NCBI RefSeq assembly: GCF_016862635.1
Contig: NZ_BONI01000008.1
Coordinates: 62,001 to 126,000, forward strand
Direction of reading: 5' to 3'
Length of the DNA: 64,000 bases
DNA from: Catellatospora coxensis
GTDB lineage: Bacteria > Actinomycetota > Actinomycetes > Mycobacteriales > Micromonosporaceae
Positions within the stretch are counted from its first letter, which is position 1. Each line of letters begins with the position of its first letter. The notes below the pieces were generated by a model. It had not been told where the DNA came from. It did not search any database and saw only the letters and a list, made by a program, of their open reading frames with translations. Positions 1 through 64,000 of this stretch are shown here, piece by piece. The translations under genes were made by a program, and so were the position numbers.

Positions 1-1251
1 GTCCGTGGCCGGGGTGTCGGTCAGGTGCGCGCCGACGTGCCGGGTCAGCTCCCAGTTGGTGCGCCCGGTCCACTCCCGCCAGATGGCGCGGACCGCGGCC
101 ACCGACAGGATCAGCATGTACGGGAAGGTGCCCAGCACCAGCTGCGCGTAGTGCACCGGGCGCACCCGCAACCCGAACTGCAGGCCGAAGTCGCGCAGCC
201 CGGCCACCTGGAAGGCCAGGGTCGCCACCGTCGGCAGCGCGGGCAGGAAGGTGAGCATCGCGACCGCGACCGGCACCTGCGCGAACAGCGCCACGTAGAG
301 GCCGATCGGCACCGCGATCGCCGAGAACGCCTGCACGAACGGGCCGGTCAGGGTGTACCGGGCGAGCATGCGCGACCAGAACGTCGGCAGCCCGCGCCAG
401 TCGCCCTTGCGCAGCACCTGCAGGAAGCCCTGGTTCCACCGGGTGCGCTGCTTGAGCAGACCGGACACGGAATCCGGGGTCTCCTCGCGGGTGACGATCG
501 CCGAGTCGTACGCGACCACGACCCGCTCGCCGCTGCTGGACAGCCGTACGCCCAGGTCGCAGTCCTCGGCGAGGCAGGCGCCGTCCCAGCCGCCGGCGCG
601 GCGCAGCACGTCGGTCCGGACGAAGACGGTGTTGCCGCCGAGCGGGATGAATCCCCGGCGGGCGTGCAGGTGCAGGCGGCTGCGGAACCAGAAGAAGTAC
701 TCCAGGCAGTTGTGCAGGCTGTACCAGCTGGAATGGAAGTTGATCAGCTGGACGCCGCCCTGCACCACGGTCGCGCCGCTGCGCCGGAAGGCGTGGTCGA
801 CGTGGGTGAGCAGGGCCGGGTGGACCTGGTCCTCGGCGTCGAACACCCCGACGACGTCGCCGCGGCAGTGCGGGAGCGCGCTGTTGAGCGCCTTGGGCTT
901 GCTCTTCACCTCGTTGGTGTCGACGACCACGCGCACGCGGTCCGGGGTCTGGTCGGCGAGCTGCCGGGCGACCGCGGTGGTGCCCTCGTCGTCGTGGCCG
1001 GTCACGAGGATCACCTCGTAGTGCGGGTGGCTCGATTCGAGCAGCCGGCGCACGGTGTGCGCGAGCACCTCCTCCTCGTGGCGGGCCGGGACGAGCAGCG
1101 AGAAGGAGAGGGTGTGCGCGCCGTCGGGCGCGGCGAACCTGGTGGCGGCGAGGGTCTCCGGGGTGCGCCAGGCGTGCATGGTCCACCAGAGCGTGACCAC
1201 GGCGAAGGCGAACAGGGCGAGGGAGACGGCGGTCATCGTGACGGCAGCCAT
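1..1251 (-). CDS. Membrane glycosyltransferase family 2 (C-terminus cut by window edge)
   Basis: Open minus-strand frame running off the left edge, with 417 codons visible. It starts with a hydrophobic N-terminal segment (about residues 1-22). The GT-A core carries a nucleotide-sugar/metal motif FDAED near residue 135, a second acidic motif AEDCD, and the QRTRW form of the QxxRW signature near residue 267. Several hydrophobic segments follow. This order (TM, GT2 core, QxxRW, TM cluster) is typical of processive or cellulose-synthase-like GT2 enzymes that build extracellular polysaccharide or beta-linked glycans from the cytoplasmic face; the sugar cannot be told. The ATG at 1251 is the first Met of the conserved region; the upstream frame stays open, so the start is not certain. 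Confidence 0.85.
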   Translation of the reverse strand, partial: MAAVTMTAVSLALFAFAVVTLWWTMHAWRTPETLAATRFAAPDGAHTLSFSLLVPARHEEEVLAHTVRRLLESSHPHYEVILVTGHDDEGTTAVARQLADQTPDRVRVVVDTNEVKSKPKALNSALPHCRGDVVGVFDAEDQVHPALLTHVDHAFRRSGATVVQGGVQLINFHSSWYSLHNCLEYFFWFRSRLHLHARRGFIPLGGNTVFVRTDVLRRAGGWDGACLAEDCDLGVRLSSSGERVVVAYDSAIVTREETPDSVSGLLKQRTRWNQGFLQVLRKGDWRGLPTFWSRMLARYTLTGPFVQAFSAIAVPIGLYVALFAQVPVAVAMLTFLPALPTVATLAFQVAGLRDFGLQFGLRVRPVHYAQLVLGTFPYMLILSVAAVRAIWREWTGRTNWELTRHVGAHLTDTPATD

Positions 1252-1321
1252 GACCCGCCCGTCCGGCTGTTGAGCAACAGGGGCATACGTTCCCTTATCT
1301 GTATAAAACGGACATGAGAGG

Positions 1322-1338
1322 CACGTGGATGCCACGTG
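1322..1338. promoter_or_regulatory. Perfect 17-bp dyad in the glycosyltransferase upstream region
   Basis: CACGTGGATGCCACGTG is a perfect inverted repeat: 7-bp arms CACGTGG/CCACGTG around a 3-bp spacer. It lies about 70 bp upstream of the glycosyltransferase start in the 256-bp gap before the lrp-type gene (which ends at 1508). An operator is possible, and a chance dyad cannot be excluded. Apart from an AT-rich patch near 1302-1308 (gtataaa) the rest of the gap shows nothing clear. Confidence 0.35.
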
Positions 1339-1507
1339 AGGATTCCGTGTCCGCCGGTCGTATGCCTTGGGTAACCGGTGCCGCGAGCGAATGGCTACGC
1401 GGAAAAAACCTGGTGAGAGCACGCTGTCGGACGTGCCGTGTCAACGGCCGTCGCGGCGTGACACGGCTGTACTCCTCCGGTTGTCGGCCGCCCCGTGGAG
1501 CACCTCG

Positions 1508-1978
1508 TCACAAGGGGCTGATGTCCCACTTCCGGATGTGGCTGAAGATCAGTTGGGTCTCCAGGTGGGCCACCTCGCGGCGGGAGGTGAAGCCGTCCAG
1601 CAGCAGCCGCTGCAGGTGGGCGGCGTCGCGTACGGCGACGTGCACCAGGAAGTCGTCCGCGCCCGCGATGTGGCTCAGTGCCAGCGTCTCGGGCAGGTCC
1701 AGCACGAAGCGGATGAACGGCTCGACCACGTCACGGTTGTGCGGGCGGACCCGTACCGCGATGTAGGCCTGCAGCGGGCGGCCCAGCGCGGCCGGATCGG
1801 CGTCGGCGTGGAAGCCGGCCAGCACCCCGCGGCGTTGCAGCGCGCGTACCCGCTCCAGGCAGGTCGAGGCGGCGACATTGACGCGCGCCGCCAGATCCTT
1901 GTTCGAGATCCGCGCATCGTTCTGCAACTCGCGCAGGATCGCCGCGTCGATCGCATCAAGCACGGTGTTTCCGGTCAT
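1508..1978 (-). CDS. Lrp/AsnC-family transcriptional regulator
   Basis: 156 residues, the usual length of the family. An N-terminal winged helix-turn-helix (about residues 5-55, containing LDAIDAAILRELQNDARIS and STCLERVRALQRRG) is followed by an RAM ligand-binding/oligomerisation domain. The protein should be a cytoplasmic amino-acid-responsive regulator. It is divergent from the PLP enzyme at 2039, with only 60 bp between the starts, so it most likely controls that gene and itself from the shared region. A similar arrangement is known for MdeR (Lrp family) and mdeA (methionine gamma-lyase) in Pseudomonas; the parallel is inference. Confidence 0.88.
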   Translation of the reverse strand: MTGNTVLDAIDAAILRELQNDARISNKDLAARVNVAASTCLERVRALQRRGVLAGFHADADPAALGRPLQAYIAVRVRPHNRDVVEPFIRFVLDLPETLALSHIAGADDFLVHVAVRDAAHLQRLLLDGFTSRREVAHLETQLIFSHIRKWDISPL

Positions 1979-2038
1979 ACCCCGAAGAGTATTCGGACCC
2001 TGTTTACCAGGGCCGAAGAAGGCCCGAAGATCACGCCC

Positions 2039-3427
2039 ATGACCTACTCCGTCGACACCCGTGCCGTGCACGCGGGCCGTGCCGACCTGGCCGAGCTCGG
2101 TGTGCACGCGCTCCCGCTGGACTTCTCCACCACGTACCCGATGCACGACCAGGTCGCCGCCGGCGCGGCCCTGGGCGCGTTCGCCGACGGCGCGGCCACC
2201 GCCGCGACCCCGGTCTACCAGCGGCTCTACAACCCGACCACGGCCCGCTTCGAGCAGGCGCTCGCCGAGCTGGAGGGCACCGAGGCCGCCGTCTCGTTCG
2301 CCTCCGGCATGGCCGCGATCACCGCCGTGCTGCAGGCCGCCTGCCTGATGACCGAGCGCCGGCACGTGGTCGCCGTACGCCCGCTCTACGGCGGCACCGA
2401 CCACCTGCTCTCCATCGGGCTGCTCGGCCTGTCCGTGACCTGGGTCGAGCAGGACGAGGTCGCCCGTGCGATCCGCCCCGACACCGGCCTCGTCGTGGTC
2501 GAGACCCCGGGCAACCCGACACTGAACCTGGTCGACATCGCCACCGTCGTCATCCAGGCCGGGGACGTGCCGGTGCTGGTCGACAACACGTTCGCCACCC
2601 CGGTGCTGCAGAACCCGGCCCGGCTGGGCGCGGCGTACGTGGTGCACTCCGGCACGAAGTACCTCGGCGGGCACGGCGACGTGCTCGGCGGCGTCGTCGC
2701 CTGCGCCGAGCAGCGAGCCGGCGCGCTGCGCCAGGTGCGCATCCTCACCGGCGCGGTGCTGCACCCGCTCGCCGGCTACCTGCTGCACCGCGGCCTGGCC
2801 ACCCTGCCGCTGCGGGTACGCGCCGCGCAGGCCACCGCCGCGACGCTGGCCGTCCGGCTGGCCGTGCACAAGGGCATCAGCAAGGTCCACTACCCGGGAC
2901 TGCCCGGCAACGACCCGCGCGGCCTGATCGGCCGGCAGATGCGCGGCCCCGGCGCGATGATCGCGTTCGAGACCACGGGTGACGCGGCCGCGGTGGTCGC
3001 CGCGCTGCGCCTGATCACCCCGGCGGTCAGCCTCGGCTCCGTCGACTCGCTGATCGAGCACCCCGCCCTGCTCACCCACCGCCTGGTCGACGCCGAGGGC
3101 AAGGAGACCGGCGGCATCACCCCGAACCTGCTGCGCATGTCCGTCGGCCTGGAGGACCCCGAGGACCTGTGGGCCGACCTGGACCAGGCCCTGCGTGCCG
3201 CCGGGACCCGGGCCACGGTCGCGGTCGACGCCCACGCCGCCACCGCGGCCGTCCCGGCGGAGCCGACCGTCCCGGCGGAGCCTGCAGCCGTCGCGGTGGC
3301 TGCGGACCCGCACGCGGCCGTGCTCGCCGCGCCGGTCATCGCGGTGCCGGAGCCGGAGGCGTTCGCCGAGGCGGTGTCCGCCACATCGGCGCAGGCCGTG
3401 AACGGGAGCGCGCCCGTACCGGCATAG
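2039..3427 (+). CDS. Cys/Met-metabolism PLP enzyme, methionine gamma-lyase-like
   Basis: 462 residues. It belongs to the gamma-subfamily of PLP enzymes (cystathionine/methionine lyases and synthases). Visible motifs are [20 protein letters not shown], the SFASGMAA phosphate-binding loop, [12 protein letters not shown] and the Schiff-base lysine in [11 protein letters not shown] near residue 206. The enzyme acts in the cytoplasm on sulfur amino acids. Substrate (methionine, cystathionine or O-acylhomoserine) is not decided by these motifs; methionine gamma-lyase is favoured because of the divergent Lrp gene. The catalytic part ends near residue 392 and an Ala/Pro/Val-rich tail of about 70 residues follows, which the family normally lacks. 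pdxT begins 37 bp downstream, so the two may be co-transcribed and a PLP-dependent enzyme is linked to PLP synthesis. Confidence 0.85.
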
Positions 3428-3464
3428 ACTCGACCTACAGTGGATGATCTTCTTGGGAGGACCC

Positions 3465-4073
3465 GTGCCAGACCTCGTCATCGGTGTGCTCGCCCTGCAG
3501 GGTGACGTGCGCGAGCACCTGGCCGCGCTGGCCGAGTGCGACGTGATCGGCCGGCCGGTGCGCCGCCCCGAGGAGGTCGCCGAGATCGACGCCCTGGTCA
3601 TCCCGGGCGGCGAGTCCACCACCATGAGCAAGCTGGCGCTCGCGTTCGAGGTGTACGAGCCCGTGCGCAAGCGACTCGCCGAAGGCATGCCGGCGTACGG
3701 CTCGTGCGCCGGCATGATCATGCTCGCCGACGAGGTGCTCGACGGGCGGCCGGACCAGAAGACGTTCGGCGGCATCGGCATGACGGTGCGCCGCAACGCG
3801 TTCGGCCGCCAGGTCGACTCGTTCGAGGCCCCGGTCGACATCGCGGGCGTCGAGGGCGAGCCGGTGCACGCGATCTTCATCCGCGCGCCGTGGGTCGAGT
3901 CGGTCACCGCGGATGTCGAGGTGCTGGGCCGGGTCACCGCAGGCCCCGCCACCGGTAGGATGGTCGCGGTCCGGCAGGGCAACCTGCTGGCCACCTCGTT
4001 CCACCCGGAGCTCACCGGGGATCTGCGGGTGCACCAGCTCTTCGTCGACATGGTGCGTGACCAGGCCTCCTGA
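3465..4073 (+). CDS. pdxT: Pyridoxal 5'-phosphate synthase glutaminase subunit PdxT
   Basis: 202 residues. A class-I glutamine amidotransferase that hydrolyses glutamine and channels ammonia to PdxS, which makes PLP. The family motifs are present: [12 protein letters not shown] at the N-terminus, [11 protein letters not shown], the nucleophile Cys81 in YGSCAGM, and His180/Glu182 in SFHPEL. GTG at 3465 is chosen because GGGAGG lies 7 bp upstream and the protein then begins at the conserved ALQGD region; an ATG at 3444 lacks a ribosome binding site. The partner pdxS, usually the adjacent upstream gene, is not in that position here. yebC follows after 43 bp. Confidence 0.95.
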
Positions 4074-4116
4074 ACCCGGGCCAGGAAGCTTCACCAGCGC
4101 GCTGACGGAGGATCTG

Positions 4117-4869
4117 ATGTCCGGCCACTCAAAGTGGGCGACGACCAAGCACAAGAAGGCGGCGATCGACGCCAAGCGGGGCAAGCTGTTCGCCCGCCTC
4201 ATCAAGAACATCGAGGTGGCGGCGCGCACCGGCGGCGCGGATCCGGCGGGTAACCCGACCCTGTTCGACGCGGTCCAGAAGGCCAAGAAGAACTCGGTCC
4301 CCAACGACAACATCGACCGGGCGCTCAAGCGGGGCTCCGGCCTGGAGGCCGGCGGCGCCGACTGGCAGACCATCATGTACGAGGGCTACGGCCCCAACGG
4401 CGTGGCGATCCTGATCGAGTGCCTGACCGACAACCGCAACCGCGCCGCGACCGAGGTGCGCACCGCGCTCACCCGCAACGGCGGCAACCTGGCCGACGCC
4501 GGCTCGGTGTCGTACATGTTCTCCCGCAAGGGCCAGGTCATCGTGCCCAAGAACGGCCTGACCGAGGACGACGTGCTCGGCGCGGTGCTCGACGCCGGCG
4601 CCGAGGAGTGCAACGACCTGGGCGAGTCGTTCGAGGTCATCAGCGAGGCGGGAGACCTGCTCTCGGTCCGCAACGCCCTGCAGGCCGCGGGCATCGAGTA
4701 CGAGTCGGCCGAGTCGACCTTCGTGCCCAGCGTGCAGGTGGCGCTGGACGAGGAGGGCGCCCGCAAGGTGCTCAAGCTGATCGACGTGCTCGACGACTGC
4801 GACGACGTCCAGGACGTCTTCGCGAACTTCGACATCTCCGACGACATCATCGAGAAGATCGAAGCCTGA
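4117..4869 (+). CDS. yebC: YebC/PmpR-family protein (TACO1 fold)
   Basis: 250 residues, full length. It begins with the family signature [20 protein letters not shown] and keeps [29 protein letters not shown] and [11 protein letters not shown]. The family is a cytoplasmic three-domain protein described both as a DNA-binding regulator and as a ribosome-associated factor that relieves stalling; the sequence does not decide between these. A ribosome binding site (GGAGG at 4107-4111) precedes the ATG. In many actinobacteria yebC is followed directly by ruvCAB; here about 13 kb of other genes intervene. Confidence 0.95.
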
Positions 4870-4876
4870 TACACCA

Positions 4877-4918
4877 CGCCGCAGGGCCCCGTCCGCTCCC
4901 GGACGGGGCCCTGCGGCG
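4877..4918 (+). terminator. Strong terminator after yebC
   Basis: A perfect 19-bp stem (4877-4895 with 4900-4918) closes a 4-nt loop starting 7 bp after the yebC stop. It is GC-rich with no T-run, as is common for actinobacterial terminators. It ends the pdxT-yebC unit. Confidence 0.85.
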
Positions 4919-4960
4919 TCCCCACCCTGACCGGCCCGGCCCGGGGCCCGTCAAGATCGT

Positions 4961-5023
4961 CCGACTTGCCTGGCACCCGTGCGTATCTTGAAGCCCGATT
5001 CCCCGAGGTGCCTGGCAAGTCGG
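4961..5023. repeat. Long-loop inverted repeat upstream of the pterin dehydratase gene
   Basis: A 16-nt arm CCGACTTGCCTGGCAC (4961-4976) is matched by GTGCCTGGCAAGTCGG (5008-5023), with one mismatch. The 31-nt loop region contains a second overlapping pairing (TCAAGAT at 4951-4957 with ATCTTGA at 4985-4991). It lies 70-130 bp upstream of the next gene, in a gap otherwise without recognisable content. It may be a structured leader or a dispersed palindrome; only one copy is in this window. Confidence 0.5.
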
Positions 5024-5091
5024 GCGACCTTGGCCGAGGAAGTCGGTCTTCTTTCCGCTATTCGGGTGACGGAGGGCGAATTCTGGGCATC

Positions 5092-5415
5092 ATGGTCTCT
5101 ATGGTCGAAGTCCTCAACCCCGGGGAGCTGGAGCAGGGCCTGTCCGCCCTGCGCGGCTGGACCGGCGACGTGCACGGCATCACCCGCACCGTGAAGCTGC
5201 CCAGCTTCCCCGCCGCGCTGGCCGTGGTGGCCCAGGTGGGGGAGGCGGCGGAGAGCATGGATCACCATCCGGACATGGACATCCGCTACCGCCATCTCAC
5301 CTTCACGTGCTGCACCCACGCGGCCGGCGGCCTCACCGACCTGGACCTGCGCCTGGCCCGCATGATCGACGACATCGTCGCCCGCGCCACCGCCGACCAG
5401 CCCGCCAACCACTGA
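5092..5415 (+). CDS. 4a-hydroxytetrahydrobiopterin (pterin-4a-carbinolamine) dehydratase-like protein
   Basis: 107 residues, the usual size of the PCD/DCoH family. The signature EAAESMDHHPDMDIRYRHL contains the paired histidines of the active site, and a further His lies in CTHAAGGLTDLDL. The family dehydrates 4a-hydroxy-tetrahydropterin during recycling of the cofactor of aromatic amino acid hydroxylases; no such hydroxylase is in the window, so the physiological partner is unknown. ATG 5092 has GGAGGG at 5071-5076; ATG 5101 is an alternative. It is the last plus-strand gene before the convergent glyoxalase-fold gene. Confidence 0.88.
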   Translation: MVSMVEVLNPGELEQGLSALRGWTGDVHGITRTVKLPSFPAALAVVAQVGEAAESMDHHPDMDIRYRHLTFTCCTHAAGGLTDLDLRLARMIDDIVARATADQPANH

Positions 5416-5524
5416 CGAGTCCGGCGGCCCGCAGCCCTGCGGCCACCGTGCCCGGCTCGGCCCGGCTCGCGGTCCGGGCTCGGTGGGCGGCGCGCGTCTG
5501 CGCAGGTCGCGGGCTTGCGATGTT

Positions 5525-5572
5525 AGGAAGGGCACCTTCTTTAACGCGGAGCGTTAAGAAGGTGCCCTTCCT
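5525..5572. repeat. Family A palindrome (probable bidirectional terminator)
   Basis: Arms AGGAAGGGCACCTTCT (5525-5540) and AGAAGGTGCCCTTCCT (5557-5572) are exact complements, and an inner TTAACGC/GCGTTAA stem extends them with one bulged T. The element lies between two convergent genes ending at 5415 and 5587. Related copies are at 9309, 13903, 34253 and 48979. T-rich flanks on both sides would let it stop transcription in both directions. Confidence 0.75.
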
Positions 5573-5586
5573 TTGTTCGCGCGGGT

Positions 5587-6363
5587 TCAGTCGGTCAGGC
5601 GGTCGGGGGTGACGGTGATGATGGAGAAGAAGGCGCCCTGGGGGTCGGACAGGACGGCGAAGCGGCCGGGTGGGATGTCGGTCGGCGGGATGGAGACGGT
5701 GCCGCCGAGTTCCTGGGCGCGGGCGGCGGCGGCGTCGCAGTCGGCGACGTGGAAGTACACCATCCAGTGCGGGGGCAGGTCCTCCGGCCACTCGTCGCCC
5801 TCCATCGGCATCATGCCGGCGATGCGGGCCCCGTCGAGCTGGAACTCGGTGTAGATGACCGGGCCCAGGGGCATGTCCTGGGGCTTCCAGCCGAACACGC
5901 TGCCGTAGAAGATCTTCGAACCCTCGGGGTCGCGGGTGGTCAGCTCGTTCCAGGCCAGCGTGCCGGGCCTGCGGAAGATCTCGCCACCGCCGTGGGTGCC
6001 GGGCTGCCAGACCGCGAACATCGCCCCGGCCTGGTCCAGGAAGACCGCCATCTGGCCGTATCCGAGCACGTCGAACGGCTCCAGCAGGACGCTGCCGCCG
6101 AATTCGACGACCTTGGCGGCGGTGGCCGCCGCGTCGGTGGTCTCGATGTACGTCGTCCACATCGGTGGCTGGCTCTCGCCCTGGATGGGGCCCGCGCCGG
6201 CGACCTGCCTGCCGTCGATCAGGTATGTCGTGTAGCCGCCTGCCTCGGGTTCCGGGGTGACCTCGGCGTCCCAGCCGAACAGTTGGGTGTAGAACTCGGT
6301 CGCGCTCTTCAGATCTGTGGTGCTCAGGTCGACCCAGGTGGGAACGCCGGGTGCGTTGGCCAT
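5587..6363 (-). CDS. VOC (glyoxalase/bleomycin-resistance fold) protein with two domains
   Basis: 258 residues made of two tandem VOC domains: residues about 8-125 (TWVDLSTTDLKSATEFYTQL) and about 140-255 (AWNELTTRDPEGSKIFYGSV). Each half has the N-terminal W-x-(D/E) beta strand and the FY-x-x-x-FGW segment. Proteins of this architecture are often annotated as hydrolases or antibiotic-binding proteins, and no metal-ligand set typical of a defined dioxygenase or glyoxalase I is clear, so no substrate is proposed. The ATG at 6363 follows GAGGGG in the upstream region. It is divergent from livG. Confidence 0.85.
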   Translation of the reverse strand: MANAPGVPTWVDLSTTDLKSATEFYTQLFGWDAEVTPEPEAGGYTTYLIDGRQVAGAGPIQGESQPPMWTTYIETTDAAATAAKVVEFGGSVLLEPFDVLGYGQMAVFLDQAGAMFAVWQPGTHGGGEIFRRPGTLAWNELTTRDPEGSKIFYGSVFGWKPQDMPLGPVIYTEFQLDGARIAGMMPMEGDEWPEDLPPHWMVYFHVADCDAAAARAQELGGTVSIPPTDIPPGRFAVLSDPQGAFFSIITVTPDRLTD

Positions 6364-6532
6364 GCCGATACCCCTCTGTTTCGTGACACGGACCGGTTTG
6401 TCCGCTTCATCCGATGGTGGCAGACGAGGGGAGCGGAACCGCGCGAATCGCACATCGTCGACGTGTCGATTGTGTGGGCGGGTTACATGGCTGTTGCCGC
6501 CTCGTGAGTCATACGTTTCCCGGGCATTCGCA

Positions 6533-6546
6533 GTGACGCTGGTCAC
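6533..6546. promoter_or_regulatory. Short dyad upstream of the ABC importer operon
   Basis: GTGACGCTGGTCAC (5-bp arms, 4-bp spacer) lies 30 bp before the livG start, in the 212-bp region divergent with the glyoxalase-fold gene. Its position between a likely promoter and the ribosome binding site (AAGGAG at 6564-6569) fits an operator. It is short enough to be chance. Confidence 0.25.
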
Positions 6547-6575
6547 GTGGCACGAAGCATCCCAAGGAGCAGCAG

Positions 6576-7346
6576 ATGAGCCCAGATCCCCCGGCGTTGC
6601 GCGCCATCGGGCTGACCAAGGAGTTCCGCGGCTTCCGCGCTGTCGACGGCGTCGACCTCGCCGTGGCGGCGGGCAGCGTGCATGCGCTGGTGGGGCCCAA
6701 CGGGGCCGGCAAGACCACACTGTTCAACCTGCTCACCGGCTTCCTGCCGCAGACGGCGGGGCGTATCGAGGTGGCGGGCGTGGACGTCACCGGCCTGGCG
6801 CCGGAGGGTTTCGCCGGCCGCGGCGTGGCCCGCTCGTTCCAGATCACCAGCCTGTTCGGGCAGCTCACGGCGTTGGAGCACGTCGAACTGGCGCTGCAGA
6901 GCGGATCTTCGCTGGGCTGGAAGTTCTGGCGGTCGGCGAAGCTGATGCGCCGCTACACCCCGCGGGCCATGGAGCTGCTGGACATGGTCGGGCTGGCCGA
7001 CCTGGCCGGCACCACGGCCGACGCGCTCGCGTACGGCCGCAAGCGGGCCCTGGAACTGGCGCTGGCCCTGGCCCTGGACCCGTCGGTGCTGCTGCTGGAC
7101 GAGCCGACCGCCGGCATGGGCCTGGAGGACGTCGACCGCACCGTCGCCCTGATCGCCGCGATCCGCACCGGACGGACCGTGGTCATGGTGGAGCACAACA
7201 TGTCCGTGGTCGGCGCGCTGGCCGACCGGGTGACCGTGCTGCAGGCCGGAAAAGTGCTGGTGGAGGGCCCGTACGACGAGGTGCGCGCGGACGACCGCGT
7301 GATCACCGCCTATCTCGGTGAGGGAGCGGTCCGTGCTGCGCATTGA
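6576..7346 (+). CDS. Branched-chain amino acid-type ABC transporter ATP-binding protein LivG-like
   Basis: 256 residues. Cytoplasmic ATPase with Walker A GPNGAGKTT, a Q-loop (FQITS), the degenerate signature LAYGRKRALELA typical of LivG, Walker B VLLLDEPTAGMG and the switch His in VMVEHNMS. LivG subunits pair with LivF to drive uptake of amino acids, amides or urea-like solutes through LivH-LivM. It is the first gene of a five-gene operon (ATPase, ATPase, binding protein, two permeases). AAGGAG precedes the ATG by 6 bp. Confidence 0.93.
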   Translation: MSPDPPALRAIGLTKEFRGFRAVDGVDLAVAAGSVHALVGPNGAGKTTLFNLLTGFLPQTAGRIEVAGVDVTGLAPEGFAGRGVARSFQITSLFGQLTALEHVELALQSGSSLGWKFWRSAKLMRRYTPRAMELLDMVGLADLAGTTADALAYGRKRALELALALALDPSVLLLDEPTAGMGLEDVDRTVALIAAIRTGRTVVMVEHNMSVVGALADRVTVLQAGKVLVEGPYDEVRADDRVITAYLGEGAVRAAH

Positions 7347-8025
7347 CGATCTGTCGGCCTGGTACGGCGAGGCGCAGGTGCTGCGCGGGGTGAGCCTGGA
7401 GATCGCCGCGGGCGAGGTGGTCACCCTGTGCGGGCGCAACGGCGCGGGCAAGACCACGCTGCTGCGCTGCGTGATGGGCCTGCACCCCGGCCAGCGCGGC
7501 ACCGTCGAGCTGGCCGGTCGCACGCTGTCCGGGCAGCCCGCGCACCGGCGGGCGCGGGCCGGGCTGGGCTGGGTGCCCGACGACCGTGGCTGCTACGCGA
7601 CGCTGACCGTCGCCGAGACGCTGTCGCTGCCGCCCGTGGTCGGGCCGTCGCCCTGGTCGCTGGAGCAGGTGTACGACGCCTTCCCGCACCTGCACGCCCG
7701 CCGCAACGCCCCGTCGACCACGCTGTCCGGCGGTGAGCAGCAGATGCTCGCGCTGGCCCGGGTGCTGCGCATGGGCGCGCGGCTGCTGCTGTGCGACGAG
7801 CCCACCGAGGGCCTGAGCCCGCTGCTGGTCGCGCAGGTCGGCGACATCCTGCGGCAGGCCAAGCAGCACGGGGTGGCCGTGCTGCTGGTGGAGCAGAACC
7901 TGCACTTCGCCACGACCGTCGCCGACCGCCATCACCTGCTGGCCGAGGGGCGCGTCGTGGAGTCGCTGGAGAACTCCGAGGTCGCCGCGCGCGAGAAGGA
8001 CCTGCTGGCTTACCTCGGCATCTGA
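7333..8025 (+). CDS. Branched-chain amino acid-type ABC transporter ATP-binding protein LivF-like
   Basis: 230 residues when started at GTG 7333, which overlaps the livG end by 14 bp and has GGGAG 6 bp upstream; GTG 7318 would add five residues. Walker A GRNGAGKTT, signature LSGGEQQMLALARVL, Walker B LLLCDEPTEGLSP and LVEQN are intact, so the protein should be an active ATPase. It is the second nucleotide-binding subunit of the importer, translationally coupled to livG. The binding-protein gene starts 30 bp downstream. Confidence 0.93.
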   Translation: MLRIDDLSAWYGEAQVLRGVSLEIAAGEVVTLCGRNGAGKTTLLRCVMGLHPGQRGTVELAGRTLSGQPAHRRARAGLGWVPDDRGCYATLTVAETLSLPPVVGPSPWSLEQVYDAFPHLHARRNAPSTTLSGGEQQMLALARVLRMGARLLLCDEPTEGLSPLLVAQVGDILRQAKQHGVAVLLVEQNLHFATTVADRHHLLAEGRVVESLENSEVAAREKDLLAYLGI

Positions 8026-8055
8026 AAGGCACCACCCACACCCCAGGGAGATGTC

Positions 8056-9306
8056 ATGCGTACCAAAGCGTTTGTGATGTTGTGTTCCACCGCGCTGCTG
8101 GCCTCGGCCTGCGGCGGGGGCGGCCCGAAGTCGGATGCCGCCGGCGGCGGGCTGTCCGACGGCAAGGTCGTGTTCGGCGTGCTCAACGACCAGTCGGGCG
8201 CGTACTCGCAGCTGTCCGGCAAGAACTCGATCAAGGCCGTCGAGCTGGCCATCGCCGACTACAAGGAGAAGTACGGCGACAAGGCCGTGGTCAAGGAGTT
8301 CGGCGTGGAGACCGCCGACCACCAGAACAAGCCGGACGTCGCCAACGCCAAGGCGGCTGAGCTCTACGACCGCAAGGCCGTCGACGTGATCCTGGACGTG
8401 CCGACCTCCTCGGCCGCGCTGAAGGTCGCCGACGTGGCCAAGGAGAAGAAGAAGCTCTACTTCAACATCTCCGCCGCGACCACCGACCTGACCGGCAAGT
8501 CCTGCAACAAGTACACGTTCCACTACGCGTACGACACGTACATGCTGGCCAACGGCACCGGCCGCAACACCACCGAGGAAGGCAAGAAGAACTGGTACAT
8601 CGTGTACCCGGACTACGCGTTCGGCCAGGACATGGAGAAGAGCTTCTCCGCGGCCGTGGAAGCGGCGGGCGGGAAGATCGTGGGCCGGGACGCCGCCCCG
8701 TTCCCGAACACCAGCGGTGACTTCTCGACATACCTGCTCAAGGCCCCGACGCTGAACCCGAAGCCGGACGTGCTCGGCACCATGCAGGCCGGCGCGGAGC
8801 TGGTCGCGCTGGTCAAGCAGTACAACGAGTTCAAGCTGCGGGACAAGGGCGTGGGCCTGGCCGTCGGCCTGATGTTCCTCACCGACATCCACTCGCTGAC
8901 CCCGGCCGCGCTCGCCGGCACCACCTACACCGACGCCTGGTACTGGAACCACGACCTGACCAACCGGGCTTTCGCCGACCGCTTCAAGACCGCCGCCGGG
9001 GTTCGCCCGACCTTCGCCCACGCCGCCAACTACTCGGCCGCGCTGCAGTACCTGGAGGCCGTGCAGGCCGCCGGCACCGACGGCTCCGACGCAGTGGTGA
9101 AGCAGCTGGAGGGCAAGACCGTCGAGGACGTCTTCCTGCGCAACGGCAAGATCCGCGCCGAGGACCACCGCGTCGTGCACGACGCCTACCTCGCCCAGGT
9201 CAAGACCCCCGCCGAGGTCACCGAGGAATGGGACTACGTCAAGATCCTGCGCACCGTCCCCGCCGCCGACGCCTTCCGCACCCCCAGCCCCGACTGCAAA
9301 CTCTGA
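8056..9306 (+). CDS. ABC transporter substrate-binding lipoprotein (Liv/amide type)
   Basis: 416 residues. Signal peptide with lipobox LLASAC at residues 14-19, so the mature protein is lipid-anchored at Cys19 outside the membrane. The periplasmic-binding type 1 fold follows (VVFGVLNDQSGAYSQLSG, then a second-lobe motif WYIVYPDYAFGQDM). It delivers substrate to the LivH-LivM permeases. The substrate cannot be read from sequence; this subgroup covers branched-chain and aromatic amino acids, amides and other polar compounds. AGGGAG precedes the ATG. Between this gene and livH lies a split palindrome that could lower expression of the permeases relative to the binding protein. Confidence 0.9.
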   Translation: MRTKAFVMLCSTALLASACGGGGPKSDAAGGGLSDGKVVFGVLNDQSGAYSQLSGKNSIKAVELAIADYKEKYGDKAVVKEFGVETADHQNKPDVANAKAAELYDRKAVDVILDVPTSSAALKVADVAKEKKKLYFNISAATTDLTGKSCNKYTFHYAYDTYMLANGTGRNTTEEGKKNWYIVYPDYAFGQDMEKSFSAAVEAAGGKIVGRDAAPFPNTSGDFSTYLLKAPTLNPKPDVLGTMQAGAELVALVKQYNEFKLRDKGVGLAVGLMFLTDIHSLTPAALAGTTYTDAWYWNHDLTNRAFADRFKTAAGVRPTFAHAANYSAALQYLEAVQAAGTDGSDAVVKQLEGKTVEDVFLRNGKIRAEDHRVVHDAYLAQVKTPAEVTEEWDYVKILRTVPAADAFRTPSPDCKL

Positions 9307-9308
9307 CG

Positions 9309-9387
9309 AAGGAAGGGCATCGTCGGCACGCGTCAGCGAGACGAGCAGCAGCTCGGCACATCGCTTTGCGTTGTAGAAGGTGCCCTT
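9309..9387. repeat. Family A palindrome, divergent copy with enlarged centre
   Basis: Half-sites AAGGAAGGGCA (9309-9319) and AGAAGGTGCCCTT (9375-9387) pair over TGCCCTT but are separated by about 55 bp instead of 16-18 bp. It occupies the gap between the binding-protein and livH genes inside the operon. Either the centre was expanded by an insertion or the two halves are decayed. It may act as a transcript-stabilising or attenuating hairpin. Confidence 0.5.
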
Positions 9388-9409
9388 TTACCCGGAAGGC
9401 CCGCGCCTC

Positions 9410-10291
9410 ATGGTGAATTTCCTGCAACACACCTTCAACGGACTGGTCGGCGGTGCATTCCTCGCGCTGCTGGCGCTCGGTCTCGCGGTCATCTTCGGCA
9501 TGCTCCGCGTCGTCAACTTCGCCCACGGCGCGATCTACATGCTCGGCGCGTTCGGGGCGTACGTCCTGCTCACCGAGGTCGGCCTGTCGTTCTGGTGGGC
9601 CCTGCTGGTGATGCCGATCGCGCTGGCCCTGTTCGGCATGGCGCTGGAACGGCTGCTGGTCGCCCGGCTGGCCCGGCTCGACCCGCTCTACAACTTCCTG
9701 CTCACGTTCGGCCTGACGCTGATCCTGCAGGACGCGGTGAAGTCCCGGTACGGCGTGCAGTCCAGCCCGTACGACGCGCCCGCGATCCTGTCCGGCACGC
9801 TCGACCTCGGCGCGTTCGACTTCCCGGCGTACCGCGTGTTCGTGCTGGTCATGGCGGTGGCGGTGTGTGTCGGCGTGTGGTGGCTGCTCAGCCGGACCCG
9901 GGTCGGCATGGTGGTGCGCGCCGCCACCGAGCGCCCCGAGCTGAGCACCGCGCTCGGCATCGACGTCGGCCGGTGGGTGACGCCGGTGTTCGGGTTCGGC
10001 ATCGGCCTGGCCGGGCTGGCCGGGGTGCTCGCCGCGCCGATCCGCGCGGTGAACCCGCTGATGGGCGCGGATCTGATCATCGTGGTCTTCGCGGTGGTGG
10101 TGATCGGCGGCCTGGGCTCGATCTTCGGTTCGGTCGCCGCCGGGTTCGCGATCGGCCTGGTGCAGGCCTGGGTGCAGGCCCTCGGCGAGGACTGGGCGCT
10201 GCTGTCGCAGGTCCTGGTCTTCCTGGTGATGGCCGGCGTGCTGCTGTGGCGCCCGGCCGGCCTGTTCGGACGAGAGGAGGCCCCGGCATGA
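9410..10291 (+). CDS. Branched-chain amino acid-type ABC transporter permease LivH-like
   Basis: 293 residues with about eight hydrophobic segments. The LivH-type N-terminus (LQHTFNGLVGGAFLALLALG, then VVNFAHGAIYMLGAF) and the conserved IGGLGSIFGSVAAG loop that contacts the ATPase are present. It forms the membrane channel with LivM. ATG 9410 is chosen because it begins the conserved hydrophobic N-terminus; an upstream in-frame ATG at 9380 lies inside the palindrome. The stop overlaps the ATG of a 24-codon ORF in an ATGA. Confidence 0.92.
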   Translation: MVNFLQHTFNGLVGGAFLALLALGLAVIFGMLRVVNFAHGAIYMLGAFGAYVLLTEVGLSFWWALLVMPIALALFGMALERLLVARLARLDPLYNFLLTFGLTLILQDAVKSRYGVQSSPYDAPAILSGTLDLGAFDFPAYRVFVLVMAVAVCVGVWWLLSRTRVGMVVRAATERPELSTALGIDVGRWVTPVFGFGIGLAGLAGVLAAPIRAVNPLMGADLIIVVFAVVVIGGLGSIFGSVAAGFAIGLVQAWVQALGEDWALLSQVLVFLVMAGVLLWRPAGLFGREEAPA

Positions 10292-10358
10292 GCGAGCGGA
10301 GCGAGCGAATCAGCGGGCTTGGTACTCATGCCGCCGACGAGCGGAGCGAGGAGAAGGC
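10288..10358. repeat. 71-bp coupling module, single copy (livH-livM)
   Basis: Same length, position (ATGA to ATGA) and coding pattern as the two copies at 18933-19074. Shared peptide pattern: MSE at the start, ER at residues 6-7, L at 11, H at 14 and DERSEEK near the end. Confidence 0.75.
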
Positions 10359-10362
10359 ATGA
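10288..10362 (+). CDS. 24-residue ORF of the 71-bp coupling module between livH and livM
   Basis: The ATG overlaps the livH stop (ATGA), and the stop overlaps the livM ATG (ATGA at 10359-10362). AGAGGAGG 8-9 bp upstream is a strong ribosome binding site. The peptide starts MSERSERISG and ends ADERSEEKA; the codons for its last residues (GAGGAGAAGG) are the ribosome binding site of livM. The distance from this ATG to the livM ATG is 71 bp, the same as the period of the ruvA-ruvB copies. A biological role of the peptide is not established; the module may act only through re-initiation of ribosomes. Confidence 0.5.
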   Translation: MSERSERISGLGTHAADERSEEKA

Positions 10363-11405
10363 GCGAGCTGGAGCAGGACAAGGCCGCCGCCGGGTCCGTC
10401 GCGGTCGCCGACCACACCGCGGGGGTACGGGCGGAAGCCCGCGCCACAGCCCCGGCCGCCCCGACCGGTGGAACGATCGTGCCGCCATGGCTGCGCTGGA
10501 CGCTGACCGGGGCGGCCGTGCTCGTCGCGCTGGTGCTGCCGGTCAACCTCTACCCGACCGTGGCCGTGGACATCGCCTGCTGGGCGCTGTTCGCGGTGGC
10601 GGTGGACCTGCTGCTCGGGTACACCGGCCTGATGTCCTTCGGGCACGCGGCCTTCTGGGGCACCGCGGCCTACGCCACCGGCCTGGCCGCGATCCACTGG
10701 GGCCTGCCGTTCCCGCTGGCGGTGCTGCTCGGCGCGCTGGCCTCGACGGTGCTGGCGGTGCCGGTCGGCTACCTCGCGGTCAAGCGGGTCGGCATCTACT
10801 TCGCGATGGTCACCCTCGCGTTCGCGCAGATGGTGTACTACATCGCCAACCAGTGGCGCTCGGTCACCCAGGGCGAGAACGGCCTGCAGCGGGTGCCGCG
10901 CGAGCTGTTCGGGCTGGACCTGAGCGACGAGTTCTACTTCTACTACGCGGCCCTGCCGATCGTGGCGGGCGGGTTGTGGCTGGTCTGGCGTACGGTGCAC
11001 TCGCCGTTCGGCCGGGTGCTGGTGGCGATCCGGGACAACCCGGCCCGCGCCCGCGCGCTCGGTTACCCGGTGCACCGGTACAAGCTGGCCGCGTTCCTGC
11101 TGTCGGCGTTCACCGCCGGGCTCGGCGGCGGCCTGTTCGCGATCGGCCACCGCTTCGTCTCGCTGGACGTGCTGCACTGGACCACCTCGGGCAAGGCCGT
11201 GATCATCGTCGTCCTCGGCGGCATCGGCACCCTGTGGGGCCCGGTGGTCGGCTCGGCCGCGGTGACCCGCCTGGAGGACTGGCTCTCCTTCGCCGGCTTC
11301 GAGCAGATCGGCCTCGTCACCGGCGCCATCTTCGCCCTCACCGTCCTCATCTTCCGCCGCGGCCTCTGGGGCACCCTCGCCCACTGGCTCCGCCGCCGCC
11401 CCTGA
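10359..11405 (+). CDS. Branched-chain amino acid-type ABC transporter permease LivM-like
   Basis: 348 residues. A hydrophilic, Ala-rich N-terminal extension (about residues 1-45) precedes about nine hydrophobic segments. LivM motifs include LLGYTGLMSFGHAAFWG, YFAMVTLAFAQMVY, RAIRDN-like VAIRDNPARARALGYPV and the coupling loop GGIGTLWGPVVGSA. It pairs with LivH. Translation depends on the ribosome binding site provided by the 71-bp module immediately upstream. It is the last gene of the importer operon; the next gene starts 172 bp downstream behind its own operator. Confidence 0.92.
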   Translation: MSELEQDKAAAGSVAVADHTAGVRAEARATAPAAPTGGTIVPPWLRWTLTGAAVLVALVLPVNLYPTVAVDIACWALFAVAVDLLLGYTGLMSFGHAAFWGTAAYATGLAAIHWGLPFPLAVLLGALASTVLAVPVGYLAVKRVGIYFAMVTLAFAQMVYYIANQWRSVTQGENGLQRVPRELFGLDLSDEFYFYYAALPIVAGGLWLVWRTVHSPFGRVLVAIRDNPARARALGYPVHRYKLAAFLLSAFTAGLGGGLFAIGHRFVSLDVLHWTTSGKAVIIVVLGGIGTLWGPVVGSAAVTRLEDWLSFAGFEQIGLVTGAIFALTVLIFRRGLWGTLAHWLRRRP

Positions 11406-11480
11406 CCCGCCCTCCACTCATCGAGTTGCGGCAGGGGGTGGCCGGGGGTCGGGGGTATTCCCGGGAGTGGGGTGGGTCAC

Positions 11481-11557
11481 TTTCGATACGGGACGGTTTC
11501 GTATTTGTGGGGGCGGGCGTAGCGTCACTTCCGATACGGAACGGAACCGTATCGGAA
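11481..11557. promoter_or_regulatory. Two operator-like dyads upstream of the MFS-tetR operon
   Basis: The proximal site (11529-11557) has perfect 11-bp arms TTCCGATACGG and CCGTATCGGAA around 7 bp. A weaker relative (11481-11506, containing GATACGG and CGTAT) lies 48 bp further upstream. Both share the half-site GATACGG and precede an exporter whose downstream gene is a TetR regulator, the usual arrangement for autoregulated efflux. The proximal site ends 19 bp before the GTG start, overlapping where RNA polymerase or the ribosome would bind. Confidence 0.7.
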
Positions 11558-11576
11558 TCCTGGGGGATGGAAACAC

Positions 11577-13226
11577 GTGGACTCTGCGAACACCGGGCAC
11601 CCGAGGCGCTGGGCGATTCTCGGCGTGCTGGTGATCAGCCTGCTCGTGGTCGTGCTCGACAACACCGTGCTCAACGTGGCGATGCGTACGCTCGCCGACC
11701 CCGTCCACGGCCTGGGCGCGACCCAGAGCCAGCTGGAGTGGGCCATCAACTCGTACACCCTGGTCTTCGCCGGCCTGCTGTTCAGCTTCGGCGTGCTCGG
11801 CGACCGCTGGGGGCGCAAGCGCTTCCTGCTGATCGGCCTGGTGCTGTTCGGCATCGCCTCGGTGCTCTCGGCGTACGCGCAGGACCCGGGCCAGCTCATC
11901 GCGGCCCGTGCCTTCATGGGCGTCGGCGGCGCGGCGATCATGCCGGTGACGCTCTCGATCATCTCGAACGTCTTCGACCCGCGCGAGCGCGGCAAGGCCA
12001 TCGGCATCTGGGCCGGCTCGGTCGGTCTCGCGGTGGCGATCGGCCCGCTGCTGGGCGGCTTTCTGCTGGAGCACTTCTGGTGGGGCTCCGTCTTCATGAT
12101 CAATGTGCCGATCATCCTGTTCGGCCTGGTCGCGGTCGCGCTGCTGGTGCCCGAGTCGCGTGACCCGCAGCCGGGCCGCATCGACCTGGTCGGCGTGGTG
12201 CTGTCCGTGGTCGGCCTGGTCGCGCTGGTGTACGGCATCGTCGACGGCGGCGAGCACGGCTTCGGCCGGCCCGAGGTGTGGGCCTCGCTGGTCGGCGGCG
12301 CGCTGGTGCTGGCGGCGTTCGTCTGGTGGGAGTCGCGCACCACGCATCCCTCGCTGGACGTGAAGCTGTTCCGCGACGCCCGCTTCTCGGCCTCGGTGGC
12401 CAGCATCGGCCTGCTGTTCTTCGCCTCGATGGGCTCGTTCTTCTTCGTCGGCTTCTACCTGCAGCTGGTGCGGGACTACTCGCCGATGCAGAGCGGCGCG
12501 CTGCTGGTGCCGTTCGCGGTCGGGCAGATGGTGTTCGCGCCGCTGAGCACGAACCTGGTCAAGCGCTTCGGCGTGCGCACCGTGTCGGCCGCGGGCATCC
12601 TGCTCGCCGGGATCACCTTCGCGGTGCTGGCCACGCTGCAGGTGGACACCCCGATCTGGATCGTCGTGGTGAACTTCTTCTTCATGGGCGCCGGCATGGC
12701 CAACGTGATGCCGCCCGCCACCAACACGATCATGTCGGTGCTGCCGCGGGAGAAGGCCGGCGTCGGTTCCGCGGTGTCGAACACGGTCCGGCAGGTCGCC
12801 GTGGCCATGGGCGTGGCCGTGCTCGGCTCGGTCGTGGCCGGGGTCTACCGGGGCGAGATCGAGACCGCGACGGCGGCGCTGCCGGGCCCGATCCGCGACG
12901 TCGCGAACGAGTCGATCGCCGGGGCGTACGGCGTGGCCGCCAACCTCGGCCCGGCCAGCGGCCCGCTGGTGAGCGCCGCCAACGACGCCTTCGTGCACGC
13001 CATGCACTGGGCGGCGCTCGGCTCCACGCTGGTGGCGCTGATCGCGGTCGGGGTGGTGCTGCGGTGGATGCCGAAGCAGCTGGCCGGCCCGGCCGGTCCC
13101 GGCGGGGCGCAGGCCCCGGGCGGCGCGCCGACCCGGGCCGACATCCCGGTGAACCGCGCGGTTCCCGCCGCCGGCGGTGACGAGGGCGACGTCCAGCGGC
13201 CGTCCCGGTTGTCCGCGGTCGGGTAA
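11577..13226 (+). CDS. MFS drug efflux transporter, DHA2 (14-TM) family
   Basis: 549 residues with 14 predicted hydrophobic segments. The N-terminus has RRWAILGVLVISLLVVVLD with the motif D1 sequence LDNTVLNVAM, motif A is GVLGDRWGRKRFLLIG and motif C is GSVGLAVAIGPLLGGFLLE. The family exports drugs, antibiotics or lipids by proton antiport. Start GTG 11577 has GGGGGATGG about 7 bp upstream. A hydrophilic C-terminal tail of roughly 50 residues is cytoplasmic. The tetR gene follows 13 bp after the stop, so the pair forms an autoregulated operon under the GATACGG dyads. Confidence 0.92.
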   Translation: MDSANTGHPRRWAILGVLVISLLVVVLDNTVLNVAMRTLADPVHGLGATQSQLEWAINSYTLVFAGLLFSFGVLGDRWGRKRFLLIGLVLFGIASVLSAYAQDPGQLIAARAFMGVGGAAIMPVTLSIISNVFDPRERGKAIGIWAGSVGLAVAIGPLLGGFLLEHFWWGSVFMINVPIILFGLVAVALLVPESRDPQPGRIDLVGVVLSVVGLVALVYGIVDGGEHGFGRPEVWASLVGGALVLAAFVWWESRTTHPSLDVKLFRDARFSASVASIGLLFFASMGSFFFVGFYLQLVRDYSPMQSGALLVPFAVGQMVFAPLSTNLVKRFGVRTVSAAGILLAGITFAVLATLQVDTPIWIVVVNFFFMGAGMANVMPPATNTIMSVLPREKAGVGSAVSNTVRQVAVAMGVAVLGSVVAGVYRGEIETATAALPGPIRDVANESIAGAYGVAANLGPASGPLVSAANDAFVHAMHWAALGSTLVALIAVGVVLRWMPKQLAGPAGPGGAQAPGGAPTRADIPVNRAVPAAGGDEGDVQRPSRLSAVG

Positions 13227-13239
13227 GGTTCCGTTCACC

Positions 13240-13857
13240 ATGACTGAGCTCGCTGAACTGCCGGCGGTGCCGGGAGCTGCGCGGACGCAGGGGCGTCCGC
13301 GCAGCTCCCGCGCGCATGAGGCGATCCTGGAGGCCGTCCTCGACCTGATCGAGGAGGGCACCACCGTCGAGGCGCTGAGCATGGAGGCGATCGCGGCCCG
13401 TGCCGGGGTGGGCAAGGCCACCATCTACCGGCGCTGGGCGGGCAAGGACGAGTTGCTGCTGGAGACGCTGGTCAAGCTCAAGGGCCCGCCGACCCAGCCG
13501 GTGGGCGACTCGGTGCGCGCCGACCTGATCCGCCTGCTCAGCGTGGTGGGGCAGAAAGATCAGCGGGCTGTGCGCGTGATGCCCTGCCTGATGCCGGAGG
13601 TCTCGCGCAGCCCGGAGGCGTACCGGATCTGGCAGGAGGCGATCACCGAGCCGCGCCGTGAGGTGATGCGCGACGTCCTGCGCCGCGGTGTCGCCACCGG
13701 CGAGCTGCGCGCCGACCTGGACGTCGAGGTCACCGTGTCGATGCTGATCAGCCCGCTGCTGCTGCACCGCATGGTGCGCTGGAACCCCCGCCTCGACGAC
13801 GTCGACGACCTGACCGAACAGATCGTCGACGTCGTCCTGCGAGGCGTCGCCGCCTGA
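13240..13857 (+). CDS. TetR/AcrR-family repressor of the efflux operon
   Basis: 205 residues. The N-terminal helix-turn-helix is at about residues 20-65 (SRAHEAILEAVLDLIEEG, then MEAIAARAGVGKATIYRRW). The C-terminal ligand domain matches the common TetR_C subgroup with VMRDVLRRGVATGELR. It probably binds the GATACGG dyads 1.7 kb upstream at the start of its operon and is released by the exported compound. Translation may be helped by coupling to the MFS gene 13 bp upstream. Alternatives within the family (ligand, other targets) cannot be judged. Confidence 0.9.
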   Translation: MTELAELPAVPGAARTQGRPRSSRAHEAILEAVLDLIEEGTTVEALSMEAIAARAGVGKATIYRRWAGKDELLLETLVKLKGPPTQPVGDSVRADLIRLLSVVGQKDQRAVRVMPCLMPEVSRSPEAYRIWQEAITEPRREVMRDVLRRGVATGELRADLDVEVTVSMLISPLLLHRMVRWNPRLDDVDDLTEQIVDVVLRGVAA

Positions 13858-13902
13858 GGCCCCCGCCCGGCGGAACCCCAGACGACGACACGTCTTTCGC
13901 GA

Positions 13903-13989
13903 AGGAACGGCACCTTCTACAACACATGGCGATGTGAAGGTGCCGTTCCTAACCGCGAGGTGGTCGCGCCTGACCGCGAGGTGGTCGCG
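13903..13989. repeat. Family A palindrome with compensatory change, plus short tandem repeat
   Basis: Arms AGGAACGGCACCTTC (13903-13917) and GAAGGTGCCGTTCCT (13936-13950) are exact complements. Relative to the other copies a G in the left arm is a C and the matching C in the right arm is a G, so pairing is kept. It lies between convergent genes ending at 13857 and 14075. Just after it, CCGCGAGGTGGTCGCG occurs twice in direct repeat (13953-13968, 13974-13989). Confidence 0.75.
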
Positions 13990-14074
13990 GCGCGGCCCAG
14001 GCGTCCCCTCGGCGGCGTTGCGGCACCCTGATCCGCAACGACGCCGAACCCCCGTTCGCCGGGCCGCGCCGCCG

Positions 14075-14827
14075 TCAGGCCGGCGCGTGCGCCTTGAGGA
14101 ACGCGGCGAGCTTCGCCCGCACGGTCTCCGTCGCGGCCGGGCCGCCCGGGGTCACCAGGTAGACCCCGTGCCAGTCGGTCGGCACGATCAGCAGCTCCTT
14201 GGTGGTCGTCGCCGGGGTCAGGCCGTGCAGCTCGCGGGCGCTGTCGGCGAAGCTGCTCTCGAACTCGCCCGCGGCGTAGAACACCGGCATGGTCAGCTTC
14301 GGCGCGGCTTCCAGGGCGTTCGCGCCGAACACCGACGGGGCCGACAGCGCCGCCACGGCCAGTGGCGCGGGGGAGACCGCGGGCGCGGCGGCCAGCACGG
14401 CGGTGCCGCCCATCGAGGCCCCGATCAGCACGATCCCGGTCGCGCCGTCGGCACGCAGGGCGGCTGCGGCCGCCGTGACCTGCTGCGGGTTGTCGGCGTC
14501 GCCGGCCGTGGACACCCCGAACCCGCCGAAGTCGAACGCCAGCACCCGGTATCCCTGCGCGGCCAGCTCGCTCGCGTACGGCGCCCACTGGCAGACGTCC
14601 CCGCCGTTCTGGTGGGCCAGCACGATGCCCGTCCTGCCGCTGCCGAGGAGGACCCCGCCGAGATCCGCGCCGTGCTCGCCGAACCGGGTCTGCCGTGCCC
14701 CGGGCGGCAGCTCGCAGGCCGCCCCGGCGTTCAGGCCGGTCGGGCTCGGCGCGGGCGCCGGATCACCGCCCGAGCATCCGGCCAGGGCGACGGCAGCGGC
14801 GGCGGCGAGCAGGGCCAGTCTTCGCAT
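14075..14827 (-). CDS. Secreted alpha/beta-hydrolase lipoprotein
   Basis: 250 residues. The N-terminus RRLALLAAAAAVALAGC is a signal peptide with lipobox ALAGC, predicting a lipid anchor outside the membrane. The alpha/beta-hydrolase core has an oxyanion-side motif LAHQNGGDVCQW, the nucleophile elbow IGASMGG (Ser in GxSxG) and a late Asp/His region around PTDWHGVYL. Substrate unknown; an esterase or dienelactone hydrolase-like fold fits. It is preceded by a 71-bp gap to the regulator gene end at 14899, on the same strand, so the two may share a transcript. Confidence 0.82.
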   Translation of the reverse strand: MRRLALLAAAAAVALAGCSGGDPAPAPSPTGLNAGAACELPPGARQTRFGEHGADLGGVLLGSGRTGIVLAHQNGGDVCQWAPYASELAAQGYRVLAFDFGGFGVSTAGDADNPQQVTAAAAALRADGATGIVLIGASMGGTAVLAAAPAVSPAPLAVAALSAPSVFGANALEAAPKLTMPVFYAAGEFESSFADSARELHGLTPATTTKELLIVPTDWHGVYLVTPGGPAATETVRAKLAAFLKAHAPA

Positions 14828-14898
14828 CGGTACTCCTCGGTGGACGGACGAGGTGCTGTCGTCTGTCACTACCGCCGAGGATCGGGCGTGGGTGGGGC

Positions 14899-16860
14899 TC
14901 AGCCGGAAAGTTGTTCGCCGCCGGTGCCGAGCCGGTGCAGGCGCAGCGCCAGCTGCACCTCCAGCGCCCGGTCCGGGCGCTGCCAGTCGGCGCCGAGCAG
15001 CTGGGCCACCCGGTCCAGCCGCTGGGTGACCGTGTTGACGTGCACGTGCAGCTGCTCGGCGGCGCGGGCCAGGCTGCCGCCGGTGCCGAAGTAGCACTCC
15101 ATCGTCTTGACCAGCGCGGTGCCGCGGCGCATGTCGTAGTCGACGACCGAGCCGATGGTGTCGCGCAGGAAGCGGGCCACGTCCGGGTCGCCGCCCTCGC
15201 GTACCGCGCCCAGCAGCAGCCCGACGAAGCCGAGCTCGGCCGTCGACGCGCCGTCGCCGGTGCGGCCCAGCGCGGTCAGCGCGGTGGCGCAGTGGTCGGC
15301 CTCCTTGAAGGCCGCGGCCAGTCCCGCCGGATCGGTCGCGGGTCCGGCCGCGCCCGCGGTGACCGGGCGGCCCACCACCCGGCCCAGTTCCCGGGCGATC
15401 GAGCGGGCCAGCGCGCCCGCGTCGGTGCCGGGCACCATCAGCACCACCCGGCCGTCGCGGGTGGCGGCGAGCCCGGCGTGGGTGCCGGCGAAGGTGTGCG
15501 CCCACGACACGGCCCGCTGCCGGGCCGGGCCGGAGGTCGCTGCGGCGTCGTCGACGCAGACCAGCACGTGCGGGCGGTCGAGGTCCACGTTCAGCCGGCG
15601 GGCGCGGGCGCGCAGCGACTCCGGGTCGCGTACGGGGCGGGCGATGAGGTCGTCGAGCAGCTCGCCGCGTACCCGGCCCTCGGCCTCGGCGACGGTGCGC
15701 CGGAACAGCAGCAGCAGCGCGGTGACCAGCGCGGCGCGTTCCAGGATCTGCTGGTCGGCGTGGCCGGTGTCATTCGGGGGACGCCAGACCAGCGCGCCGA
15801 GGTTCTCCGCCCCGGCGACCACCGCGGCGAACCACAGCCCGCCCCGGCGTACAGCCCGGCCGTCCGCGCGGGAGGTCGCCAGCGCCTCGGCGAGGATCGA
15901 GGCGTCGGGCAGCAGCACCGCGGTGGCGTCCGTGCCGACCACGGCCAGGGTGCGGCCGTCGGCGTCGAGTACCATGAGCCGCCCGCCGAGCACATCGGTG
16001 ACGGCGGCGGCGACCTCCTCGACCCCGCCGCCGCGCAGCACCAGCGCCGTCATGCGGTCGTGCGCGGCCGCGGCGCGCTCCACGGACGCGCTGTGCGCGG
16101 AGATCTTGGTATGCGCCGCGGACAGCTCGCTCAGCGCGGCCTGGGTCTCGCCGAGCAGCCGGGCGGTGTCGATGGCGACGGCGGCGTGCGCGGCCAGCGA
16201 CACCAGCAGCGACACCTCCTCGCGGGCGAACGGGCGCTCGGAGCGGTTCGCGGCGTACAGCACGCCGATGACGCGCGAGCCCAGCCGCAGCGGCACGCCC
16301 AGGATGGCGACGAGGCCCTCCTCGCCCACGCCCGCGTCGATCTCGCCGGTGTGGTGGAAGCGGCGGTCCTCGGGGTAGTTCGCGGTGGCGTAGGGGGTGC
16401 CGGTCTGCGCGACCAGGCCGCCCAGGCCCGCGCCCAGCGGCAGCCGCAGCCGCTGGAACTTCGCCGAGACCGAGCCGTCGGTGACCCGCATGTACACGTC
16501 GCCCGCGGCGTCGTCGCTCATGGTCAGGTAGGCGATGTCGGTGCCGAGCAGGTTGCGGGCCCGGTGCACGATCGCGTGCAGCACCGCGTCGAGGTCGCGC
16601 AGGCCGGCCAGGTCGCCGGCGGTGTCGTACAGGCCGGACAGCTCCGCCTCGCGGCGGCGGCGGCGCTCCAGCAGCGCCCGCACCCGCAGCGCGGCGAGCT
16701 TGGCCTCCTCCAGCTCGGCGATCTCGTCCGGCCCGGCGCCCCGCGAGCGCGCCTGGACCAGCGGCCCCTCGAACTCGACCGGGGCCGCCTCGCGCTCGAG
16801 CAGTTCGAGGAACCGGACGGTCGAGGAGCCTGCACCGCCAGCTTCGCCCATGGCTCGCAT
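14899..16860 (-). CDS. GAF-domain, PucR/CdaR-type helix-turn-helix regulator
   Basis: 653 residues. The N-terminus has charged helices (about 25-70, EEAKLAALRVRALLERRRRR), then a GAF sensor domain (about 90-235, ending GVPLRLGSRVIGVLYAANRS), a linker with a second ligand-binding-like region (about 285-400), and a C-terminal PucR-type HTH (SLARAAEQLHVHVNTVTQRL, near residues 600-620). Such proteins sense small molecules and control nearby catabolic genes. The 3-hydroxybutyrate dehydrogenase-like gene lies 14 bp upstream on the same strand, so the regulator may respond to its substrate or product. ATG 16860 is chosen; ATG 16851 is an alternative. Confidence 0.85.
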   Translation of the reverse strand: MRAMGEAGGAGSSTVRFLELLEREAAPVEFEGPLVQARSRGAGPDEIAELEEAKLAALRVRALLERRRRREAELSGLYDTAGDLAGLRDLDAVLHAIVHRARNLLGTDIAYLTMSDDAAGDVYMRVTDGSVSAKFQRLRLPLGAGLGGLVAQTGTPYATANYPEDRRFHHTGEIDAGVGEEGLVAILGVPLRLGSRVIGVLYAANRSERPFAREEVSLLVSLAAHAAVAIDTARLLGETQAALSELSAAHTKISAHSASVERAAAAHDRMTALVLRGGGVEEVAAAVTDVLGGRLMVLDADGRTLAVVGTDATAVLLPDASILAEALATSRADGRAVRRGGLWFAAVVAGAENLGALVWRPPNDTGHADQQILERAALVTALLLLFRRTVAEAEGRVRGELLDDLIARPVRDPESLRARARRLNVDLDRPHVLVCVDDAAATSGPARQRAVSWAHTFAGTHAGLAATRDGRVVLMVPGTDAGALARSIARELGRVVGRPVTAGAAGPATDPAGLAAAFKEADHCATALTALGRTGDGASTAELGFVGLLLGAVREGGDPDVARFLRDTIGSVVDYDMRRGTALVKTMECYFGTGGSLARAAEQLHVHVNTVTQRLDRVAQLLGADWQRPDRALEVQLALRLHRLGTGGEQLSG

Positions 16861-16874
16861 TCCTACCCCGCCGA

Positions 16875-17648
16875 TCACTGGGCTGTCCAGCCGCCGTCCA
16901 TGGCGATGGACGTGCCGGTGATGAACGAGGCGGCGTCGGTGCACAGGTACGCGGCCAGCTCGGCGACCTCGGCGGGCTCGATCAGGCGCTTGATCGCCGC
17001 CTTGGCGAGCATGATCCGCTCGATGACCTCGGTCTCGTCGATGCCGTGCGAGCGGGCCTGGTCGGCGATCTGCCCCTCGACCAGCGGGGTGCGCACGTAC
17101 GCGGGGTTGATGCAGTTCGCGGTGACGCCGAACGGGGCGGCCTCGACGGCGATGACCTTCGACAGGCCCTCCAGGCCGTGCTTGGCCGACACGTACGCCG
17201 ACTTGAACGCCGACGCGCGCAGCCCGTGCACCGAGGAGATGTTCACGATCCGGCCCCAGCCCTGCGCGTACATGTGCGGCAGCGCCCGGCGGACCAGCCG
17301 GAACGGGGCGACCAGCATGACCTGGTGCAGGTATGTGAAGCGGTCGGGGGCGAAGTCCTGCAGCGGCGCGACGTGCTGCAGGCCGGCGTTGTTGACGATG
17401 ACGTCGACGGCCGGGTCGAGGTCGTCGAGCGCGTCCGGCGCGGCCAGGTCGGCGACCACCGCGGTGCCGCCGATCTCGTCGGCCACCAGCCGGGCGGAGG
17501 TGGCGTCCCGGTCGACCACGAGCACCTTGGCCCCGGCCTGCGCCATCCGGGCCGCGCAGGCCCGGCCGATGCCGCTGCCGGCGCCGGTCACCAGTGCGGT
17601 GCGGCCGGTGAGGTCGAGTCGTACCAGTGGCGGCGTCGCGGTCGTCAT
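16875..17648 (-). CDS. 3-hydroxybutyrate dehydrogenase-like short-chain dehydrogenase
   Basis: 257 residues, a classical SDR. NAD-binding TGAGSGIG (about residues 21-28), NNAG, the catalytic ISS and YVSAK (Ser, Tyr, Lys) and the C-terminal [13 protein letters not shown] are intact. The segments [12 protein letters not shown] and [14 protein letters not shown] resemble D-3-hydroxybutyrate dehydrogenases, which convert 3-hydroxybutyrate to acetoacetate with NAD. It is the first gene of a minus-strand pair with the GAF/PucR regulator and is divergent from ruvC. Substrate assignment is by similarity of motifs only. Confidence 0.8.
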
Positions 17649-17767
17649 GGCTCGTCAAACTACGAGCACCGTGGGAGCGGGCACATGGGTCCGGGCCACA
17701 CAGTGTGCCGGGAACGGATGTGGCGGGACGTGGCTCGGTCGCGTTGACGGTGGTGTCCGCTAGGGTG

Positions 17768-17783
17768 TCGTACACACGTACGG
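17768..17783 (+). promoter_or_regulatory. Candidate LexA (SOS) box upstream of ruvC
   Basis: TCGTACACACGTACGG is a 16-bp dyad with the spacing of actinobacterial LexA boxes (TCGAAC-N4-GTTCGA): TCGTAC-ACAC-GTACGG, with the last base off symmetry. It lies 20 bp before the ruvC GTG. ruvCAB genes are SOS-controlled in several actinobacteria. The core GTAC instead of GAAC lowers certainty. Confidence 0.45.
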
Positions 17784-17803
17784 CGAAGTGGACGGAGCGG
17801 CGG

Positions 17804-18340
17804 GTGCAGCAACGGCAGCGGCGGGTGCTCGGCGTCGATCCGGGGCTCACCCGGTGCGGCGTCGGTGTGGTGGAGGGCGTGCCCGGCCGGCCCTGCGTGA
17901 TGGTGGACTACACCGTCATCGGCTCCGATCCCGACGCCGACCTGGCCGACCGGCTGCTGCACCTGGACCGCAACCTGGCCGACCTGATCGCCAAGCACCA
18001 GCCGGAGAGCGTCGCCGTGGAGCGGGTGTTCAGCCAGCACAACGTGCGCACGGTGATGGGCACCGCGCAGGCGGCCGCGGTCGCGGTGCTGGCGGCCGCG
18101 CGCGCCGGGCTGCCGGTGCGCACCTACACTCCGTCCGAGGTGAAGGCCGCCGTGACCGGCTCCGGTCAGGCCGACAAGAAGCAGGTCACCACGATGGTCA
18201 CCCGGCTGCTGCGGCTGGACGCGCCGCCCCGGCCGGCGGACGCGGCCGACGCGCTGGCGCTGGCCATCTGCCACATCTGGCGCGGTGGCACGCGCGACCG
18301 GCTGGGCGAGGCCATCCGTGCGGCGAAAGGCAGGCAGTGA
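17804..18340 (+). CDS. ruvC: Holliday-junction resolvase RuvC
   Basis: 178 residues, normal length. RNase H-like nuclease that cuts Holliday junctions after RuvAB branch migration. It begins [20 protein letters not shown] (first catalytic Asp in DPGLTRCG), has the conserved Glu in [12 protein letters not shown] and the C-terminal Asp pair in [15 protein letters not shown] 17804 is set by GGAG 7 bp upstream and the position of the DPG motif. ruvA overlaps the stop, so ruvC-ruvA are translationally coupled. Confidence 0.96.
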
Positions 18341-18936
18341 TGATCGCGAGTGTGGCGGGGACCATCGCCTCGATCGGCGCGGACGCGGCCGTGGTCGAGG
18401 TCGGCGGGGTCGGCCTGCGGCTGCTCTGCGCGCCGGGCACGCTGGCGGCGCTGCGGGTCGGGCAGCAGGCCCGGCTGTCGGCGACGCTGATCGTGCGCGA
18501 GGACTCGCTGACCCTGTTCGGCTTCGCCGACGACGACGAGAAGCAGCTGTTCGAGCTGCTGCTGACGGCCAGCGGGGTGGGCCCGAAGCTGGCCCAGGCC
18601 GCGCTGTCCGTGCACACCCCGGACGTGCTGCGCGCGGCGCTGTCGCACGGGGACGTCTCGACGCTGACCCAGGTGCCGGGCATCGGCAAGAAGGGCGCCG
18701 AGCGCATGGTCCTGGAGCTGCGCGACAAGGTCGGCCCGGTGGCCGCGGTGCCGGCCCAGGGCGGCCGCCCGCAGGCGTGGACCGAGCAGGTGCGCCAGGG
18801 CCTGGTCGGGCTCGGCTGGAGCCAGGCCCAGGCCGACCAGGCGGTCACCGCCGTGGCCGAGACCATCGACGGCCCGACCCCGCCCGTGCCCGTGCTGCTC
18901 AAGCAGGCGATCCGGCTGCTGGGCAAGACGCGATGA
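18340..18936 (+). CDS. ruvA: Holliday-junction branch-migration protein RuvA
   Basis: 198 residues. The N-terminal OB-fold starts [13 protein letters not shown] and includes EDSLTLFGFADDDEKQLFELL. The helix-hairpin-helix region reads LTQVPGIGKKGAERMVLELR. The C-terminal third domain that binds RuvB is present. RuvA tetramers bind the four-way junction and load RuvB. The ATG overlaps the ruvC stop (TGATG), and its own stop is the first of three successive ATGA overlaps leading to ruvB. Confidence 0.95.
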   Translation: MIASVAGTIASIGADAAVVEVGGVGLRLLCAPGTLAALRVGQQARLSATLIVREDSLTLFGFADDDEKQLFELLLTASGVGPKLAQAALSVHTPDVLRAALSHGDVSTLTQVPGIGKKGAERMVLELRDKVGPVAAVPAQGGRPQAWTEQVRQGLVGLGWSQAQADQAVTAVAETIDGPTPPVPVLLKQAIRLLGKTR

Positions 18937-19007
18937 GCGAGCACCTAGAGCGAACCCGGCAGCTTTCCACTCATCGTGACGACGAGCGCAGCGAGGAGAA
19001 GCGATGA
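18933..19007 (+). CDS. 24-residue ORF, first copy of the coupling module (ruvA-ruvB)
   Basis: The ATG overlaps the ruvA stop in ATGA; the stop overlaps the next module's ATG. The peptide begins MSEHLERTRQL and ends DDERSEEKR. Its DERSEEK end is shared with the livH-livM copy even though the middle differs, which suggests that either the peptide or the encoded ribosome binding site is under selection. Whether it is translated into a stable product is unknown. Confidence 0.45.
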   Translation: MSEHLERTRQLSTHRDDERSEEKR

Positions 19008-19074
19008 GCGAGCACCGCGAGCGGATCCGGCAGCTTGCCATTCATCGTGACGACGAGCGCAGCGAGGAGAAGCG
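18933..19074. repeat. 71-bp coupling module, two tandem copies (ruvA-ruvB)
   Basis: ATGs at 18933, 19004 and 19075 are spaced exactly 71 bp. Copies 18933-19003 and 19004-19074 are closely similar and each runs from one ATGA to the next. Each ends with gcgaggagaagcg, which is the ribosome binding site for the following ATG. Confidence 0.9.
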
Positions 19075-19078
19075 ATGA
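19004..19078 (+). CDS. 24-residue ORF, second copy of the coupling module (ruvA-ruvB)
   Basis: Starts in the stop of the first copy and ends in the start of ruvB (ATGA at 19075-19078). The peptide begins [11 protein letters not shown] and ends DDERSEEKR. It differs from the first copy at a few positions, mostly in the first 45 bp, while the last 30 bp are identical. The preceding copy supplies its ribosome binding site. Confidence 0.45.
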
Positions 19079-20139
19079 CCGACTCGCTGGTCAGCGCGCT
19101 GGCCTCGCCGGAGGAGCGCGACGCCGAGGCGTCGGTGCGCCCGAAGCGCCTGGCGGAGTTCGTCGCCCAGGAGCGGGTGCGCGAGCAGCTGGAGGTGCTG
19201 CTGCACAGCGCGCTGCGGCGCGGCTCGCCGCCCGACCACATCCTGTTCTCGGGCTCGCCGGGGCTGGGCAAGACCACCCTGGCGATGATCGTCGCCGCGG
19301 AGCTGGGCGGGGCGCTGCGGATGACCTCGGGTCCGGCCATCGAGCGCTCGGGCGACCTGGCCGCGGTGCTGACCAGCCTGCAGCAGGGCGACGTGCTGTT
19401 CATCGACGAGATCCACCGCATCGCGAAGCCGGCCGAGGAGCTGCTGTACAGCGCGATGGAGGACTTCCGGGTCGACGTGATGGTCGGCAAGGGTCCCGGC
19501 GCGACCGCGATCCCGCTGGACGTGGAGCCGTTCACCCTGGTCGGCGCGACGACGCGGGCGGGCCTGCTGACCGGCCCGATGCGCGACCGGTTCGGGTTCG
19601 TCGGGCATCTGGAGTTCTACAGCGCCCCGGAGCTGGCGGCGCTGCTGCAGCGTTCGGCGCGCATCCTCGGGGTGGCGGCGACGAAGGAGGGCATCGCGGA
19701 GATCGCCGGCCGGTCCCGGGGCACTCCGCGTATCGCCAACCGCCTGCTGCGCCGCGTCCGCGACTACGCCGAGCTGCGCTCGGACGGGGTGGTCAACGTG
19801 TCCTCGGCGCGCGCCGCGCTGAAGGTGTACGACGTCGACGATCTCGGGCTGGACCGGCTCGACAAGGCGGTGCTGGTGTCGCTGGTCGAGCTGTTCGGCG
19901 GGGGACCGGTGGGCCTGTCCACGCTGGCTGTGGCGGTGGGGGAGCAGCCGGACACCGTCGAGGAGGTCGTGGAGCCGTTCCTGGTGCGGGCGGGCCTGCT
20001 GGCGCGTACGCCCCGGGGCCGGGTGGCGACGGCTGCCGCGTGGCGGCATCTCGGCAAAAAACCACCAAATGGTACTTTTGGTGCTGGTGCCACCACGGCA
20101 CCCGACCTGTTCACCGTCGACGGCCAGCCGGACACGTAA
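19075..20139 (+). CDS. ruvB: Holliday-junction helicase RuvB
   Basis: 354 residues. AAA+ motor that drives branch migration on RuvA-bound junctions. Walker [10 protein letters not shown] (about residues 63-71), Walker [10 protein letters not shown], sensor 1 GATTRAG, arginine-finger region GPMRDRFG and the C-terminal winged helix ([16 protein letters not shown]) are intact. ATG 19075 follows GAGGAGAAG of the 71-bp module. The last 28 residues are an unconserved tail encoded partly by an unusually AT-rich stretch (20053-20083). Confidence 0.96.
20063..20083. repeat. AT-rich hairpin in the ruvB 3' end
   Basis: CACCAAA (20063-20069) pairs with TTTGGTG (20077-20083) around 7 nt, preceded by a run of six A. 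This stretch encodes the non-conserved RuvB tail and is out of line with the local GC content, which suggests an inserted or remodelled end. Confidence 0.35.
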
Positions 20140-20290
20140 GCGGACCTCGCGTTCGTGATCTTAACGTGACCTACACCGCAAGTGTGCGATCGCTCGCGTA
20201 CCGACTAGACTTCGCGCGGTCCGAACGGACGACAGATGCCACCGCCAGCGTGCTCAGCCGCGCGGCGGGGCCGTGTGGAAAGGTCACAAA

Positions 20291-20617
20291 GTGGGCGGTA
20301 ATTCCGGCAGCGCGTTGCCGACGATCATCATGTTCGCCCTGCTCTTCGGCTTGATGTACTTCATGTTCATCCGGCCGCAGGCCAAGCGCCGCAAGGAGGC
20401 CGAGTCGATGCAGAAGTCGCTCGGTGCGGGCGACAAGGTGATCACCATCGGCGGCCTGTACGGCACGGTCGTCTCCACCGACGACGAGAGCATCACCCTT
20501 GAGATCTCGCCCGGCGTGACCGCCCGCTACGCGCGTCAGGCCGTGGGCCGGGTGACCGAGCAGGTCACCGCGCCGACCGAGCACGTGGTGGAAAACCCCG
20601 TCAAGGAAGAAAAGTAA
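20291..20617 (+). CDS. yajC: Preprotein translocase subunit YajC
   Basis: 108 residues. One N-terminal membrane helix (ALPTIIMFALLFGLMYFMF, about residues 7-25) is followed by the family signature IRPQAKRRKE and a small cytoplasmic beta domain (LGAGDKVITIGGLYGTVV). It associates with SecDF and the SecYEG channel. GTG 20291 follows GAAAGG; an in-frame GTG at 20273 would add six residues. It stands between ruvB and secD, the common actinobacterial order. The 151-bp gap upstream presumably holds a promoter; no clear boxes are seen. Confidence 0.93.
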   Translation: MGGNSGSALPTIIMFALLFGLMYFMFIRPQAKRRKEAESMQKSLGAGDKVITIGGLYGTVVSTDDESITLEISPGVTARYARQAVGRVTEQVTAPTEHVVENPVKEEK

Positions 20618-20708
20618 ATCGCTGACCCCACGCCACGGCCGACCGCTCCCCAGTGTCCGGCCGTGGCGTATCCCCATCCGTCATTCATCCCAGGGAGACT
20701 CGACAGCC

Positions 20709-22589
20709 GTGGCACCACCTCAGGGACAGATGCGCCCCGGGAGGCAACTTGCCCTTCTCGGCGCCATCTTCGTCATCCTCGCCAGCGCGGTCTGGTTCGG
20801 CGGCAAGGGCGGCTGGCAGGATCGCCTCGCCCCCAACCTCGGCCTTGACCTCGTCGGCGGCTCGCGGGTCACCCTCCTGGCGCAGACCGGCGCCGATGGC
20901 AAGCCGCCGACCGCGCAGGATCTCGAGCAGGCCCGCCGCATCATCGCCGAGCGCGTCGACGCTCGCGGTGTGTCCGAGGCGCAGGTCGTCATCGAGGGCA
21001 CCCAGAACATCGTGATCTCGGTGGCCAAGAAGGGCGACGACGCGATCGACGACGTCGGCCAGGCCTCCCAGCTGTTCTTCCGCAAGGTGCTGAGCCGCAC
21101 GGACGGCAGCGGCCTGGCCGCGGCCCCGCAGCCGTCGGCGAGCGCCAGCCCGAGCGCGGCCGCGAGCCCGAAGCCGAGCACCGCGGCCAGCCCGAAGGCC
21201 ACGCCGAAGCCGTCGGTGAGCCCGTCGGCCGGTGGCACCGGTGGCGGTGCCGCGATGGCGCCGACCCCGACGCCGACCCCGGCGGCCAGCAAGAGCGCCG
21301 CCGCGTCCCCCTCGGCCAGCCCGAAGGCCGCGGCCGCTCCGAAGCCCTCCGCCTCCGCCGCGGGCAACAAGAAGGTGACCGTCGAGCAGGTGCAGGCGAA
21401 GGTCGGCAAGGCCGCCTGGGACGCGGCCGCCAAGCTGACCGCGGTGCCGACCGACCCGGCCCAGATCGAGGCGCTCGCGCCGTTCGCCACGCTCGACCAC
21501 TACGAGGTCGCGCTGCTGGCCCCGAAGGTGCAGTTCTACGTGCCGCAGGTGACCTGCGAGCAGCTCGACAAGCGCCCCCCGGGCTCGATCAACAACCCGG
21601 ACGCCGAGGCCGTCGCGTGCGAGAACGGCGCCAAGTACCTGCTCGACGTGTCGAAGGTCAAGGGCACCGACGTCGACAAGGCGTCGCCGCAGATCGAGCA
21701 GAACACCAACCGCCGGGTGGTCTCGCTGGACTTCTCCAGTGACGGTCTGGACAAGTGGACGCAGCTGACCAAGGAGTCCTTCAACAACGAGGGCCAGAAG
21801 TGCGACCAGTCCGCGATCGGCCCGGAGAACCACTGCCTCGTCGCGGTGGTGCTGGACAACAAGATCATCTCTGCGCCGGAGATCCAGGGCGTGCTCGGTG
21901 ACGACTCCGTCATCAGCGGCGACTTCGACCAGAAGTCGGCCACCGACCTGGCCAACAACCTGAACTACGGCTCGCTGTCGATGACCTTCGAGCAGCAGGA
22001 GGCCCAGTCCATCACCCCGACGCTGGGCGGTGAGCACCTGAAGGCGGGTCTGCTCGCGGCCGGCATCGGCATGCTGCTGGTGGTCATCTACTCGTTCTTC
22101 TACTACCGCCTGCTGGGCACGGTCATCGTGCTGTCGCTGATCCTGTCGGCGGCGCTGACCTTCCTGGCGCTGGTGTTCCTGGGCCGGGAGATGGGCTTCA
22201 CCCTGACGCTGGCCGGTATCGCCGGATTCATCGTCTCGCTCGGTGTCGCCGCGGACTCCTTCGTCATCTACTTCGAACGTCTGAAGGACGAGATCCGCGA
22301 GGGCCGCAGCCCGCGCAGCGCGGTGCCCCGCGCCTGGGTGCGTGCCCGCCGGACGATCCTGACCGCCAACGCGATCTCGCTGATGGCCGCGCTGGTGCTC
22401 TACCTCGTCTCCTCCGGTGCGGTGGCGGGCTTCGCCTTCGCGCTGGGTCTGGCGACCCTGCTGGACCTGATCGTGGTGTTCCTCTTCCGCCACCCGATCA
22501 TGGCGATGTTCGCGCGTACCGACGCGTTCCTCTCCCCGCGCGTCAGCGGCCTGGGCCGCGTGCTGCACGAAGCCAAGGAGGCTAAGTGA
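20709..22589 (+). CDS. secD: Protein translocase subunit SecD
   Basis: 626 residues, six membrane helices (one N-terminal, five C-terminal) around a large extracytoplasmic domain. Family motifs: GLDLVGGSRVTL, ERVDARGVSEAQV, FSSDGLDKW, and the RND-type membrane part with LGVAADSFVIYFERLKDE. It uses the proton motive force to help pull secreted proteins through SecYEG. Residues about 138-218 are an Ala/Ser/Pro/Lys low-complexity insertion in the first extracytoplasmic domain. GTG 20709 has AGGGAGA about 10 bp upstream. secF overlaps its stop codon. Confidence 0.95.
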   Translation: MAPPQGQMRPGRQLALLGAIFVILASAVWFGGKGGWQDRLAPNLGLDLVGGSRVTLLAQTGADGKPPTAQDLEQARRIIAERVDARGVSEAQVVIEGTQNIVISVAKKGDDAIDDVGQASQLFFRKVLSRTDGSGLAAAPQPSASASPSAAASPKPSTAASPKATPKPSVSPSAGGTGGGAAMAPTPTPTPAASKSAAASPSASPKAAAAPKPSASAAGNKKVTVEQVQAKVGKAAWDAAAKLTAVPTDPAQIEALAPFATLDHYEVALLAPKVQFYVPQVTCEQLDKRPPGSINNPDAEAVACENGAKYLLDVSKVKGTDVDKASPQIEQNTNRRVVSLDFSSDGLDKWTQLTKESFNNEGQKCDQSAIGPENHCLVAVVLDNKIISAPEIQGVLGDDSVISGDFDQKSATDLANNLNYGSLSMTFEQQEAQSITPTLGGEHLKAGLLAAGIGMLLVVIYSFFYYRLLGTVIVLSLILSAALTFLALVFLGREMGFTLTLAGIAGFIVSLGVAADSFVIYFERLKDEIREGRSPRSAVPRAWVRARRTILTANAISLMAALVLYLVSSGAVAGFAFALGLATLLDLIVVFLFRHPIMAMFARTDAFLSPRVSGLGRVLHEAKEAK

Positions 22590-23704
22590 TGAGTGGTCTC
22601 GCATCCCGTCTTTACAGCGGTGAGGCCGGGTTCCAGATCGTCGCCAAGCGCAAGCTGTGGTTCGGCGTCGCCGGCGGCGTGCTGCTCGTCGCGATCCTGG
22701 CCATGTCGCTGTTCGGCTTCAAGCCGGGCATCGAGTTCGAGGGCGGCAACGAGTTCACCGTGCCGGCCTCGGCCGGGCAGCTCGCCGACGTCGAGAAGGT
22801 GATCGACGACGCGATCCTGTCGGTCCAGGCCGACGCCACGCTGGTCCCCGCGCAGCAGGTCGGCAACGCCGCGATCACGGTGCGCAGCTCGTCGCTGTCC
22901 GACGAGCAGACCGACACGGTCCGGGCGAAGATCGCCGAGGACCTGAAGCTGGCGGCCGACGACGTCACCGGCAACCGGGTCAGCCAGGCCTGGGGCGCGC
23001 AGGTCACCGAGCAGGCGCTGATCGGCCTGGCGCTGTTCGTCCTGGTCGTCAGCATCTACCTGGTGATCCGCTTCGAGTGGCAGATGGCCGCGGCCGCGGT
23101 CGCCTCGCTCGTGTTCGACCTGGTCGCCACGGCGGCCGTGTACTCGCTGGTCGGCTTCGAGGTCACCCCGTCGACGGTGATCGGCTTCCTGACGATCCTG
23201 GGCTTCGCGCTCTACGACGTCGTGGTCGTGTTCGACAAGGTGCAGGAGAACACCCGCGGCATCACGGGCAGCAGCACCACGACGTACGCCGAGGCGGCCA
23301 ACCTGGCCCTGAACCAGACCTTCATGCGGTCCATCAACACCGCGCTGGTGGCGCTGCTGCCGGTCGGCGGCCTGCTGTTCATCGGCGCGGGCCTGCTCGG
23401 CGCGGGCACGCTGAAGGACCTGGGTCTGGTGCTGTTCATCGGTATGGGCACCGCGGTCTACTCGTCCCTGTTCTTCGCCACGCCGGTGCTGGTGTGGCTG
23501 AAGGAGAAGGACCCGAAGATCGCCAACCACACCGCGCGGGTGCTGGCCCGCCGCGCCGCTCCGGCCAAGCCCTCGTCGGGCGACCTGCCGGCGCAGGTCG
23601 GCGCGGGTGCGGGCAGCGCGGCTCCGAAGGCGGGCGCCAAGCCCACCGTCGGCGCCAAGGCCGGCCGTCCCGCGGGCGGCCGCCCCGCCGGCAAGCGCCG
23701 CTGA
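22589..23704 (+). CDS. secF: Protein translocase subunit SecF
   Basis: 371 residues. Six membrane helices with the SecF motifs FKPGIEFEGGNEFTV, FGFALYDVVVVFDKVQEN-type loop (ILGFALYDVVVVFDKVQENT) and RSINTALVALLPVGGLLF. It forms the SecDF complex with the preceding gene product. The ATG overlaps the secD stop (TGATG) and AAGGAGG lies 10 bp upstream. The C-terminal 50 residues are Ala/Lys/Gly-rich, basic and cytoplasmic, without family conservation. Confidence 0.95.
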   Translation: MSGLASRLYSGEAGFQIVAKRKLWFGVAGGVLLVAILAMSLFGFKPGIEFEGGNEFTVPASAGQLADVEKVIDDAILSVQADATLVPAQQVGNAAITVRSSSLSDEQTDTVRAKIAEDLKLAADDVTGNRVSQAWGAQVTEQALIGLALFVLVVSIYLVIRFEWQMAAAAVASLVFDLVATAAVYSLVGFEVTPSTVIGFLTILGFALYDVVVVFDKVQENTRGITGSSTTTYAEAANLALNQTFMRSINTALVALLPVGGLLFIGAGLLGAGTLKDLGLVLFIGMGTAVYSSLFFATPVLVWLKEKDPKIANHTARVLARRAAPAKPSSGDLPAQVGAGAGSAAPKAGAKPTVGAKAGRPAGGRPAGKRR

Positions 23705-23721
23705 CCCGCCGTACCACGAAC

Positions 23722-23758
23722 CGAGGCCCGGTCTCCCCACCAGGGAGGCTGGGCCTCG
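23722..23758 (+). terminator. Terminator after secF
   Basis: A 16-bp stem (23722-23737 with 23743-23758; two wobble-type pairs) lies 18 bp after the secF stop and is followed by a pyrimidine-rich stretch. It ends the yajC-secD-secF unit. Confidence 0.75.
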
Positions 23759-23770
23759 GCCTTTCCCCCG

Positions 23771-23831
23771 GTCGATCATGAACTTATGGCACGGTTCGGC
23801 GGCGTGTCGCAGGAACAACCTCATGATCAAC
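23771..23831. repeat. Long-loop inverted repeat upstream of apt
   Basis: GTCGATCATGAACTT (23771-23785) and AACCTCATGATCAAC (23817-23831) pair with three mismatches over a 31-nt loop. It follows the secF terminator. It has the same arm/loop geometry as the family C elements, but its sequence is different. Function unknown. Confidence 0.4.
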
Positions 23832-23913
23832 GCGGAGGGACGGTGGGCGGCGACACAGTTCTCGGGTGGGAGCGGCGGTGACGGTGTGGCCAGAGGGTCG
23901 GGCGTACTAGGGT

Positions 23914-24474
23914 GTGCCCGTGACCAACGATCTGATCCAGGGTGACAGCGGGCACGCCACCGCGGCGCTCGTCGCCGACATGGTCGTCGACGTGGCGGAC
24001 TTCCCGAAGACGGGTGTCCTGTTCAAGGACCTGACCCCGCTGTTCGCCGACGGCAAGGCGTTCCGCGGCGTCATCGACGCGATCGTGGCGCAGTACGCCG
24101 GGCAGTTCGACGTGGTCGTGGGCGTGGAGGCGCGCGGCTTCGTGCTGGCCGCCGCGGTCGCGTACGCCGCCGGCACCGGTGTGGTCGCCGTACGCAAGGC
24201 CGGCAAGCTGCCCCGGGTGGCCCACGCCGCCACCTACGCCCTGGAGTACGGCACCGCCACGCTGGAGATCAGCGAGGCCGCGTTCACGCCCGGCCAGCGG
24301 GTGCTGGTCGTCGACGACGTGCTCGCCACCGGCGGCACCGCCGACGCCACGCTGGACCTGGTGCAGCGGGCCGGCGGCGAGCTGGCCGGCTTCGTGGTGC
24401 TGATCGAGCTGGGCTTCCTGGGCGGCCGGGAGCGGCTCGGCGAGCGCCCGGTGCACGCCCTCCTGCGCATCTAG
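23914..24474 (+). CDS. apt: Adenine phosphoribosyltransferase
   Basis: 186 residues. Type-I phosphoribosyltransferase that makes AMP from adenine and PRPP. Motifs: DFPKTGVLFKDLTPLFAD at the N-terminus, GVEARGFVLAAAVAYA, RKAGKLPR and the PRPP loop VLVVDDVLATGGTADA. GTG 23914 is used; GTG 23920 is an alternative and no strong ribosome binding site distinguishes them. apt directly upstream of rel is the usual actinobacterial order and links purine salvage with (p)ppGpp metabolism. Confidence 0.94.
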   Translation: MPVTNDLIQGDSGHATAALVADMVVDVADFPKTGVLFKDLTPLFADGKAFRGVIDAIVAQYAGQFDVVVGVEARGFVLAAAVAYAAGTGVVAVRKAGKLPRVAHAATYALEYGTATLEISEAAFTPGQRVLVVDDVLATGGTADATLDLVQRAGGELAGFVVLIELGFLGGRERLGERPVHALLRI

Positions 24475-24669
24475 CGCCCCACCCACACCACCGTCCGGGG
24501 CGCGCACCGACCGCCCTGGCCCGCCGCGCCCACCACCCGCCCGGGTGACGGACGCCACGAGTGCCCTCCCCGGTCGCAGCCGGCGGGGGTACGCTCCTCC
24601 GGCAAATCGGCCGGCAAGCCCGAACACAGGTAGCATGGGCTATCCGAACCTCACTCGAAGGAGCGGCCG

Positions 24670-27180
<2,511 letters not shown>

Positions 27181-27241
27181 CCCACCGGCTCGGCCCATCG
27201 GCCCCGCGGCCGGGCCACCACCGGCCGCAACTCTTGAAGAC

Positions 27242-27272
27242 TCGCGCCCTCGTCGACACGACGAGGGCGCGA
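27242..27272. terminator. Terminator between convergent rel and cyclophilin genes
   Basis: A perfect 14-bp stem TCGCGCCCTCGTCG/CGACGAGGGCGCGA around ACA, followed by ATCTTTAAAA. It is close to symmetric and can serve rel (+) and the cyclophilin gene ending at 27329 (-). Confidence 0.85.
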
Positions 27273-27328
27273 ATCTTTAAAAGTTGAGCCAGGAGGCCCC
27301 GGGCGGTGCCGGTGGGCCGGGGGGAAGG

Positions 27329-28135
27329 TCAGGCGGCCGGGGTGATGGTGAGGGTGGCGATGGTGACGGGGGACTTGGGGGTGCCGTCGGGCGCGGTGTT
27401 GCCGGCGGGGTCGACCGCGCCGCCCTTGCCGATCGTGTGGATCACGTCCATGCCCGCGGTGACCGTGCCGAGCACGGTGTACTCGGGGGCGATCGGGGTC
27501 GGGCCGTACACGATGAAGAACTGGCTGCCCGTGGTGTGCGGTGCCTGGGTCTTGGCCATGGCGAGCGTGCCCACGGGATAGGGGTCCGCGTCCGCCGTCG
27601 TCGGCAGGTTCTCCTCGGAGAACTGGTACGCGGGACCGCCCATGCCGGTGCCCGACGGGTCGCCGCACTGCAGCACCTTGATGCCTTCGGTGACCAGGCG
27701 GTGGCAGCTCGTGCCGTCGAAGAACCGCCGGCCGGCCAGGTGCGTGATGCTGGCCGCCGCGCACGGGGCCTTGCCGGTGTCCACCTGGATGGTGACCACG
27801 CCGCGGTTCGTGGTCATCGTGAGCTGCTGGACGCCGTTCGTCGGGACCGTCCGCGGCGGGGTGCCGACGTCCTTGACGTTCACGTTCGACGCCGCCTCGA
27901 CCGGCAGCCAGCGGCACGTGCCGTCCGCGGCGCTCGCGGTGGTGTCCCCGGGCGCGGCGCCGGTGGCGTCGTCGCGCAGCCGCAGCACGAACACGGCGGC
28001 GGCCACGACGGCGCAGACCAGCACCACCACGATGGCGGTGACCACGGCCGCGATCAGCCAACCGCTGGTGCCGCGGCGTTGCGTCGCGGGCGCTTGGTGC
28101 GGGCTGCTGTCGGGTGTCCAGGGGGGAGTGGTCAC
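27329..28135 (-). CDS. Membrane-anchored cyclophilin-type peptidyl-prolyl isomerase (copy 1)
   Basis: 268 residues. A short cytoplasmic N-terminus is followed by one membrane helix (about 25-50) and an extracytoplasmic cyclophilin domain. The catalytic-loop motif is kept as CHRLVTEGIKVLQCGDPSGT (Arg and Gln present), with MAKTQAPHTTGSQFFIVYG later. Four cysteines (TCRW, PCAA, CHR, QCGDP) are shared with the neighbouring copies and could form disulfides. GTG 28135 has AGGAGA 6 bp upstream; the open frame extends further but without a site. Likely folds exported proteins after Sec transport. Confidence 0.88.
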   Translation of the reverse strand: MTTPPWTPDSSPHQAPATQRRGTSGWLIAAVVTAIVVVLVCAVVAAAVFVLRLRDDATGAAPGDTTASAADGTCRWLPVEAASNVNVKDVGTPPRTVPTNGVQQLTMTTNRGVVTIQVDTGKAPCAAASITHLAGRRFFDGTSCHRLVTEGIKVLQCGDPSGTGMGGPAYQFSEENLPTTADADPYPVGTLAMAKTQAPHTTGSQFFIVYGPTPIAPEYTVLGTVTAGMDVIHTIGKGGAVDPAGNTAPDGTPKSPVTIATLTITPAA

Positions 28136-28230
28136 GGTTCTCCTGTCACAGGTGGAACCGCAGCGTAACGCCATTCGGCGCGCGACGCATGCGACGGCGT
28201 CCACAAGCGACGGACGACCGGCGCGAAAAA

Positions 28231-28256
28231 GGGGCGGGACCCGCAGGCCCCGCCCC
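28231..28256 (-). terminator. Terminator of the cyclophilin copy 2 transcript
   Basis: On the minus strand, GGGGCGGG-type arms (28246-28256 with 28231-28241, one mismatch) are followed by TTTTT at 28226-28230, 27 bp after the copy-2 stop. It separates copy 1, which therefore probably has its own promoter. Confidence 0.85.
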
Positions 28257-28282
28257 TCTGTGCTGCACTGCCGTGCCGTTGC

Positions 28283-29083
28283 TCAGCTCTCGGCCGGCGT
28301 CATGGTCAGCGACTTGATGGTGACCGGCGTCTTCGGCGCGACGCCGTCGGCGGCGTTGCCGTCCTTGGCGACCTTCTGCACGATGTCCAGGCCCTTGGTG
28401 ACGGTGCCGAGCACCGTGTAGTCCGGGCCGAGCTGGCTCTCGCCGTACACGATGAAGAACTGGCTGCCGGTGCTGCTGGGAGCCTGGGTCTTGGCCATCG
28501 CCAGGGTGCCCGTGGGGTACGCCTTCAGTGGCTCGGTGACGTTGGGCAGGTTCTCCTCGGCCATCTTGTACGCCGGGCCGCCGTTGCCGGTGCCGCTGGG
28601 GTCACCGCACTGCAGCACCTGGATGCCCTGAGTGACCAGGCGGTGGCACTTGGTGTTGTCGAAGAACTTCTTGCTCGCCAGGTAGGTCATGCTCGCCGCG
28701 GTGCACGGCGCCTTGGCGGTGTTGACCTTGACCTCGATCGGGCCCTTGTCGGTGGTGATCGTCATGGTCTGGGTGCCCTTGGTGCTGACCTCGGTCGGCG
28801 GCGTGCCGACGTCCTTCAGGTTCTTGTTCGCGTTCGGGTCGTCCGGCGTCCAGGTGCACACCTGGCCCTCCGGCAGCGGCGCGGCGGCCGGCGTCTGGGT
28901 GTCGTCGCCGCCGACGGTGCGCATCAGCCAGATCGTGCCGCCGATGACGAGCAGCAGGGCCACCGCCGCACCGAGCACGGCGTTGCGCTTCTTGCGCTGG
29001 CGGGCCTCTTCCAGCCGCTCGCCCATCTGGCGCTCGAGCCGCGCGCGGGCCGCCGCGCGCTGGCGCTGGATCGTGGAACTCAC
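28283..29083 (-). CDS. Membrane-anchored cyclophilin-type peptidyl-prolyl isomerase (copy 2)
   Basis: 266 residues. A basic, charged N-terminal helix (about 5-33), then a membrane helix (VLGAAVALLLVIGGTIWLM, about 36-54), then the extracytoplasmic cyclophilin domain. The motif CHRLVTQGIQVLQCGDPSGT keeps the Arg and Gln expected of active cyclophilins; GSQFFIVYG is also intact. Four cysteines match those of copies 1 and 3. GTG 29083 is set by AGGAGGA 7 bp upstream. It lies 26 bp after copy 3 on the same strand and is followed by a strong terminator. Confidence 0.88.
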   Translation of the reverse strand: MSSTIQRQRAAARARLERQMGERLEEARQRKKRNAVLGAAVALLLVIGGTIWLMRTVGGDDTQTPAAAPLPEGQVCTWTPDDPNANKNLKDVGTPPTEVSTKGTQTMTITTDKGPIEVKVNTAKAPCTAASMTYLASKKFFDNTKCHRLVTQGIQVLQCGDPSGTGNGGPAYKMAEENLPNVTEPLKAYPTGTLAMAKTQAPSSTGSQFFIVYGESQLGPDYTVLGTVTKGLDIVQKVAKDGNAADGVAPKTPVTIKSLTMTPAES

Positions 29084-29109
29084 GGGTCTGTCCTCCTGCT
29101 AACTACTGA

Positions 29110-30063
29110 TCAACTGGCGGTCGAGGCCGACGGCTTGGGAGAGGTGGCCGCACCGGACGGAGCCGGGCTGGCCGGAGCGGGCGGGCTGGCCGGAGCGGAC
29201 GGCGAAGCCGGGGCGGTGTTGTCGACCACCGTCAGCGTCTTGATGACGACGTCCTGCTTGGGCTTGACGTCTTCGCCCGCCTCGTTCGCGGTGGTGCCGG
29301 CCTGCGCGATCTTCTTGATGACGTCGAGACCGGAACCGGTCACCTTGCCGACGATCGAGTACGCGGTCTCGGTCGTCGAGTCCTGGTAGAAGATCACGAA
29401 CTGGCTGCCGTTGAGGTTCGGCGTCATGGCCACGGTGCCGGCCGGGTAGCGGACCGCGGTCGCGGCGGCGGGGCTCGGCGACGCGTCGGCGGCAGCGCTG
29501 GTGGTGGTCGACGGGGCCGCGCTCGGCGCCTCGACGGCCGGCGGGTTCTCCATCCACCAGGAGTACGCCGCGCCGCCGTTGCCGGTGCCGGACGGGTCAC
29601 CGCAGGCCAGCGCGTAGTCGCCCTCGGCGTGGGTCAGCGCGTGGCACTTGGTGTCGTTGTAGAACCCGCTGTCGGCGAGGTACTTCAGGCTGGCCGCGCC
29701 GCACGGGGAGGCGGTGCGGTCGAGTTCGGCCACGACGTTGCCGCCGGCGAACGCGACGGTCATCGCGGACGTGCCCGAGGTCGGCATGCCGTTCGTGGCC
29801 GGCTTGCCCGCGTCCTTCAGGGACGGGTTGCCCGCCAGGTCGAGCGGGCTCCAGGCGCAGGTCTCGGCGACCGTCTCGGTCGGCTTCGCGTCGAAGGCGC
29901 CGAGGCTCCACGCCCCGAGCACGCCGACGAGGACGAGCGCGAACAAACCGCCGAAGACCGCCTTGAGCTGGCGCGAGCGGCGCTCCTGGTCGGCCCGGCG
30001 AACCATCTGCCGGTCGACCTTGGCGCGGGCCAGCTTGCGCTGTCGGGTATTGCTGGAAGCCAC
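29110..30063 (-). CDS. Cyclophilin-like membrane protein with degenerate active site (copy 3)
   Basis: 317 residues. Basic N-terminal helix, membrane helix (VFGGLFALVLVGVLGAWSLG, about 39-58), cyclophilin-like domain, and an Ala/Pro/Ser-rich C-terminal tail of about 35 residues. Compared with copies 1 and 2 the loop reads CHALTHAEGDYALACGDPSG: the catalytic Arg is Ala, the Gln before CGDP is Ala, and GSQFFIVYG has become GSQFVIFYQ. A Ser/Ala/Thr-rich insertion (about residues 180-207) is also specific to this copy. It is probably not a working isomerase and may be a binding or scaffold protein. GTG 30063 has AGGAGG 7 bp upstream. First gene of the minus-strand group. Confidence 0.8.
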   Translation of the reverse strand: MASSNTRQRKLARAKVDRQMVRRADQERRSRQLKAVFGGLFALVLVGVLGAWSLGAFDAKPTETVAETCAWSPLDLAGNPSLKDAGKPATNGMPTSGTSAMTVAFAGGNVVAELDRTASPCGAASLKYLADSGFYNDTKCHALTHAEGDYALACGDPSGTGNGGAAYSWWMENPPAVEAPSAAPSTTTSAAADASPSPAAATAVRYPAGTVAMTPNLNGSQFVIFYQDSTTETAYSIVGKVTGSGLDVIKKIAQAGTTANEAGEDVKPKQDVVIKTLTVVDNTAPASPSAPASPPAPASPAPSGAATSPKPSASTAS

Positions 30064-30344
30064 CCGAGCTCCTCCTGTCACCATTGACCGCAGCGAAGCA
30101 TGTCCGCTGTGTCACCTTTATCACGTTAGGGGGTTGGTGTCGCATCACGCGCCGCGCCGGCCCTTCGGCCGGGCGTGGGCCGCGCCACACGTCCGAGCGA
30201 GTGTACGGGTAAACGCTGAGAAACACGTATGCCCGTCCTGGTTCTGTGATGGATGATCGCGTTCTGCGCCGTCCGTGCCGTGGGCGGTCGATGCCCGCGC
30301 AAGCACTAGGCTGGGCGCTGAAGTCTGCGGAGAGGGGTTTTGTC

Positions 30345-31040
30345 GTGCTTGTGGTGGGCTTTCCGGCGCAGGCGTTCGGGACCAACTGTTACGTGGTCGC
30401 CGGCGCTCCCGGCGAGCAGTGCGTGGTGATCGACCCGGGCATCGGGATCCTGGACCACCTCGACGCGGTGCTGGCCGAGCACCGGCTGCGGCCGGCCGCC
30501 GTCGTGCTCACCCACGGGCATCTGGACCACACCTTCTCCGTCACACCCGTGTGCGGGGCCCGGGGCATCACCGCCTGGATCCACCCGGCCGACCGCGAGC
30601 TGCTGGCCGACCCGGCCAAGGCGCTCTCGGTGGACCTGAGCGCCATGTTCGGCGGGCGGCTGCCGTACGCCGAGCCCGACGACGTCGCCGAGCTGACCGA
30701 CGGGGCCGTGCTGAGCCTGGCCGGGCTGGAGATCACCGTGGACCATGCGCCGGGCCATACCGGCGGGTCGGTGATGTTCCGGATGCCGGGTCAGGAGGGC
30801 GAGCCGCTCTGCTTCACCGGCGACGTGCTCTTCCGCGACGGCATCGGCCGCACCGACCTGCCGGGCGGCAGCATGGCGCGCATGACCGAGAGCCTGCGCG
30901 ACAAGGTGCTGACCCTGGCCGACGAGACCGTGGTGCTCCCCGGCCACGGGCCGTCGACGACCATCGGCCGCGAGCGCGCGCGCAACCCGTTCCTGCGCGA
31001 CCTGCTGAGCGTCGGCGACGCGCCCCGCCGGGGCTTCTGA
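30345..31040 (+). CDS. Metallo-beta-lactamase-fold hydrolase (glyoxalase II-like)
   Basis: 231 residues. The zinc-binding motif THGHLDHT, the later His in DHAPGHTGGS, the bridging Asp in CFTGDVLFRDGIGR and the C-terminal GHGPST make a complete MBL metal site. The RTDLPGGS segment is typical of the glyoxalase II-like subgroup that hydrolyses thioesters. It is cytoplasmic. GTG 30345 starts at the conserved VGFPAQAFGTNCYV strand; a weak GAGAGGGG precedes it. The gene lies between the divergent cyclophilin genes and hisS (34 bp away), a frequent neighbour of hisS in actinobacteria. Confidence 0.9.
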   Translation: MLVVGFPAQAFGTNCYVVAGAPGEQCVVIDPGIGILDHLDAVLAEHRLRPAAVVLTHGHLDHTFSVTPVCGARGITAWIHPADRELLADPAKALSVDLSAMFGGRLPYAEPDDVAELTDGAVLSLAGLEITVDHAPGHTGGSVMFRMPGQEGEPLCFTGDVLFRDGIGRTDLPGGSMARMTESLRDKVLTLADETVVLPGHGPSTTIGRERARNPFLRDLLSVGDAPRRGF

Positions 31041-31074
31041 TCCAGACTTCTTCCTTTCCTGGAGTGATCTACCC

Positions 31075-32409
31075 ATGAGCAAGCCCACGCCGCTGTCCGG
31101 CTTCCCGGAATGGCTGCCCGCGCAGCGCATCATCGAGCAGCGTTTCCTCGACCACATCCGCCGCACCTTCGAGCTTTACGGGTTCGCGTCGCTGGAGACG
31201 CGCGCCGTCGAGCCGCTCGACCAGCTGCTGCGCAAGGGCGAGACCTCCAAGGAGGTATACGTGCTGCGCCGGCTGCAGGCCGCGCCGGACGACACCTCCG
31301 ACGCGAGCCTCGGCCTGCACTTCGACCTGACCGTGCCGTTCGCGCGCTTCGTGCTGGAGAACGCGGGCAAGCTGCACTTCCCGTTCCGCCGGTACCAGAT
31401 CCAGAAGGTGTGGCGGGGCGAGCGGCCCGCGGCCGGGCGTTACCGCGAGTTCCTGCAGGCCGACATCGACATCGTCGACCGCGACACGCTGCCCGCGCAC
31501 TACGAGGCCGAGCTGCCGCTGGTCATCGGGGACGCGCTGGCGGGCCTGCCGATCCCCAAGCCGACCATCATGGTCAACAACCGCAAGGTGCTGCAGGGCT
31601 TCTACCAGGGCCTGGACCTGGTGGACCCGGAGGCGGTGATGCGGGTCGTGGACAAGCTCGAGCGGATCGGGCCGGCCGGGGTGACCGCGGAACTGGCCCT
31701 GCTCGGGGTGACCGAGTCGCAGGCCCGGCTGGTGCTGGGGCTGGCGGAGGTCTCGGCGGGCGACGCGTCGTTCGTCGACGACGTGCGCAAGCTCGGCGTC
31801 AGCGACCCGCTGCTGGACGAGGGCCTGGCCGAGCTGGCCGCCGTGGTGGAGGCCGCCGCGGCGCACTCGCCGGGGCTGTGCCGGGCCGAGCTGAAGATCG
31901 CGCGCGGGCTGGACTACTACACCGGCACCGTGTACGAGACGACGCTGGCCGGGCTGGAGCGCTACGGCTCGGTGTGCTCCGGCGGGCGCTACGACAACCT
32001 GGCCAGCTCGGGCAACGACCGGTTCCCGGGCGTCGGCCTGTCCATCGGGGTCAGCCGGCTGCTGGGGGTGCTGTTCGGCGAGAACGCGCTGTCGGCCAGC
32101 CGCTCGGTGCCGACCGCGGTGCTGGTCGCGGTGGGGGCCGAGGAGGACCGCCGGTCCTGCGACCGGATCGCGGCGCAGCTGCGGGCGCGGGGCATCGCGA
32201 CCGAGGTGTCGCCGAGCGCGGCCAAGTTCGGCAAGCAGATCAAGTTCGCCGACCGGCGGGGTATCCCGTACGTCTGGTTCCCCGGGGCCGGGGGTGCGGC
32301 CGACACCGTGAAGGACATCCGTTCGGGCGATCAGGTCGAGGCGTCGGCCGGAAACTGGACACCTCCGGCGGAGGATCTCATCCCGGTGGTGGAGGGGACT
32401 TTTAATTAG
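31075..32409 (+). CDS. hisS: Histidyl-tRNA synthetase
   Basis: 444 residues, class II synthetase. Motif 1 region IIEQRFLDHIRRTFELYGF, the HisRS segments FDLTVPFARFV, RYQIQKVWRGERPAAGRYRE (motif 2), the HisA signature RGLDYYTGTVYE and motif 3 GVGLSIGVSRL are all present, followed by the C-terminal anticodon domain (VLVAVGAEEDRRSCDRIA). It charges tRNA-His in the cytoplasm. It follows the MBL gene by 34 bp and may be co-transcribed. The 54-bp gap to the next gene holds an AT-rich stretch (32410-32425) that may be a promoter for the glycosidase. Confidence 0.95.
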   Translation: MSKPTPLSGFPEWLPAQRIIEQRFLDHIRRTFELYGFASLETRAVEPLDQLLRKGETSKEVYVLRRLQAAPDDTSDASLGLHFDLTVPFARFVLENAGKLHFPFRRYQIQKVWRGERPAAGRYREFLQADIDIVDRDTLPAHYEAELPLVIGDALAGLPIPKPTIMVNNRKVLQGFYQGLDLVDPEAVMRVVDKLERIGPAGVTAELALLGVTESQARLVLGLAEVSAGDASFVDDVRKLGVSDPLLDEGLAELAAVVEAAAAHSPGLCRAELKIARGLDYYTGTVYETTLAGLERYGSVCSGGRYDNLASSGNDRFPGVGLSIGVSRLLGVLFGENALSASRSVPTAVLVAVGAEEDRRSCDRIAAQLRARGIATEVSPSAAKFGKQIKFADRRGIPYVWFPGAGGAADTVKDIRSGDQVEASAGNWTPPAEDLIPVVEGTFN

Positions 32410-32463
32410 GAAACTTAAGTAATAGTGTGTGGTCCTCGACTCTGAAACGGGGGCCGTACGCGC

Positions 32464-34026
32464 ATGACCACGACAGACCACCGCACGTCCCCGGCGCTGG
32501 GCACCGCCACAGCGCCGGGACAGCGGCCCCACCTGCACGATCGTGGTCTGCTTAGGCTGGCCGACGCGGTGCTGCAACCCGGCTTCGTCGGCACCTCGCC
32601 ACCCGACTGGCTGCGCCGCCGCCTCAACGACGGGCTGGGCGGCGTCGTGCTGTTCGCCCGCAACATCGTCGACCTCGACCAGGTCGCGGCGCTGAACGCG
32701 GCCCTGGTCGCGGAGAACCCCGACGTGATCATCGCCGTCGACGAGGAGTCCGGCGACGTCACCCGCCTCGACGTGGAGCACGGCAGCCGCCGCCCCGGCA
32801 ACCACGCCCTCGGCGCGGTGGACGATCCGGCGCTGACCGAGGCCGTCGCCGCCGACATCGGCGCGCAGCTCGCCGCGGCCGGGATCACCCTGGACTACGC
32901 GCCCGCCGCGGACGTGAACAACAACCCGGCCAACCCGGTCATCGGCGTACGCTCCTTCGGCGGCGACCCGGACCTGGTGGCCCGGCACACCGCCGCCTGG
33001 ATCCGCGGCCTGCAGTCCACCGGCGTGGCCGCCTGCGCCAAGCACTTCCCCGGCCACGGCGACACCGGCGTCGACTCCCACCACGGCCTGCCGATCATCG
33101 AGGTCGACGCCGCCCGGCTCGGCCAGGTCGAGCTGCCGCCGTTCACCGCCGCGATCGACGCCGGGGTCCGCTCGATCATGACCGCGCACCTGCTGGTGCC
33201 CGCGCTGGACCCGGAGCGCCCGGCGACCATGAGCCGCTCGGTGCTCATCGACCTGCTGCGCGAGCAGCTCGGCTTCAAGGGCCTGGTGGTCACCGACGGC
33301 ATCGAGATGGCGTCGGTGTCCCAGCGCTACGGGCTGGGCGGGGCGGCCGCGCTGGCCATCGCCGGCGGCGCGGACGCCATCTGCGTCGGCGGCGAGAGCG
33401 CCGACGAGGCCGTGGTGGAACTGCTGCGCACCAGCATCGTCGACGCCGTGATGAGCGGGGAGCTGCCGGAGAGCCGGCTGGCCGAGGCGGCCTCCCGGGT
33501 CGCGACGTTCGCCGCGGAGAGCGCCGCCCAGCGGGGCGCCCGGGCCGCCGCCGCGGACCGGTGGCACGCCGCGGACCGGCCCGAGGTGGGTCTGGCCGCG
33601 GCCCGGCGCGCGCTGCGCGTCACCGGGGCGGGCACGCTGCCGCTGGCGGGGCCGGCGCACGTGGTCGAGTTCGGGGTGGCCACCAACCTGGCCATCGAGG
33701 CGCGTACGCCGTGGGGCGTGGGCGCGCCGTTGACGGAGCTGCGGCCCGATACGACGGTCGTGCGGCTGGACGAGCACGCGACCGTCGCCGACGTGCTGGC
33801 CGGGGCGCAGGGGCGGATCCCCGTGCTGGTCTGCCGCGATCCGCACCGGCACCCGTGGCTGGCGCGGCTGATCGCGGCCGTCGTGGCGGCGCGGCCGGAG
33901 ACGGTCGTGGTGGAGATGGGCGTGGCGGCGGGGGAGCCGATCGGGGCGGTGCACCTGGCGACGTACGGCGCTGCGGCGGTGTGCGGCCAGGCGGCGGCCG
34001 AGGCCCTCGCCGGATCGGCGCGCTGA
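32464..34026 (+). CDS. Glycoside hydrolase family 3 (NagZ-like beta-N-acetylhexosaminidase)
   Basis: 520 residues. The GH3 catalytic barrel (about residues 30-345) has the NagZ signature AKHFPGHGDTGVDSHHG (from about residue 192), whose Asp-His pair acts as acid/base in this branch, and the nucleophile Asp in VVTDGIEMASV. A C-terminal domain follows (about 360-520, RRALRVTGAGTLPLAGPAHV). NagZ enzymes release GlcNAc from muropeptides in cell-wall recycling. No signal peptide is seen, so cytoplasmic action is expected. Another GH3 beta-glucosaminidase activity is possible. Confidence 0.88.
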   Translation: MTTTDHRTSPALGTATAPGQRPHLHDRGLLRLADAVLQPGFVGTSPPDWLRRRLNDGLGGVVLFARNIVDLDQVAALNAALVAENPDVIIAVDEESGDVTRLDVEHGSRRPGNHALGAVDDPALTEAVAADIGAQLAAAGITLDYAPAADVNNNPANPVIGVRSFGGDPDLVARHTAAWIRGLQSTGVAACAKHFPGHGDTGVDSHHGLPIIEVDAARLGQVELPPFTAAIDAGVRSIMTAHLLVPALDPERPATMSRSVLIDLLREQLGFKGLVVTDGIEMASVSQRYGLGGAAALAIAGGADAICVGGESADEAVVELLRTSIVDAVMSGELPESRLAEAASRVATFAAESAAQRGARAAAADRWHAADRPEVGLAAARRALRVTGAGTLPLAGPAHVVEFGVATNLAIEARTPWGVGAPLTELRPDTTVVRLDEHATVADVLAGAQGRIPVLVCRDPHRHPWLARLIAAVVAARPETVVVEMGVAAGEPIGAVHLATYGAAAVCGQAAAEALAGSAR

Positions 34027-34090
34027 GCCGGCGGTTTACCGGCCGGTCGCCGGGCACCGGCCGGTCGCCGGCGCCGGCGGCACCACAACT

Positions 34091-34155
34091 ATAGACGATG
34101 GCCTATCTCATCGAATCCGAGCGCCGGTTTTTCGATGAGATAGGCCAACGTCTAT
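34091..34155. repeat. Family B palindrome, copy 1
   Basis: Two 25-bp arms (34091-34115 and 34131-34155, one mismatch) enclose a 15-nt loop. The arms share the core GGCCTATCTCATCGA. It lies 64 bp after the NagZ-like gene, before the convergent histidine kinase gene. The second copy is at 40915. Likely a bidirectional terminator or a mobile palindrome. Confidence 0.8.
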
Positions 34156-34220
34156 TGCGAAGTGGTCCGTGATCTCGCCCGGCCGTTGCCGACGGCGTGA
34201 GCGCCGTGCGCCCAGGGGAC

Positions 34221-34249
34221 GGTGCACCGCTGCTCAGCAGGGGTGCACC
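34221..34249 (+). terminator. Hairpin between nagZ-like and histidine kinase genes
   Basis: GGTGCACC-g-CTGC / GCAG-g-GGTGCACC around TCA, a 12-bp stem with one G-G mismatch. It directly precedes the family A direct repeats. Confidence 0.55.
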
Positions 34250-34252
34250 GTT

Positions 34253-34300
34253 AAGAAGGTGCCCTTCCTCTACCGATGCCGATAAGAAGGTGCCCTTCCT
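34253..34300. repeat. Family A half-sites in direct orientation
   Basis: AAGAAGGTGCCCTTCCT occurs twice in the same direction (34253-34269 and 34284-34300), whereas other family A copies are inverted. It lies just downstream of the histidine kinase stop. Each half-site is itself partly symmetric (AAGG-TGC-CCTT). Confidence 0.65.
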
Positions 34301-34304
34301 TTGG

Positions 34305-35636
34305 TCAGGCTTGTTGGCCGCGGCGGAAGCGGATGGCGGCGGCGTGGGCGGGGGCGGGGGAGGTGGGGGCCAGGGAGGTCAGGGTGACGGTGATGCGGGC
34401 GCCGCCCAGGTCGCCGTGGTCGACGGCCACGCTGCCGCCGGCCTGGCGGGCGAGCTGGCAGACGATGTCGAGGCCGAGGCCGGTGGAGCCGCCGCCGCTG
34501 ACGCCGCGCTGCAGGGCCGCGTCGGCGTCGGCGATGCCGGGGCCCGCGTCCTCGACCACCATCGCGTCGGGGGTGACGGTGACGCGGAACGCGGTGCCGT
34601 GCGGGGTGTGCCGGAAGATGTTGCCGATCAGGGCGTCGACCGCGCCGATCGCGTCGGAGCGCGGGACCGGCAGCCAGACCGGCTCGTCCGCGCCGACGAC
34701 CTCCCAGGGGCGGCCGTGGTCCTCGGCGAGCACGGCCCAGAACGCGAGGCGGTCGGCGACGACGTCGACCAGGTCGGTCTCCTCGGCGGCGCGCTCGGCG
34801 GCGGTGCGCCGGGCCCCGGCGATGATCGCGTCGATCTCGGCGTCGAGGGCTTCGACGGCCTGGCGCATGCGGTCGCTCTCCGGGCCGGGCGGCAGGGCGT
34901 CGGTGTCCAGGCGCAGCGCGGTCAGCGGGGTGCGCAGCCGGTGCGACAGGTCGGCGGCGCGTTCGCGTTCGGCGTCGATGACCGCGTTGAGCCGGTCGGC
35001 CATGGCGTTGAAGGCCTCGCCGACCTCGACCAGGTCGGGCGGGCCGGCCGGGTGCACGCGTACGGTCAGGTCGCCGGAGCCGACCGCGCGGGAGGCGCGG
35101 GCCAGCTGCCGGGTCGCGCCGACCACGCGCCAGCCGAGCCGGTCGGCCAGCGCCACCGACACCGCGACCAGCAGCGCCGCCAGCGCGCCCATGGACCACC
35201 ACGCGGTGGCCACACCCCGGGACAGGTCGGCCTCGGGCACGAACACCTCGACGACGGCATTGCGGCCGCCGTCGAGCGCGGCCGGCTGCAGGTACACCAG
35301 CCCGTCCGCGACCGGCGCGGTCATCGAGCCGCCCCGGTCGGCGGCGAGCTTGACGTCGGCCATCTCGGCCCGGCTCGCGCCCAGCGACACCCCGCTGGAC
35401 AGGTGCACGGCCAGGCGCTGGCGCGGGCCGTCGGCGGTGGCGGCCATGGCCCGGCTCAGCACCGCCGGGTCGCTGGACACGGCCAGCGCGGTGACCACCG
35501 CGGCGGCCTGCTGGCGGGCGTCGAGCAGCGCGCGGTCCTCGGCGATCTGCTTGGTGACCAGCGCCAGCGGTACGAGGAAGGCCAGCGCCACCATCGACGT
35601 GACGGCGAGCGCGCCGCGGGCCAGCATGGCCCTCAT
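34305..35636 (-). CDS. Sensor histidine kinase
   Basis: 443 residues. A first membrane helix (about 8-30), an extracytoplasmic sensor region (about 30-135), a second helix (SMGALAALLVAVSVALA), a HAMP domain, the H-box DLSHRLRTPLTALRLDTD with the phospho-accepting His, and a HATPase with N-box GNIFRHTP, G1 VEDAGPGIAD and G2 STGLGLDIV. It should phosphorylate the response regulator encoded immediately upstream, whose stop overlaps this ATG (ATGA). Signal unknown; the divergent secreted protein may belong to the same response. Confidence 0.92.
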   Translation of the reverse strand: MRAMLARGALAVTSMVALAFLVPLALVTKQIAEDRALLDARQQAAAVVTALAVSSDPAVLSRAMAATADGPRQRLAVHLSSGVSLGASRAEMADVKLAADRGGSMTAPVADGLVYLQPAALDGGRNAVVEVFVPEADLSRGVATAWWSMGALAALLVAVSVALADRLGWRVVGATRQLARASRAVGSGDLTVRVHPAGPPDLVEVGEAFNAMADRLNAVIDAERERAADLSHRLRTPLTALRLDTDALPPGPESDRMRQAVEALDAEIDAIIAGARRTAAERAAEETDLVDVVADRLAFWAVLAEDHGRPWEVVGADEPVWLPVPRSDAIGAVDALIGNIFRHTPHGTAFRVTVTPDAMVVEDAGPGIADADAALQRGVSGGGSTGLGLDIVCQLARQAGGSVAVDHGDLGGARITVTLTSLAPTSPAPAHAAAIRFRRGQQA

Positions 35637-36328
35637 GACGGCGGCACCAGCATGACCCCGACGCCGCGGATGGTACGCAGCATGCGCGGCTGGGCCGCGG
35701 TCTCGCCGAGCTTGCGCCGCAGCCAGGACAGGTGCACGTCCAGGGTCTGGTCGGCGCCGACGAAGGGCTGCTGCCACACCTCCGTGAACAGCTCGCGGCG
35801 GGTCACCACCCGGCCCACCCGGGCCGCGAGGTATGCCAGCACGTCGTACTCCTTGCGGGTCAGGGTGAGCGGGGAGCCGTCCAGAGTCACCAGGCGGGTG
35901 CTCTCGTCCATGCGCAGCGGCCCGATCTCGACCACGGTGTCGGAGGACTCGGTGCGCGGCTGGGTCCGGCGCAGCACCGCGGCCACCCGGGCGGTCACGT
36001 GCGCGGCGGAGAACGGTTTGGTCATGTAGTCGTCGGCGCCGGAATTGAGCAGCCGGATCGCGTCGTGCTCGCCGCGGCGGGCGGTGGCCACGATGACCGG
36101 CACGTCACTGACCGCCCGCATCATGCGCAGGGCGTCGGCTCCGTCCAGATCGGGCAGTCCCAGGTCGAGGATGACCAGGTCGGGTCGCTCGCTGCGTTCG
36201 CTGGTGAGTGACTTCAGGCCTTGCAACGCGGTGCCTACCGTCTGCACGGCGTATCCGGCGACGGTCAGGGCGTTGCCGAGCGCGTCGCGAATGGCGGGGT
36301 CGTCCTCCACGACGAGTACGAGGGGCAT
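35633..36328 (-). CDS. OmpR/PhoB-family response regulator
   Basis: 231 residues. Receiver domain with the acidic pair in VVEDDPAIRDAL, phospho-acceptor Asp in VILDLGLPD, and the conserved Lys in YMTKPFSA; winged-helix DNA-binding domain from about residue 135 (LTLTRKEYDVLAYLAARVG, LRTIRGVGVML). The segment SLTSERSERPDL is about three residues longer than usual before the phospho-acceptor strand, and its DNA resembles the start of the 71-bp module; this could be coincidence. It is the first gene of the pair and is coupled to the kinase by ATGA. Confidence 0.92.
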   Translation of the reverse strand: MPLVLVVEDDPAIRDALGNALTVAGYAVQTVGTALQGLKSLTSERSERPDLVILDLGLPDLDGADALRMMRAVSDVPVIVATARRGEHDAIRLLNSGADDYMTKPFSAAHVTARVAAVLRRTQPRTESSDTVVEIGPLRMDESTRLVTLDGSPLTLTRKEYDVLAYLAARVGRVVTRRELFTEVWQQPFVGADQTLDVHLSWLRRKLGETAAQPRMLRTIRGVGVMLVPPS

Positions 36329-36352
36329 GGCTGGCACCGTAGCGGAAGCTGT

Positions 36353-36358
36353 TAGATA
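36353..36358. promoter_or_regulatory. Possible shared -10 element between response regulator and divergent gene
   Basis: Only 35 bp separate the divergent starts at 36328 (-) and 36364 (+). TAGATA reads as a -10-like element on the plus strand, 5 bp before the ATG at 36364, which would give a leaderless transcript; its complement TATCTA is -10-like on the other strand. No clear -35 is seen. Confidence 0.3.
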
Positions 36359-36363
36359 GCGGG

Positions 36364-36960
36364 ATGGGTTCGGGGTGGCCGTTTCGCGTGAGGTCGGTGG
36401 CGTACGTCGGCGGCTGGGCCGCGGTGACCGCCGCGTCGGCCGCCGTGGTGTGGGTGGGGCTGGGCCCCGTGCTGGCCACCGCGGTGCCCGAGCCGGTGCC
36501 GCTACGCCTGGAAGCGCTGCCCCCGCAGCTGCCCGAGCCGCTGGCCACGCCGTCGCGACCGGTGCCCACGGTGACGCTGCCCCCGGTGCCGTCGCCGTCC
36601 CCGCCGCCCCCGGCGACCCTGGTCTCGCCCAGCCCGGCGCGCACCTCGCCGACGGCCAAGCCGCCGGCGCTGCCGTCACCGGCCATGACGGTCGACGGCT
36701 GGCAGGTGTTCACCGAATCCGACGGCTCCCGGTCGTACCTGCGCAGCTTCCCGACCGCGGGCGGCACCGCGGTGATCCGGATGGCGAACGAGCGGGTCTA
36801 CCTGGTGTCGGCCACGCCGCGCGGCGACTACCAGGTGGCCACCTCGCAGCCGGACCCGGAACGGGTGGTGGTGCAGTTCCACCGCGCCTCCGACCAGATC
36901 ATCGTCGACGCGATCTGGTGGGAGGGGCGGCCCTACTCGGAGGTGTCCACCGTCGGCTGA
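36364..36960 (+). CDS. Proline-rich single-pass membrane or secreted protein of unknown function
   Basis: 198 residues. An N-terminal hydrophobic segment (SVAYVGGWAAVTAASAAVVW, about 11-30) is followed by a Pro/Ser/Ala-rich linker (about 40-105) and a small folded domain of about 90 residues (DGWQVFTESDGSRSYLRSFP to the end). I do not recognise the domain. The linker looks like a wall-spanning spacer, so the domain probably sits outside the membrane. It is divergent from the two-component system with 35 bp between starts and may be its target. A hairpin follows. Confidence 0.7.
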   Translation: MGSGWPFRVRSVAYVGGWAAVTAASAAVVWVGLGPVLATAVPEPVPLRLEALPPQLPEPLATPSRPVPTVTLPPVPSPSPPPPATLVSPSPARTSPTAKPPALPSPAMTVDGWQVFTESDGSRSYLRSFPTAGGTAVIRMANERVYLVSATPRGDYQVATSQPDPERVVVQFHRASDQIIVDAIWWEGRPYSEVSTVG

Positions 36961-36987
36961 CGGCGGGCGCACGCGGCGGCCACGGCG

Positions 36988-37012
36988 GCGTGCCGCGTGA
37001 GAGGCGGCACGC
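36988..37012 (+). terminator. Hairpin after the proline-rich protein gene
   Basis: GCGTGCCGC (36988-36996) pairs exactly with GCGGCACGC (37004-37012) around 7 nt, 27 bp after the stop. The remaining 200 bp up to aspS show no other clear element. Confidence 0.6.
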
Positions 37013-37217
37013 AGGACGGGCGGCGCGGACGTCATGTGAACGAGCCTCGGATCCGGCGGGCCGGGGACAAAGCTCGCTAAGCCCTTCTTGGGCCGTGTTT
37101 GAGGCGGATTTCAGGTAGGCCGCGCTCGCGGCGGGGCGAACCCGGGCACATGCGAGAATGACCTCTGGCGCCGCCCGTACTCATGGCGGCGTGTTTCCGC
37201 AGTCCGAGGAGAGCATC

Positions 37218-39011
37218 GTGATCCGTACCCACACCGCTGGCAGTCTGCGTGCCGAGCACGCCGGCCAGAGCGTCACCCTCGCCGGCTGGGTGGCCCGGCG
37301 ACGTGATCACGGCGGAGTGACCTTCATCGACCTGCGCGACGCCTCGGGCATCGTGCAGATCGTGTTCCGTGACGAGGCCCAGGCGCACGCGCTGCGCAAC
37401 GAGTACTGCGTCAAGGTCACCGGCACCGTGGGGCAGCGGCCCGAGGGCAACGAGAACCCCGAGCTGCCGACCGGCGCGATCGAGGTCACCGTCACCGACC
37501 TGACCGTGCTGTCGGAGGCCGCGCCGCTGCCGTTCCCGATCGACGAGCACGTCACCGTCGGCGAGGAGGCGCGCCTGCGCCACCGCTACCTGGACCTGCG
37601 CCGCGCCAACCAGGCCAAGGCGATCCGGCTGCGCTCGCGGGCCAACGCCATCGCCCGCGAGGTGCTCGGCGCACGTGACTTCCTGGAGATCGAGACGCCG
37701 ACCCTGACCCGGTCCACGCCCGAGGGCGCGCGTGACTTCCTGGTCCCGGTCCGGCTGCAGCCCGGCGCGTGGTACGCGCTGCCGCAGTCGCCGCAGCTGT
37801 TCAAGCAGCTGCTGATGGTGGCCGGCATGGAGCGCTACTACCAGATCGCGCGCTGCTACCGCGACGAGGACTTCCGCGCCGACCGGCAGCCCGAGTTCAC
37901 CCAGCTCGACATCGAGATGTCGTTCGTGACCCAGGACGACGTCATCGAGCTCGGCGAGGAGATCGTCGGCTCGCTGTGGCGCGAGCTGGCCAACCACGAG
38001 ATCCCGACGCCGATCCCGCGCATCACGTATCACGACGCGATGAACCGCTACGGCTCCGACAAGCCCGACCTGCGCTACCAGGTCGAGCTGACCGAGCTGA
38101 CGAAGTACTTCGAGGGCACCGAGTTCCGGGTGTTCCAGGCCGAGTACGTCGGCGCGGTCGTCATGCCCGGCGGCGCGGCGCAGACCCGCAAGGAGCTCGA
38201 CGGCTGGCAGGACTGGGCCAAGGCGCGCGGTGCCCGCGGCCTGGCCTACGTGGTGCTCGACGCGGAGACCGGCGAGGCCCGCGGCCCCGTCGCCAAGAAC
38301 CTGTCCGAGGCGCACCTGGCCGGCCTGGCCGACGCCGTCGGCGCGAAGCCCGGCGACGCCGTGTTCTTCGCCGCCGGCACCCGCCGCCACGCGCAGGAGC
38401 TGCTCGGCGCGGCCCGCATCGAGATCGCCAAGCGGGCCAACCTGATCGACGAGTCGGCGTGGGCGTTCTGCTGGGTCGTCGACGCGCCGATGTTCGAGCC
38501 GGTCGACATCCCCGGCGAGGGTATCGTCGAGGGCGCGTGGACCGCGGTGCACCACCCGTTCACCTCGCCCAACGAGGACTGGATCGACAACTTCGAGTCG
38601 GCCCCCGACAAGGCGCTGGCGTACGCGTACGACATCGTCTGCAACGGCAACGAGATCGGCGGCGGCTCGATCCGTATCCACCGCGGCGACGTGCAGAAGC
38701 GCGTGTTCACCCTGCTCGGCATCACCGACGAGGAGGCCAAGGACAAGTTCGGCTTCCTGCTCGACGCGTTCGCGTACGGCCCGCCGCCGCACGGCGGCAT
38801 CGCGCTGGGCTGGGACCGGGTCTGCATGCTGCTGGCCGGCGTGGACTCGATCCGCGACGTCATCGCGTTCCCGAAGTCGGGCGGCGGCTTCGACCCGCTG
38901 ACCGGCGCGCCCACCCCGATCACGGCGCAGCAGCGCCTGGAGGCCGGCGTGGACGCCAAGCCGAAGGCTCCCGGTGAGGACGCAGCCAAGGCCAAGGCCG
39001 CAGCGAAGTAA
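37218..39011 (+). CDS. aspS: Aspartyl-tRNA synthetase
   Basis: 597 residues, bacterial-type class II AspRS. N-terminal OB-fold anticodon domain ([20 protein letters not shown]), motif 1 near [20 protein letters not shown], motif 2 [20 protein letters not shown], the bacterial GAD insertion (about residues 290-410) and motif 3 [16 protein letters not shown] 37218 follows GAGGAGAG 8-9 bp upstream; an upstream frame extension lacks conservation. Whether it charges only tRNA-Asp or also tRNA-Asn cannot be read here. The next gene's ATG overlaps the stop (TAATG). Confidence 0.95.
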
Positions 39012-39850
39012 TGCGGATCCTGGTCACCGGAGGCTCGGGATACACCGGTGGCCGACTGGTCGCCCTCGCCCGCGCGGCGGGGCACGACGTGACCGGTACC
39101 TGCTCCGGCCGCTCTTGGCGGCCGGACCAGGTCACGGTCTCCACCCGTGTGGAGGGGCTGGTGCCGCTCGACGTCCGGGACCGGTCGGCCGTCGACCTGC
39201 TGCTCGACGAGCTGCGGCCGGACGCCGTGGTGCACACCAGCTACATCCAGTCGGACTGGGCGGTCACCGCGCTGGGCGCGGCCCATGTCGCGGCCGCGGC
39301 GGCGCGTACCGGCGCGCGGCTGGTGCAGGTGTCCTCGGACGCGATCTTCAAGGGCCGCCCGGCCCCGTATACCGAGGCCGACCTGCCGGAGCCGGTGTAC
39401 CCGTACGGAGCCGCCAAGGCGGCGGCGGAGACCGCGGTGCTCGCCGTGCACCCCGACGCCGCCGTCGCGCGCACCTCGCTGATCATCGGCGACGACGGCT
39501 CGAAGCAGCACCAGCTCGCCCTCGACATGGCGGCCGGGCGGGTGGACGGGGTGCTGTTCACCGACCACATCCGCTGCCCGGTCGCGGTCGACGACCTCGC
39601 CGCGGCGCTGCTGGAGCTGGCCGAGGGCGACTTCCGCGGCATCCTCAACGTGGCCGGCCCCGAGGCGATCAGCCGCCACGAGCTGGGTGTGCGCATCGCC
39701 GCCAAGCACGGCATCCCCGCCGAGCGGGTGCCCGGGGGCTCCGCCCTCGAACGCGGCTTCGTCTCCCCGGCCGAGGTCCGCCTCGACACCACCCTGGCCC
39801 GCTCCGTCCTCCACACCCGCCTGCGCGGCGTCACCGAGATCCTGGCCTGA
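39011..39850 (+). CDS. NAD(P)-dependent sugar reductase/epimerase (RmlD-like extended SDR)
   Basis: 279 residues. N-terminal Rossmann motif TGGSGYTGG, the catalytic region VQVSSDAIFKG and YPYGAAKA (Tyr-x-x-x-Lys), and an overall pattern like dTDP-4-dehydrorhamnose reductases (DVRDRSAVDLLLDELRPDAVVHT). The substrate is probably a nucleotide sugar or related carbonyl, unproven. Its start overlaps the aspS stop, so it is translated from the same message. Two hairpins follow in the downstream gap. Confidence 0.85.
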   Translation: MRILVTGGSGYTGGRLVALARAAGHDVTGTCSGRSWRPDQVTVSTRVEGLVPLDVRDRSAVDLLLDELRPDAVVHTSYIQSDWAVTALGAAHVAAAAARTGARLVQVSSDAIFKGRPAPYTEADLPEPVYPYGAAKAAAETAVLAVHPDAAVARTSLIIGDDGSKQHQLALDMAAGRVDGVLFTDHIRCPVAVDDLAAALLELAEGDFRGILNVAGPEAISRHELGVRIAAKHGIPAERVPGGSALERGFVSPAEVRLDTTLARSVLHTRLRGVTEILA

Positions 39851-39948
39851 CAGTGCGGATGTAGGCGCCGCAGGCAGCGGCGGAAGTCGCGGCTGCGGCA
39901 GGTGCGGCTTGCCGGCATCAGCCGTGTCCGGCTCAAGGCGCGGCTGCC

Positions 39949-39978
39949 GGCCTGACCGTCTTGGTGGACGGTCAGGCC
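39949..39978 (+). terminator. Terminator after the RmlD-like gene
   Basis: GGCCTGACCGTC (39949-39960) pairs exactly with GACGGTCAGGCC (39967-39978), loop TTGGTG. The 12-bp perfect stem lies about 100 bp after the stop. Confidence 0.65.
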
Positions 39979-40009
39979 CGGGGCATCAGCGAACATACGA
40001 GTCCGCGCG

Positions 40010-40051
40010 CTTACATCTTTTTTGGTGTGAGCACATCAAAAATGATGTAAG
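40010..40051. repeat. AT-rich hairpin in the gap
   Basis: CTTACATC (40010-40017) and GATGTAAG (40044-40051) form the outer stem; TTTTTG and CAAAAA extend it inward with two mismatches. Its low GC content stands out sharply from the surroundings. Possibly a foreign palindrome or a strong terminator. Confidence 0.55.
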
Positions 40052-40160
40052 CCGCGCCCGGGACACCTTCGCCGACTGCTCGGTGGAGACGACGTCGGCC
40101 CATCGCATCGAAAGCGGGCGGGGGATCGTGTGGGTCATGGGGCGCGGGTAAGGTGCGCTG

Positions 40161-40880
40161 ATGCCGTTCTCCCTCGGTGACATCCTCGGCGCGCAGGTGC
40201 AGCCCCCGTTCGGCGTCGTGGCCGGTGCGGCGCTCATCGCGCTGGCGCTGGTGGTCGTCAACACGACCTGGCGGGTCGTGCGCAACGCCATCACCATCGC
40301 GCACGAGGGCGGGCACGCGGCCGCCGCGGTGCTGACCGGGCGGCGGCTGCGCGGCATCCGGCTGCACTCGGACACGTCCGGGCTGACCATCATGAAGGGC
40401 AAGCCGACCGGGATCGGCATGGCCGTGACCCTGCTCGCCGGGTACGCGACCCCGTCGATTCTCGGCATCGCGGGCGCGGCCCTGCTCGACCGGGGGCACA
40501 TCCGGCTGCTGCTGTGGATCACGATCGTGCTGCTGCTGCCGATCCTCGTCATGATCCGCAACTTCTACGGGCTGCTGCTGATCCTGGCCACCGGCGCGGC
40601 CGTGTTCGCCGTCTCCTGGTACGCCACCGCGCCGTGGCAGGCGCTGTTCGCGTACACGGGAGTGTGGTTCCTGCTCATCGGCGGGGTGCGGCCGGTGGTG
40701 GAGGTGCAGCTGCACCGGCGGCGGGGCAGCGGCATGCGCTCCGATCCTGACCAGCTCGCGGGGATCACCCGGCTGCCGGGCGGGTTCTGGGTGTTCGTGT
40801 TCCTGCTCTGGACCGTCGGCTCCGTGCTGGCGGGGGCCTACCTGCTCGACCTGCTGCCGGACACCGCCCTGCCCCGCTGA
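40161..40880 (+). CDS. M50B-like membrane metallopeptidase family protein
   Basis: 239 residues with about six hydrophobic segments. The zinc motif HEGGH at residues 48-52 (IAHEGGHAAAAVLTGRRL) follows the first membrane helix, as in the M50B-like family of actinobacteria. The expected second metal-ligand motif is not obvious, so peptidase activity is uncertain. It is an integral membrane protein whose substrate is unknown. ATG 40161 is at the start of the first hydrophilic stretch with GGTAAGG about 7 bp upstream. It is convergent with the GNAT gene. Confidence 0.78.
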   Translation: MPFSLGDILGAQVQPPFGVVAGAALIALALVVVNTTWRVVRNAITIAHEGGHAAAAVLTGRRLRGIRLHSDTSGLTIMKGKPTGIGMAVTLLAGYATPSILGIAGAALLDRGHIRLLLWITIVLLLPILVMIRNFYGLLLILATGAAVFAVSWYATAPWQALFAYTGVWFLLIGGVRPVVEVQLHRRRGSGMRSDPDQLAGITRLPGGFWVFVFLLWTVGSVLAGAYLLDLLPDTALPR

Positions 40881-40914
40881 CCCTGCGTTGCGGCGCGACG
40901 CACGCTGTTCCTGA

Positions 40915-40978
40915 TCGACGTTGGCCTATCACATCGAGTTTGATCACGAGAAAACTCGATGTGATAGGCCAACGTCTA
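40915..40978. repeat. Family B palindrome, copy 2
   Basis: 27-bp arms (40915-40941 and 40952-40978, one mismatch) around 10 nt. The core GGCCTATCACATCGA differs from copy 1 (34091) by one base that is changed to its complement in both arms. It lies between convergent genes ending at 40880 and 40995. Confidence 0.82.
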
Positions 40979-40994
40979 TGCGGGGCGCGGGGTG

Positions 40995-41729
40995 TCAGGA
41001 CAGGCGTAGCGAGGTGCGGAGGATCGACTCGGTGTAGCCGAGGCGGCGGTAGAGGGCCAGGGCGCGGGTGTTGTCGGACATGACGCCCAGCGAGCTGATG
41101 CCGAACTCGGCGATCAGGCGTCGGGTCAGCGCGGTGGTCAGGGCCGCCCCGTGGCCGCGGCCCTGCGCGGCTCCCGCCACGGCGATGCCGGCCAGGAAAC
41201 CGACGCCGTTCGGGCTGCGGTCGCCCGCGACGGCCACCACCCGGCCCGCCTCGCGGATGCCGTACCACCGCCGGATGCGCGGGTCGCCGGGGCGGCTGGT
41301 GCTGTGCGGCAGCGCGTCGTCGAGCACCGCGCCGATGCCGTCGTGATCGGTTTCGTCCAGGGCGACCACCGCGGCCTCGCCCGGGTGCGGGGCGGGTGCG
41401 GCGGTGGTCCACAGGAAGTCCCAGTCGTCGTGCACGTCGGCGGGCAGCGCGGCAGCCGTCTCGGCGCGGGTGAGCCGGGGCAGGTGCAGCCAGGCCCCCG
41501 CGGCCAGCGCGCCGTCGGCCGCGAGCCGGGCGAACAGCGCGGCGACCGGGGCCGCGTCGCCGAGCGAGGCCGCCACCGGTCCCCACGGGCCGAGCGAGGT
41601 CCACGCCAGCGCGCCGTCCAGCTGGTATCCCCGCACGTCGTCGCCGCCCGCGGTCAGCCGGGCGTAGGGATGGTCGCCGACCTTCGCGAGCAGGTCGGCA
41701 CGGCCGAGGAAGTCAGGGGTGAGAGCCAC
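40995..41729 (-). CDS. GNAT-family N-acetyltransferase
   Basis: 244 residues. A C-terminal GNAT domain (about 115-240) has the acetyl-CoA loop [14 protein letters not shown] (Q/R-x-x-G-x-G/A form) and the late [16 protein letters not shown] motif. The N-terminal half (about 1-110) is a separate region typical of two-part acetyltransferases of this size and may be a degenerate second GNAT fold. Substrate unknown. The ATG at 41729 is 74 bp from the divergent rarA start. Confidence 0.87.
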
Positions 41730-41803
41730 GGCGTCACCTTACCGGCCGGGTGGGGGAAGATCGGCCGAGGCGGCCCGGGGCGGTGCCGGGTATCGTCTGC
41801 GTG

Positions 41804-43204
41804 ATGCAGACCGACGGCCTCTTCTCCCTGGAGCCCTCGCCGGCTGATCGACCGATCAGCTCGCCGGGGTTCGAGGCGCCGTCCGTGGACGCCCCGCTGG
41901 CCGTCCGGCTGCGCCCGTCCGGCCTCGACGAACTGGTCGGCCAGGATCACCTGCTGGCACCGGGCGCGCCGCTGCGCCGCCTGGTCGCGGGCGGCGCGCC
42001 GATGTCGGTGATCCTGTGGGGCCCGCCCGGCTGCGGCAAGACCACCATCGCGCACCTCGTCGCCGAAGCCGACGACCGGCACTTCGTCGCGATGTCCGCG
42101 CTGACCGCCGGGGTCAAGGAGGTGCGCGAGGTCATCGACGTCGCGCGCCGGCGGCGCCGGGCTGGCGGCGCGCCGACCGTGCTGTTCATCGACGAGGTGC
42201 ACCGGTTCACCAAGACCCAGCAGGACTCGCTGCTGGCCGCGGTCGAGGACCGCACGGTGACGCTGCTCGCGGCGACCACGGAGAACCCGTACTTCTCGAT
42301 CATCTCGCCGCTGCTGTCGCGGTGCGTGCTGCTGACCCTCAAGCCGCTGGACGACGAGGCGGTGCGCGGTCTGGTGCACCGCGCCGTGGCCGACCCGCGC
42401 GGCCTGGGCGGCACGGTCACCCTCCACCCCGAGGCGGAGGACCACCTGGTCCGGCTGGCCGGCGGCGACGTACGCAAGGCGCTCACCGCGCTGGAGGCCG
42501 CGGCCGGCTCCGCGCTGGCGATCCACGACGGGGACGGCGTGCCCGAGATCGACGTGGCCACCGCCGAGCGCGCGGTCGACGTGGCCGCGCTGCGCTACGA
42601 CCGCGCCGGCGACGCCCACTACGACGTGATCAGCGCGTTCATCAAGAGCATGCGCGGTTCGGACGTGGACGCCGCGATCCACTACCTGGCCCGGATGCTG
42701 ACCGCGGGGGAGGACCCGCGCTTCATCGCCCGCCGCCTGATCATCTTCGCCAGCGAGGACGTCGGCCTGGCCGACCCGACGGCGCTGACCGCGGCGGTGA
42801 ACGCCTCGTACGCGGTGCAGCACGTCGGCCTGCCCGAGGCGCAGCTCAACCTGGCCCAGGCGGTGGCTCACCTGGCCACCGCGCCCAAGTCCAACGCGGT
42901 CACCACCGCCATCTCGGCGGCGCTCGCCGACGTGCGGGCGGGCAAGGCCGGCGCGGTCCCGTCGCACCTGCGCGACGCCCACTACTCGGGTGCGCGAGGG
43001 CTGGGCCACGGCATCGGCTACCGCTACCCGCACGACGATTCCCGAGGTGTGGTGGGTCAGCAGTACCCACCCGACGATCTGGTGGGAGTGGACTACTACC
43101 GTCCCACCGGACACGGTGGCGAACGGCACATCGCCGAACGCCTGCCGAAGTTGCGCGCGGTCGTTCGGGGGACGACCAAATCCGAGCGAAGCGAGGAGAA
43201 CTGA
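41804..43204 (+). CDS. rarA: Replication-associated recombination protein RarA (MgsA, AAA+ ATPase)
   Basis: 466 residues. AAA+ module with VGQDHLL, Walker [10 protein letters not shown], Walker [17 protein letters not shown] and sensor 1 [10 protein letters not shown], then the tetramerisation region with [20 protein letters not shown] and the C-terminal [13 protein letters not shown] signature. It acts at stalled replication forks. After the conserved RAVVRG the protein ends [10 protein letters not shown], which matches the end of the 71-bp module, so the tail seems to be a fused module remnant that also supplies the ribosome binding site of the next gene (TGATG overlap). GTG 41801 is an alternative start. 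Confidence 0.94.
43176..43204. repeat. Partial coupling module at the rarA 3' end
   Basis: The stretch encoding KSERSEEN (gagcgaagcgaggagaa) matches the right end of the 71-bp module at 10337-10356 and 18983-19000. It lies directly before a stop/start overlap, as in the full copies, but is read in the frame of rarA rather than as a separate ORF. Confidence 0.6.
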
Positions 43205-45444
43205 TGAGCAGGGCCGATGCGACCGACGGACGGGGCCGGAAGAAGGGCCGCGGCGAGGCCGAGGAGGTCCCGCAGGAGGAGACCGGCTGGCTCGACGACC
43301 TGCGTGGCGCGAAGCAGGCCAAGGACCAGTTCGACGACGCGGACTTCACCGACGGCGGCAGCAGCCGCTGGGACAAGCTGAGCGCGCTGAGCGACGACGC
43401 CCCCGCGGGCCGTGGCGCCCCCAAGGCTCCCGCTGACGCCGGTCGCCGCCCGCGCGGCGGCGACGCTCCGGCGGGCCGGCGGGGCGTCGAGGACACCGCC
43501 GGTGGCCGCCGTCCCGCCGAGGAGCCCACGGGTGGCGTCCGCCGTCCCGCCGAGGACCCCATGGGCGGTGGCCGCCGCGCTGCCGAGGAGCCGACGGGTG
43601 GTGGCCGCCGCGCGGCTGAGGAACCCGTCGGCGGTGCCCGCCGTGCGGGTGAGGACACCCAGGGCGGCCGCAGGCGCACGCCGGAGGAGCCGCCTTCGGG
43701 CCGCCGCCGCGCTGACGATGAGCCTGCCGGTCGCCGCCGTGCAGGTGAGGACCCGGCGGGCGGGTTCCGCGCCGCCGGTGAGGACACGCTGAGCGGCCGC
43801 CGCCGCGCCGAGGAGGAGCCCGCGGGCCGCCGCCGGGCCGAAGACGACACCGCCGCGGGTCGCCGCCGTGCCGGTGAGGACACGCAGACCGGTCGCCGCC
43901 GCGCTGACGAGGAGCCCACCGGCGGTCACCGCCGGGCGGCGGAGGAGCCGGTCGGCCGCCGGGCGGCGGAGGAGCCGCCGGGTCGCCGGGCCGCCGCCGA
44001 CGACACCGGCAGCCGCCGCCACGTGGCGGACGAGCCCGCCGGCCGTCGTGCCGCCCGGCCGGAGCCGGAGGAGCCCCGCCGGGGCCGTCCCGAGCCCGCG
44101 CCGGTCGAGCCGCAGCCGGGCCGTGGCCGCCCGGAGCAGGCGCTGCGCAAGCCGGGCGGGGAGCCGCCGGTGGTGCGCCGCCGCGAGATGGACCCCACCC
44201 GAACCGGTGAGATGCCCCGTGCCGTCGGCAACCCGCCCCCCGCCGACGGCGGTCGCGGCCGTCCGGGCATGCCGGCCGGCCCGGCGGGCAAGCCCGCGAC
44301 GCCGCCGGCCCGGCCGGAGCCGCAGCGCGCGGGCTTCCCGGCCGTCGCCCCGGTCTCCCCGGCCCGCCCGAACCGCGGCGGCGTGCCCGTTCCGCCGGTC
44401 GGCCCGCCGCCGCAGGGCGGCCCCGCCCCGCTCGGCGGCATGCCGCCGCAGGCCGGTCCCCACGCGGGCCCCGGACCTGCCGCCCCGCACGCCGGGCCCG
44501 CCGGCCCGATGCCCGGCCCGCACGCCGGACCCGCTCCCGCCGGGCCGATGCCCGGCCCGCACGCGGGTCCGGGCCCGAAGCCGGGCGGTCCCGCCGCCGG
44601 CCCCGGCCCCGTCGGCGGTGGCCGCCCGCCCGGTCGGCCCGAGCCGATCGCGGTGCGCCCGCCGGACCCGAACGCCGTGGTGCCGCCGGCCGGCGACCGC
44701 CGCGCCGGACTGGCCGCGGGCGTCGACGCCATCCGCGGCGCCCGGTCGGAGGTGCGCAAGCAGCTGCGCGAGCAGCAGCGGCTGCGTATGTGGACGCTGA
44801 TCGCGCTGGTGGCCGTCGTGGTGGGCGCGCTGCCGTTCTACTTCGTGCTGCGCGCGGCGACCCGTGACCCGGTGCTGACCACGCTGGACGCGCTGGACGT
44901 GCCGTCGTGGGCGGTCACCGCCGGCAAGACCCAGGACAACATCTACGGCAGCCGCTGGTGCCTGATCGACTGCCGCTACCGCGAGCGCTCGCTGGAGTCG
45001 GCGCGGGGGATCGACGAGACGACCGAGGCGTACACCAAGGCCCTCACCGACGCGGGCTGGGCCCGCTGGAACGTGCCCAGCTGCGTGCTGGACGAGGGCA
45101 CCGAGGGCAAGTTCTCCTGCTGGCGGCGCGACGAGTTCACGCTGGACCTGTGGGTCCGTCCGATCACCACCCCGGAGTGCACGGACCTGCTGCGCAACCG
45201 GCCGACCGTCGGCCCCAGCCAGGAGCCGGCGGCGCAGCCGAGCGCCGACCCGTCGGCGGCCCCGGCCGGTGACCCGGACGCCTGCAAGGGCTCCGCGGTG
45301 ACGATCAAGGTGCTGAACACGGTCGCCGACGACCGCATCCGGTTCACCGCCGATCCGAACGGCGAGCAGGGCACGGGCGGGGACGAGGAGACCGGCGAGG
45401 AGACCGGCACGGAGAGTCCTGCCCCGACACCGTCGGCGAGCTGA
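43204..45444 (+). CDS. Large membrane protein with disordered Arg/Glu repeats and Cys-rich outer domain
   Basis: 746 residues, no family recognised. Residues about 1-60 are acidic with a Trp-containing helix (EETGWLDDLRGAKQAKDQFD). Residues about 80-310 are 15 or more degenerate 12-17-residue repeats around GRRRA-x-E(E/D)(E/P). Residues about 310-510 are Pro/Gly-rich (PMPGPHAGP repeats). A coiled stretch leads into one membrane helix (about 529-550, LIALVAVVVGALPFYFVL). The outside domain (about 550-690) has six or more cysteines (WCLIDCRYRERS, SCVLD, FSCWRRDEF, PECTDLL). ATG 43204 overlaps the rarA stop. The charged cytoplasmic repeats suggest a scaffold or cell-envelope role; this is inference. 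Confidence 0.8.
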   Translation: MSRADATDGRGRKKGRGEAEEVPQEETGWLDDLRGAKQAKDQFDDADFTDGGSSRWDKLSALSDDAPAGRGAPKAPADAGRRPRGGDAPAGRRGVEDTAGGRRPAEEPTGGVRRPAEDPMGGGRRAAEEPTGGGRRAAEEPVGGARRAGEDTQGGRRRTPEEPPSGRRRADDEPAGRRRAGEDPAGGFRAAGEDTLSGRRRAEEEPAGRRRAEDDTAAGRRRAGEDTQTGRRRADEEPTGGHRRAAEEPVGRRAAEEPPGRRAAADDTGSRRHVADEPAGRRAARPEPEEPRRGRPEPAPVEPQPGRGRPEQALRKPGGEPPVVRRREMDPTRTGEMPRAVGNPPPADGGRGRPGMPAGPAGKPATPPARPEPQRAGFPAVAPVSPARPNRGGVPVPPVGPPPQGGPAPLGGMPPQAGPHAGPGPAAPHAGPAGPMPGPHAGPAPAGPMPGPHAGPGPKPGGPAAGPGPVGGGRPPGRPEPIAVRPPDPNAVVPPAGDRRAGLAAGVDAIRGARSEVRKQLREQQRLRMWTLIALVAVVVGALPFYFVLRAATRDPVLTTLDALDVPSWAVTAGKTQDNIYGSRWCLIDCRYRERSLESARGIDETTEAYTKALTDAGWARWNVPSCVLDEGTEGKFSCWRRDEFTLDLWVRPITTPECTDLLRNRPTVGPSQEPAAQPSADPSAAPAGDPDACKGSAVTIKVLNTVADDRIRFTADPNGEQGTGGDEETGEETGTESPAPTPSAS

Positions 45445-45524
45445 GCCCGGCTGCTGCGAGCGCCGTCGCGGCGGGCGGTAGGGTCTGCACGTCAGGACAA
45501 AGTGCGACGTGCGGAGGATGTGGC

Positions 45525-45977
45525 ATGTCTGGAGGCGAGATCGCGGCGCTGATCGCGGCGGGTGCGTTCGCGATGCTGGTGCTGGTGCTTGCCGTGCCGA
45601 TCCTGCGGCTGCGGCACACCGTCGACGCCGCCACGGTGACGTTGCGGCAGGTCAGCCAGCGTACGGGCCCGATCCTGGACAACGTGAACCTGACCGTCGA
45701 CAACGTCAACACGGCGCTCGGCCAGACCCAGGTCACGCTGGACGGGGTGAACGTGCAGCTGGCGAAGGTCGACGTGATGACCCAGCACCTGGCGGCGACC
45801 ACGGCGAACGTGTCGAACCTGGTGAGCGTCGTCACGGCGACCGCGGCGAGCCCGCTGGTGAAGGCGGCCGCGTTCACGTACGGCGTACGGCGCGCGACGG
45901 CGGCCCGCAAGGAGGCCGACGAGGCGAAGTCGGTGCGCGACGAGCTCAAGGCGCGCAAGCGCACCCGGCGGGGCTGA
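45525..45977 (+). CDS. DUF948 membrane protein
   Basis: 150 residues. An N-terminal membrane helix ([20 protein letters not shown], about 6-25) is followed by a helical region with heptad-like repeats ([20 protein letters not shown]) that resembles the DUF948/chemotaxis-like coiled coil, and a basic C-terminal tail. Function unknown. Its place between rarA and alaS is conserved in many actinobacteria. GGAGG lies 10 bp upstream of the ATG, and the next gene starts 3 bp after the stop. Confidence 0.85.
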
Positions 45978-45980
45978 GCC

Positions 45981-46298
45981 ATGATCCGCAGGTTGCTGTG
46001 GCTCGGGGTGGGCATCGGCGTCGGCGTCGTGGTGGTGCGGTTGGTGACCCGCCAGGCGCGCAAGTTCACCCCGGCCGGGCTGGCCGGGACCGCCCAGGAA
46101 TCCATTGGTCACGCCGCGGGCTCGGTGCGAAGCTTTATGGACGACGTCCGCGACGGCATGGCCGACCGCGAGGACCAGCTCTTCGCCGCCTTCGAGGACG
46201 GCGTGTCGATCGAGCCCGTCGACCTGCCCTGGGCGCACGGGGTCGGCAGCAAGTTCTATCAGTTCAAGCAGCAGCAGGAAGGCGAGCAGCAGCGATGA
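45981..46298 (+). CDS. Small single-pass membrane protein upstream of alaS
   Basis: 105 residues. One N-terminal membrane helix ([20 protein letters not shown]), then a helical hydrophilic domain ([20 protein letters not shown]). No function known; small proteins of this type commonly sit between the DUF948 gene and alaS. The stop overlaps the alaS ATG, so the two are translationally coupled. Confidence 0.82.
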
Positions 46299-48973
46299 GG
46301 ACCGCGGAAGTCAAGCGACGGTTTCTGGCGCACTTCGAGGCCAACGGGCACACCGTGGTTCCGAGCGCTCCACTGCCGGCCATCGACGATCCGAACCTGC
46401 TGTTCGTCAACGCCGGCATGGTGCAGTTCGTGCCCTACTTCCTGGGCCAGCAGACCCCGCCGTTCCGGCGCGCGGTCAGCGTGCAGAAGTGCATCCGGAC
46501 GCCGGACATCGACGAGGTCGGCAAGACGTCCCGGCACGGCACGTTCTTCCAGATGAACGGCAATTTCTCCTTCGGTGACTATTTCAAGGAGGAGGCGATC
46601 CGCCTCTCCTGGGACCTGATCACCAAGCCGATCGAGGCCGGCGGCTTCGGGATCGACCAGGAGAAGATCTGGGCGACGGTGTATCTCGACGACGACGAGT
46701 CGATCGGGTTCTGGCGCGCGGTCGGCCTGCCCGCGGAGCGCATCGTGCGCCGCGGCAAGGCGGACAACTTCTGGTCCATGGGCATCCCGGGGCCGTGCGG
46801 CCCGTGCTCGGAGATCTACGTCGACCGCGGGCCGGCGTACGGCCGCGAGGGCGGTCCGGAGGTCGACGAGGACCGCTACATGGAGATCTGGAACAACGTC
46901 TTCATGCAGTACGAGCGGGGCCCCGGCACCGACAAGGAGAACTACCCGATCCTGGGCGAGCTGCCGGCGCAGAACATCGACACCGGCATGGGCCTGGAGC
47001 GCATGGCGTCGATCATGCAGGGCGTGGACAACCTCTACGAGATCGACGAGGTCCGCCCGCTGATCGACAAGGCGTGCGAGCTGACCGGCAAGCGCTACAA
47101 CGTCAGCCACACCACCACCGCGGCCGAGTCGCACCCCGACGACGTGCGCCTGCGCGTCATCGCCGACCATGTGCGCACCTCGCTGATGCTGATCGGCGAC
47201 GGCGTGACCCCGTCCAACGAGGGCCGCGGCTACGTGCTGCGCCGCATCATGCGCCGGGCGATCCGGGCGATGCGCCTGCTCGGCTACGAGGACCCGGCGC
47301 TGCCGGAGCTGCTGCCGGTGGCCCGCGACTCGATGTCGCCGTCGTACCCGGAGATCGCGACCGACTTCGGCCGCATCTCGCAGTACGCGTACGCGGAGGA
47401 GGAGGCGTTCCGTAGCACGCTGCGCGCGGGCACCACGATCCTGGACGTGGCGGTCGCGGACACCAAGAAGTCCGGCGGCAAGACGCTGACCGGTGACAAG
47501 GCGTTCCAGCTGCACGACACGTACGGCTTCCCGATCGACCTGACCCTGGAGATCGCGGCCGAGCAGGGCCTGTCGGTGGACACCGACGGGTTCAAGCGGC
47601 TGATGGCCGAGCAGCGCAAGCGCGCGAAGGCCGACGCGCAGGCGCGCAAGACGGGTCACGCCGACCTGTCGGCGTACCGGGGCGCGCTGGACGCGGGCGG
47701 CGCGGTGGAGTTCACCGGCTACGCGGAGGTCTCGCGGGAGTCGAAGGTGCGCGCGCTGATCGGCAGCGGCGGCCTGATCACCTCGGCGGGCGAGGGCGAG
47801 CTGGTCGAGGTCGTGCTCGACGTCACCCCGTTCTACGCCGAGGGCGGCGGCCAGCTGCCCGACCTGGGCCTGATCACGGTCGGCGGCGGCAAGGTCGAGG
47901 TGCTCGACGTGCAGCAGCCGCTGCCGGGCCTGATCGTGCACAAGGCGCGGGTCGTCGAGGGCGAGGTCCGCTCCGGCGAGGCCGGCTACGCCCAGATCGA
48001 CGTGGAGCGCCGCCGGGCGATCTCCCGCGCGCACACCGCGACGCACCTGGTGCACCAGACGATGCGCAACTTCCTCGGCGGGTCGGCGACCCAGGCGGGT
48101 TCGCTGAACGCGCCGGGCCGGCTGCGGTTCGACTTCAACACGCCCGGCGCGGTGCCGGCCAGCGTGCTGACCGACGTCGAGCAGCAGGTCAACGAGGTGC
48201 TGATGAGCGACCTGGAGGTGCGCGCGTTCGTCACCTCGCAGGCCGAGGCCAAGCGGCTGGGCGCGATGGCGCTGTTCGGCGAGAAGTACGGCGAGTACGT
48301 GCGCGTCGTCGAGGTCGGCGAGTACGCGCGTGAGCTGTGCGGCGGCACCCACGCGGCCCGCTCGGGCCAGCTGGGCCTGGTGAAGATCCTTTCGGAGGCG
48401 TCGATCGGCTCCGGCGTGCGCCGGGTCGACGCGCTGGTCGGCATGGACGCGTTCCGGCACCTGGCCAAGGAGCACCTGCTGGTGTCGCGCCTGGCCGAGC
48501 TGTACCGGGTGCCGCGCGAGGAGGTCGGCGACCGGGTCGAGCAGACCGTGTCCCAGCTGCGCGACGCCGAGCGCGAGCTGGAGAAGATGCGCGCGCAGCT
48601 GGTGCTCGGCGGGGCCGCGGCGCTGGCCGAGGGCGCGCTGGACCTGGGCGGTGTGGCGTACGTGGGCACCGAGGCGCCGGAGGGCGCGGCAGTCAACGAC
48701 GTGCGCACCCTGGCGCAGGAGGTGCGCGGCCGCTTCCCGGCGGACCGTCCCGCGGTCGTCGCGGTGGCGGCCCGCGCCAACGGCAAGGCGTCGCTGATCG
48801 TGGCGATCAACGACGCGGCCAAGTCCCGGGGCCTGTCCGCGCAGGACCTGGTCAAGGGCGCGCTGTCCGGGCGCGGCGGCGGTAACGCCGACCTGGCGCA
48901 GGGCGGCGGCGTGCCGGCCGACCAGGCCCCGCACCTGCTGGGCGCGGTCCAGGCCGCAGTACAAACCCGCTAA
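46295..48973 (+). CDS. alaS: Alanyl-tRNA synthetase
   Basis: 892 residues, full-length. Catalytic class II domain with [15 protein letters not shown] and the motif [19 protein letters not shown], tRNA-recognition domain (about 250-460), editing domain with the zinc-type [12 protein letters not shown] (the HxxxH) and [13 protein letters not shown], and the C-terminal DHH-associated domain ending [20 protein letters not shown]. It charges tRNA-Ala and clears misacylated tRNA. The ATG at 46295 overlaps the previous stop. Two hairpins separate it from ruvX. Confidence 0.96.
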
Positions 48974-48978
48974 GGCGA

Positions 48979-49026
48979 AGGAAGGGCACCTTCTTATCGT
49001 TTTCCGATGTAGAAGGTGCCCTTCCT
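48979..49026. repeat. Family A palindrome between alaS and ruvX
   Basis: Perfect 16-bp arms AGGAAGGGCACCTTCT (48979-48994) and AGAAGGTGCCCTTCCT (49011-49026) start 6 bp after the alaS stop. Unlike most copies it lies between genes in the same direction. Confidence 0.78.
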
Positions 49027-49059
49027 AGCCGCCGGAGGCGGCGGTGACGGAGATCCGGC

Positions 49060-49105
49060 GAGGGCACCTTCGCGACGCGCGCAGCGTCGGCGGAGGTGCC
49101 CTCGG
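49060..49105 (+). terminator. Second hairpin upstream of ruvX
   Basis: GAGGGCACCT and AGGTGCCCTC are complementary, with an inner GACGC/GCGTC stem. It resembles a shortened family A arm and is followed by GTGTTTCGTTT. It may terminate alaS, in which case ruvX needs its own promoter. Confidence 0.6.
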
Positions 49106-49138
49106 TGTTTCGTTTGCTGATCGGAAGGAGTGACGGCG

Positions 49139-49597
49139 ATGACGTGGACCCGCGGGGTGCGGCTGGGGATCGACGTGGGTTCGGTGCGGATCGGGGTGGC
49201 GGTGTGCGATCCGGACGGAATCCTGGCAACGCCGCTGGTCACAGTGGCTCGCCAGGCCAAAGCGGACGACTCTGACATTTCGGCTGATATGGTGGAGATC
49301 GCGCGCCTGGTGGCCGACCATGGCACGGTGGAGGTGGTGGTGGGACTGCCCATCAACCTCGCCGGGGTCGAGGGGCCGGCCGCCAAGCACGTGAGGGCAT
49401 ACGCCGACGCTCTGGCCGGTCTGATCGCGCCGGTGCCGGTGGTGCTCGCTGACGAGAGGATGTCCACCGTCACGGCCACCCGGCGGCTCGCCGACCGCGG
49501 TGTCCGGGGCAAGAAGCAGCGTGCGGTCGTCGACCAGGCGGCCGCGGTGGAGATCCTGCAGGGTTGGCTCGACGCGCAGCGAAGGCGAGCAGGATGA
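49139..49597 (+). CDS. ruvX: Putative pre-16S rRNA nuclease RuvX/YqgF
   Basis: 152 residues, typical length. RNase H-like fold with GIDVGSVRIGVAVCD (first acidic site), VVVGLPINLAGVEGPAAKHV, VLADERMSTVTA and a C-terminal KKQRAVVDQAAAVEILQ (Asp). Family members process 16S rRNA ends. GGAAGGAG 8 bp before ATG 49139 decides the start; GTG 49130 lies inside that site. The mltG gene overlaps the stop (ATGA). Confidence 0.94.
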   Translation: MTWTRGVRLGIDVGSVRIGVAVCDPDGILATPLVTVARQAKADDSDISADMVEIARLVADHGTVEVVVGLPINLAGVEGPAAKHVRAYADALAGLIAPVPVVLADERMSTVTATRRLADRGVRGKKQRAVVDQAAAVEILQGWLDAQRRRAG

Positions 49598-50817
49598 TCG
49601 ACGAACTGGACCGTGCTTTCGACGACGACCACGACGAAGATCCCCGGCAGCAACTGCCGCCGGGCGAGGCGAGTCGTCAACGCAGGCGGTTCGGTTGGAT
49701 GAGGTCCGTGCTCGCCATGGGCCTGGCCCTGGTGCTGCTCGGGGCGCTGGGCATCGGCGCCGTGGTGGTGTACCAGAAGATCAGCGGGGCGCTGGGCACC
49801 TCGGACTGGGAGACCTCGGCCGACGGCGCCGAGGTGCAGATCGAGATCAAGAGCGGCGACACGCAGGCCGAGATCGCCCGCACCCTGAAGGCGGCCGGCG
49901 TGATCGCCAGCGAGAAGGCCTTCATCGAGGCGGGCGAGCGCAACCCGGACGCGCTGCGCATCCAGCCCGGCTTCTACAAGATGCGCACCCACATGAGCGC
50001 CAAGGACGCGGTGCTGCACCTGCTGGACCTGAAGAACCGCATCGTCAACGGGATCACCATCCCGGAGGGGCTCAGCTCGTTCCGGGTGTTCAAGCTGCTG
50101 TCGGCCAGGACCGGCATCCCCGAGGCGGACTTCAAGGCCGCCGCGAAGGACCCGATCGCGCTCGGGGTGCCCGACTGGTGGTTCAACCGCACCGACGACA
50201 AGAAGGTCAAGCCGTCGGTCGAGGGCTTCCTGTTCCCCGACACGTACGAGTTCGCGCCCAACGCCACCGCGGAGAGCATGCTGCGGGTCATGGTCAACCG
50301 CTTCCTCACCGTCACGGGCAGCATGAACTTCGCCGAGACGGTCCCGGCGCAGCTCGGCGGGATCGCGCCGTACGAGGCGCTGATCGTGGCCTCGCTGGCC
50401 CAGGCCGAGGCGGGCAACGCCGACGACTTCGGCAAGGTGGCCCGGGTCGCCTACAACCGGGTCTACAAGCGGATCCCCGATCTGACCTGTGCCTGCTTCC
50501 AGTTCGACGTGACCGTGAACTACTCGCGCGAGCTGGCCGGCAAGGACCCCAAGCCGTCCAGCGGGCTCACCCACGACGAGCTGACCGACGAGAAGAACCC
50601 TTACAACCGCAACGCCGAGGGGATGATCCCCACCCCGATCAACAACCCGGGCAAAGCGGCGCTGGAGGGCGCGATGTCGCCGCCGAAGGGCGACTGGTAC
50701 TACTTCGTGGCGACCGACAAGGAGGGCCACTCGGCCTTCTCGGAGACGTTCGAGGAGTTCTGCGAGGACAACGAGACGGCCGTGAAGAACAAGGTGCTCG
50801 AGCAGAGCTCTTGCTGA
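49594..50817 (+). CDS. mltG: Endolytic murein transglycosylase MltG, copy 1
   Basis: 407 residues. An acidic cytoplasmic N-terminus (DRAFDDDHDEDPRQQ), a membrane helix (about 34-56) and an extracytoplasmic YceG domain. The LysM-like part contains EIKSGDTQAEIARTLKAAGV. The catalytic part has VASLAQAEAGNADDFGKVAR (Glu in QAE) and TPINNPGKAALEGA. MltG cleaves nascent glycan strands during wall synthesis. The gene overlaps ruvX, the usual actinobacterial location. Cysteines in CACFQFD, FCEDN and the C-terminal SSC are shared with the other two copies. Confidence 0.92.
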   Translation: MIDELDRAFDDDHDEDPRQQLPPGEASRQRRRFGWMRSVLAMGLALVLLGALGIGAVVVYQKISGALGTSDWETSADGAEVQIEIKSGDTQAEIARTLKAAGVIASEKAFIEAGERNPDALRIQPGFYKMRTHMSAKDAVLHLLDLKNRIVNGITIPEGLSSFRVFKLLSARTGIPEADFKAAAKDPIALGVPDWWFNRTDDKKVKPSVEGFLFPDTYEFAPNATAESMLRVMVNRFLTVTGSMNFAETVPAQLGGIAPYEALIVASLAQAEAGNADDFGKVARVAYNRVYKRIPDLTCACFQFDVTVNYSRELAGKDPKPSSGLTHDELTDEKNPYNRNAEGMIPTPINNPGKAALEGAMSPPKGDWYYFVATDKEGHSAFSETFEEFCEDNETAVKNKVLEQSSC

Positions 50818-50950
50818 GCCGCCCGTCTTGTCCGAATAAGCCCGTTAGATCCTGGGCGGCGGCTGAAAACCCACCGTCCGCCCGGGGGTGTGCAAAACCC
50901 TTCACGTGTAACGTAGCCGCCGATGGCGACCCGTACGTGAGAGGGCACCG

Positions 50951-52195
50951 ATGACTGACGAGCTTTTCCTGTCGTTCGAGGAGCATCCCGAGCGCGGCCA
51001 ACAGCGGCGTCGGCACGGGGTGGACAACAACCGTGGCCGGAACAACAAGAAGAAGAAAAAGAAGAAGAAGCGCGGCCGCTCCTTCCTCGCCCTCTTCCTC
51101 ACGCTGTTCCTGCTCGGCGGTCTGGCCGGCGGCGCGTACCTGGGCTACGACAAGATCAAGAATCTGCTGGTCACCCCCGACTACACCAGCGCGGCCACCT
51201 CCGCCGAGGTCGAGGTCGAGATCAAGCAGGGCTCCCGCGGCCTGGACATGGCCGAGGTGCTCAAGCAGCACGATGTGATCAAGAGCGAGCAGGCGTTCAT
51301 CGAGGCGTGGGAGCAGAACCCCGATGCCAAGAAGATCCAGCCCGGCCTGTACAAGCTGCGCGTGCAGATCAGCGCCGCCGACGCGATCACGATGCTGCTG
51401 GACACCAAGAACCGCCTCGTGAACGGCATCCTCATCGCCGAAGGCATGTCCACCTTCAAGATCTACAAGGTGTTGTCGGAGAAGCTGGGCATCCCCGAGG
51501 CCGATTTCAAGGCCGCCGCCAAGGACCCGATCGCGCTCGGCGTGCCGGCGTGGTGGTTCAAGCGGGAGGACGGCAAGAAGGAGAGCCGCTCGATCGAGGG
51601 CTTCCTGTTCCCCGACACCTACGAGTTCCCGAAGAACGTGACCGCCAAGTCGGCCCTGTCGATGATGGTCGAGCGGTTCATGAAGGTCACCGGGGACATG
51701 GGCTACGCCGACGCGGCCGCGAAGCTGAACATCTCGCCCTACCAGGCGCTGATCGTGGCGTCGCTGGCCCAGGCCGAGGCGGGCAACGCCGACGACCTCG
51801 GCAAGGTCGCCCGGGTGTCCTACAACCGCGTGTTCAGTGACAAGGCCGTCGCCGAGATCGGCACCTGCCACTGCCTGCAGTTCGACGTGACCGTCAACTA
51901 CTCCCGTGAGATCGCCGGCAAGGACCCCAAGCCGTCCAGCGGGCTCACCCAGGCGGAGCTGACCGACCCGAAGAACCCCTACAACCGCAACGCCAAGGGC
52001 CTGCCGCCCACCCCGATCAACAACCCGGGGCAGAAGGCGCTGGAAGGTGCGGCCAACCCGCCCAAGGGTGACTGGATCTACTTCGTGGCCATCGACAAGG
52101 AGGGCCACTCGGCCTTCTCGGCGACCCACTCCCAGTTCTGCAGGGACAACAACACGGCCGTGAAGAACGGCGTGCTCAAGCAGAGCTCCTGCTGA
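50951..52195 (+). CDS. Endolytic murein transglycosylase MltG, copy 2
   Basis: 414 residues. The cytoplasmic tail ends in eight consecutive lysines followed by Arg-rich residues (about 34-45), then a membrane helix (FLALFLTLFLLGGLAGGAYL) and a YceG domain very similar to copy 1 (VASLAQAEAGNADDLGKVAR, PPTPINNPGQKALEGA). The catalytic Glu and all cysteines are kept, so it should be active. A 133-bp gap without clear terminator precedes it; GAGAGGG lies 6 bp before the ATG. Its stop overlaps aroE. Confidence 0.92.
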   Translation: MTDELFLSFEEHPERGQQRRRHGVDNNRGRNNKKKKKKKKRGRSFLALFLTLFLLGGLAGGAYLGYDKIKNLLVTPDYTSAATSAEVEVEIKQGSRGLDMAEVLKQHDVIKSEQAFIEAWEQNPDAKKIQPGLYKLRVQISAADAITMLLDTKNRLVNGILIAEGMSTFKIYKVLSEKLGIPEADFKAAAKDPIALGVPAWWFKREDGKKESRSIEGFLFPDTYEFPKNVTAKSALSMMVERFMKVTGDMGYADAAAKLNISPYQALIVASLAQAEAGNADDLGKVARVSYNRVFSDKAVAEIGTCHCLQFDVTVNYSREIAGKDPKPSSGLTQAELTDPKNPYNRNAKGLPPTPINNPGQKALEGAANPPKGDWIYFVAIDKEGHSAFSATHSQFCRDNNTAVKNGVLKQSSC

Positions 52196-53001
52196 TGCGC
52201 GCCGCGGTCCTCGGCAAGCCGGTCAGCCACTCGCTGTCGCCCGTCCTGCACAACGCGGGCTACGCGGCGGCGGGACTGACCGGCTGGTCGTACACCGCGA
52301 TCGAGTGCGCCGAGGCCGACCTGCCCGCCTTCGTGGCGGGCCTGGGGGCCGAGTGGGCGGGGCTGTCGCTGACCATGCCGCTCAAGGAGGTGGGGCTGAC
52401 CGTCGCGACGGCGGTCAGCCCGGTCGCCGCCGCGGTCGGAGCCGCCAACACGCTGGTCCACCAGCCGGACGGCAGCTGGCGGGCGGACAACACCGACGTG
52501 CCCGGCATGGTCGCCGCGCTGGGCGAAGCGGGCGTGACCACGGCGGCGCGGGTCGCCGTGCTCGGCGCGGGCGGCACCGCACGGGCCGCCGTGGCGGCCG
52601 CGGCGCGGCTCGGAGCCGAGTCCGTCATCGTGTACGCCCGCCGTCCCGAGGCGATCGACGAGCTGCGCCCGGTGGCCGACGCGCTCGGCGTGCCGCTGAC
52701 CGGCGCGGGCTGGGCGGCGGCGGAGGAGTGCGCCGCCGCCGACGTGGTGATCTCGACGGTGCCCAAGGGCGTCGCCGACCACCTGCAGGTGCCATGGCGG
52801 CCCAAGACGGTGCTGTTCGACGCGCTCTACGACCCGTGGCCGACCCCCCTGGCCGCCTCGGCGCAGCGCGCCGGCAACCGCATCGTGTCCGGATTGGACC
52901 TGCTGCTGAATCAGGCTCTGGGCCAGTTCGAGCAGTTCACGGGGGTTGCCGCGCCGGTCGAGGCGATGCGCGGGGCACTGCGGGATGCCCGTCGCGGTTA
53001 G
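52195..53001 (+). CDS. aroE: Shikimate dehydrogenase
   Basis: 268 residues. Reduces 3-dehydroshikimate with NADPH. GKPVSHSLSPVLHNAGY binds substrate, the catalytic Lys is in LTMPLKE, Asp in ADNTDVPG, and the NADP loop is VLGAGGTARA. The C-terminus ends GLDLLLNQALGQFEQFTG. The ATG overlaps the stop of MltG copy 2, and MltG copy 3 begins 38 bp downstream, so aroE lies inside the mltG array. Other aro genes of the pathway follow from 57.8 kb. Confidence 0.95.
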   Translation: MRAAVLGKPVSHSLSPVLHNAGYAAAGLTGWSYTAIECAEADLPAFVAGLGAEWAGLSLTMPLKEVGLTVATAVSPVAAAVGAANTLVHQPDGSWRADNTDVPGMVAALGEAGVTTAARVAVLGAGGTARAAVAAAARLGAESVIVYARRPEAIDELRPVADALGVPLTGAGWAAAEECAAADVVISTVPKGVADHLQVPWRPKTVLFDALYDPWPTPLAASAQRAGNRIVSGLDLLLNQALGQFEQFTGVAAPVEAMRGALRDARRG

Positions 53002-53038
53002 CCTGTCCGGGTCGGTGCGACCCTGGGGAGGCAAGCCG

Positions 53039-54256
53039 GTGACGGAGGAATTCTTCATCGCGTTCGGTGACGAGCCCGAACCGCGCAGGGCGCGCCGCCC
53101 GGCCGGCGGACGCGGGCCGCGCAAGCGCCGAAGGCGCCGCCGCAATCGCGCCGTGCTGGCCGTGATGCTCACCCTGTTCCTGCTCGCCGGCGCCGGAGGC
53201 GCGCTGTATCTGGGCTACGACAGGATCAAGGGCTGGTTCGGCACACCGGACTACACCTCCGCCGACGGCACCGCCGAGGTGACCCTGGAGATCCCGGAGA
53301 AGGCCACCGGGGTGCAGATGGCCAAGGTGCTGAAGGCCAAGGACGTGATCGCCAGCGAGCAGGCGTTCCTCGACGCGTGGGACAAGAATCCGAAGGCTGC
53401 GACGATCCAGGCGGGGCACTACCGGCTGCGGTTGCGGCTCAGCGCCGCCGACGCGATCACGATGCTGCTCGACCCGGCCCGGCGCATCGTCAAGGGTGTC
53501 ACCGTCCGCGAGGGGATGTCCTCGTTCGGCATCTACCGGCTGCTGGCGGAGAAGCTGGGCATCCCCGAGGCGGACTTCAAGGCCGCAGGCGCGGATCCGG
53601 TGAAGCTGGGTGTCCCGGAGTCGTGGTTCGACCGCGACGGCAGGAAGGTCACGAAGTCGGTCGAGGGCTTCCTGTTCCCGGACACGTACGAGTTCCCGCC
53701 GGACGTCACCGCCCGGTCCGCGCTGGAGACGATGGTGCGCCGGTTCCTTGCCGTCACCGGCGAGCTGAAGTTCGCCGAGTCGGTGCGCGGCGGGCTGAAG
53801 GTCGCCCCGTACGAGATGCTGATCGTCGCCTCGCTGGCCCAGGCGGAGTCGGGCACCGCGGCCGACCTGCCGAAGGTGGCCCGGGTCGCCTACAACCGCA
53901 TCTTCCAGCCGAAGGCGGGTGTCTGCACCTGCCTGGAGTTCGACGTGACCATCAACTACTGGCGCGAGCTGAAGGGGCTGCCGATCAAGGCCTCGGGGGA
54001 CATGACCGGGGCGGAGCAGAACGACAAGAAGAACCCGTACAACCACAACGTGCTGCTGCTGCCCACGCCGATCAACAACCCCGGCCGGGCGGCGCTGGCG
54101 GGCGCGGCGAAACCGGCGAAGGGCGGCTGGTACTTCTTCGTCGCGATCGACAAGAAGGGCAACTCGGCCTTCTCCACGAACTACGAGCAGTTCTGCCGGG
54201 ACAACGAGCTCGCCGTGCGCAACAAGGTGCTGCCCCGCAACTCCTGCCGCAACTGA
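53039..54256 (+). CDS. Endolytic murein transglycosylase MltG, copy 3
   Basis: 405 residues. Arg-rich cytoplasmic tail (RKRRRRRRNRAVL, about 27-40), membrane helix (LAVMLTLFLLAGAGGALYLG), YceG domain with VASLAQAESGTAADLPKVAR and PTPINNPGRAALAGA. It is the most divergent copy (Ser for Ala after the catalytic Glu; CTCLEFDVTINYW), but no key residue seems lost. GTG 53039 is set by GGGGAGG 8 bp upstream; the longer frame overlapping aroE lacks a site. A terminator follows. Confidence 0.92.
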   Translation: MTEEFFIAFGDEPEPRRARRPAGGRGPRKRRRRRRNRAVLAVMLTLFLLAGAGGALYLGYDRIKGWFGTPDYTSADGTAEVTLEIPEKATGVQMAKVLKAKDVIASEQAFLDAWDKNPKAATIQAGHYRLRLRLSAADAITMLLDPARRIVKGVTVREGMSSFGIYRLLAEKLGIPEADFKAAGADPVKLGVPESWFDRDGRKVTKSVEGFLFPDTYEFPPDVTARSALETMVRRFLAVTGELKFAESVRGGLKVAPYEMLIVASLAQAESGTAADLPKVARVAYNRIFQPKAGVCTCLEFDVTINYWRELKGLPIKASGDMTGAEQNDKKNPYNHNVLLLPTPINNPGRAALAGAAKPAKGGWYFFVAIDKKGNSAFSTNYEQFCRDNELAVRNKVLPRNSCRN

Positions 54257-54267
54257 GCAGGGCCGGT

Positions 54268-54305
54268 GCGGTGACATCGCGCCGAATTCGCCCCGATGTC
54301 ACCGC
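54268..54305 (+). terminator. Terminator after MltG copy 3
   Basis: GCGGTGACATCG (54268-54279) pairs exactly with CGATGTCACCGC (54294-54305) around 14 nt, 11 bp after the stop. Confidence 0.75.
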
Positions 54306-54371
54306 GCCGTCGATCACCGGCCGCCCGCGACCGCTGGACTCCTCCGCGAAGCACTCATGGAGGAGCAGACG

Positions 54372-55490
54372 ATGGACCGACGTGACCTTTTCATCGCCGG
54401 GGCGCTGGGCGCCGCGGTGGCGACCCCCGCCCTGATCGGCGTGCCCGCGTGGGCGTCCGGCGAGGACCGCGACAATGAGCCGGTGCGTGCTCACGATCGC
54501 GACCGGACGCTGGTGGTCGGCCACCGGGGCGCCAGCGGCTACCGGCCCGAGCACACCCTCGCGTCGTACGAGCTGGCGGCCCGGATGGGCGCGGACTTCA
54601 TCGAGCCCGACCTGGTCAGCACCCTCGACGGGGTGCTGGTGGCTCGGCACGAGAACGAGATCTCCGGCACCACCGACGTGGCCGCGCGACCCGAGTTCAC
54701 CACCCGCCGGGTCACCAAGACGATCGACGGCGTGGCGGTGACCGGCTGGTTCACCGAGGACTTCACCCTCGCCGAGCTGAAGACGCTGCGCGCGGTGGAG
54801 CGGCTGCCCGCGGTGCGCCAGCGCAACATGGTCTACAACGGCCTGTTCGAGGTGCCGACCTTCACCGAGGTGCTGGAGCTGCGCGAGCGGCTGTCCAAGG
54901 AGCTGCGCCGGGAGATCGGCGTCTACCCGGAGACCAAGCACCCGACGTACTTCCAGGACGCCGGGCTGCCGCTGGAGCGGCCGCTGGTGGCGGCGCTGCG
55001 CCGGTTCGGCCTGGACCGCCGGGACGCGCCGGTGTTCGTGCAGTCCTTCGAGGCGGCGAACCTGCGCGAACTGCGCTCGGCTCACCGTCTCAAGGCCCCG
55101 CTGGTGTTCCTGGCCGGGGCGGGCAGCCCGTTCAACGACCCGCGCTCGTACGCCGAGTACCTGAGCCCGGCGGGTCTGCGCGAGCTGGCCGGTGTGATCA
55201 ACGGGATCGGGCCGGAGAAGGGCCTGGTCATCCCGCGGGCGGCCGACGGCTCGCTGGCCACGCCGACGTCGCTGGTCGCCGACGCGCACCGGCAGGGCCT
55301 GAAGGTGCACCCGTACACCTTCCGCGCGGAGAACCAGTTCCTGCCGGTGAACCTGCGCAACGGCGCGGTGCCCGCCGAGTACGGCCGGATCCTCGACGAG
55401 CTGGCGGCGTACCTGGCCGCGGGTGTGGACGGCTTCTTCACCGACAACCCGGACCTGGGCGTGCTGGCCCGCGCGCTGCACCGGGCCTGA
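54372..55490 (+). CDS. Secreted glycerophosphodiester phosphodiesterase
   Basis: 372 residues. The N-terminus RRDLFIAGALGAAVATPAL has a twin-arginine-like start and a hydrophobic core, so export (probably Tat) is expected, with cleavage near AWASG. The GDPD barrel has the signature VVGHRGASGYRPEHTLASYE, the metal-binding FIEPDLVSTLDG and later HPYTFRAEN. It hydrolyses deacylated phospholipids to glycerol-3-phosphate and alcohol. ATG 54372 is set by GGAGGAG about 9 bp upstream; an in-frame ATG at 54357 lacks a site and would bury the RR motif. Confidence 0.92.
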   Translation: MDRRDLFIAGALGAAVATPALIGVPAWASGEDRDNEPVRAHDRDRTLVVGHRGASGYRPEHTLASYELAARMGADFIEPDLVSTLDGVLVARHENEISGTTDVAARPEFTTRRVTKTIDGVAVTGWFTEDFTLAELKTLRAVERLPAVRQRNMVYNGLFEVPTFTEVLELRERLSKELRREIGVYPETKHPTYFQDAGLPLERPLVAALRRFGLDRRDAPVFVQSFEAANLRELRSAHRLKAPLVFLAGAGSPFNDPRSYAEYLSPAGLRELAGVINGIGPEKGLVIPRAADGSLATPTSLVADAHRQGLKVHPYTFRAENQFLPVNLRNGAVPAEYGRILDELAAYLAAGVDGFFTDNPDLGVLARALHRA

Positions 55491-55633
55491 GCGGCGGCGC
55501 ACGGCCACCGGACCGGCGAGCGCCGCGGTGGCCGTGCGCATCTTAGCGATATCAGCGTGTTTAGTCCCTAATATCCGATTTTTCCCGATACCCTGGCGCG
55601 GTTGTCGTTGCCGAAGCCGATCGGGAGTCGAGG

Positions 55634-57715
55634 ATGAGCGCGCGCAAGGTCGCCATGGCCGGTGAGGTGGCGCTCGCCATCGTGGTGATCGCGGTCGCCG
55701 GGCTGCTGTCGTTCGTGAGCCCGGCGAGCCCGGCCGTGGTGGCGTCGATCCCGCCGCTGGCCCCGGAGATCAGCGAGCCGTCCACGGACGGCCAGCTGCT
55801 CAACGGGGCCGACGTGCACATGGAGGCGCAGCCGTTCGCCGACGCGGACGTGCGCGACGAGCACGCCTGCAGCGACTGGGAGATCTGGTCGGCCGCGCCC
55901 GACCCGGTCGAGCGGGTGTGGGCCGCCGAGTGCGTGCACGGCGCGTCGCGACTGCACACCCACCTGGGCAACGGTAAGTTCACCGGCTCGCTGGCCGGGG
56001 CGGCCGAGCTGCCGCCGGGCCGCGCGTTCGAGGTGCGCGCCCGCTTCCGGTCGTCCTCGGCGGACCCGGGCACGCAGTGGAGCCCGTACTCGGTCCGCCC
56101 GTTCCGCACCGACGTGCAGCTCGAACCGCTGCCCGGCGCGCCGCAGTGGCGCACCATGCAGGACGGCTACGTGGTGGAGGAGGTCGCGTCCGGGTTCGCG
56201 CTGCCGGTCGGCATCGCCATGGCGGCCACCCCGCCCGCCACGCCCGACGCCCCGCGCTTCTACGTCAACGAGCTCTACGGCCAGATCAAGGTGGTCCGCG
56301 GCGACTTCAGCGTCGCGACGTACGCCAAGGATCTGCTGAACTTCGACCCGACCGACAAGTTCCCCGGCGACGGCGAGCTGGGCCTCGGCGGCATCACGGT
56401 CGAGCCGCAGACCGGCGACCTGTTCGCCGCGATGGTCTACCGGACGGGCGGCAAGCTCTACCCGAAGGTGGTCCGGCTGACCAGCTCCGAGGACGGGATG
56501 AGCGCGACCAAGGTCACCACGGTGCTGGACATGAAGGGCGAGGACATGGTGGCCTCGCACCAGATCTCCAACCTCACCATCGGCCCGGACGGCAAGCTGT
56601 ACGTGCACGTCGCGGACGCGTTCGAGCCGAAGACGGCCCGGGACAAGGACTCCTTCCGCGGCAAGGTGCTGCGGGTGAACCTGGACGGCAGCGCCCCCGC
56701 CGACAACCCGTTCTACAAGGCCGGCGGCGGCGACAAAGCCAGGGACTACGTCTACGCCCTGGGCCTGCGCAACCCGTTCGGCGGCGCGTGGCGGGCCGCC
56801 GACGGGCAGCACTACTCGGTGGAGAACGGACCCTCGGTGGACCGGTTCGCCCGGGTCACCCGGGGCGCGGACTTCGAGTGGTACGTCGGCGACAGCGCGA
56901 TGAAGAAGAAGGCGCTCTACAACTGGACCGTGGCGCACGCGCCGGTCGGGGTGACCTTCGTACAGGAGGAGAACAACCAGGGGGCGGGCTTCCCGAAGGA
57001 GCTGTACGGCAACGCGTACATCTCCGAGAGCGGCCCCACCTACGCCACCGGCCCGCAGGTGCGCGGCAAGCGCATCGTGATGTTCGCCTTCGACGACAAG
57101 GGCAAGGTCACCGGTCCGAAGACCCTGGTGGAGTACAACGGCAACGGCAAGTCGACCATCGCCGGCCTCGCCGCCGGGTCGGACGGGCTGTACTTCAGCG
57201 CGCTCTACCCCGACGACGCCAAGCTCGGCCCGTACGCGCCGAAGGCGAAGCTCTACCGGGTGCGGTACGCCGAGCAGGCCGGCGCGGCGCCCAAGAACGC
57301 CACGGTGGACAAGAAGCTGTGCACCGACGACGAGTTGAAGATCACCGCGGCGCCCGCGAAGACGACCGTCGCCCGCAAGACCTCGCTCACCATCGGCCTG
57401 AAGGTGCAGAACACGTCGAAGCGCTCCTGCCTGCGCGACGTCGGCGCCGATCTGCAGGAGCTGCAGCTGCTACGCGACGGGGAGAAGCTCTGGTCGTCCG
57501 ACGACTGCGGGCCGCTGCGCGGCAGCCAGGTGGTCCGCCTCGGGCCGGGCCAGTCGCGCAGCTACAGCGCGACCTGGAACGGCAAGGCCAGCAACACGTG
57601 CGAGAAGAAGGGCCGCCGGGTGCCGGCCGGGGCGTCGCCCGCCGCGGGGGTGTACGAGATCGTCGCCCGCGTCGGCAGCGACCGCAGCGAACCCGTGACG
57701 ATCACGCTGAAGTGA
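55634..57715 (+). CDS. Exported glucose/sorbosone dehydrogenase-like beta-propeller protein
   Basis: 693 residues. A hydrophobic N-terminal segment (VALAIVVIAVAGLLSFVSPA) serves as signal or anchor. A fibronectin-like region (about 40-165, with two cysteines) precedes the beta-propeller of the GSDH/PQQ sugar dehydrogenase type (about 175-545, containing GLGGITVEPQTGDLF and ALGLRNPFGGAW). A C-terminal beta domain (about 555-693) has several cysteines. Redox activity is not assured because typical PQQ-binding residues cannot be confirmed by eye. The 143-bp upstream gap is locally AT-rich (55540-55590), a likely promoter. Confidence 0.82.
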   Translation: MSARKVAMAGEVALAIVVIAVAGLLSFVSPASPAVVASIPPLAPEISEPSTDGQLLNGADVHMEAQPFADADVRDEHACSDWEIWSAAPDPVERVWAAECVHGASRLHTHLGNGKFTGSLAGAAELPPGRAFEVRARFRSSSADPGTQWSPYSVRPFRTDVQLEPLPGAPQWRTMQDGYVVEEVASGFALPVGIAMAATPPATPDAPRFYVNELYGQIKVVRGDFSVATYAKDLLNFDPTDKFPGDGELGLGGITVEPQTGDLFAAMVYRTGGKLYPKVVRLTSSEDGMSATKVTTVLDMKGEDMVASHQISNLTIGPDGKLYVHVADAFEPKTARDKDSFRGKVLRVNLDGSAPADNPFYKAGGGDKARDYVYALGLRNPFGGAWRAADGQHYSVENGPSVDRFARVTRGADFEWYVGDSAMKKKALYNWTVAHAPVGVTFVQEENNQGAGFPKELYGNAYISESGPTYATGPQVRGKRIVMFAFDDKGKVTGPKTLVEYNGNGKSTIAGLAAGSDGLYFSALYPDDAKLGPYAPKAKLYRVRYAEQAGAAPKNATVDKKLCTDDELKITAAPAKTTVARKTSLTIGLKVQNTSKRSCLRDVGADLQELQLLRDGEKLWSSDDCGPLRGSQVVRLGPGQSRSYSATWNGKASNTCEKKGRRVPAGASPAAGVYEIVARVGSDRSEPVTITLK

Positions 57716-57830
57716 CCCGGCCCGCCTGGTGGGACTGGACCCGACCAGCTCACGTGACCTACGTCCCGTCTGGTGACACCGGCGGGGCGTGGCGGGCAGG
57801 CGGCCCGGCCGCCGTGACAGACTGGTGATC

Positions 57831-59009
57831 GTGTTGCGTTGGCTGACCGCAGGGGAGTCGCACGGGCAGGCGCTGGTCGCCGTGCTCGACGGCGTGCCCG
57901 CCGGAATCGAGATCACCAGTGACGAGATCGGCCACGAGCTGGCCCGCCGCCGCCTCGGCTACGGCCGCGGCGCGCGCATGGCCTTCGAGCGCGACGTGGT
58001 GACGATCCTCGGCGGCGTGCGCCACGGGCGCACCCTGGGCAGCCCGGTCGCGATCCAGGTCGGCAACTCCGAGTGGCCCAAGTGGCAGACCGTCATGTCG
58101 GCCGACCCGGTCGACCCGGACCTGCTGGCCGCGCAGGCCCGCAACGCGCCGCTGACCCGCCCCCGGCCCGGCCACGCCGACCTCGCCGGCATGCAGAAGT
58201 ACGGCCACGACGACGCCCGGCCGATCCTGGAGCGCGCCAGCGCCCGGGAGACCGCCGCCCGCGTCGCCGTCGGCACCGTCGCCAAGGCCCTGATCAAGCA
58301 GGCGCTGGGCATGGACGTGCTGTCCCACGTGGTCGAGCTCGGCTCCGTGGTCGCCAAGTCCGGCCTGGTGCCGGTGCCCGGCGACACCGAGCGCATCGAC
58401 GCCGACCCGCTGCGCTGCCTGGACCCGCAGGCCAGCGAGCGCATGGTCGCCGAGGTCGACGCGGCCAAGCGCGACGCCGACACCCTCGGCGGCATCGTCG
58501 AGGTGCTGGTCTACGGCGTGCCGCCGGGCCTGGGCACGCACACCCAGTGGGACCGCAAGCTCGACGCCCGCATCGCCACCGCGCTGATGTCCATTCAGGC
58601 CATCAAGGGTGTCGAGATCGGTGACGCGTTCACCCAGGCCCGCTCGCGCGGTTCGGTGGCGCACGACGAGATCGTGCCGACGCCCGACGGCGTGAAGCGG
58701 GTCACCGACCGGGCCGGCGGCCTGGAAGGCGGCATCACGTCCGGCGAGCCGCTGCGGGTGCGCGCCGCGATGAAGCCGATCTCGTCGCTGAACCGGGCGC
58801 TGTCCACCGTGGACGTCACCACCGGCGAGGTCGCCACCGCCATCAACCAGCGCTCCGACGTGTGCGCGGTGCCCGCGGCGGCGGTCGTCGCCGAGGCGAT
58901 GATGGCGCTGGTGCTGGCCGAGGCGGCGACGGAGAAGTTCGGCGGCGACTCGGTCGCCGAGATCCGCCGCAACGTCGCCGGCTACCTCGACAACCTGCTG
59001 ATCCGCTGA
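57831..59009 (+). CDS. aroC: Chorismate synthase
   Basis: 392 residues, standard length. Converts EPSP to chorismate with reduced FMN. It begins [20 protein letters not shown] (N-terminal signature), with [35 protein letters not shown] and [20 protein letters not shown] 57831 gives the conserved start; GTG 57825 would add two residues. It opens the aroC-aroK-aroB-aroQ cluster, which together with aroE covers five of the shikimate-pathway steps. Confidence 0.96.
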
Positions 59010-59052
59010 CAGACCGCCGGGTCCGCGCCGCGGACCGGGGGAGGGGAACACC

Positions 59053-59559
59053 GTGAGCAAGCCGTTGTGCGTCCTGGTCGGGGCGCCCGGGGCCGGCAAG
59101 TCGACCGTCGGGCAGCTGCTGGCGCAGGCGTACGGGGTGCCGTTCCGCGACACCGACGCCGACGTCGAGGCCACCGCCGGCAAGCCCATCTCGGAGATCT
59201 TCATCGACGAGGGCGAGCCGCACTTCCGGGCCATGGAGACGGCCGCGGTCGCGGCGGCGCTGGCCGAGCACGAGGGCGTGCTGGCGCTGGGCGGCGGCGC
59301 GGTGCTCGCCGAGGACAACCGGGCGCTGCTGGCCGGGCACACCGTGGTCTACCTGAGCGTGGACCTGTCCGACGCGGTGTCGCGGGTCGGGCTGGGCCAG
59401 GGCCGCCCGCTGCTGAACTTCAACCCGCGGGCCACCCTGCGGTTCCTGCTCGACCAGCGGCGGCCGCTGTACGAGCAGGTCGCGACGCACACCGTGGGCA
59501 CCGACGGGCGCACCCCGGAGGAGATCACCGCCGAGCTCGTCGAGCTGCTGAAGGGCTGA
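59053..59559 (+). CDS. aroK: Shikimate kinase
   Basis: 168 residues. P-loop GAPGAGKST, Asp of the shikimate site in FRDTDADVE, Arg in [15 protein letters not shown] (Walker-B-like, GGG) and the lid Arg in GQGRPLL. It phosphorylates shikimate with ATP in the cytoplasm. GTG 59053 follows GGGGGAGGGG. Only 43 bp separate it from aroC and aroB starts right after its stop. Confidence 0.95.
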
Positions 59560-59560
59560 C

Positions 59561-60637
59561 ATGTCGGAGCTGACCCGGATCGCCGTGGGCGGCGACCAGC
59601 CGTACGACGTGCTGGTCGGTCCCGGCGTGCTCGCCGAGCTGCCCGCCCTGGTCTCCGGCGCCGACCGGGCCGCGGTGCTGTACGCGCCGCCGGTACGGGC
59701 GTACGCCGAGCAGGCCGCCGCGCACCTCGTCGACGCGCGGATCCAGCCGGTGCTGATCGAGGTGCCCGACGCCGAGGCCGGCAAGTCCATCGCCGTCGCC
59801 GAGCGCTGCTGGGACGAGCTGGGCCGGGCCTCGTTCACCCGCAACGACGTCGTGGTCGGCGTCGGCGGCGGCGCGGTCACCGACCTGGCCGGCTTCGTCG
59901 CCGCCTGCTGGCTGCGCGGGGTGCGCTGGGTGCCCGTCTCCACCAGCATCAACGGCATGGTCGACGCGGCCGTCGGCGGCAAGACCGGGGTGAACACCGC
60001 CGCGGGCAAGAACCTGGTCGGCGCGTTCTACCCGCCCGCCGGGGTGCTCTGCGCCACCGAGGCGCTGGCGACGCTGCCCACCGCGCAGCTGCTGGCGGGC
60101 ATGGCCGAGGTGGTCAAGGGCGGCTTCATCGCCGACCCGGTGATCCTCGACCTGATCGAGCGCGACCCGAAGGCCGCCGTCGACCCGGCCGGCCCGGTGC
60201 TGCGCGAGCTGATCGAACGCAAGATCGCGGTGAAGGCCCGGGTCGTCGGCGAGGACCTGCGCGAATCCGGGCTGCGCGAGATCCTCAACTACGGCCACAC
60301 GCTCGGCCACGCCATCGAGCGCCGCGAGAACTACCGCTGGTCGCACGGGCACGCGGTCAGTGTCGGCCTGGTGTACGCCGCCCGCCTGAGCGTGCTCACC
60401 GGCCGCCTCGACGAGGCCGCCGCCGCCCGCCACGCCGCCATCCTGCGCTCGCTGGACCTGCCGGTGTCCTATCCCGCCGACGCCTGGGACGACCTGCGCG
60501 CCACCATGTCGGTGGACAAGAAGGCCCGCGGCAAGGCGCTGCGCTTCGTGCTGCTCGACGGCATCGCCGAGCCGGTCACCGTGCCCGTCGACGACGAGGC
60601 CCTGCTCGCCGAGGCCTACCTGTCCGTCGCCTCCTGA
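59561..60637 (+). CDS. aroB: 3-dehydroquinate synthase
   Basis: 358 residues. NAD- and zinc-dependent conversion of DAHP to 3-dehydroquinate. Motifs: [20 protein letters not shown] (NAD), [19 protein letters not shown], the metal-ligand [13 protein letters not shown] and [10 protein letters not shown]. The ATG is 1 bp after the aroK stop. Intact and typical in length. Confidence 0.96.
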
Positions 60638-60648
60638 AGGAGACCGCC

Positions 60649-61083
60649 ATGAAGGTGTACGTGCTCAACGGGGTCAACCTCGGCCGGCTCGGCACCCGCC
60701 AGGTCGACGTGTACGGCGTCACCACGTACGCGACGCTGGTGGAGCTGTGCCAGAAGACGGGCGCCCTGCTCGGCCTGGACGTGGAGTGCCGGCAGACCGA
60801 CCTGGAGGGCGAGCTGGTGGGCTGGCTCCACCAGGCCGCCGACGAAAACGCCGCCGTGGTCCTGAACCCCGGCGCGTGGACCCACTACTCCTACGCCGTC
60901 CGCGACGCCTGCGCCATGCTCAACGCCCCCCTCATCGAGGTCCACATCTCGAACATCCACACCCGCGAGGAGTTCCGCCACCACTCGGTCGTCTCCGCCG
61001 TAGCCACCGGCGTCATCGCCGGCCTAGGCGTCGACGGCTACCGCCTGGCCCTCGAACACCTCTTCCACCGCCTCACCGACTGA
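60649..61083 (+). CDS. aroQ: Type II 3-dehydroquinate dehydratase
   Basis: 144 residues, the usual size. [20 protein letters not shown] carries the catalytic Tyr after Arg, [17 protein letters not shown] and [20 protein letters not shown] hold the substrate-binding Asn, His and Arg. It dehydrates 3-dehydroquinate to 3-dehydroshikimate. AAGGAG lies 8 bp before the ATG, 11 bp after aroB. Last gene of the aro cluster; a family C palindrome follows. Confidence 0.95.
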
Positions 61084-61110
61084 CCCCGCTCCCGCCACCC
61101 ACCGAAGCGG

Positions 61111-61179
61111 CGATCTTGCGCGAAGTGTGGGTGCGACACGGGTGAAACGGGCGAAAAGGCAACAGTTCGCGCAAGATCG
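61111..61179. repeat. Family C palindrome, copy 1
   Basis: 18-bp arms (61111-61128 and 61162-61179, core GATCTTGCGCGAA, one mismatch) enclose a 33-nt loop. The loop is strongly similar to that of copy 2 (63631-63663), with GACACG and AAACGGGC in common. It lies between convergent genes ending at 61083 and 61195. Confidence 0.8.
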
Positions 61180-61194
61180 TCGTGATCTTCGGGG

Positions 61195-61845
61195 TCAGCG
61201 CTGGCCGGTGGCTTCGGTGAGGAGTTGGTAGACCTGGGCGCGGCCGGTGACGCGGACCGGGTGGCCGCCCTCGCGGGGGCGGTCGGCGGCGGCGGGCATG
61301 CCGAGGATGGCGGCGGCGGTGACCAGGGACTGGGCGGCGGCGGGGGAGCCGGCGCGGACGGTGAGCTGGCCGGCGTGGGCGTCGACGCCGCCGGTGAGCA
61401 TCGCCATCCGCCACAGGCCGAGCGCCGCCTGCCGCGACTCCGGCAGGGTGGGCGACGCCGCCAGCAGCTGGGTCCGGCTGCGCCAGGCCCCGGTCAGGGC
61501 CCGCACGATCCGGTTGTACGCCCCCGCCGACACCTCCACGCGCAGCCCGTCACGTTCGGTGCGGACCACGTTGGCCCAGGTCAGCGTGGACAACAGGCTG
61601 GCCAGCCGGGCCGCCGCGGCGGGCGAGGAGGTCGACGCGATGGCGGTCGCCGCCGCGGGGCGGTGCCACCCGGACGGGCGCAGCTCCTGCCAGCCGAAAG
61701 CCGCTTCGAGCAGCGGGTACGCCCCCAGCGGGGCCTGGGACAGGGCGCGGTCCAGCGGGGCCATCTCGGCCCGGGAGGTGTCCGCGGGCGCGGTCTCCGC
61801 CGGGGCGGCGAGCGGGGGGAGGTCCGTGAGCAGGGTCGCTGACAT
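61195..61845 (-). CDS. Conserved hypothetical protein, Ala-rich
   Basis: 216 residues, cytoplasmic, no signal peptide or membrane helix. An Ala/Pro-rich N-terminus (about 1-30) precedes a mainly helical region (about 30-216) with LRVEVSAGAYNRIVRALTGA and RVTGRAQVYQLLTEATG near the end. No family is recognised. AGGAGA lies 6-7 bp upstream of the ATG. It starts 23 bp after the stop of the binding-protein gene on the same strand, so both are probably one transcript. Confidence 0.65.
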   Translation of the reverse strand: MSATLLTDLPPLAAPAETAPADTSRAEMAPLDRALSQAPLGAYPLLEAAFGWQELRPSGWHRPAAATAIASTSSPAAAARLASLLSTLTWANVVRTERDGLRVEVSAGAYNRIVRALTGAWRSRTQLLAASPTLPESRQAALGLWRMAMLTGGVDAHAGQLTVRAGSPAAAQSLVTAAAILGMPAAADRPREGGHPVRVTGRAQVYQLLTEATGQR

Positions 61846-61868
61846 GGGACGGTCTCCTCTCAGGCAGG

Positions 61869-63020
61869 TCAGGTGCGGGGGATCTCGCGGTCGGTGACCA
61901 CGGCGCCGTCGGCGACCCGGTAGGCCCAGACCACGATGGCGTTGTCCACGAGCTCACCCTGCGGGGTGAACTGCAGCCGCCCCGTGACGCCGTCGTGGGC
62001 GTACGTGTCCACGAAGGCCTCCATGTCGCGGCGGGTGGTGCGACCGGCCTCGAAGCCGGCCAGGAAGATCGACGCGGCGTCGTACCCCTCCGCGCTGTAG
62101 GTGCCGGCGTCCTTGCCGAATCCGGCGCGGTACTGCGCCGGGAAGTCTCGTGCCGCGCGCTCGGGCGGCAGGCAGGCGCAGGTGATGACGGCCCCCTCGG
62201 CGGCGCGCACCCCCGCGGCGCGGATGAAGCCCGCGTCCTTGACCCCGTCGCCGCCCACGAACGTGGCGGTCAGCCCCGCATCGCGCATCGCCTTGAGCAG
62301 GGCCCCGCCGCTGGCGTAGTAGCCGCCGTAGAAGACGACGTCGGCTCCGGCGGAGCGGATCTGGCTGACCACCGAGGAGAAGTCGACCTGGCGGGGCGGC
62401 ACCGCGGCCCGCTGCACCACCTTGCCGGACAGCGTCGCGGCGACCTCGTCGGCCAGGCCGCGGCCGTACGCCCCGGTGTCGTCGATGACGAACGCCTTGC
62501 GGGCGTGCAGCACGGTGTCGATGTAGCGGGCGGCCGCCGGGCCCTGCGCGGCGTCGTTGCCGATCACGCGGTGGAACGTCGACCAGCCGCGCTGGCTCAG
62601 GTTGGTGCGGGTGGCCGACGGGCTGACGATGGTGACGCGGCCCTGGTCGAGCAGCGGCAGGGCGGCCGCGGTCTCGCCGGAGAAGGCCGGCCCGACCACA
62701 CCCATGATCTTCGGGTCGGCGACTATCGACTGCGCCAGCGCGGTGGCCTGCTTCGGGTCGCTCTGCGAGTCGAAGTCGTGCAGCGTCACCGGGCAGTCGG
62801 GATGCCGCCCGTTGTACTGCTCGACCGCCAGCGCGGCGCCGAAGCGGATGTTGGTGCCCAGGTCCGCCGAGGCCCCGCTGAGCGGGCCGATGACGGCGAT
62901 CTTCAGCCCGCACGGTCCGGCCGGCGGGGCCGCGGTGCCCGCTGTCGCGTCGCAGCCGGGCGTCGCCGCCAGCGCGAGCAGCGCCAGCGTCGTGACAACC
63001 CGTGCGTACGGCCCTCGCAA
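61869..63020 (-). CDS. Orphan Liv-type ABC transporter substrate-binding protein
   Basis: 383 residues. N-terminal signal peptide with a lipobox-like ALAATPGC (Pro at -2 is unusual). The periplasmic-binding fold type 1 (LKIAVIGPLSGASADLGTNI, GVVGPAFSGETAAALPLLDQ, VISPSATRTNLS-like IVSPSATRTNL, AFVIDDTGAYGRGLADEV) fits leucine/branched-chain amino acid-binding proteins. No ATPase or permease gene is beside it, so it serves a distant transporter or a sensing role. The start is TTG 63020, set by GAGGAGG about 7 bp upstream; an upstream extension has no site. Confidence 0.85.
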   Translation of the reverse strand: MRGPYARVVTTLALLALAATPGCDATAGTAAPPAGPCGLKIAVIGPLSGASADLGTNIRFGAALAVEQYNGRHPDCPVTLHDFDSQSDPKQATALAQSIVADPKIMGVVGPAFSGETAAALPLLDQGRVTIVSPSATRTNLSQRGWSTFHRVIGNDAAQGPAAARYIDTVLHARKAFVIDDTGAYGRGLADEVAATLSGKVVQRAAVPPRQVDFSSVVSQIRSAGADVVFYGGYYASGGALLKAMRDAGLTATFVGGDGVKDAGFIRAAGVRAAEGAVITCACLPPERAARDFPAQYRAGFGKDAGTYSAEGYDAASIFLAGFEAGRTTRRDMEAFVDTYAHDGVTGRLQFTPQGELVDNAIVVWAYRVADGAVVTDREIPRT

Positions 63021-63078
63021 CAGCCGACCTCCTCGACGTAGGGTGCGCCTATCCTGCCCGGATGAGCGTGAGGATTGC

Positions 63079-63600
63079 ATGAGTAACCCGGTGGAAACGG
63101 CGTGGCCGGCTGCCCGCAAGCGCATGGCGGCCGTGTTTGTGCTGGTCGCGACCCTACTGGGTGCCTGTACCAGCGGCCAGGTGACCGGCCGGCCCACCCT
63201 CGCGCCCGCCCCCGGCCGCCCCTCCGACCTGCAACCCGCCCTGTTCGGCATCAGCTCCGACACCCTCGGCTGGATAGTGATCGACGAACAGGGCTACGTC
63301 CTCTATCGCAGCGAACTCGACGCCAACCGCCCCTCCCGCACCGCCTGCACCGGCACCTGCACCCAGCAGTGGCTCCCTGTCCCCGCCGCCGACCCCATCC
63401 GCGTAGAGGGCATCGACCGCCAACTCATCGGCACCCTCACCCGCCCCGACGGCACCCGCCAACTAACCCTCGCCGGCTGGCCCCTTTACGGCTACACCGG
63501 CGACCGCATGCCCGGCGACACCAACGGCCACGGCCTCAACGGCCACTGGTACGCCGTCACCCCCATCGGCACCCGCGCCGGCCCCACCACCCCCGCCTGA
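63079..63600 (+). CDS. Secreted lipoprotein with Lipoprotein_15-type repeats
   Basis: 173 residues. Basic N-terminus, hydrophobic core and lipobox LLGAC (Cys near residue 30), so a lipid-anchored outer-surface protein. Two copies of the secreted-repeat motif (PF03640-like) are visible: WIVIDEQGYVLYRSELD...CTGTCTQQWLPV and TLAGWPLYGYTGDRMPGD. Two cysteines in the first copy probably form a disulfide. Function of the family is unknown. It is divergent from the binding-protein gene, with 58 bp between the starts, and convergent with the partial kinase. Confidence 0.85.
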   Translation: MSNPVETAWPAARKRMAAVFVLVATLLGACTSGQVTGRPTLAPAPGRPSDLQPALFGISSDTLGWIVIDEQGYVLYRSELDANRPSRTACTGTCTQQWLPVPAADPIRVEGIDRQLIGTLTRPDGTRQLTLAGWPLYGYTGDRMPGDTNGHGLNGHWYAVTPIGTRAGPTTPA

Positions 63601-63602
63601 CC

Positions 63603-63691
63603 AAGATCGCGTTGATCTTGCGCGGACTGTGGGTACGACACGCGCAAAACGGGCAAAAGAGCAACAGTTCGCGCAAGATCAACGTGATCTT
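63603..63691. repeat. Family C palindrome, copy 2
   Basis: 20-bp arms (63611-63630 and 63664-63683, one wobble) extended by an outer AAGATC/GATCTT pair (63603-63608, 63686-63691). The 33-nt loop matches that of copy 1. It lies between convergent genes ending at 63600 and 63700. Confidence 0.82.
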
Positions 63692-63699
63692 GGGGGGTG

Positions 63700-64000
63700 T
63701 CAGGGGGTGGGGAGGGTGAGGGTGGCTTCGGTGCCGCCGCCTTCGGCGGGGCGCAGGGTGAGGGAGCCGTCGTGGAGGTCGGCTACCCAGCGGGCGATGG
63801 CCAGGCCCAGGCCGGTGCCGTTGGGGGAGCCGGGGCGGAAGCGCTCGCCAGCGGCGGTGGGCAGGTCGGCGCCGGGGCCGGGGCCGGCGTCGCGGACGAC
63901 GACCGAGCCTGGTTCGACGGTGAGGGTGATGGTGGCGGGGGACTCGCCGTCGCGGCCGTGCTGGACGGCGTTGTGGATCAGGTTGCGCAGGGCTATGCGG
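63700..64000 (-). CDS. Sensor histidine kinase, C-terminal ATPase part (cut by window edge)
   Basis: About 100 residues of an open minus-strand frame entering from the right edge. The visible part is a HATPase_c domain: N-box NLIHNAVQHGRDG, G1 VRDAGPGPGADL, F-box-like ERFRPGS and G2 GTGLGLAIARWVADLH, ending TLTLPTP. The sensor and His-containing parts lie outside the window, so class and partner are unknown. Confidence 0.88.
   Translation of the reverse strand, partial: RIALRNLIHNAVQHGRDGESPATITLTVEPGSVVVRDAGPGPGADLPTAAGERFRPGSPNGTGLGLAIARWVADLHDGSLTLRPAEGGGTEATLTLPTP

Follow-up and report, generated by a model that had tools for sequence, protein, structure and literature searches.

The tandem repeat that joins ruvA to ruvB in Catellatospora coxensis is very probably a two-unit array of a short, nonautonomous mobile repeat that sits on start codons, has the design of the mycobacterial MIRU, and is spread across its class. 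The window that we analyzed is a 64,000-nucleotide stretch of the source genome (G000; 9.35 Mb in 222 contigs). The observations that we made concern the dispersal of the repeat, its empty and filled sites, its location at start codons, a rule governing its length, the lack of conservation of its peptide, and the covariation of its hairpins.

Sequence reading placed ATGs at positions 18933, 19004, and 19075, spaced exactly 71 bp apart. Each lies within an ATGA whose TGA stops the preceding frame, which is first that of ruvA, then that of sORF 1, and then that of sORF 2. This chain of overlapping 24-codon modules had been described in an earlier, sequence-only reading of the window and was confirmed: sORF 1 (18933-19007) and sORF 2 (19004-19078) encode 24 residues each and have the terminal codons GAG GAG AAG CGA TGA. 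The features of the junction are as follows.

18340..18936, + strand: ruvA (Pfam RuvA_N, HHH_5, and RuvA_C); its stop, TGA at 18934-18936, overlaps the start of sORF 1
18933..19003, + strand: element unit 1, 71 bp, with sORF 1 (match to model R1, E 6.9e-8)
18971..19007, + strand: hairpin 2 of unit 1, from the fold and the same alignment columns, with the sORF 2 start codon in its right arm
19004..19074, + strand: element unit 2, 71 bp, with sORF 2 (match to model R1, E 9.5e-16)
19004..19026, + strand: hairpin 1 of unit 2, DTGAGCGAGC-NNN-GCGAGCGRAY, from the alignment and pair counts of 44 units and from covariation in other genera
19042..19078, + strand: hairpin 2 of unit 2, from the fold of 19004-19078, RNAalifold, and pair counts
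19075..20139, + strand: ruvB (Pfam RuvB_N, AAA_lid_4, and RuvB_C); its start codon overlaps the sORF 2 stop

An ungapped comparison of repeat units 18926-18996 and 18997-19067 gave 90% identity, and Tandem Repeats Finder reported the repeat with a period of 71, 2.2 copies, and a score of 258, the second highest among 36 rows in the window. Elsewhere in the window, 43488-43999 holds a long array of repeats whose periods are close to 33 bp. No Rfam family reached its gathering score in 18300-20200. A BLAST search with the 157-base ruvA-ruvB stretch returned 42 matches in its own genome at E ≤ 2e-4, itself included. The two-unit repeat is far beyond chance, since there are 41 further matches, all at E ≤ 2e-4, and empty sites in related species.

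A profile scan of fetched genome stretches identified 82 units in 62 arrays, so that the module is found at about 60 further places in the genome. The stretches scanned were those around most of the 66 exact and 18 one-mismatch occurrences of a core pattern, plus further BLAST hits; at 3 mismatches the pattern became unspecific, with 386 places against 336 for a reversed control. The 82 units are a lower bound because a wider model finds genome places outside this set, and divergent copies are undercounted because likeness to the core motif was the basis on which copies were chosen. Contigs C7, C83, C102, and C129 have elements at or close to their ends, and assembly breaks and draft copy numbers may thus be affected. 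At another locus (L097; contig C28, about 22413 to 22440), an element is reduced to its last ~27 bases, which are joined to the 3' end of a gene whose C terminus reads DERSEEKA, and the next ORF starts at the ATGA of the element; this putative gene pair resembles the exonuclease VII genes.

The ruvA-ruvB junction could be compared across 11 Catellatospora genomes, all of which contain ruvB. Seven of the 11 orthologous junctions are empty and read ..GCG/ATGA.., with a native 4-base overlap, while the others carry two units (G000 and G003) or one (G006 and G001, the latter a 98-bp version). Further sites were compared in syntenic regions of 80 kb, as far as both flanks could be located. Sites A, B, C, and D likewise have empty orthologues with a native DTGA start. 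Across orthologues, site A contains zero, one, or two copies or remnants, site B zero or one copy, and site C zero to two copies or else shortened remnants (17 and 47 bp); up to three tandem units stand at site F (three in G010). Arrays in the source genome have 1 to 3 tandem units, and up to 4 occur among the matches listed for relatives (G004). Site D, filled in the source genome, lies within the window and represents a third, full copy of the element there; the orthologous site is empty in G006 and has 9 extra bases only in G010. The features at this site are as follows.

9380..10291, + strand: membrane-protein ORF, putative LivH-type permease, with its stop within the 5' ATGA of the third copy
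10288-10362, + strand: third element copy, full (unit 10288..10358; match to model R1, E 1.3e-19)
10359..11405, + strand: membrane-protein ORF, putative LivM-type permease, with its start within the 3' ATGA of the third copy

The sequence-only reading had proposed a mobile or expandable translational-coupling cassette. It had named two outcomes that would speak against this, filled junctions in all close relatives and absence of the module from other loci, and we observed neither. Expandability was borne out by the 1 to 3 tandem units found here and by the differences in copy number between species at one site. The dispersal and the empty sites agree with the mobile part of the proposal, which would explain the dispersal by transposition; coupling, which we infer from the gene layout, would be close to neutral for the genes concerned. 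Ordinary local duplication of the ruvA-ruvB spacer, with no mobile element, has a probability near zero. It would account for the 90% identity of adjacent units and for the resemblance among the units of any one array, but it leaves unexplained the 61 further arrays in the genome stretches that were fetched, the empty orthologous sites, and the matches to model R1 in 139 of 200 Micromonosporaceae genomes, which represent 31 of 44 genera. Duplication explains the second unit only, which can well be a copy of the first.

The earlier reading had also reasoned that the 71-bp length restores a stop/start overlap after every insertion, and this holds far beyond the junction. When 58 full Catellatospora units were cut without regard to frame, they measured 68 bp (33 units), 71 bp (18 units), 74 bp (5 units), 77 bp (1 unit), and 79 bp (1 unit), and all but one (57/58) are 2 mod 3 in length. 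Array length equals 2n mod 3 in 42 of 45 arrays with both ends (three exceptions); the 17 of 62 arrays left out of the junction counts have no DTGA at one end or reach a contig end. Measured units in other genera are 2 mod 3 in 66 of 69 cases, with three exceptions and with 80 and 77 bp as the commonest lengths, and unit lengths overall are mostly 65 to 83 bp. The location of the element is equally regular. An ORF of coding composition begins at the 3' DTGA in 59 of 59 scorable arrays (3 of the 62, without a 3' DTGA, were dropped). Such an ORF upstream ends in the 5' DTGA in 28 of the 45 arrays with both ends, and among the remaining 17, at least some occupy a start codon that no upstream gene overlaps.

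Remnants and irregular copies also bear on the length rule. The site C remnants in G000 and G001, of 17 bp (MSEEAA) and 47 bp, are both 2 mod 3, with the overlap kept. Four 75-bp units at site F break the rule singly; they are fused in frame with a neighbor, and the sums 75+74 and 75+75+74 are again 2 mod 3. A degenerate 51-bp copy at site A in G003 is 0 mod 3 and breaks the rule; through it, the product of the downstream gene would be extended in frame at its N terminus. Two Micromonospora loci (L206 and L222) contain hairpin 1 alone, with no 3' DTGA within the next 115 bases, and may be 3'-truncated elements fused to the N terminus of a gene.

Whether the 24-residue peptide itself has a role was left open in the sequence-only reading. 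We aligned 44 of the 58 units (alignment A1), taking one per locus and strand and only lengths of 2 mod 3, so the single frame-exception unit is absent from this alignment and from the codon and pair counts. Synonymous and nonsynonymous changes from the consensus numbered 51:185 in the 5' part (44:182 expected) and 49:107 in the 3' part (41:113 expected), and no in-frame stops were present against 12.2 expected. The element therefore keeps an open frame that closes on the next start, and the sequence of the peptide shows no sign of purifying selection beyond the absence of stops. A functional peptide product is very improbable. It would fit the open frame in 44 of 44 translated units and the recurrence of a pattern like MSE..ERI..L..HAADERSEEKA, but synonymous changes are not in excess in either half, sORF 2 has no Pfam match, and peptides differ between genera past an MSERSER-like start, which hairpin 1 dictates.

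The alignment of 44 units revealed two hairpins per unit. Hairpin 1 follows the pattern DT-ga-GC-ga-GC-NNN-GC-ga-GC-ga-AY, and hairpin 2 follows the pattern TCAYGCC..C-ga-C-ga-GC-GNA-GC-ga-G-ga-G..GGCRTGA. Tandem G.A blocks and GNA loops make stable hairpins, and the four paired tandem G.A blocks are kept in 41, 43, 44, and 43 of the 44 units. In unit 2 of the ruvA-ruvB array, the last base of hairpin 1 pairs with the first base of the start codon; hairpin 2 has the left arm TCATCG (19042-19047), a GNA loop, and a right arm with GAGGAG and CGATGA, the latter holding the ruvB start codon. The 5' hairpin of unit 1 is partly decayed, as marked by unpaired cells in its R1 match.

Covariation supports both hairpins. 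RNAalifold recovered hairpin 2 from the 44 units, with five pairs changing on both sides, and exactly hairpin 1 from 65 units of other genera (alignment A2, 65 of 66, leaving out the 50-bp L196). Pair counts over the 44 units gave 90.3% paired against 86.3% in shuffles and 25 double-change cells against 3.6. None of 500 shuffles scored as high on any of five pairing measures, and slid versions came nowhere near. The case for the hairpins rests on covariation because none of the five single units that were folded was clearly better than its own shuffles (z +1.15 to -1.18). In other genera, the pair formed by the initial base of the 5' start codon and its partner was scored at 87 places and was A-T in 52, G-C in 29, A-C in 3, G-T in 2, and T-T in 1 (Fisher p 3e-17 on the A/G rows). 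The search pattern, in which the hairpin 1 loop was fixed as GNA, did not constrain these two positions beyond allowing C or T for the partner. Structure and translation signals thus evolve together.

The mismatches carry information on the strand. G.T outnumbers A.C by 22 to 6 over the 15 inner pairs, suggesting the sense strand; with all 17 pairs counted, the numbers are 22 and 19, the contrast being lost through the outermost, poorly kept pair. Few changes separate orthologous copies, and these are partly compensated and partly uncompensated. At the ruv, B, and C sites, hairpin 1 has picked up changes since insertion that no partner compensates; hairpin 2 is still mostly paired at four sites (A, B, C, and ruv), with little change among orthologues. 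Site F has 25 unpaired cells, where fixed offsets fit the 75-bp units poorly.

These data bear on the possibility that the host retains the hairpins to regulate translation, with the next start masked until a ribosome arrives and coupling thereby made strict. We consider this improbable. The right arm of hairpin 2 holds both GAGGAG and the start codon, the inner pairs have a G.T excess, and hairpin 2 stays mostly paired in orthologous copies, all as masking would lead one to expect. However, the predicted accessibility of the ribosome-binding region is higher in 58 arrays (0.437) than at 22 native overlaps (0.366; p 0.012), and that of the start codon alone is 0.392 against 0.421 (p 0.55). Masking is unsupported because predicted accessibility of the start region is not below that of native overlaps; the uncompensated changes in hairpin 1 after insertion, the failure of the five units to clearly outfold their shuffles, and the disappearance of the G.T/A.C contrast over all 17 pairs also speak against it. 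Because there is no sign of masking and hairpin 1 acquires uncompensated changes in orthologous copies, we tentatively favor a role for the hairpins in movement of the element, as single-stranded DNA, more than in service of the host.

The element is widespread outside this genome. By plain DNA comparison, 14 of 61 genomes contain the stretch; 10 of these are among the 11 genomes of the genus, and 4 are among the other 50. Model R1 matched 55 of 394 genomes of the class, its own included, and the hairpin 1 pattern occurred in at least 117 stretches. The 80 matches listed include Micromonospora, Nocardia, Nonomuraea, Microbispora, Kitasatospora, Streptomyces, Nocardioides, Aeromicrobium, Actinoallomurus, and one Acidimicrobiia MAG. 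At 18 of 87 places in other genera, our script found no downstream gene. Viral contigs contained no exact match to the hairpin 1 pattern. In a specificity check with model R2 on 198 genomes of the phylum, 4 had a match at E ≤ 1e-4: the source genome, another genome from its order, and two from beyond the class that have a single weak match apiece. Within a large genus of the same order, probably Mycobacterium, 77 of 297 genomes had a match at E ≤ 0.01, and the strongest matches were 65-bp units, 2 mod 3 in length, with a tandem spacing of 65.

The sequence-only reading knew of no published description of such a module, but MIRUs are a precedent of the same design. As summarized in a passage of a 2025 review, MIRUs appear to be mobile and to insert at start codons, and the MIRU ORF is coupled to the gene with a -4 spacing, probably with minimal impact (PMC12548453, citing Supply et al. 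1997). Excerpts from two other papers describe repeats of 40 to 100 bp at 41 locations, 12 of them variable in copy number, with a function not well understood as of 2009 (PMC2734929), and units of 77 bp and 53 bp at senX3-regX3 (PMC4213456). The Catellatospora element shares these properties: it occurs in tens of loci as units of similar size (62 arrays; full units of 68 to 79 bp), has a small ORF that overlaps its neighbors through NTGA, is present or absent at start codons in orthologous sites, and varies in tandem copy number (0, 1, or 2 at ruvA-ruvB and 3 at site F). By description, rather than by aligned sequence, it would thus appear to work like a MIRU. It differs from the MIRU in occurring in Micromonosporaceae and other actinobacterial families, in having two covarying hairpins with G.A blocks, and in showing the frame rule and empty sites across 11 species. 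No MIRU-like elements outside mycobacteria were among the titles listed in our literature searches, mostly the best 8 to 20 of up to thousands of papers, and the sole match in a main-text search for six DNA words of the element was a virus paper. The start-codon repeat design was already known from the MIRU (1997); what is new here is the class-wide spread, the hairpin anatomy, and the series of empty sites.

That these elements and the mycobacterial MIRU form one family by descent has slightly less than an even chance in our judgment. The shared design (short, mobile-looking repeats at start codons with -4 spacing in the passage of PMC12548453; 40 to 100 bp and 12 variable among 41 locations in that of PMC2734929) and the recognizable 65-bp relatives in the probable Mycobacterium genus argue for common descent, but nothing convincing was matched in four genomes that resemble M. 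tuberculosis and M. leprae in size, two of 4.4 Mb and two of 3.3 Mb (best E 0.001, 0.25, 0.26, and none).

Other classes of short repeats share some of these features. Elements of the IS200/IS605 type are not known to make a target duplication and have hairpins near their ends beside a fixed tetranucleotide. REP sequences and IS200/IS605 derivatives resemble the element in being short, in their hairpins and adjoining tetranucleotide, in their high copy number, and in having no gene of their own; the element differs from them in lying on start codons in the sense orientation, in containing an ORF, and in having no matching transposase that we found. A REP-like or IS200/IS605-type single-strand element, in which a Y1 transposase moves hairpin-flanked DNA beside a tetranucleotide target, is an unlikely identity for the repeat, despite hairpins and a fixed DTGA at both ends and the sense-strand structure signal in the inner pairs. 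The partial agreement of the flanks at both ends, described below, is not expected of that family, and the Y1 family (PF01797), the sole transposase family searched, does not track copy number: 6 of the 11 genomes contain it, but G006, with its 18 element matches, does not, and the single match in G000 carries a stop. With its presence uncorrelated with element copies in the 11 genomes, we set aside a link to the Y1 transposase.

Prokaryotic MITEs, as characterized in part of PMC10969869, are shorter than 500 bp, nonautonomous, and able to form stem-loops, and the same text describes Rickettsia palindromic elements as short repeats with an open frame that spare the gene they enter, lying inside genes and fused in frame. 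The element here matches MITEs in size, in lack of autonomy, and in stem-loop capacity, but it has no terminal inverted repeats, each end pairing instead with an internal arm, and it is located at gene starts in a GC-rich genome, whereas MITEs are found in AT-rich intergenic DNA. As in the Rickettsia elements, an open frame spares the gene; unlike them, copies lie at gene boundaries, with 59 of 59 scorable arrays ending at a start codon.

In the mobile start-codon repeat that we propose, insertion would take place at DTGA start codons (where D is A, G, or T), with existing stop/start overlaps between genes as the preferred targets in most cases. One unit would then form a small ORF from the old start codon to a new NTGA. 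The downstream gene would keep its own start codon, gain the ribosome-binding site GAGGAG, and stay in stop/start contact with whatever precedes it. Insertion and tandem growth would cost little because translation could pass from the upstream gene to the sORF and on to the downstream gene. Copies that break the frame would be lost, and the peptide would be a by-product. Both DTGA ends lie within the stems of the two hairpins, and these stems would serve movement.

The flanks of the element suggest how targets may be chosen. Among the 32 arrays with no element just upstream, bases flanking the 5' and 3' ends agreed at 71 positions against 62.1 expected (p 8e-4), and the 5' flank shared 68 bases with the complement of the guide arm of hairpin 2 against 59.0 expected (p 0.002); exact triplets were not significant in either comparison (p 0.09 for the two ends; 9 against 7.1, p 0.20, for flank and arm). 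At 54 places in other genera, D agreed at both ends in 43 against 32.3 expected (p 3e-4), and position -4 agreed in 30 against 14.9 expected. This set was obtained by setting aside 12 of 66 places for an upstream element-like motif or a cut flank, and some of its 5' flanks are ends of earlier elements despite the filtering. The agreement is suggestive and statistical only, and it could reflect a short duplication of the target, guidance by base pairing, or the two together.

We tentatively raise the idea, doubtful as it is, that the element picks start codons by base pairing, with the left arm of hairpin 2 (TCAY and adjoining bases) as the guide. The guide arm would pair, on single-stranded DNA, with a target NNDTGA, and the paired target would become the right arm of the hairpin, so that a new copy would end on a start codon matching its guide. 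At ruvA-ruvB and site A, the empty targets are CG/ATGA and each arm is CG-type; the target at site B, GC/GTGA, is one that both arms fit. The target at site C is GT/GTGA and the arms are GC, which does not fit the guide.

The copy number of MIRUs is widely used to type tuberculosis strains. If the same design spans the actinobacteria, with clear empty sites and a defined anatomy of two hairpins, mobility, target choice, and the effect on translation become testable in harmless bacteria. The element is also a naturally occurring module, one or more copies of which can separate two genes with stop/start contact unbroken. If insertion is indeed guided by base pairing, the element would be mobile DNA with programmable homing to translation starts, found across much of the actinobacteria, and the mycobacterial typing repeats would be one branch of it.
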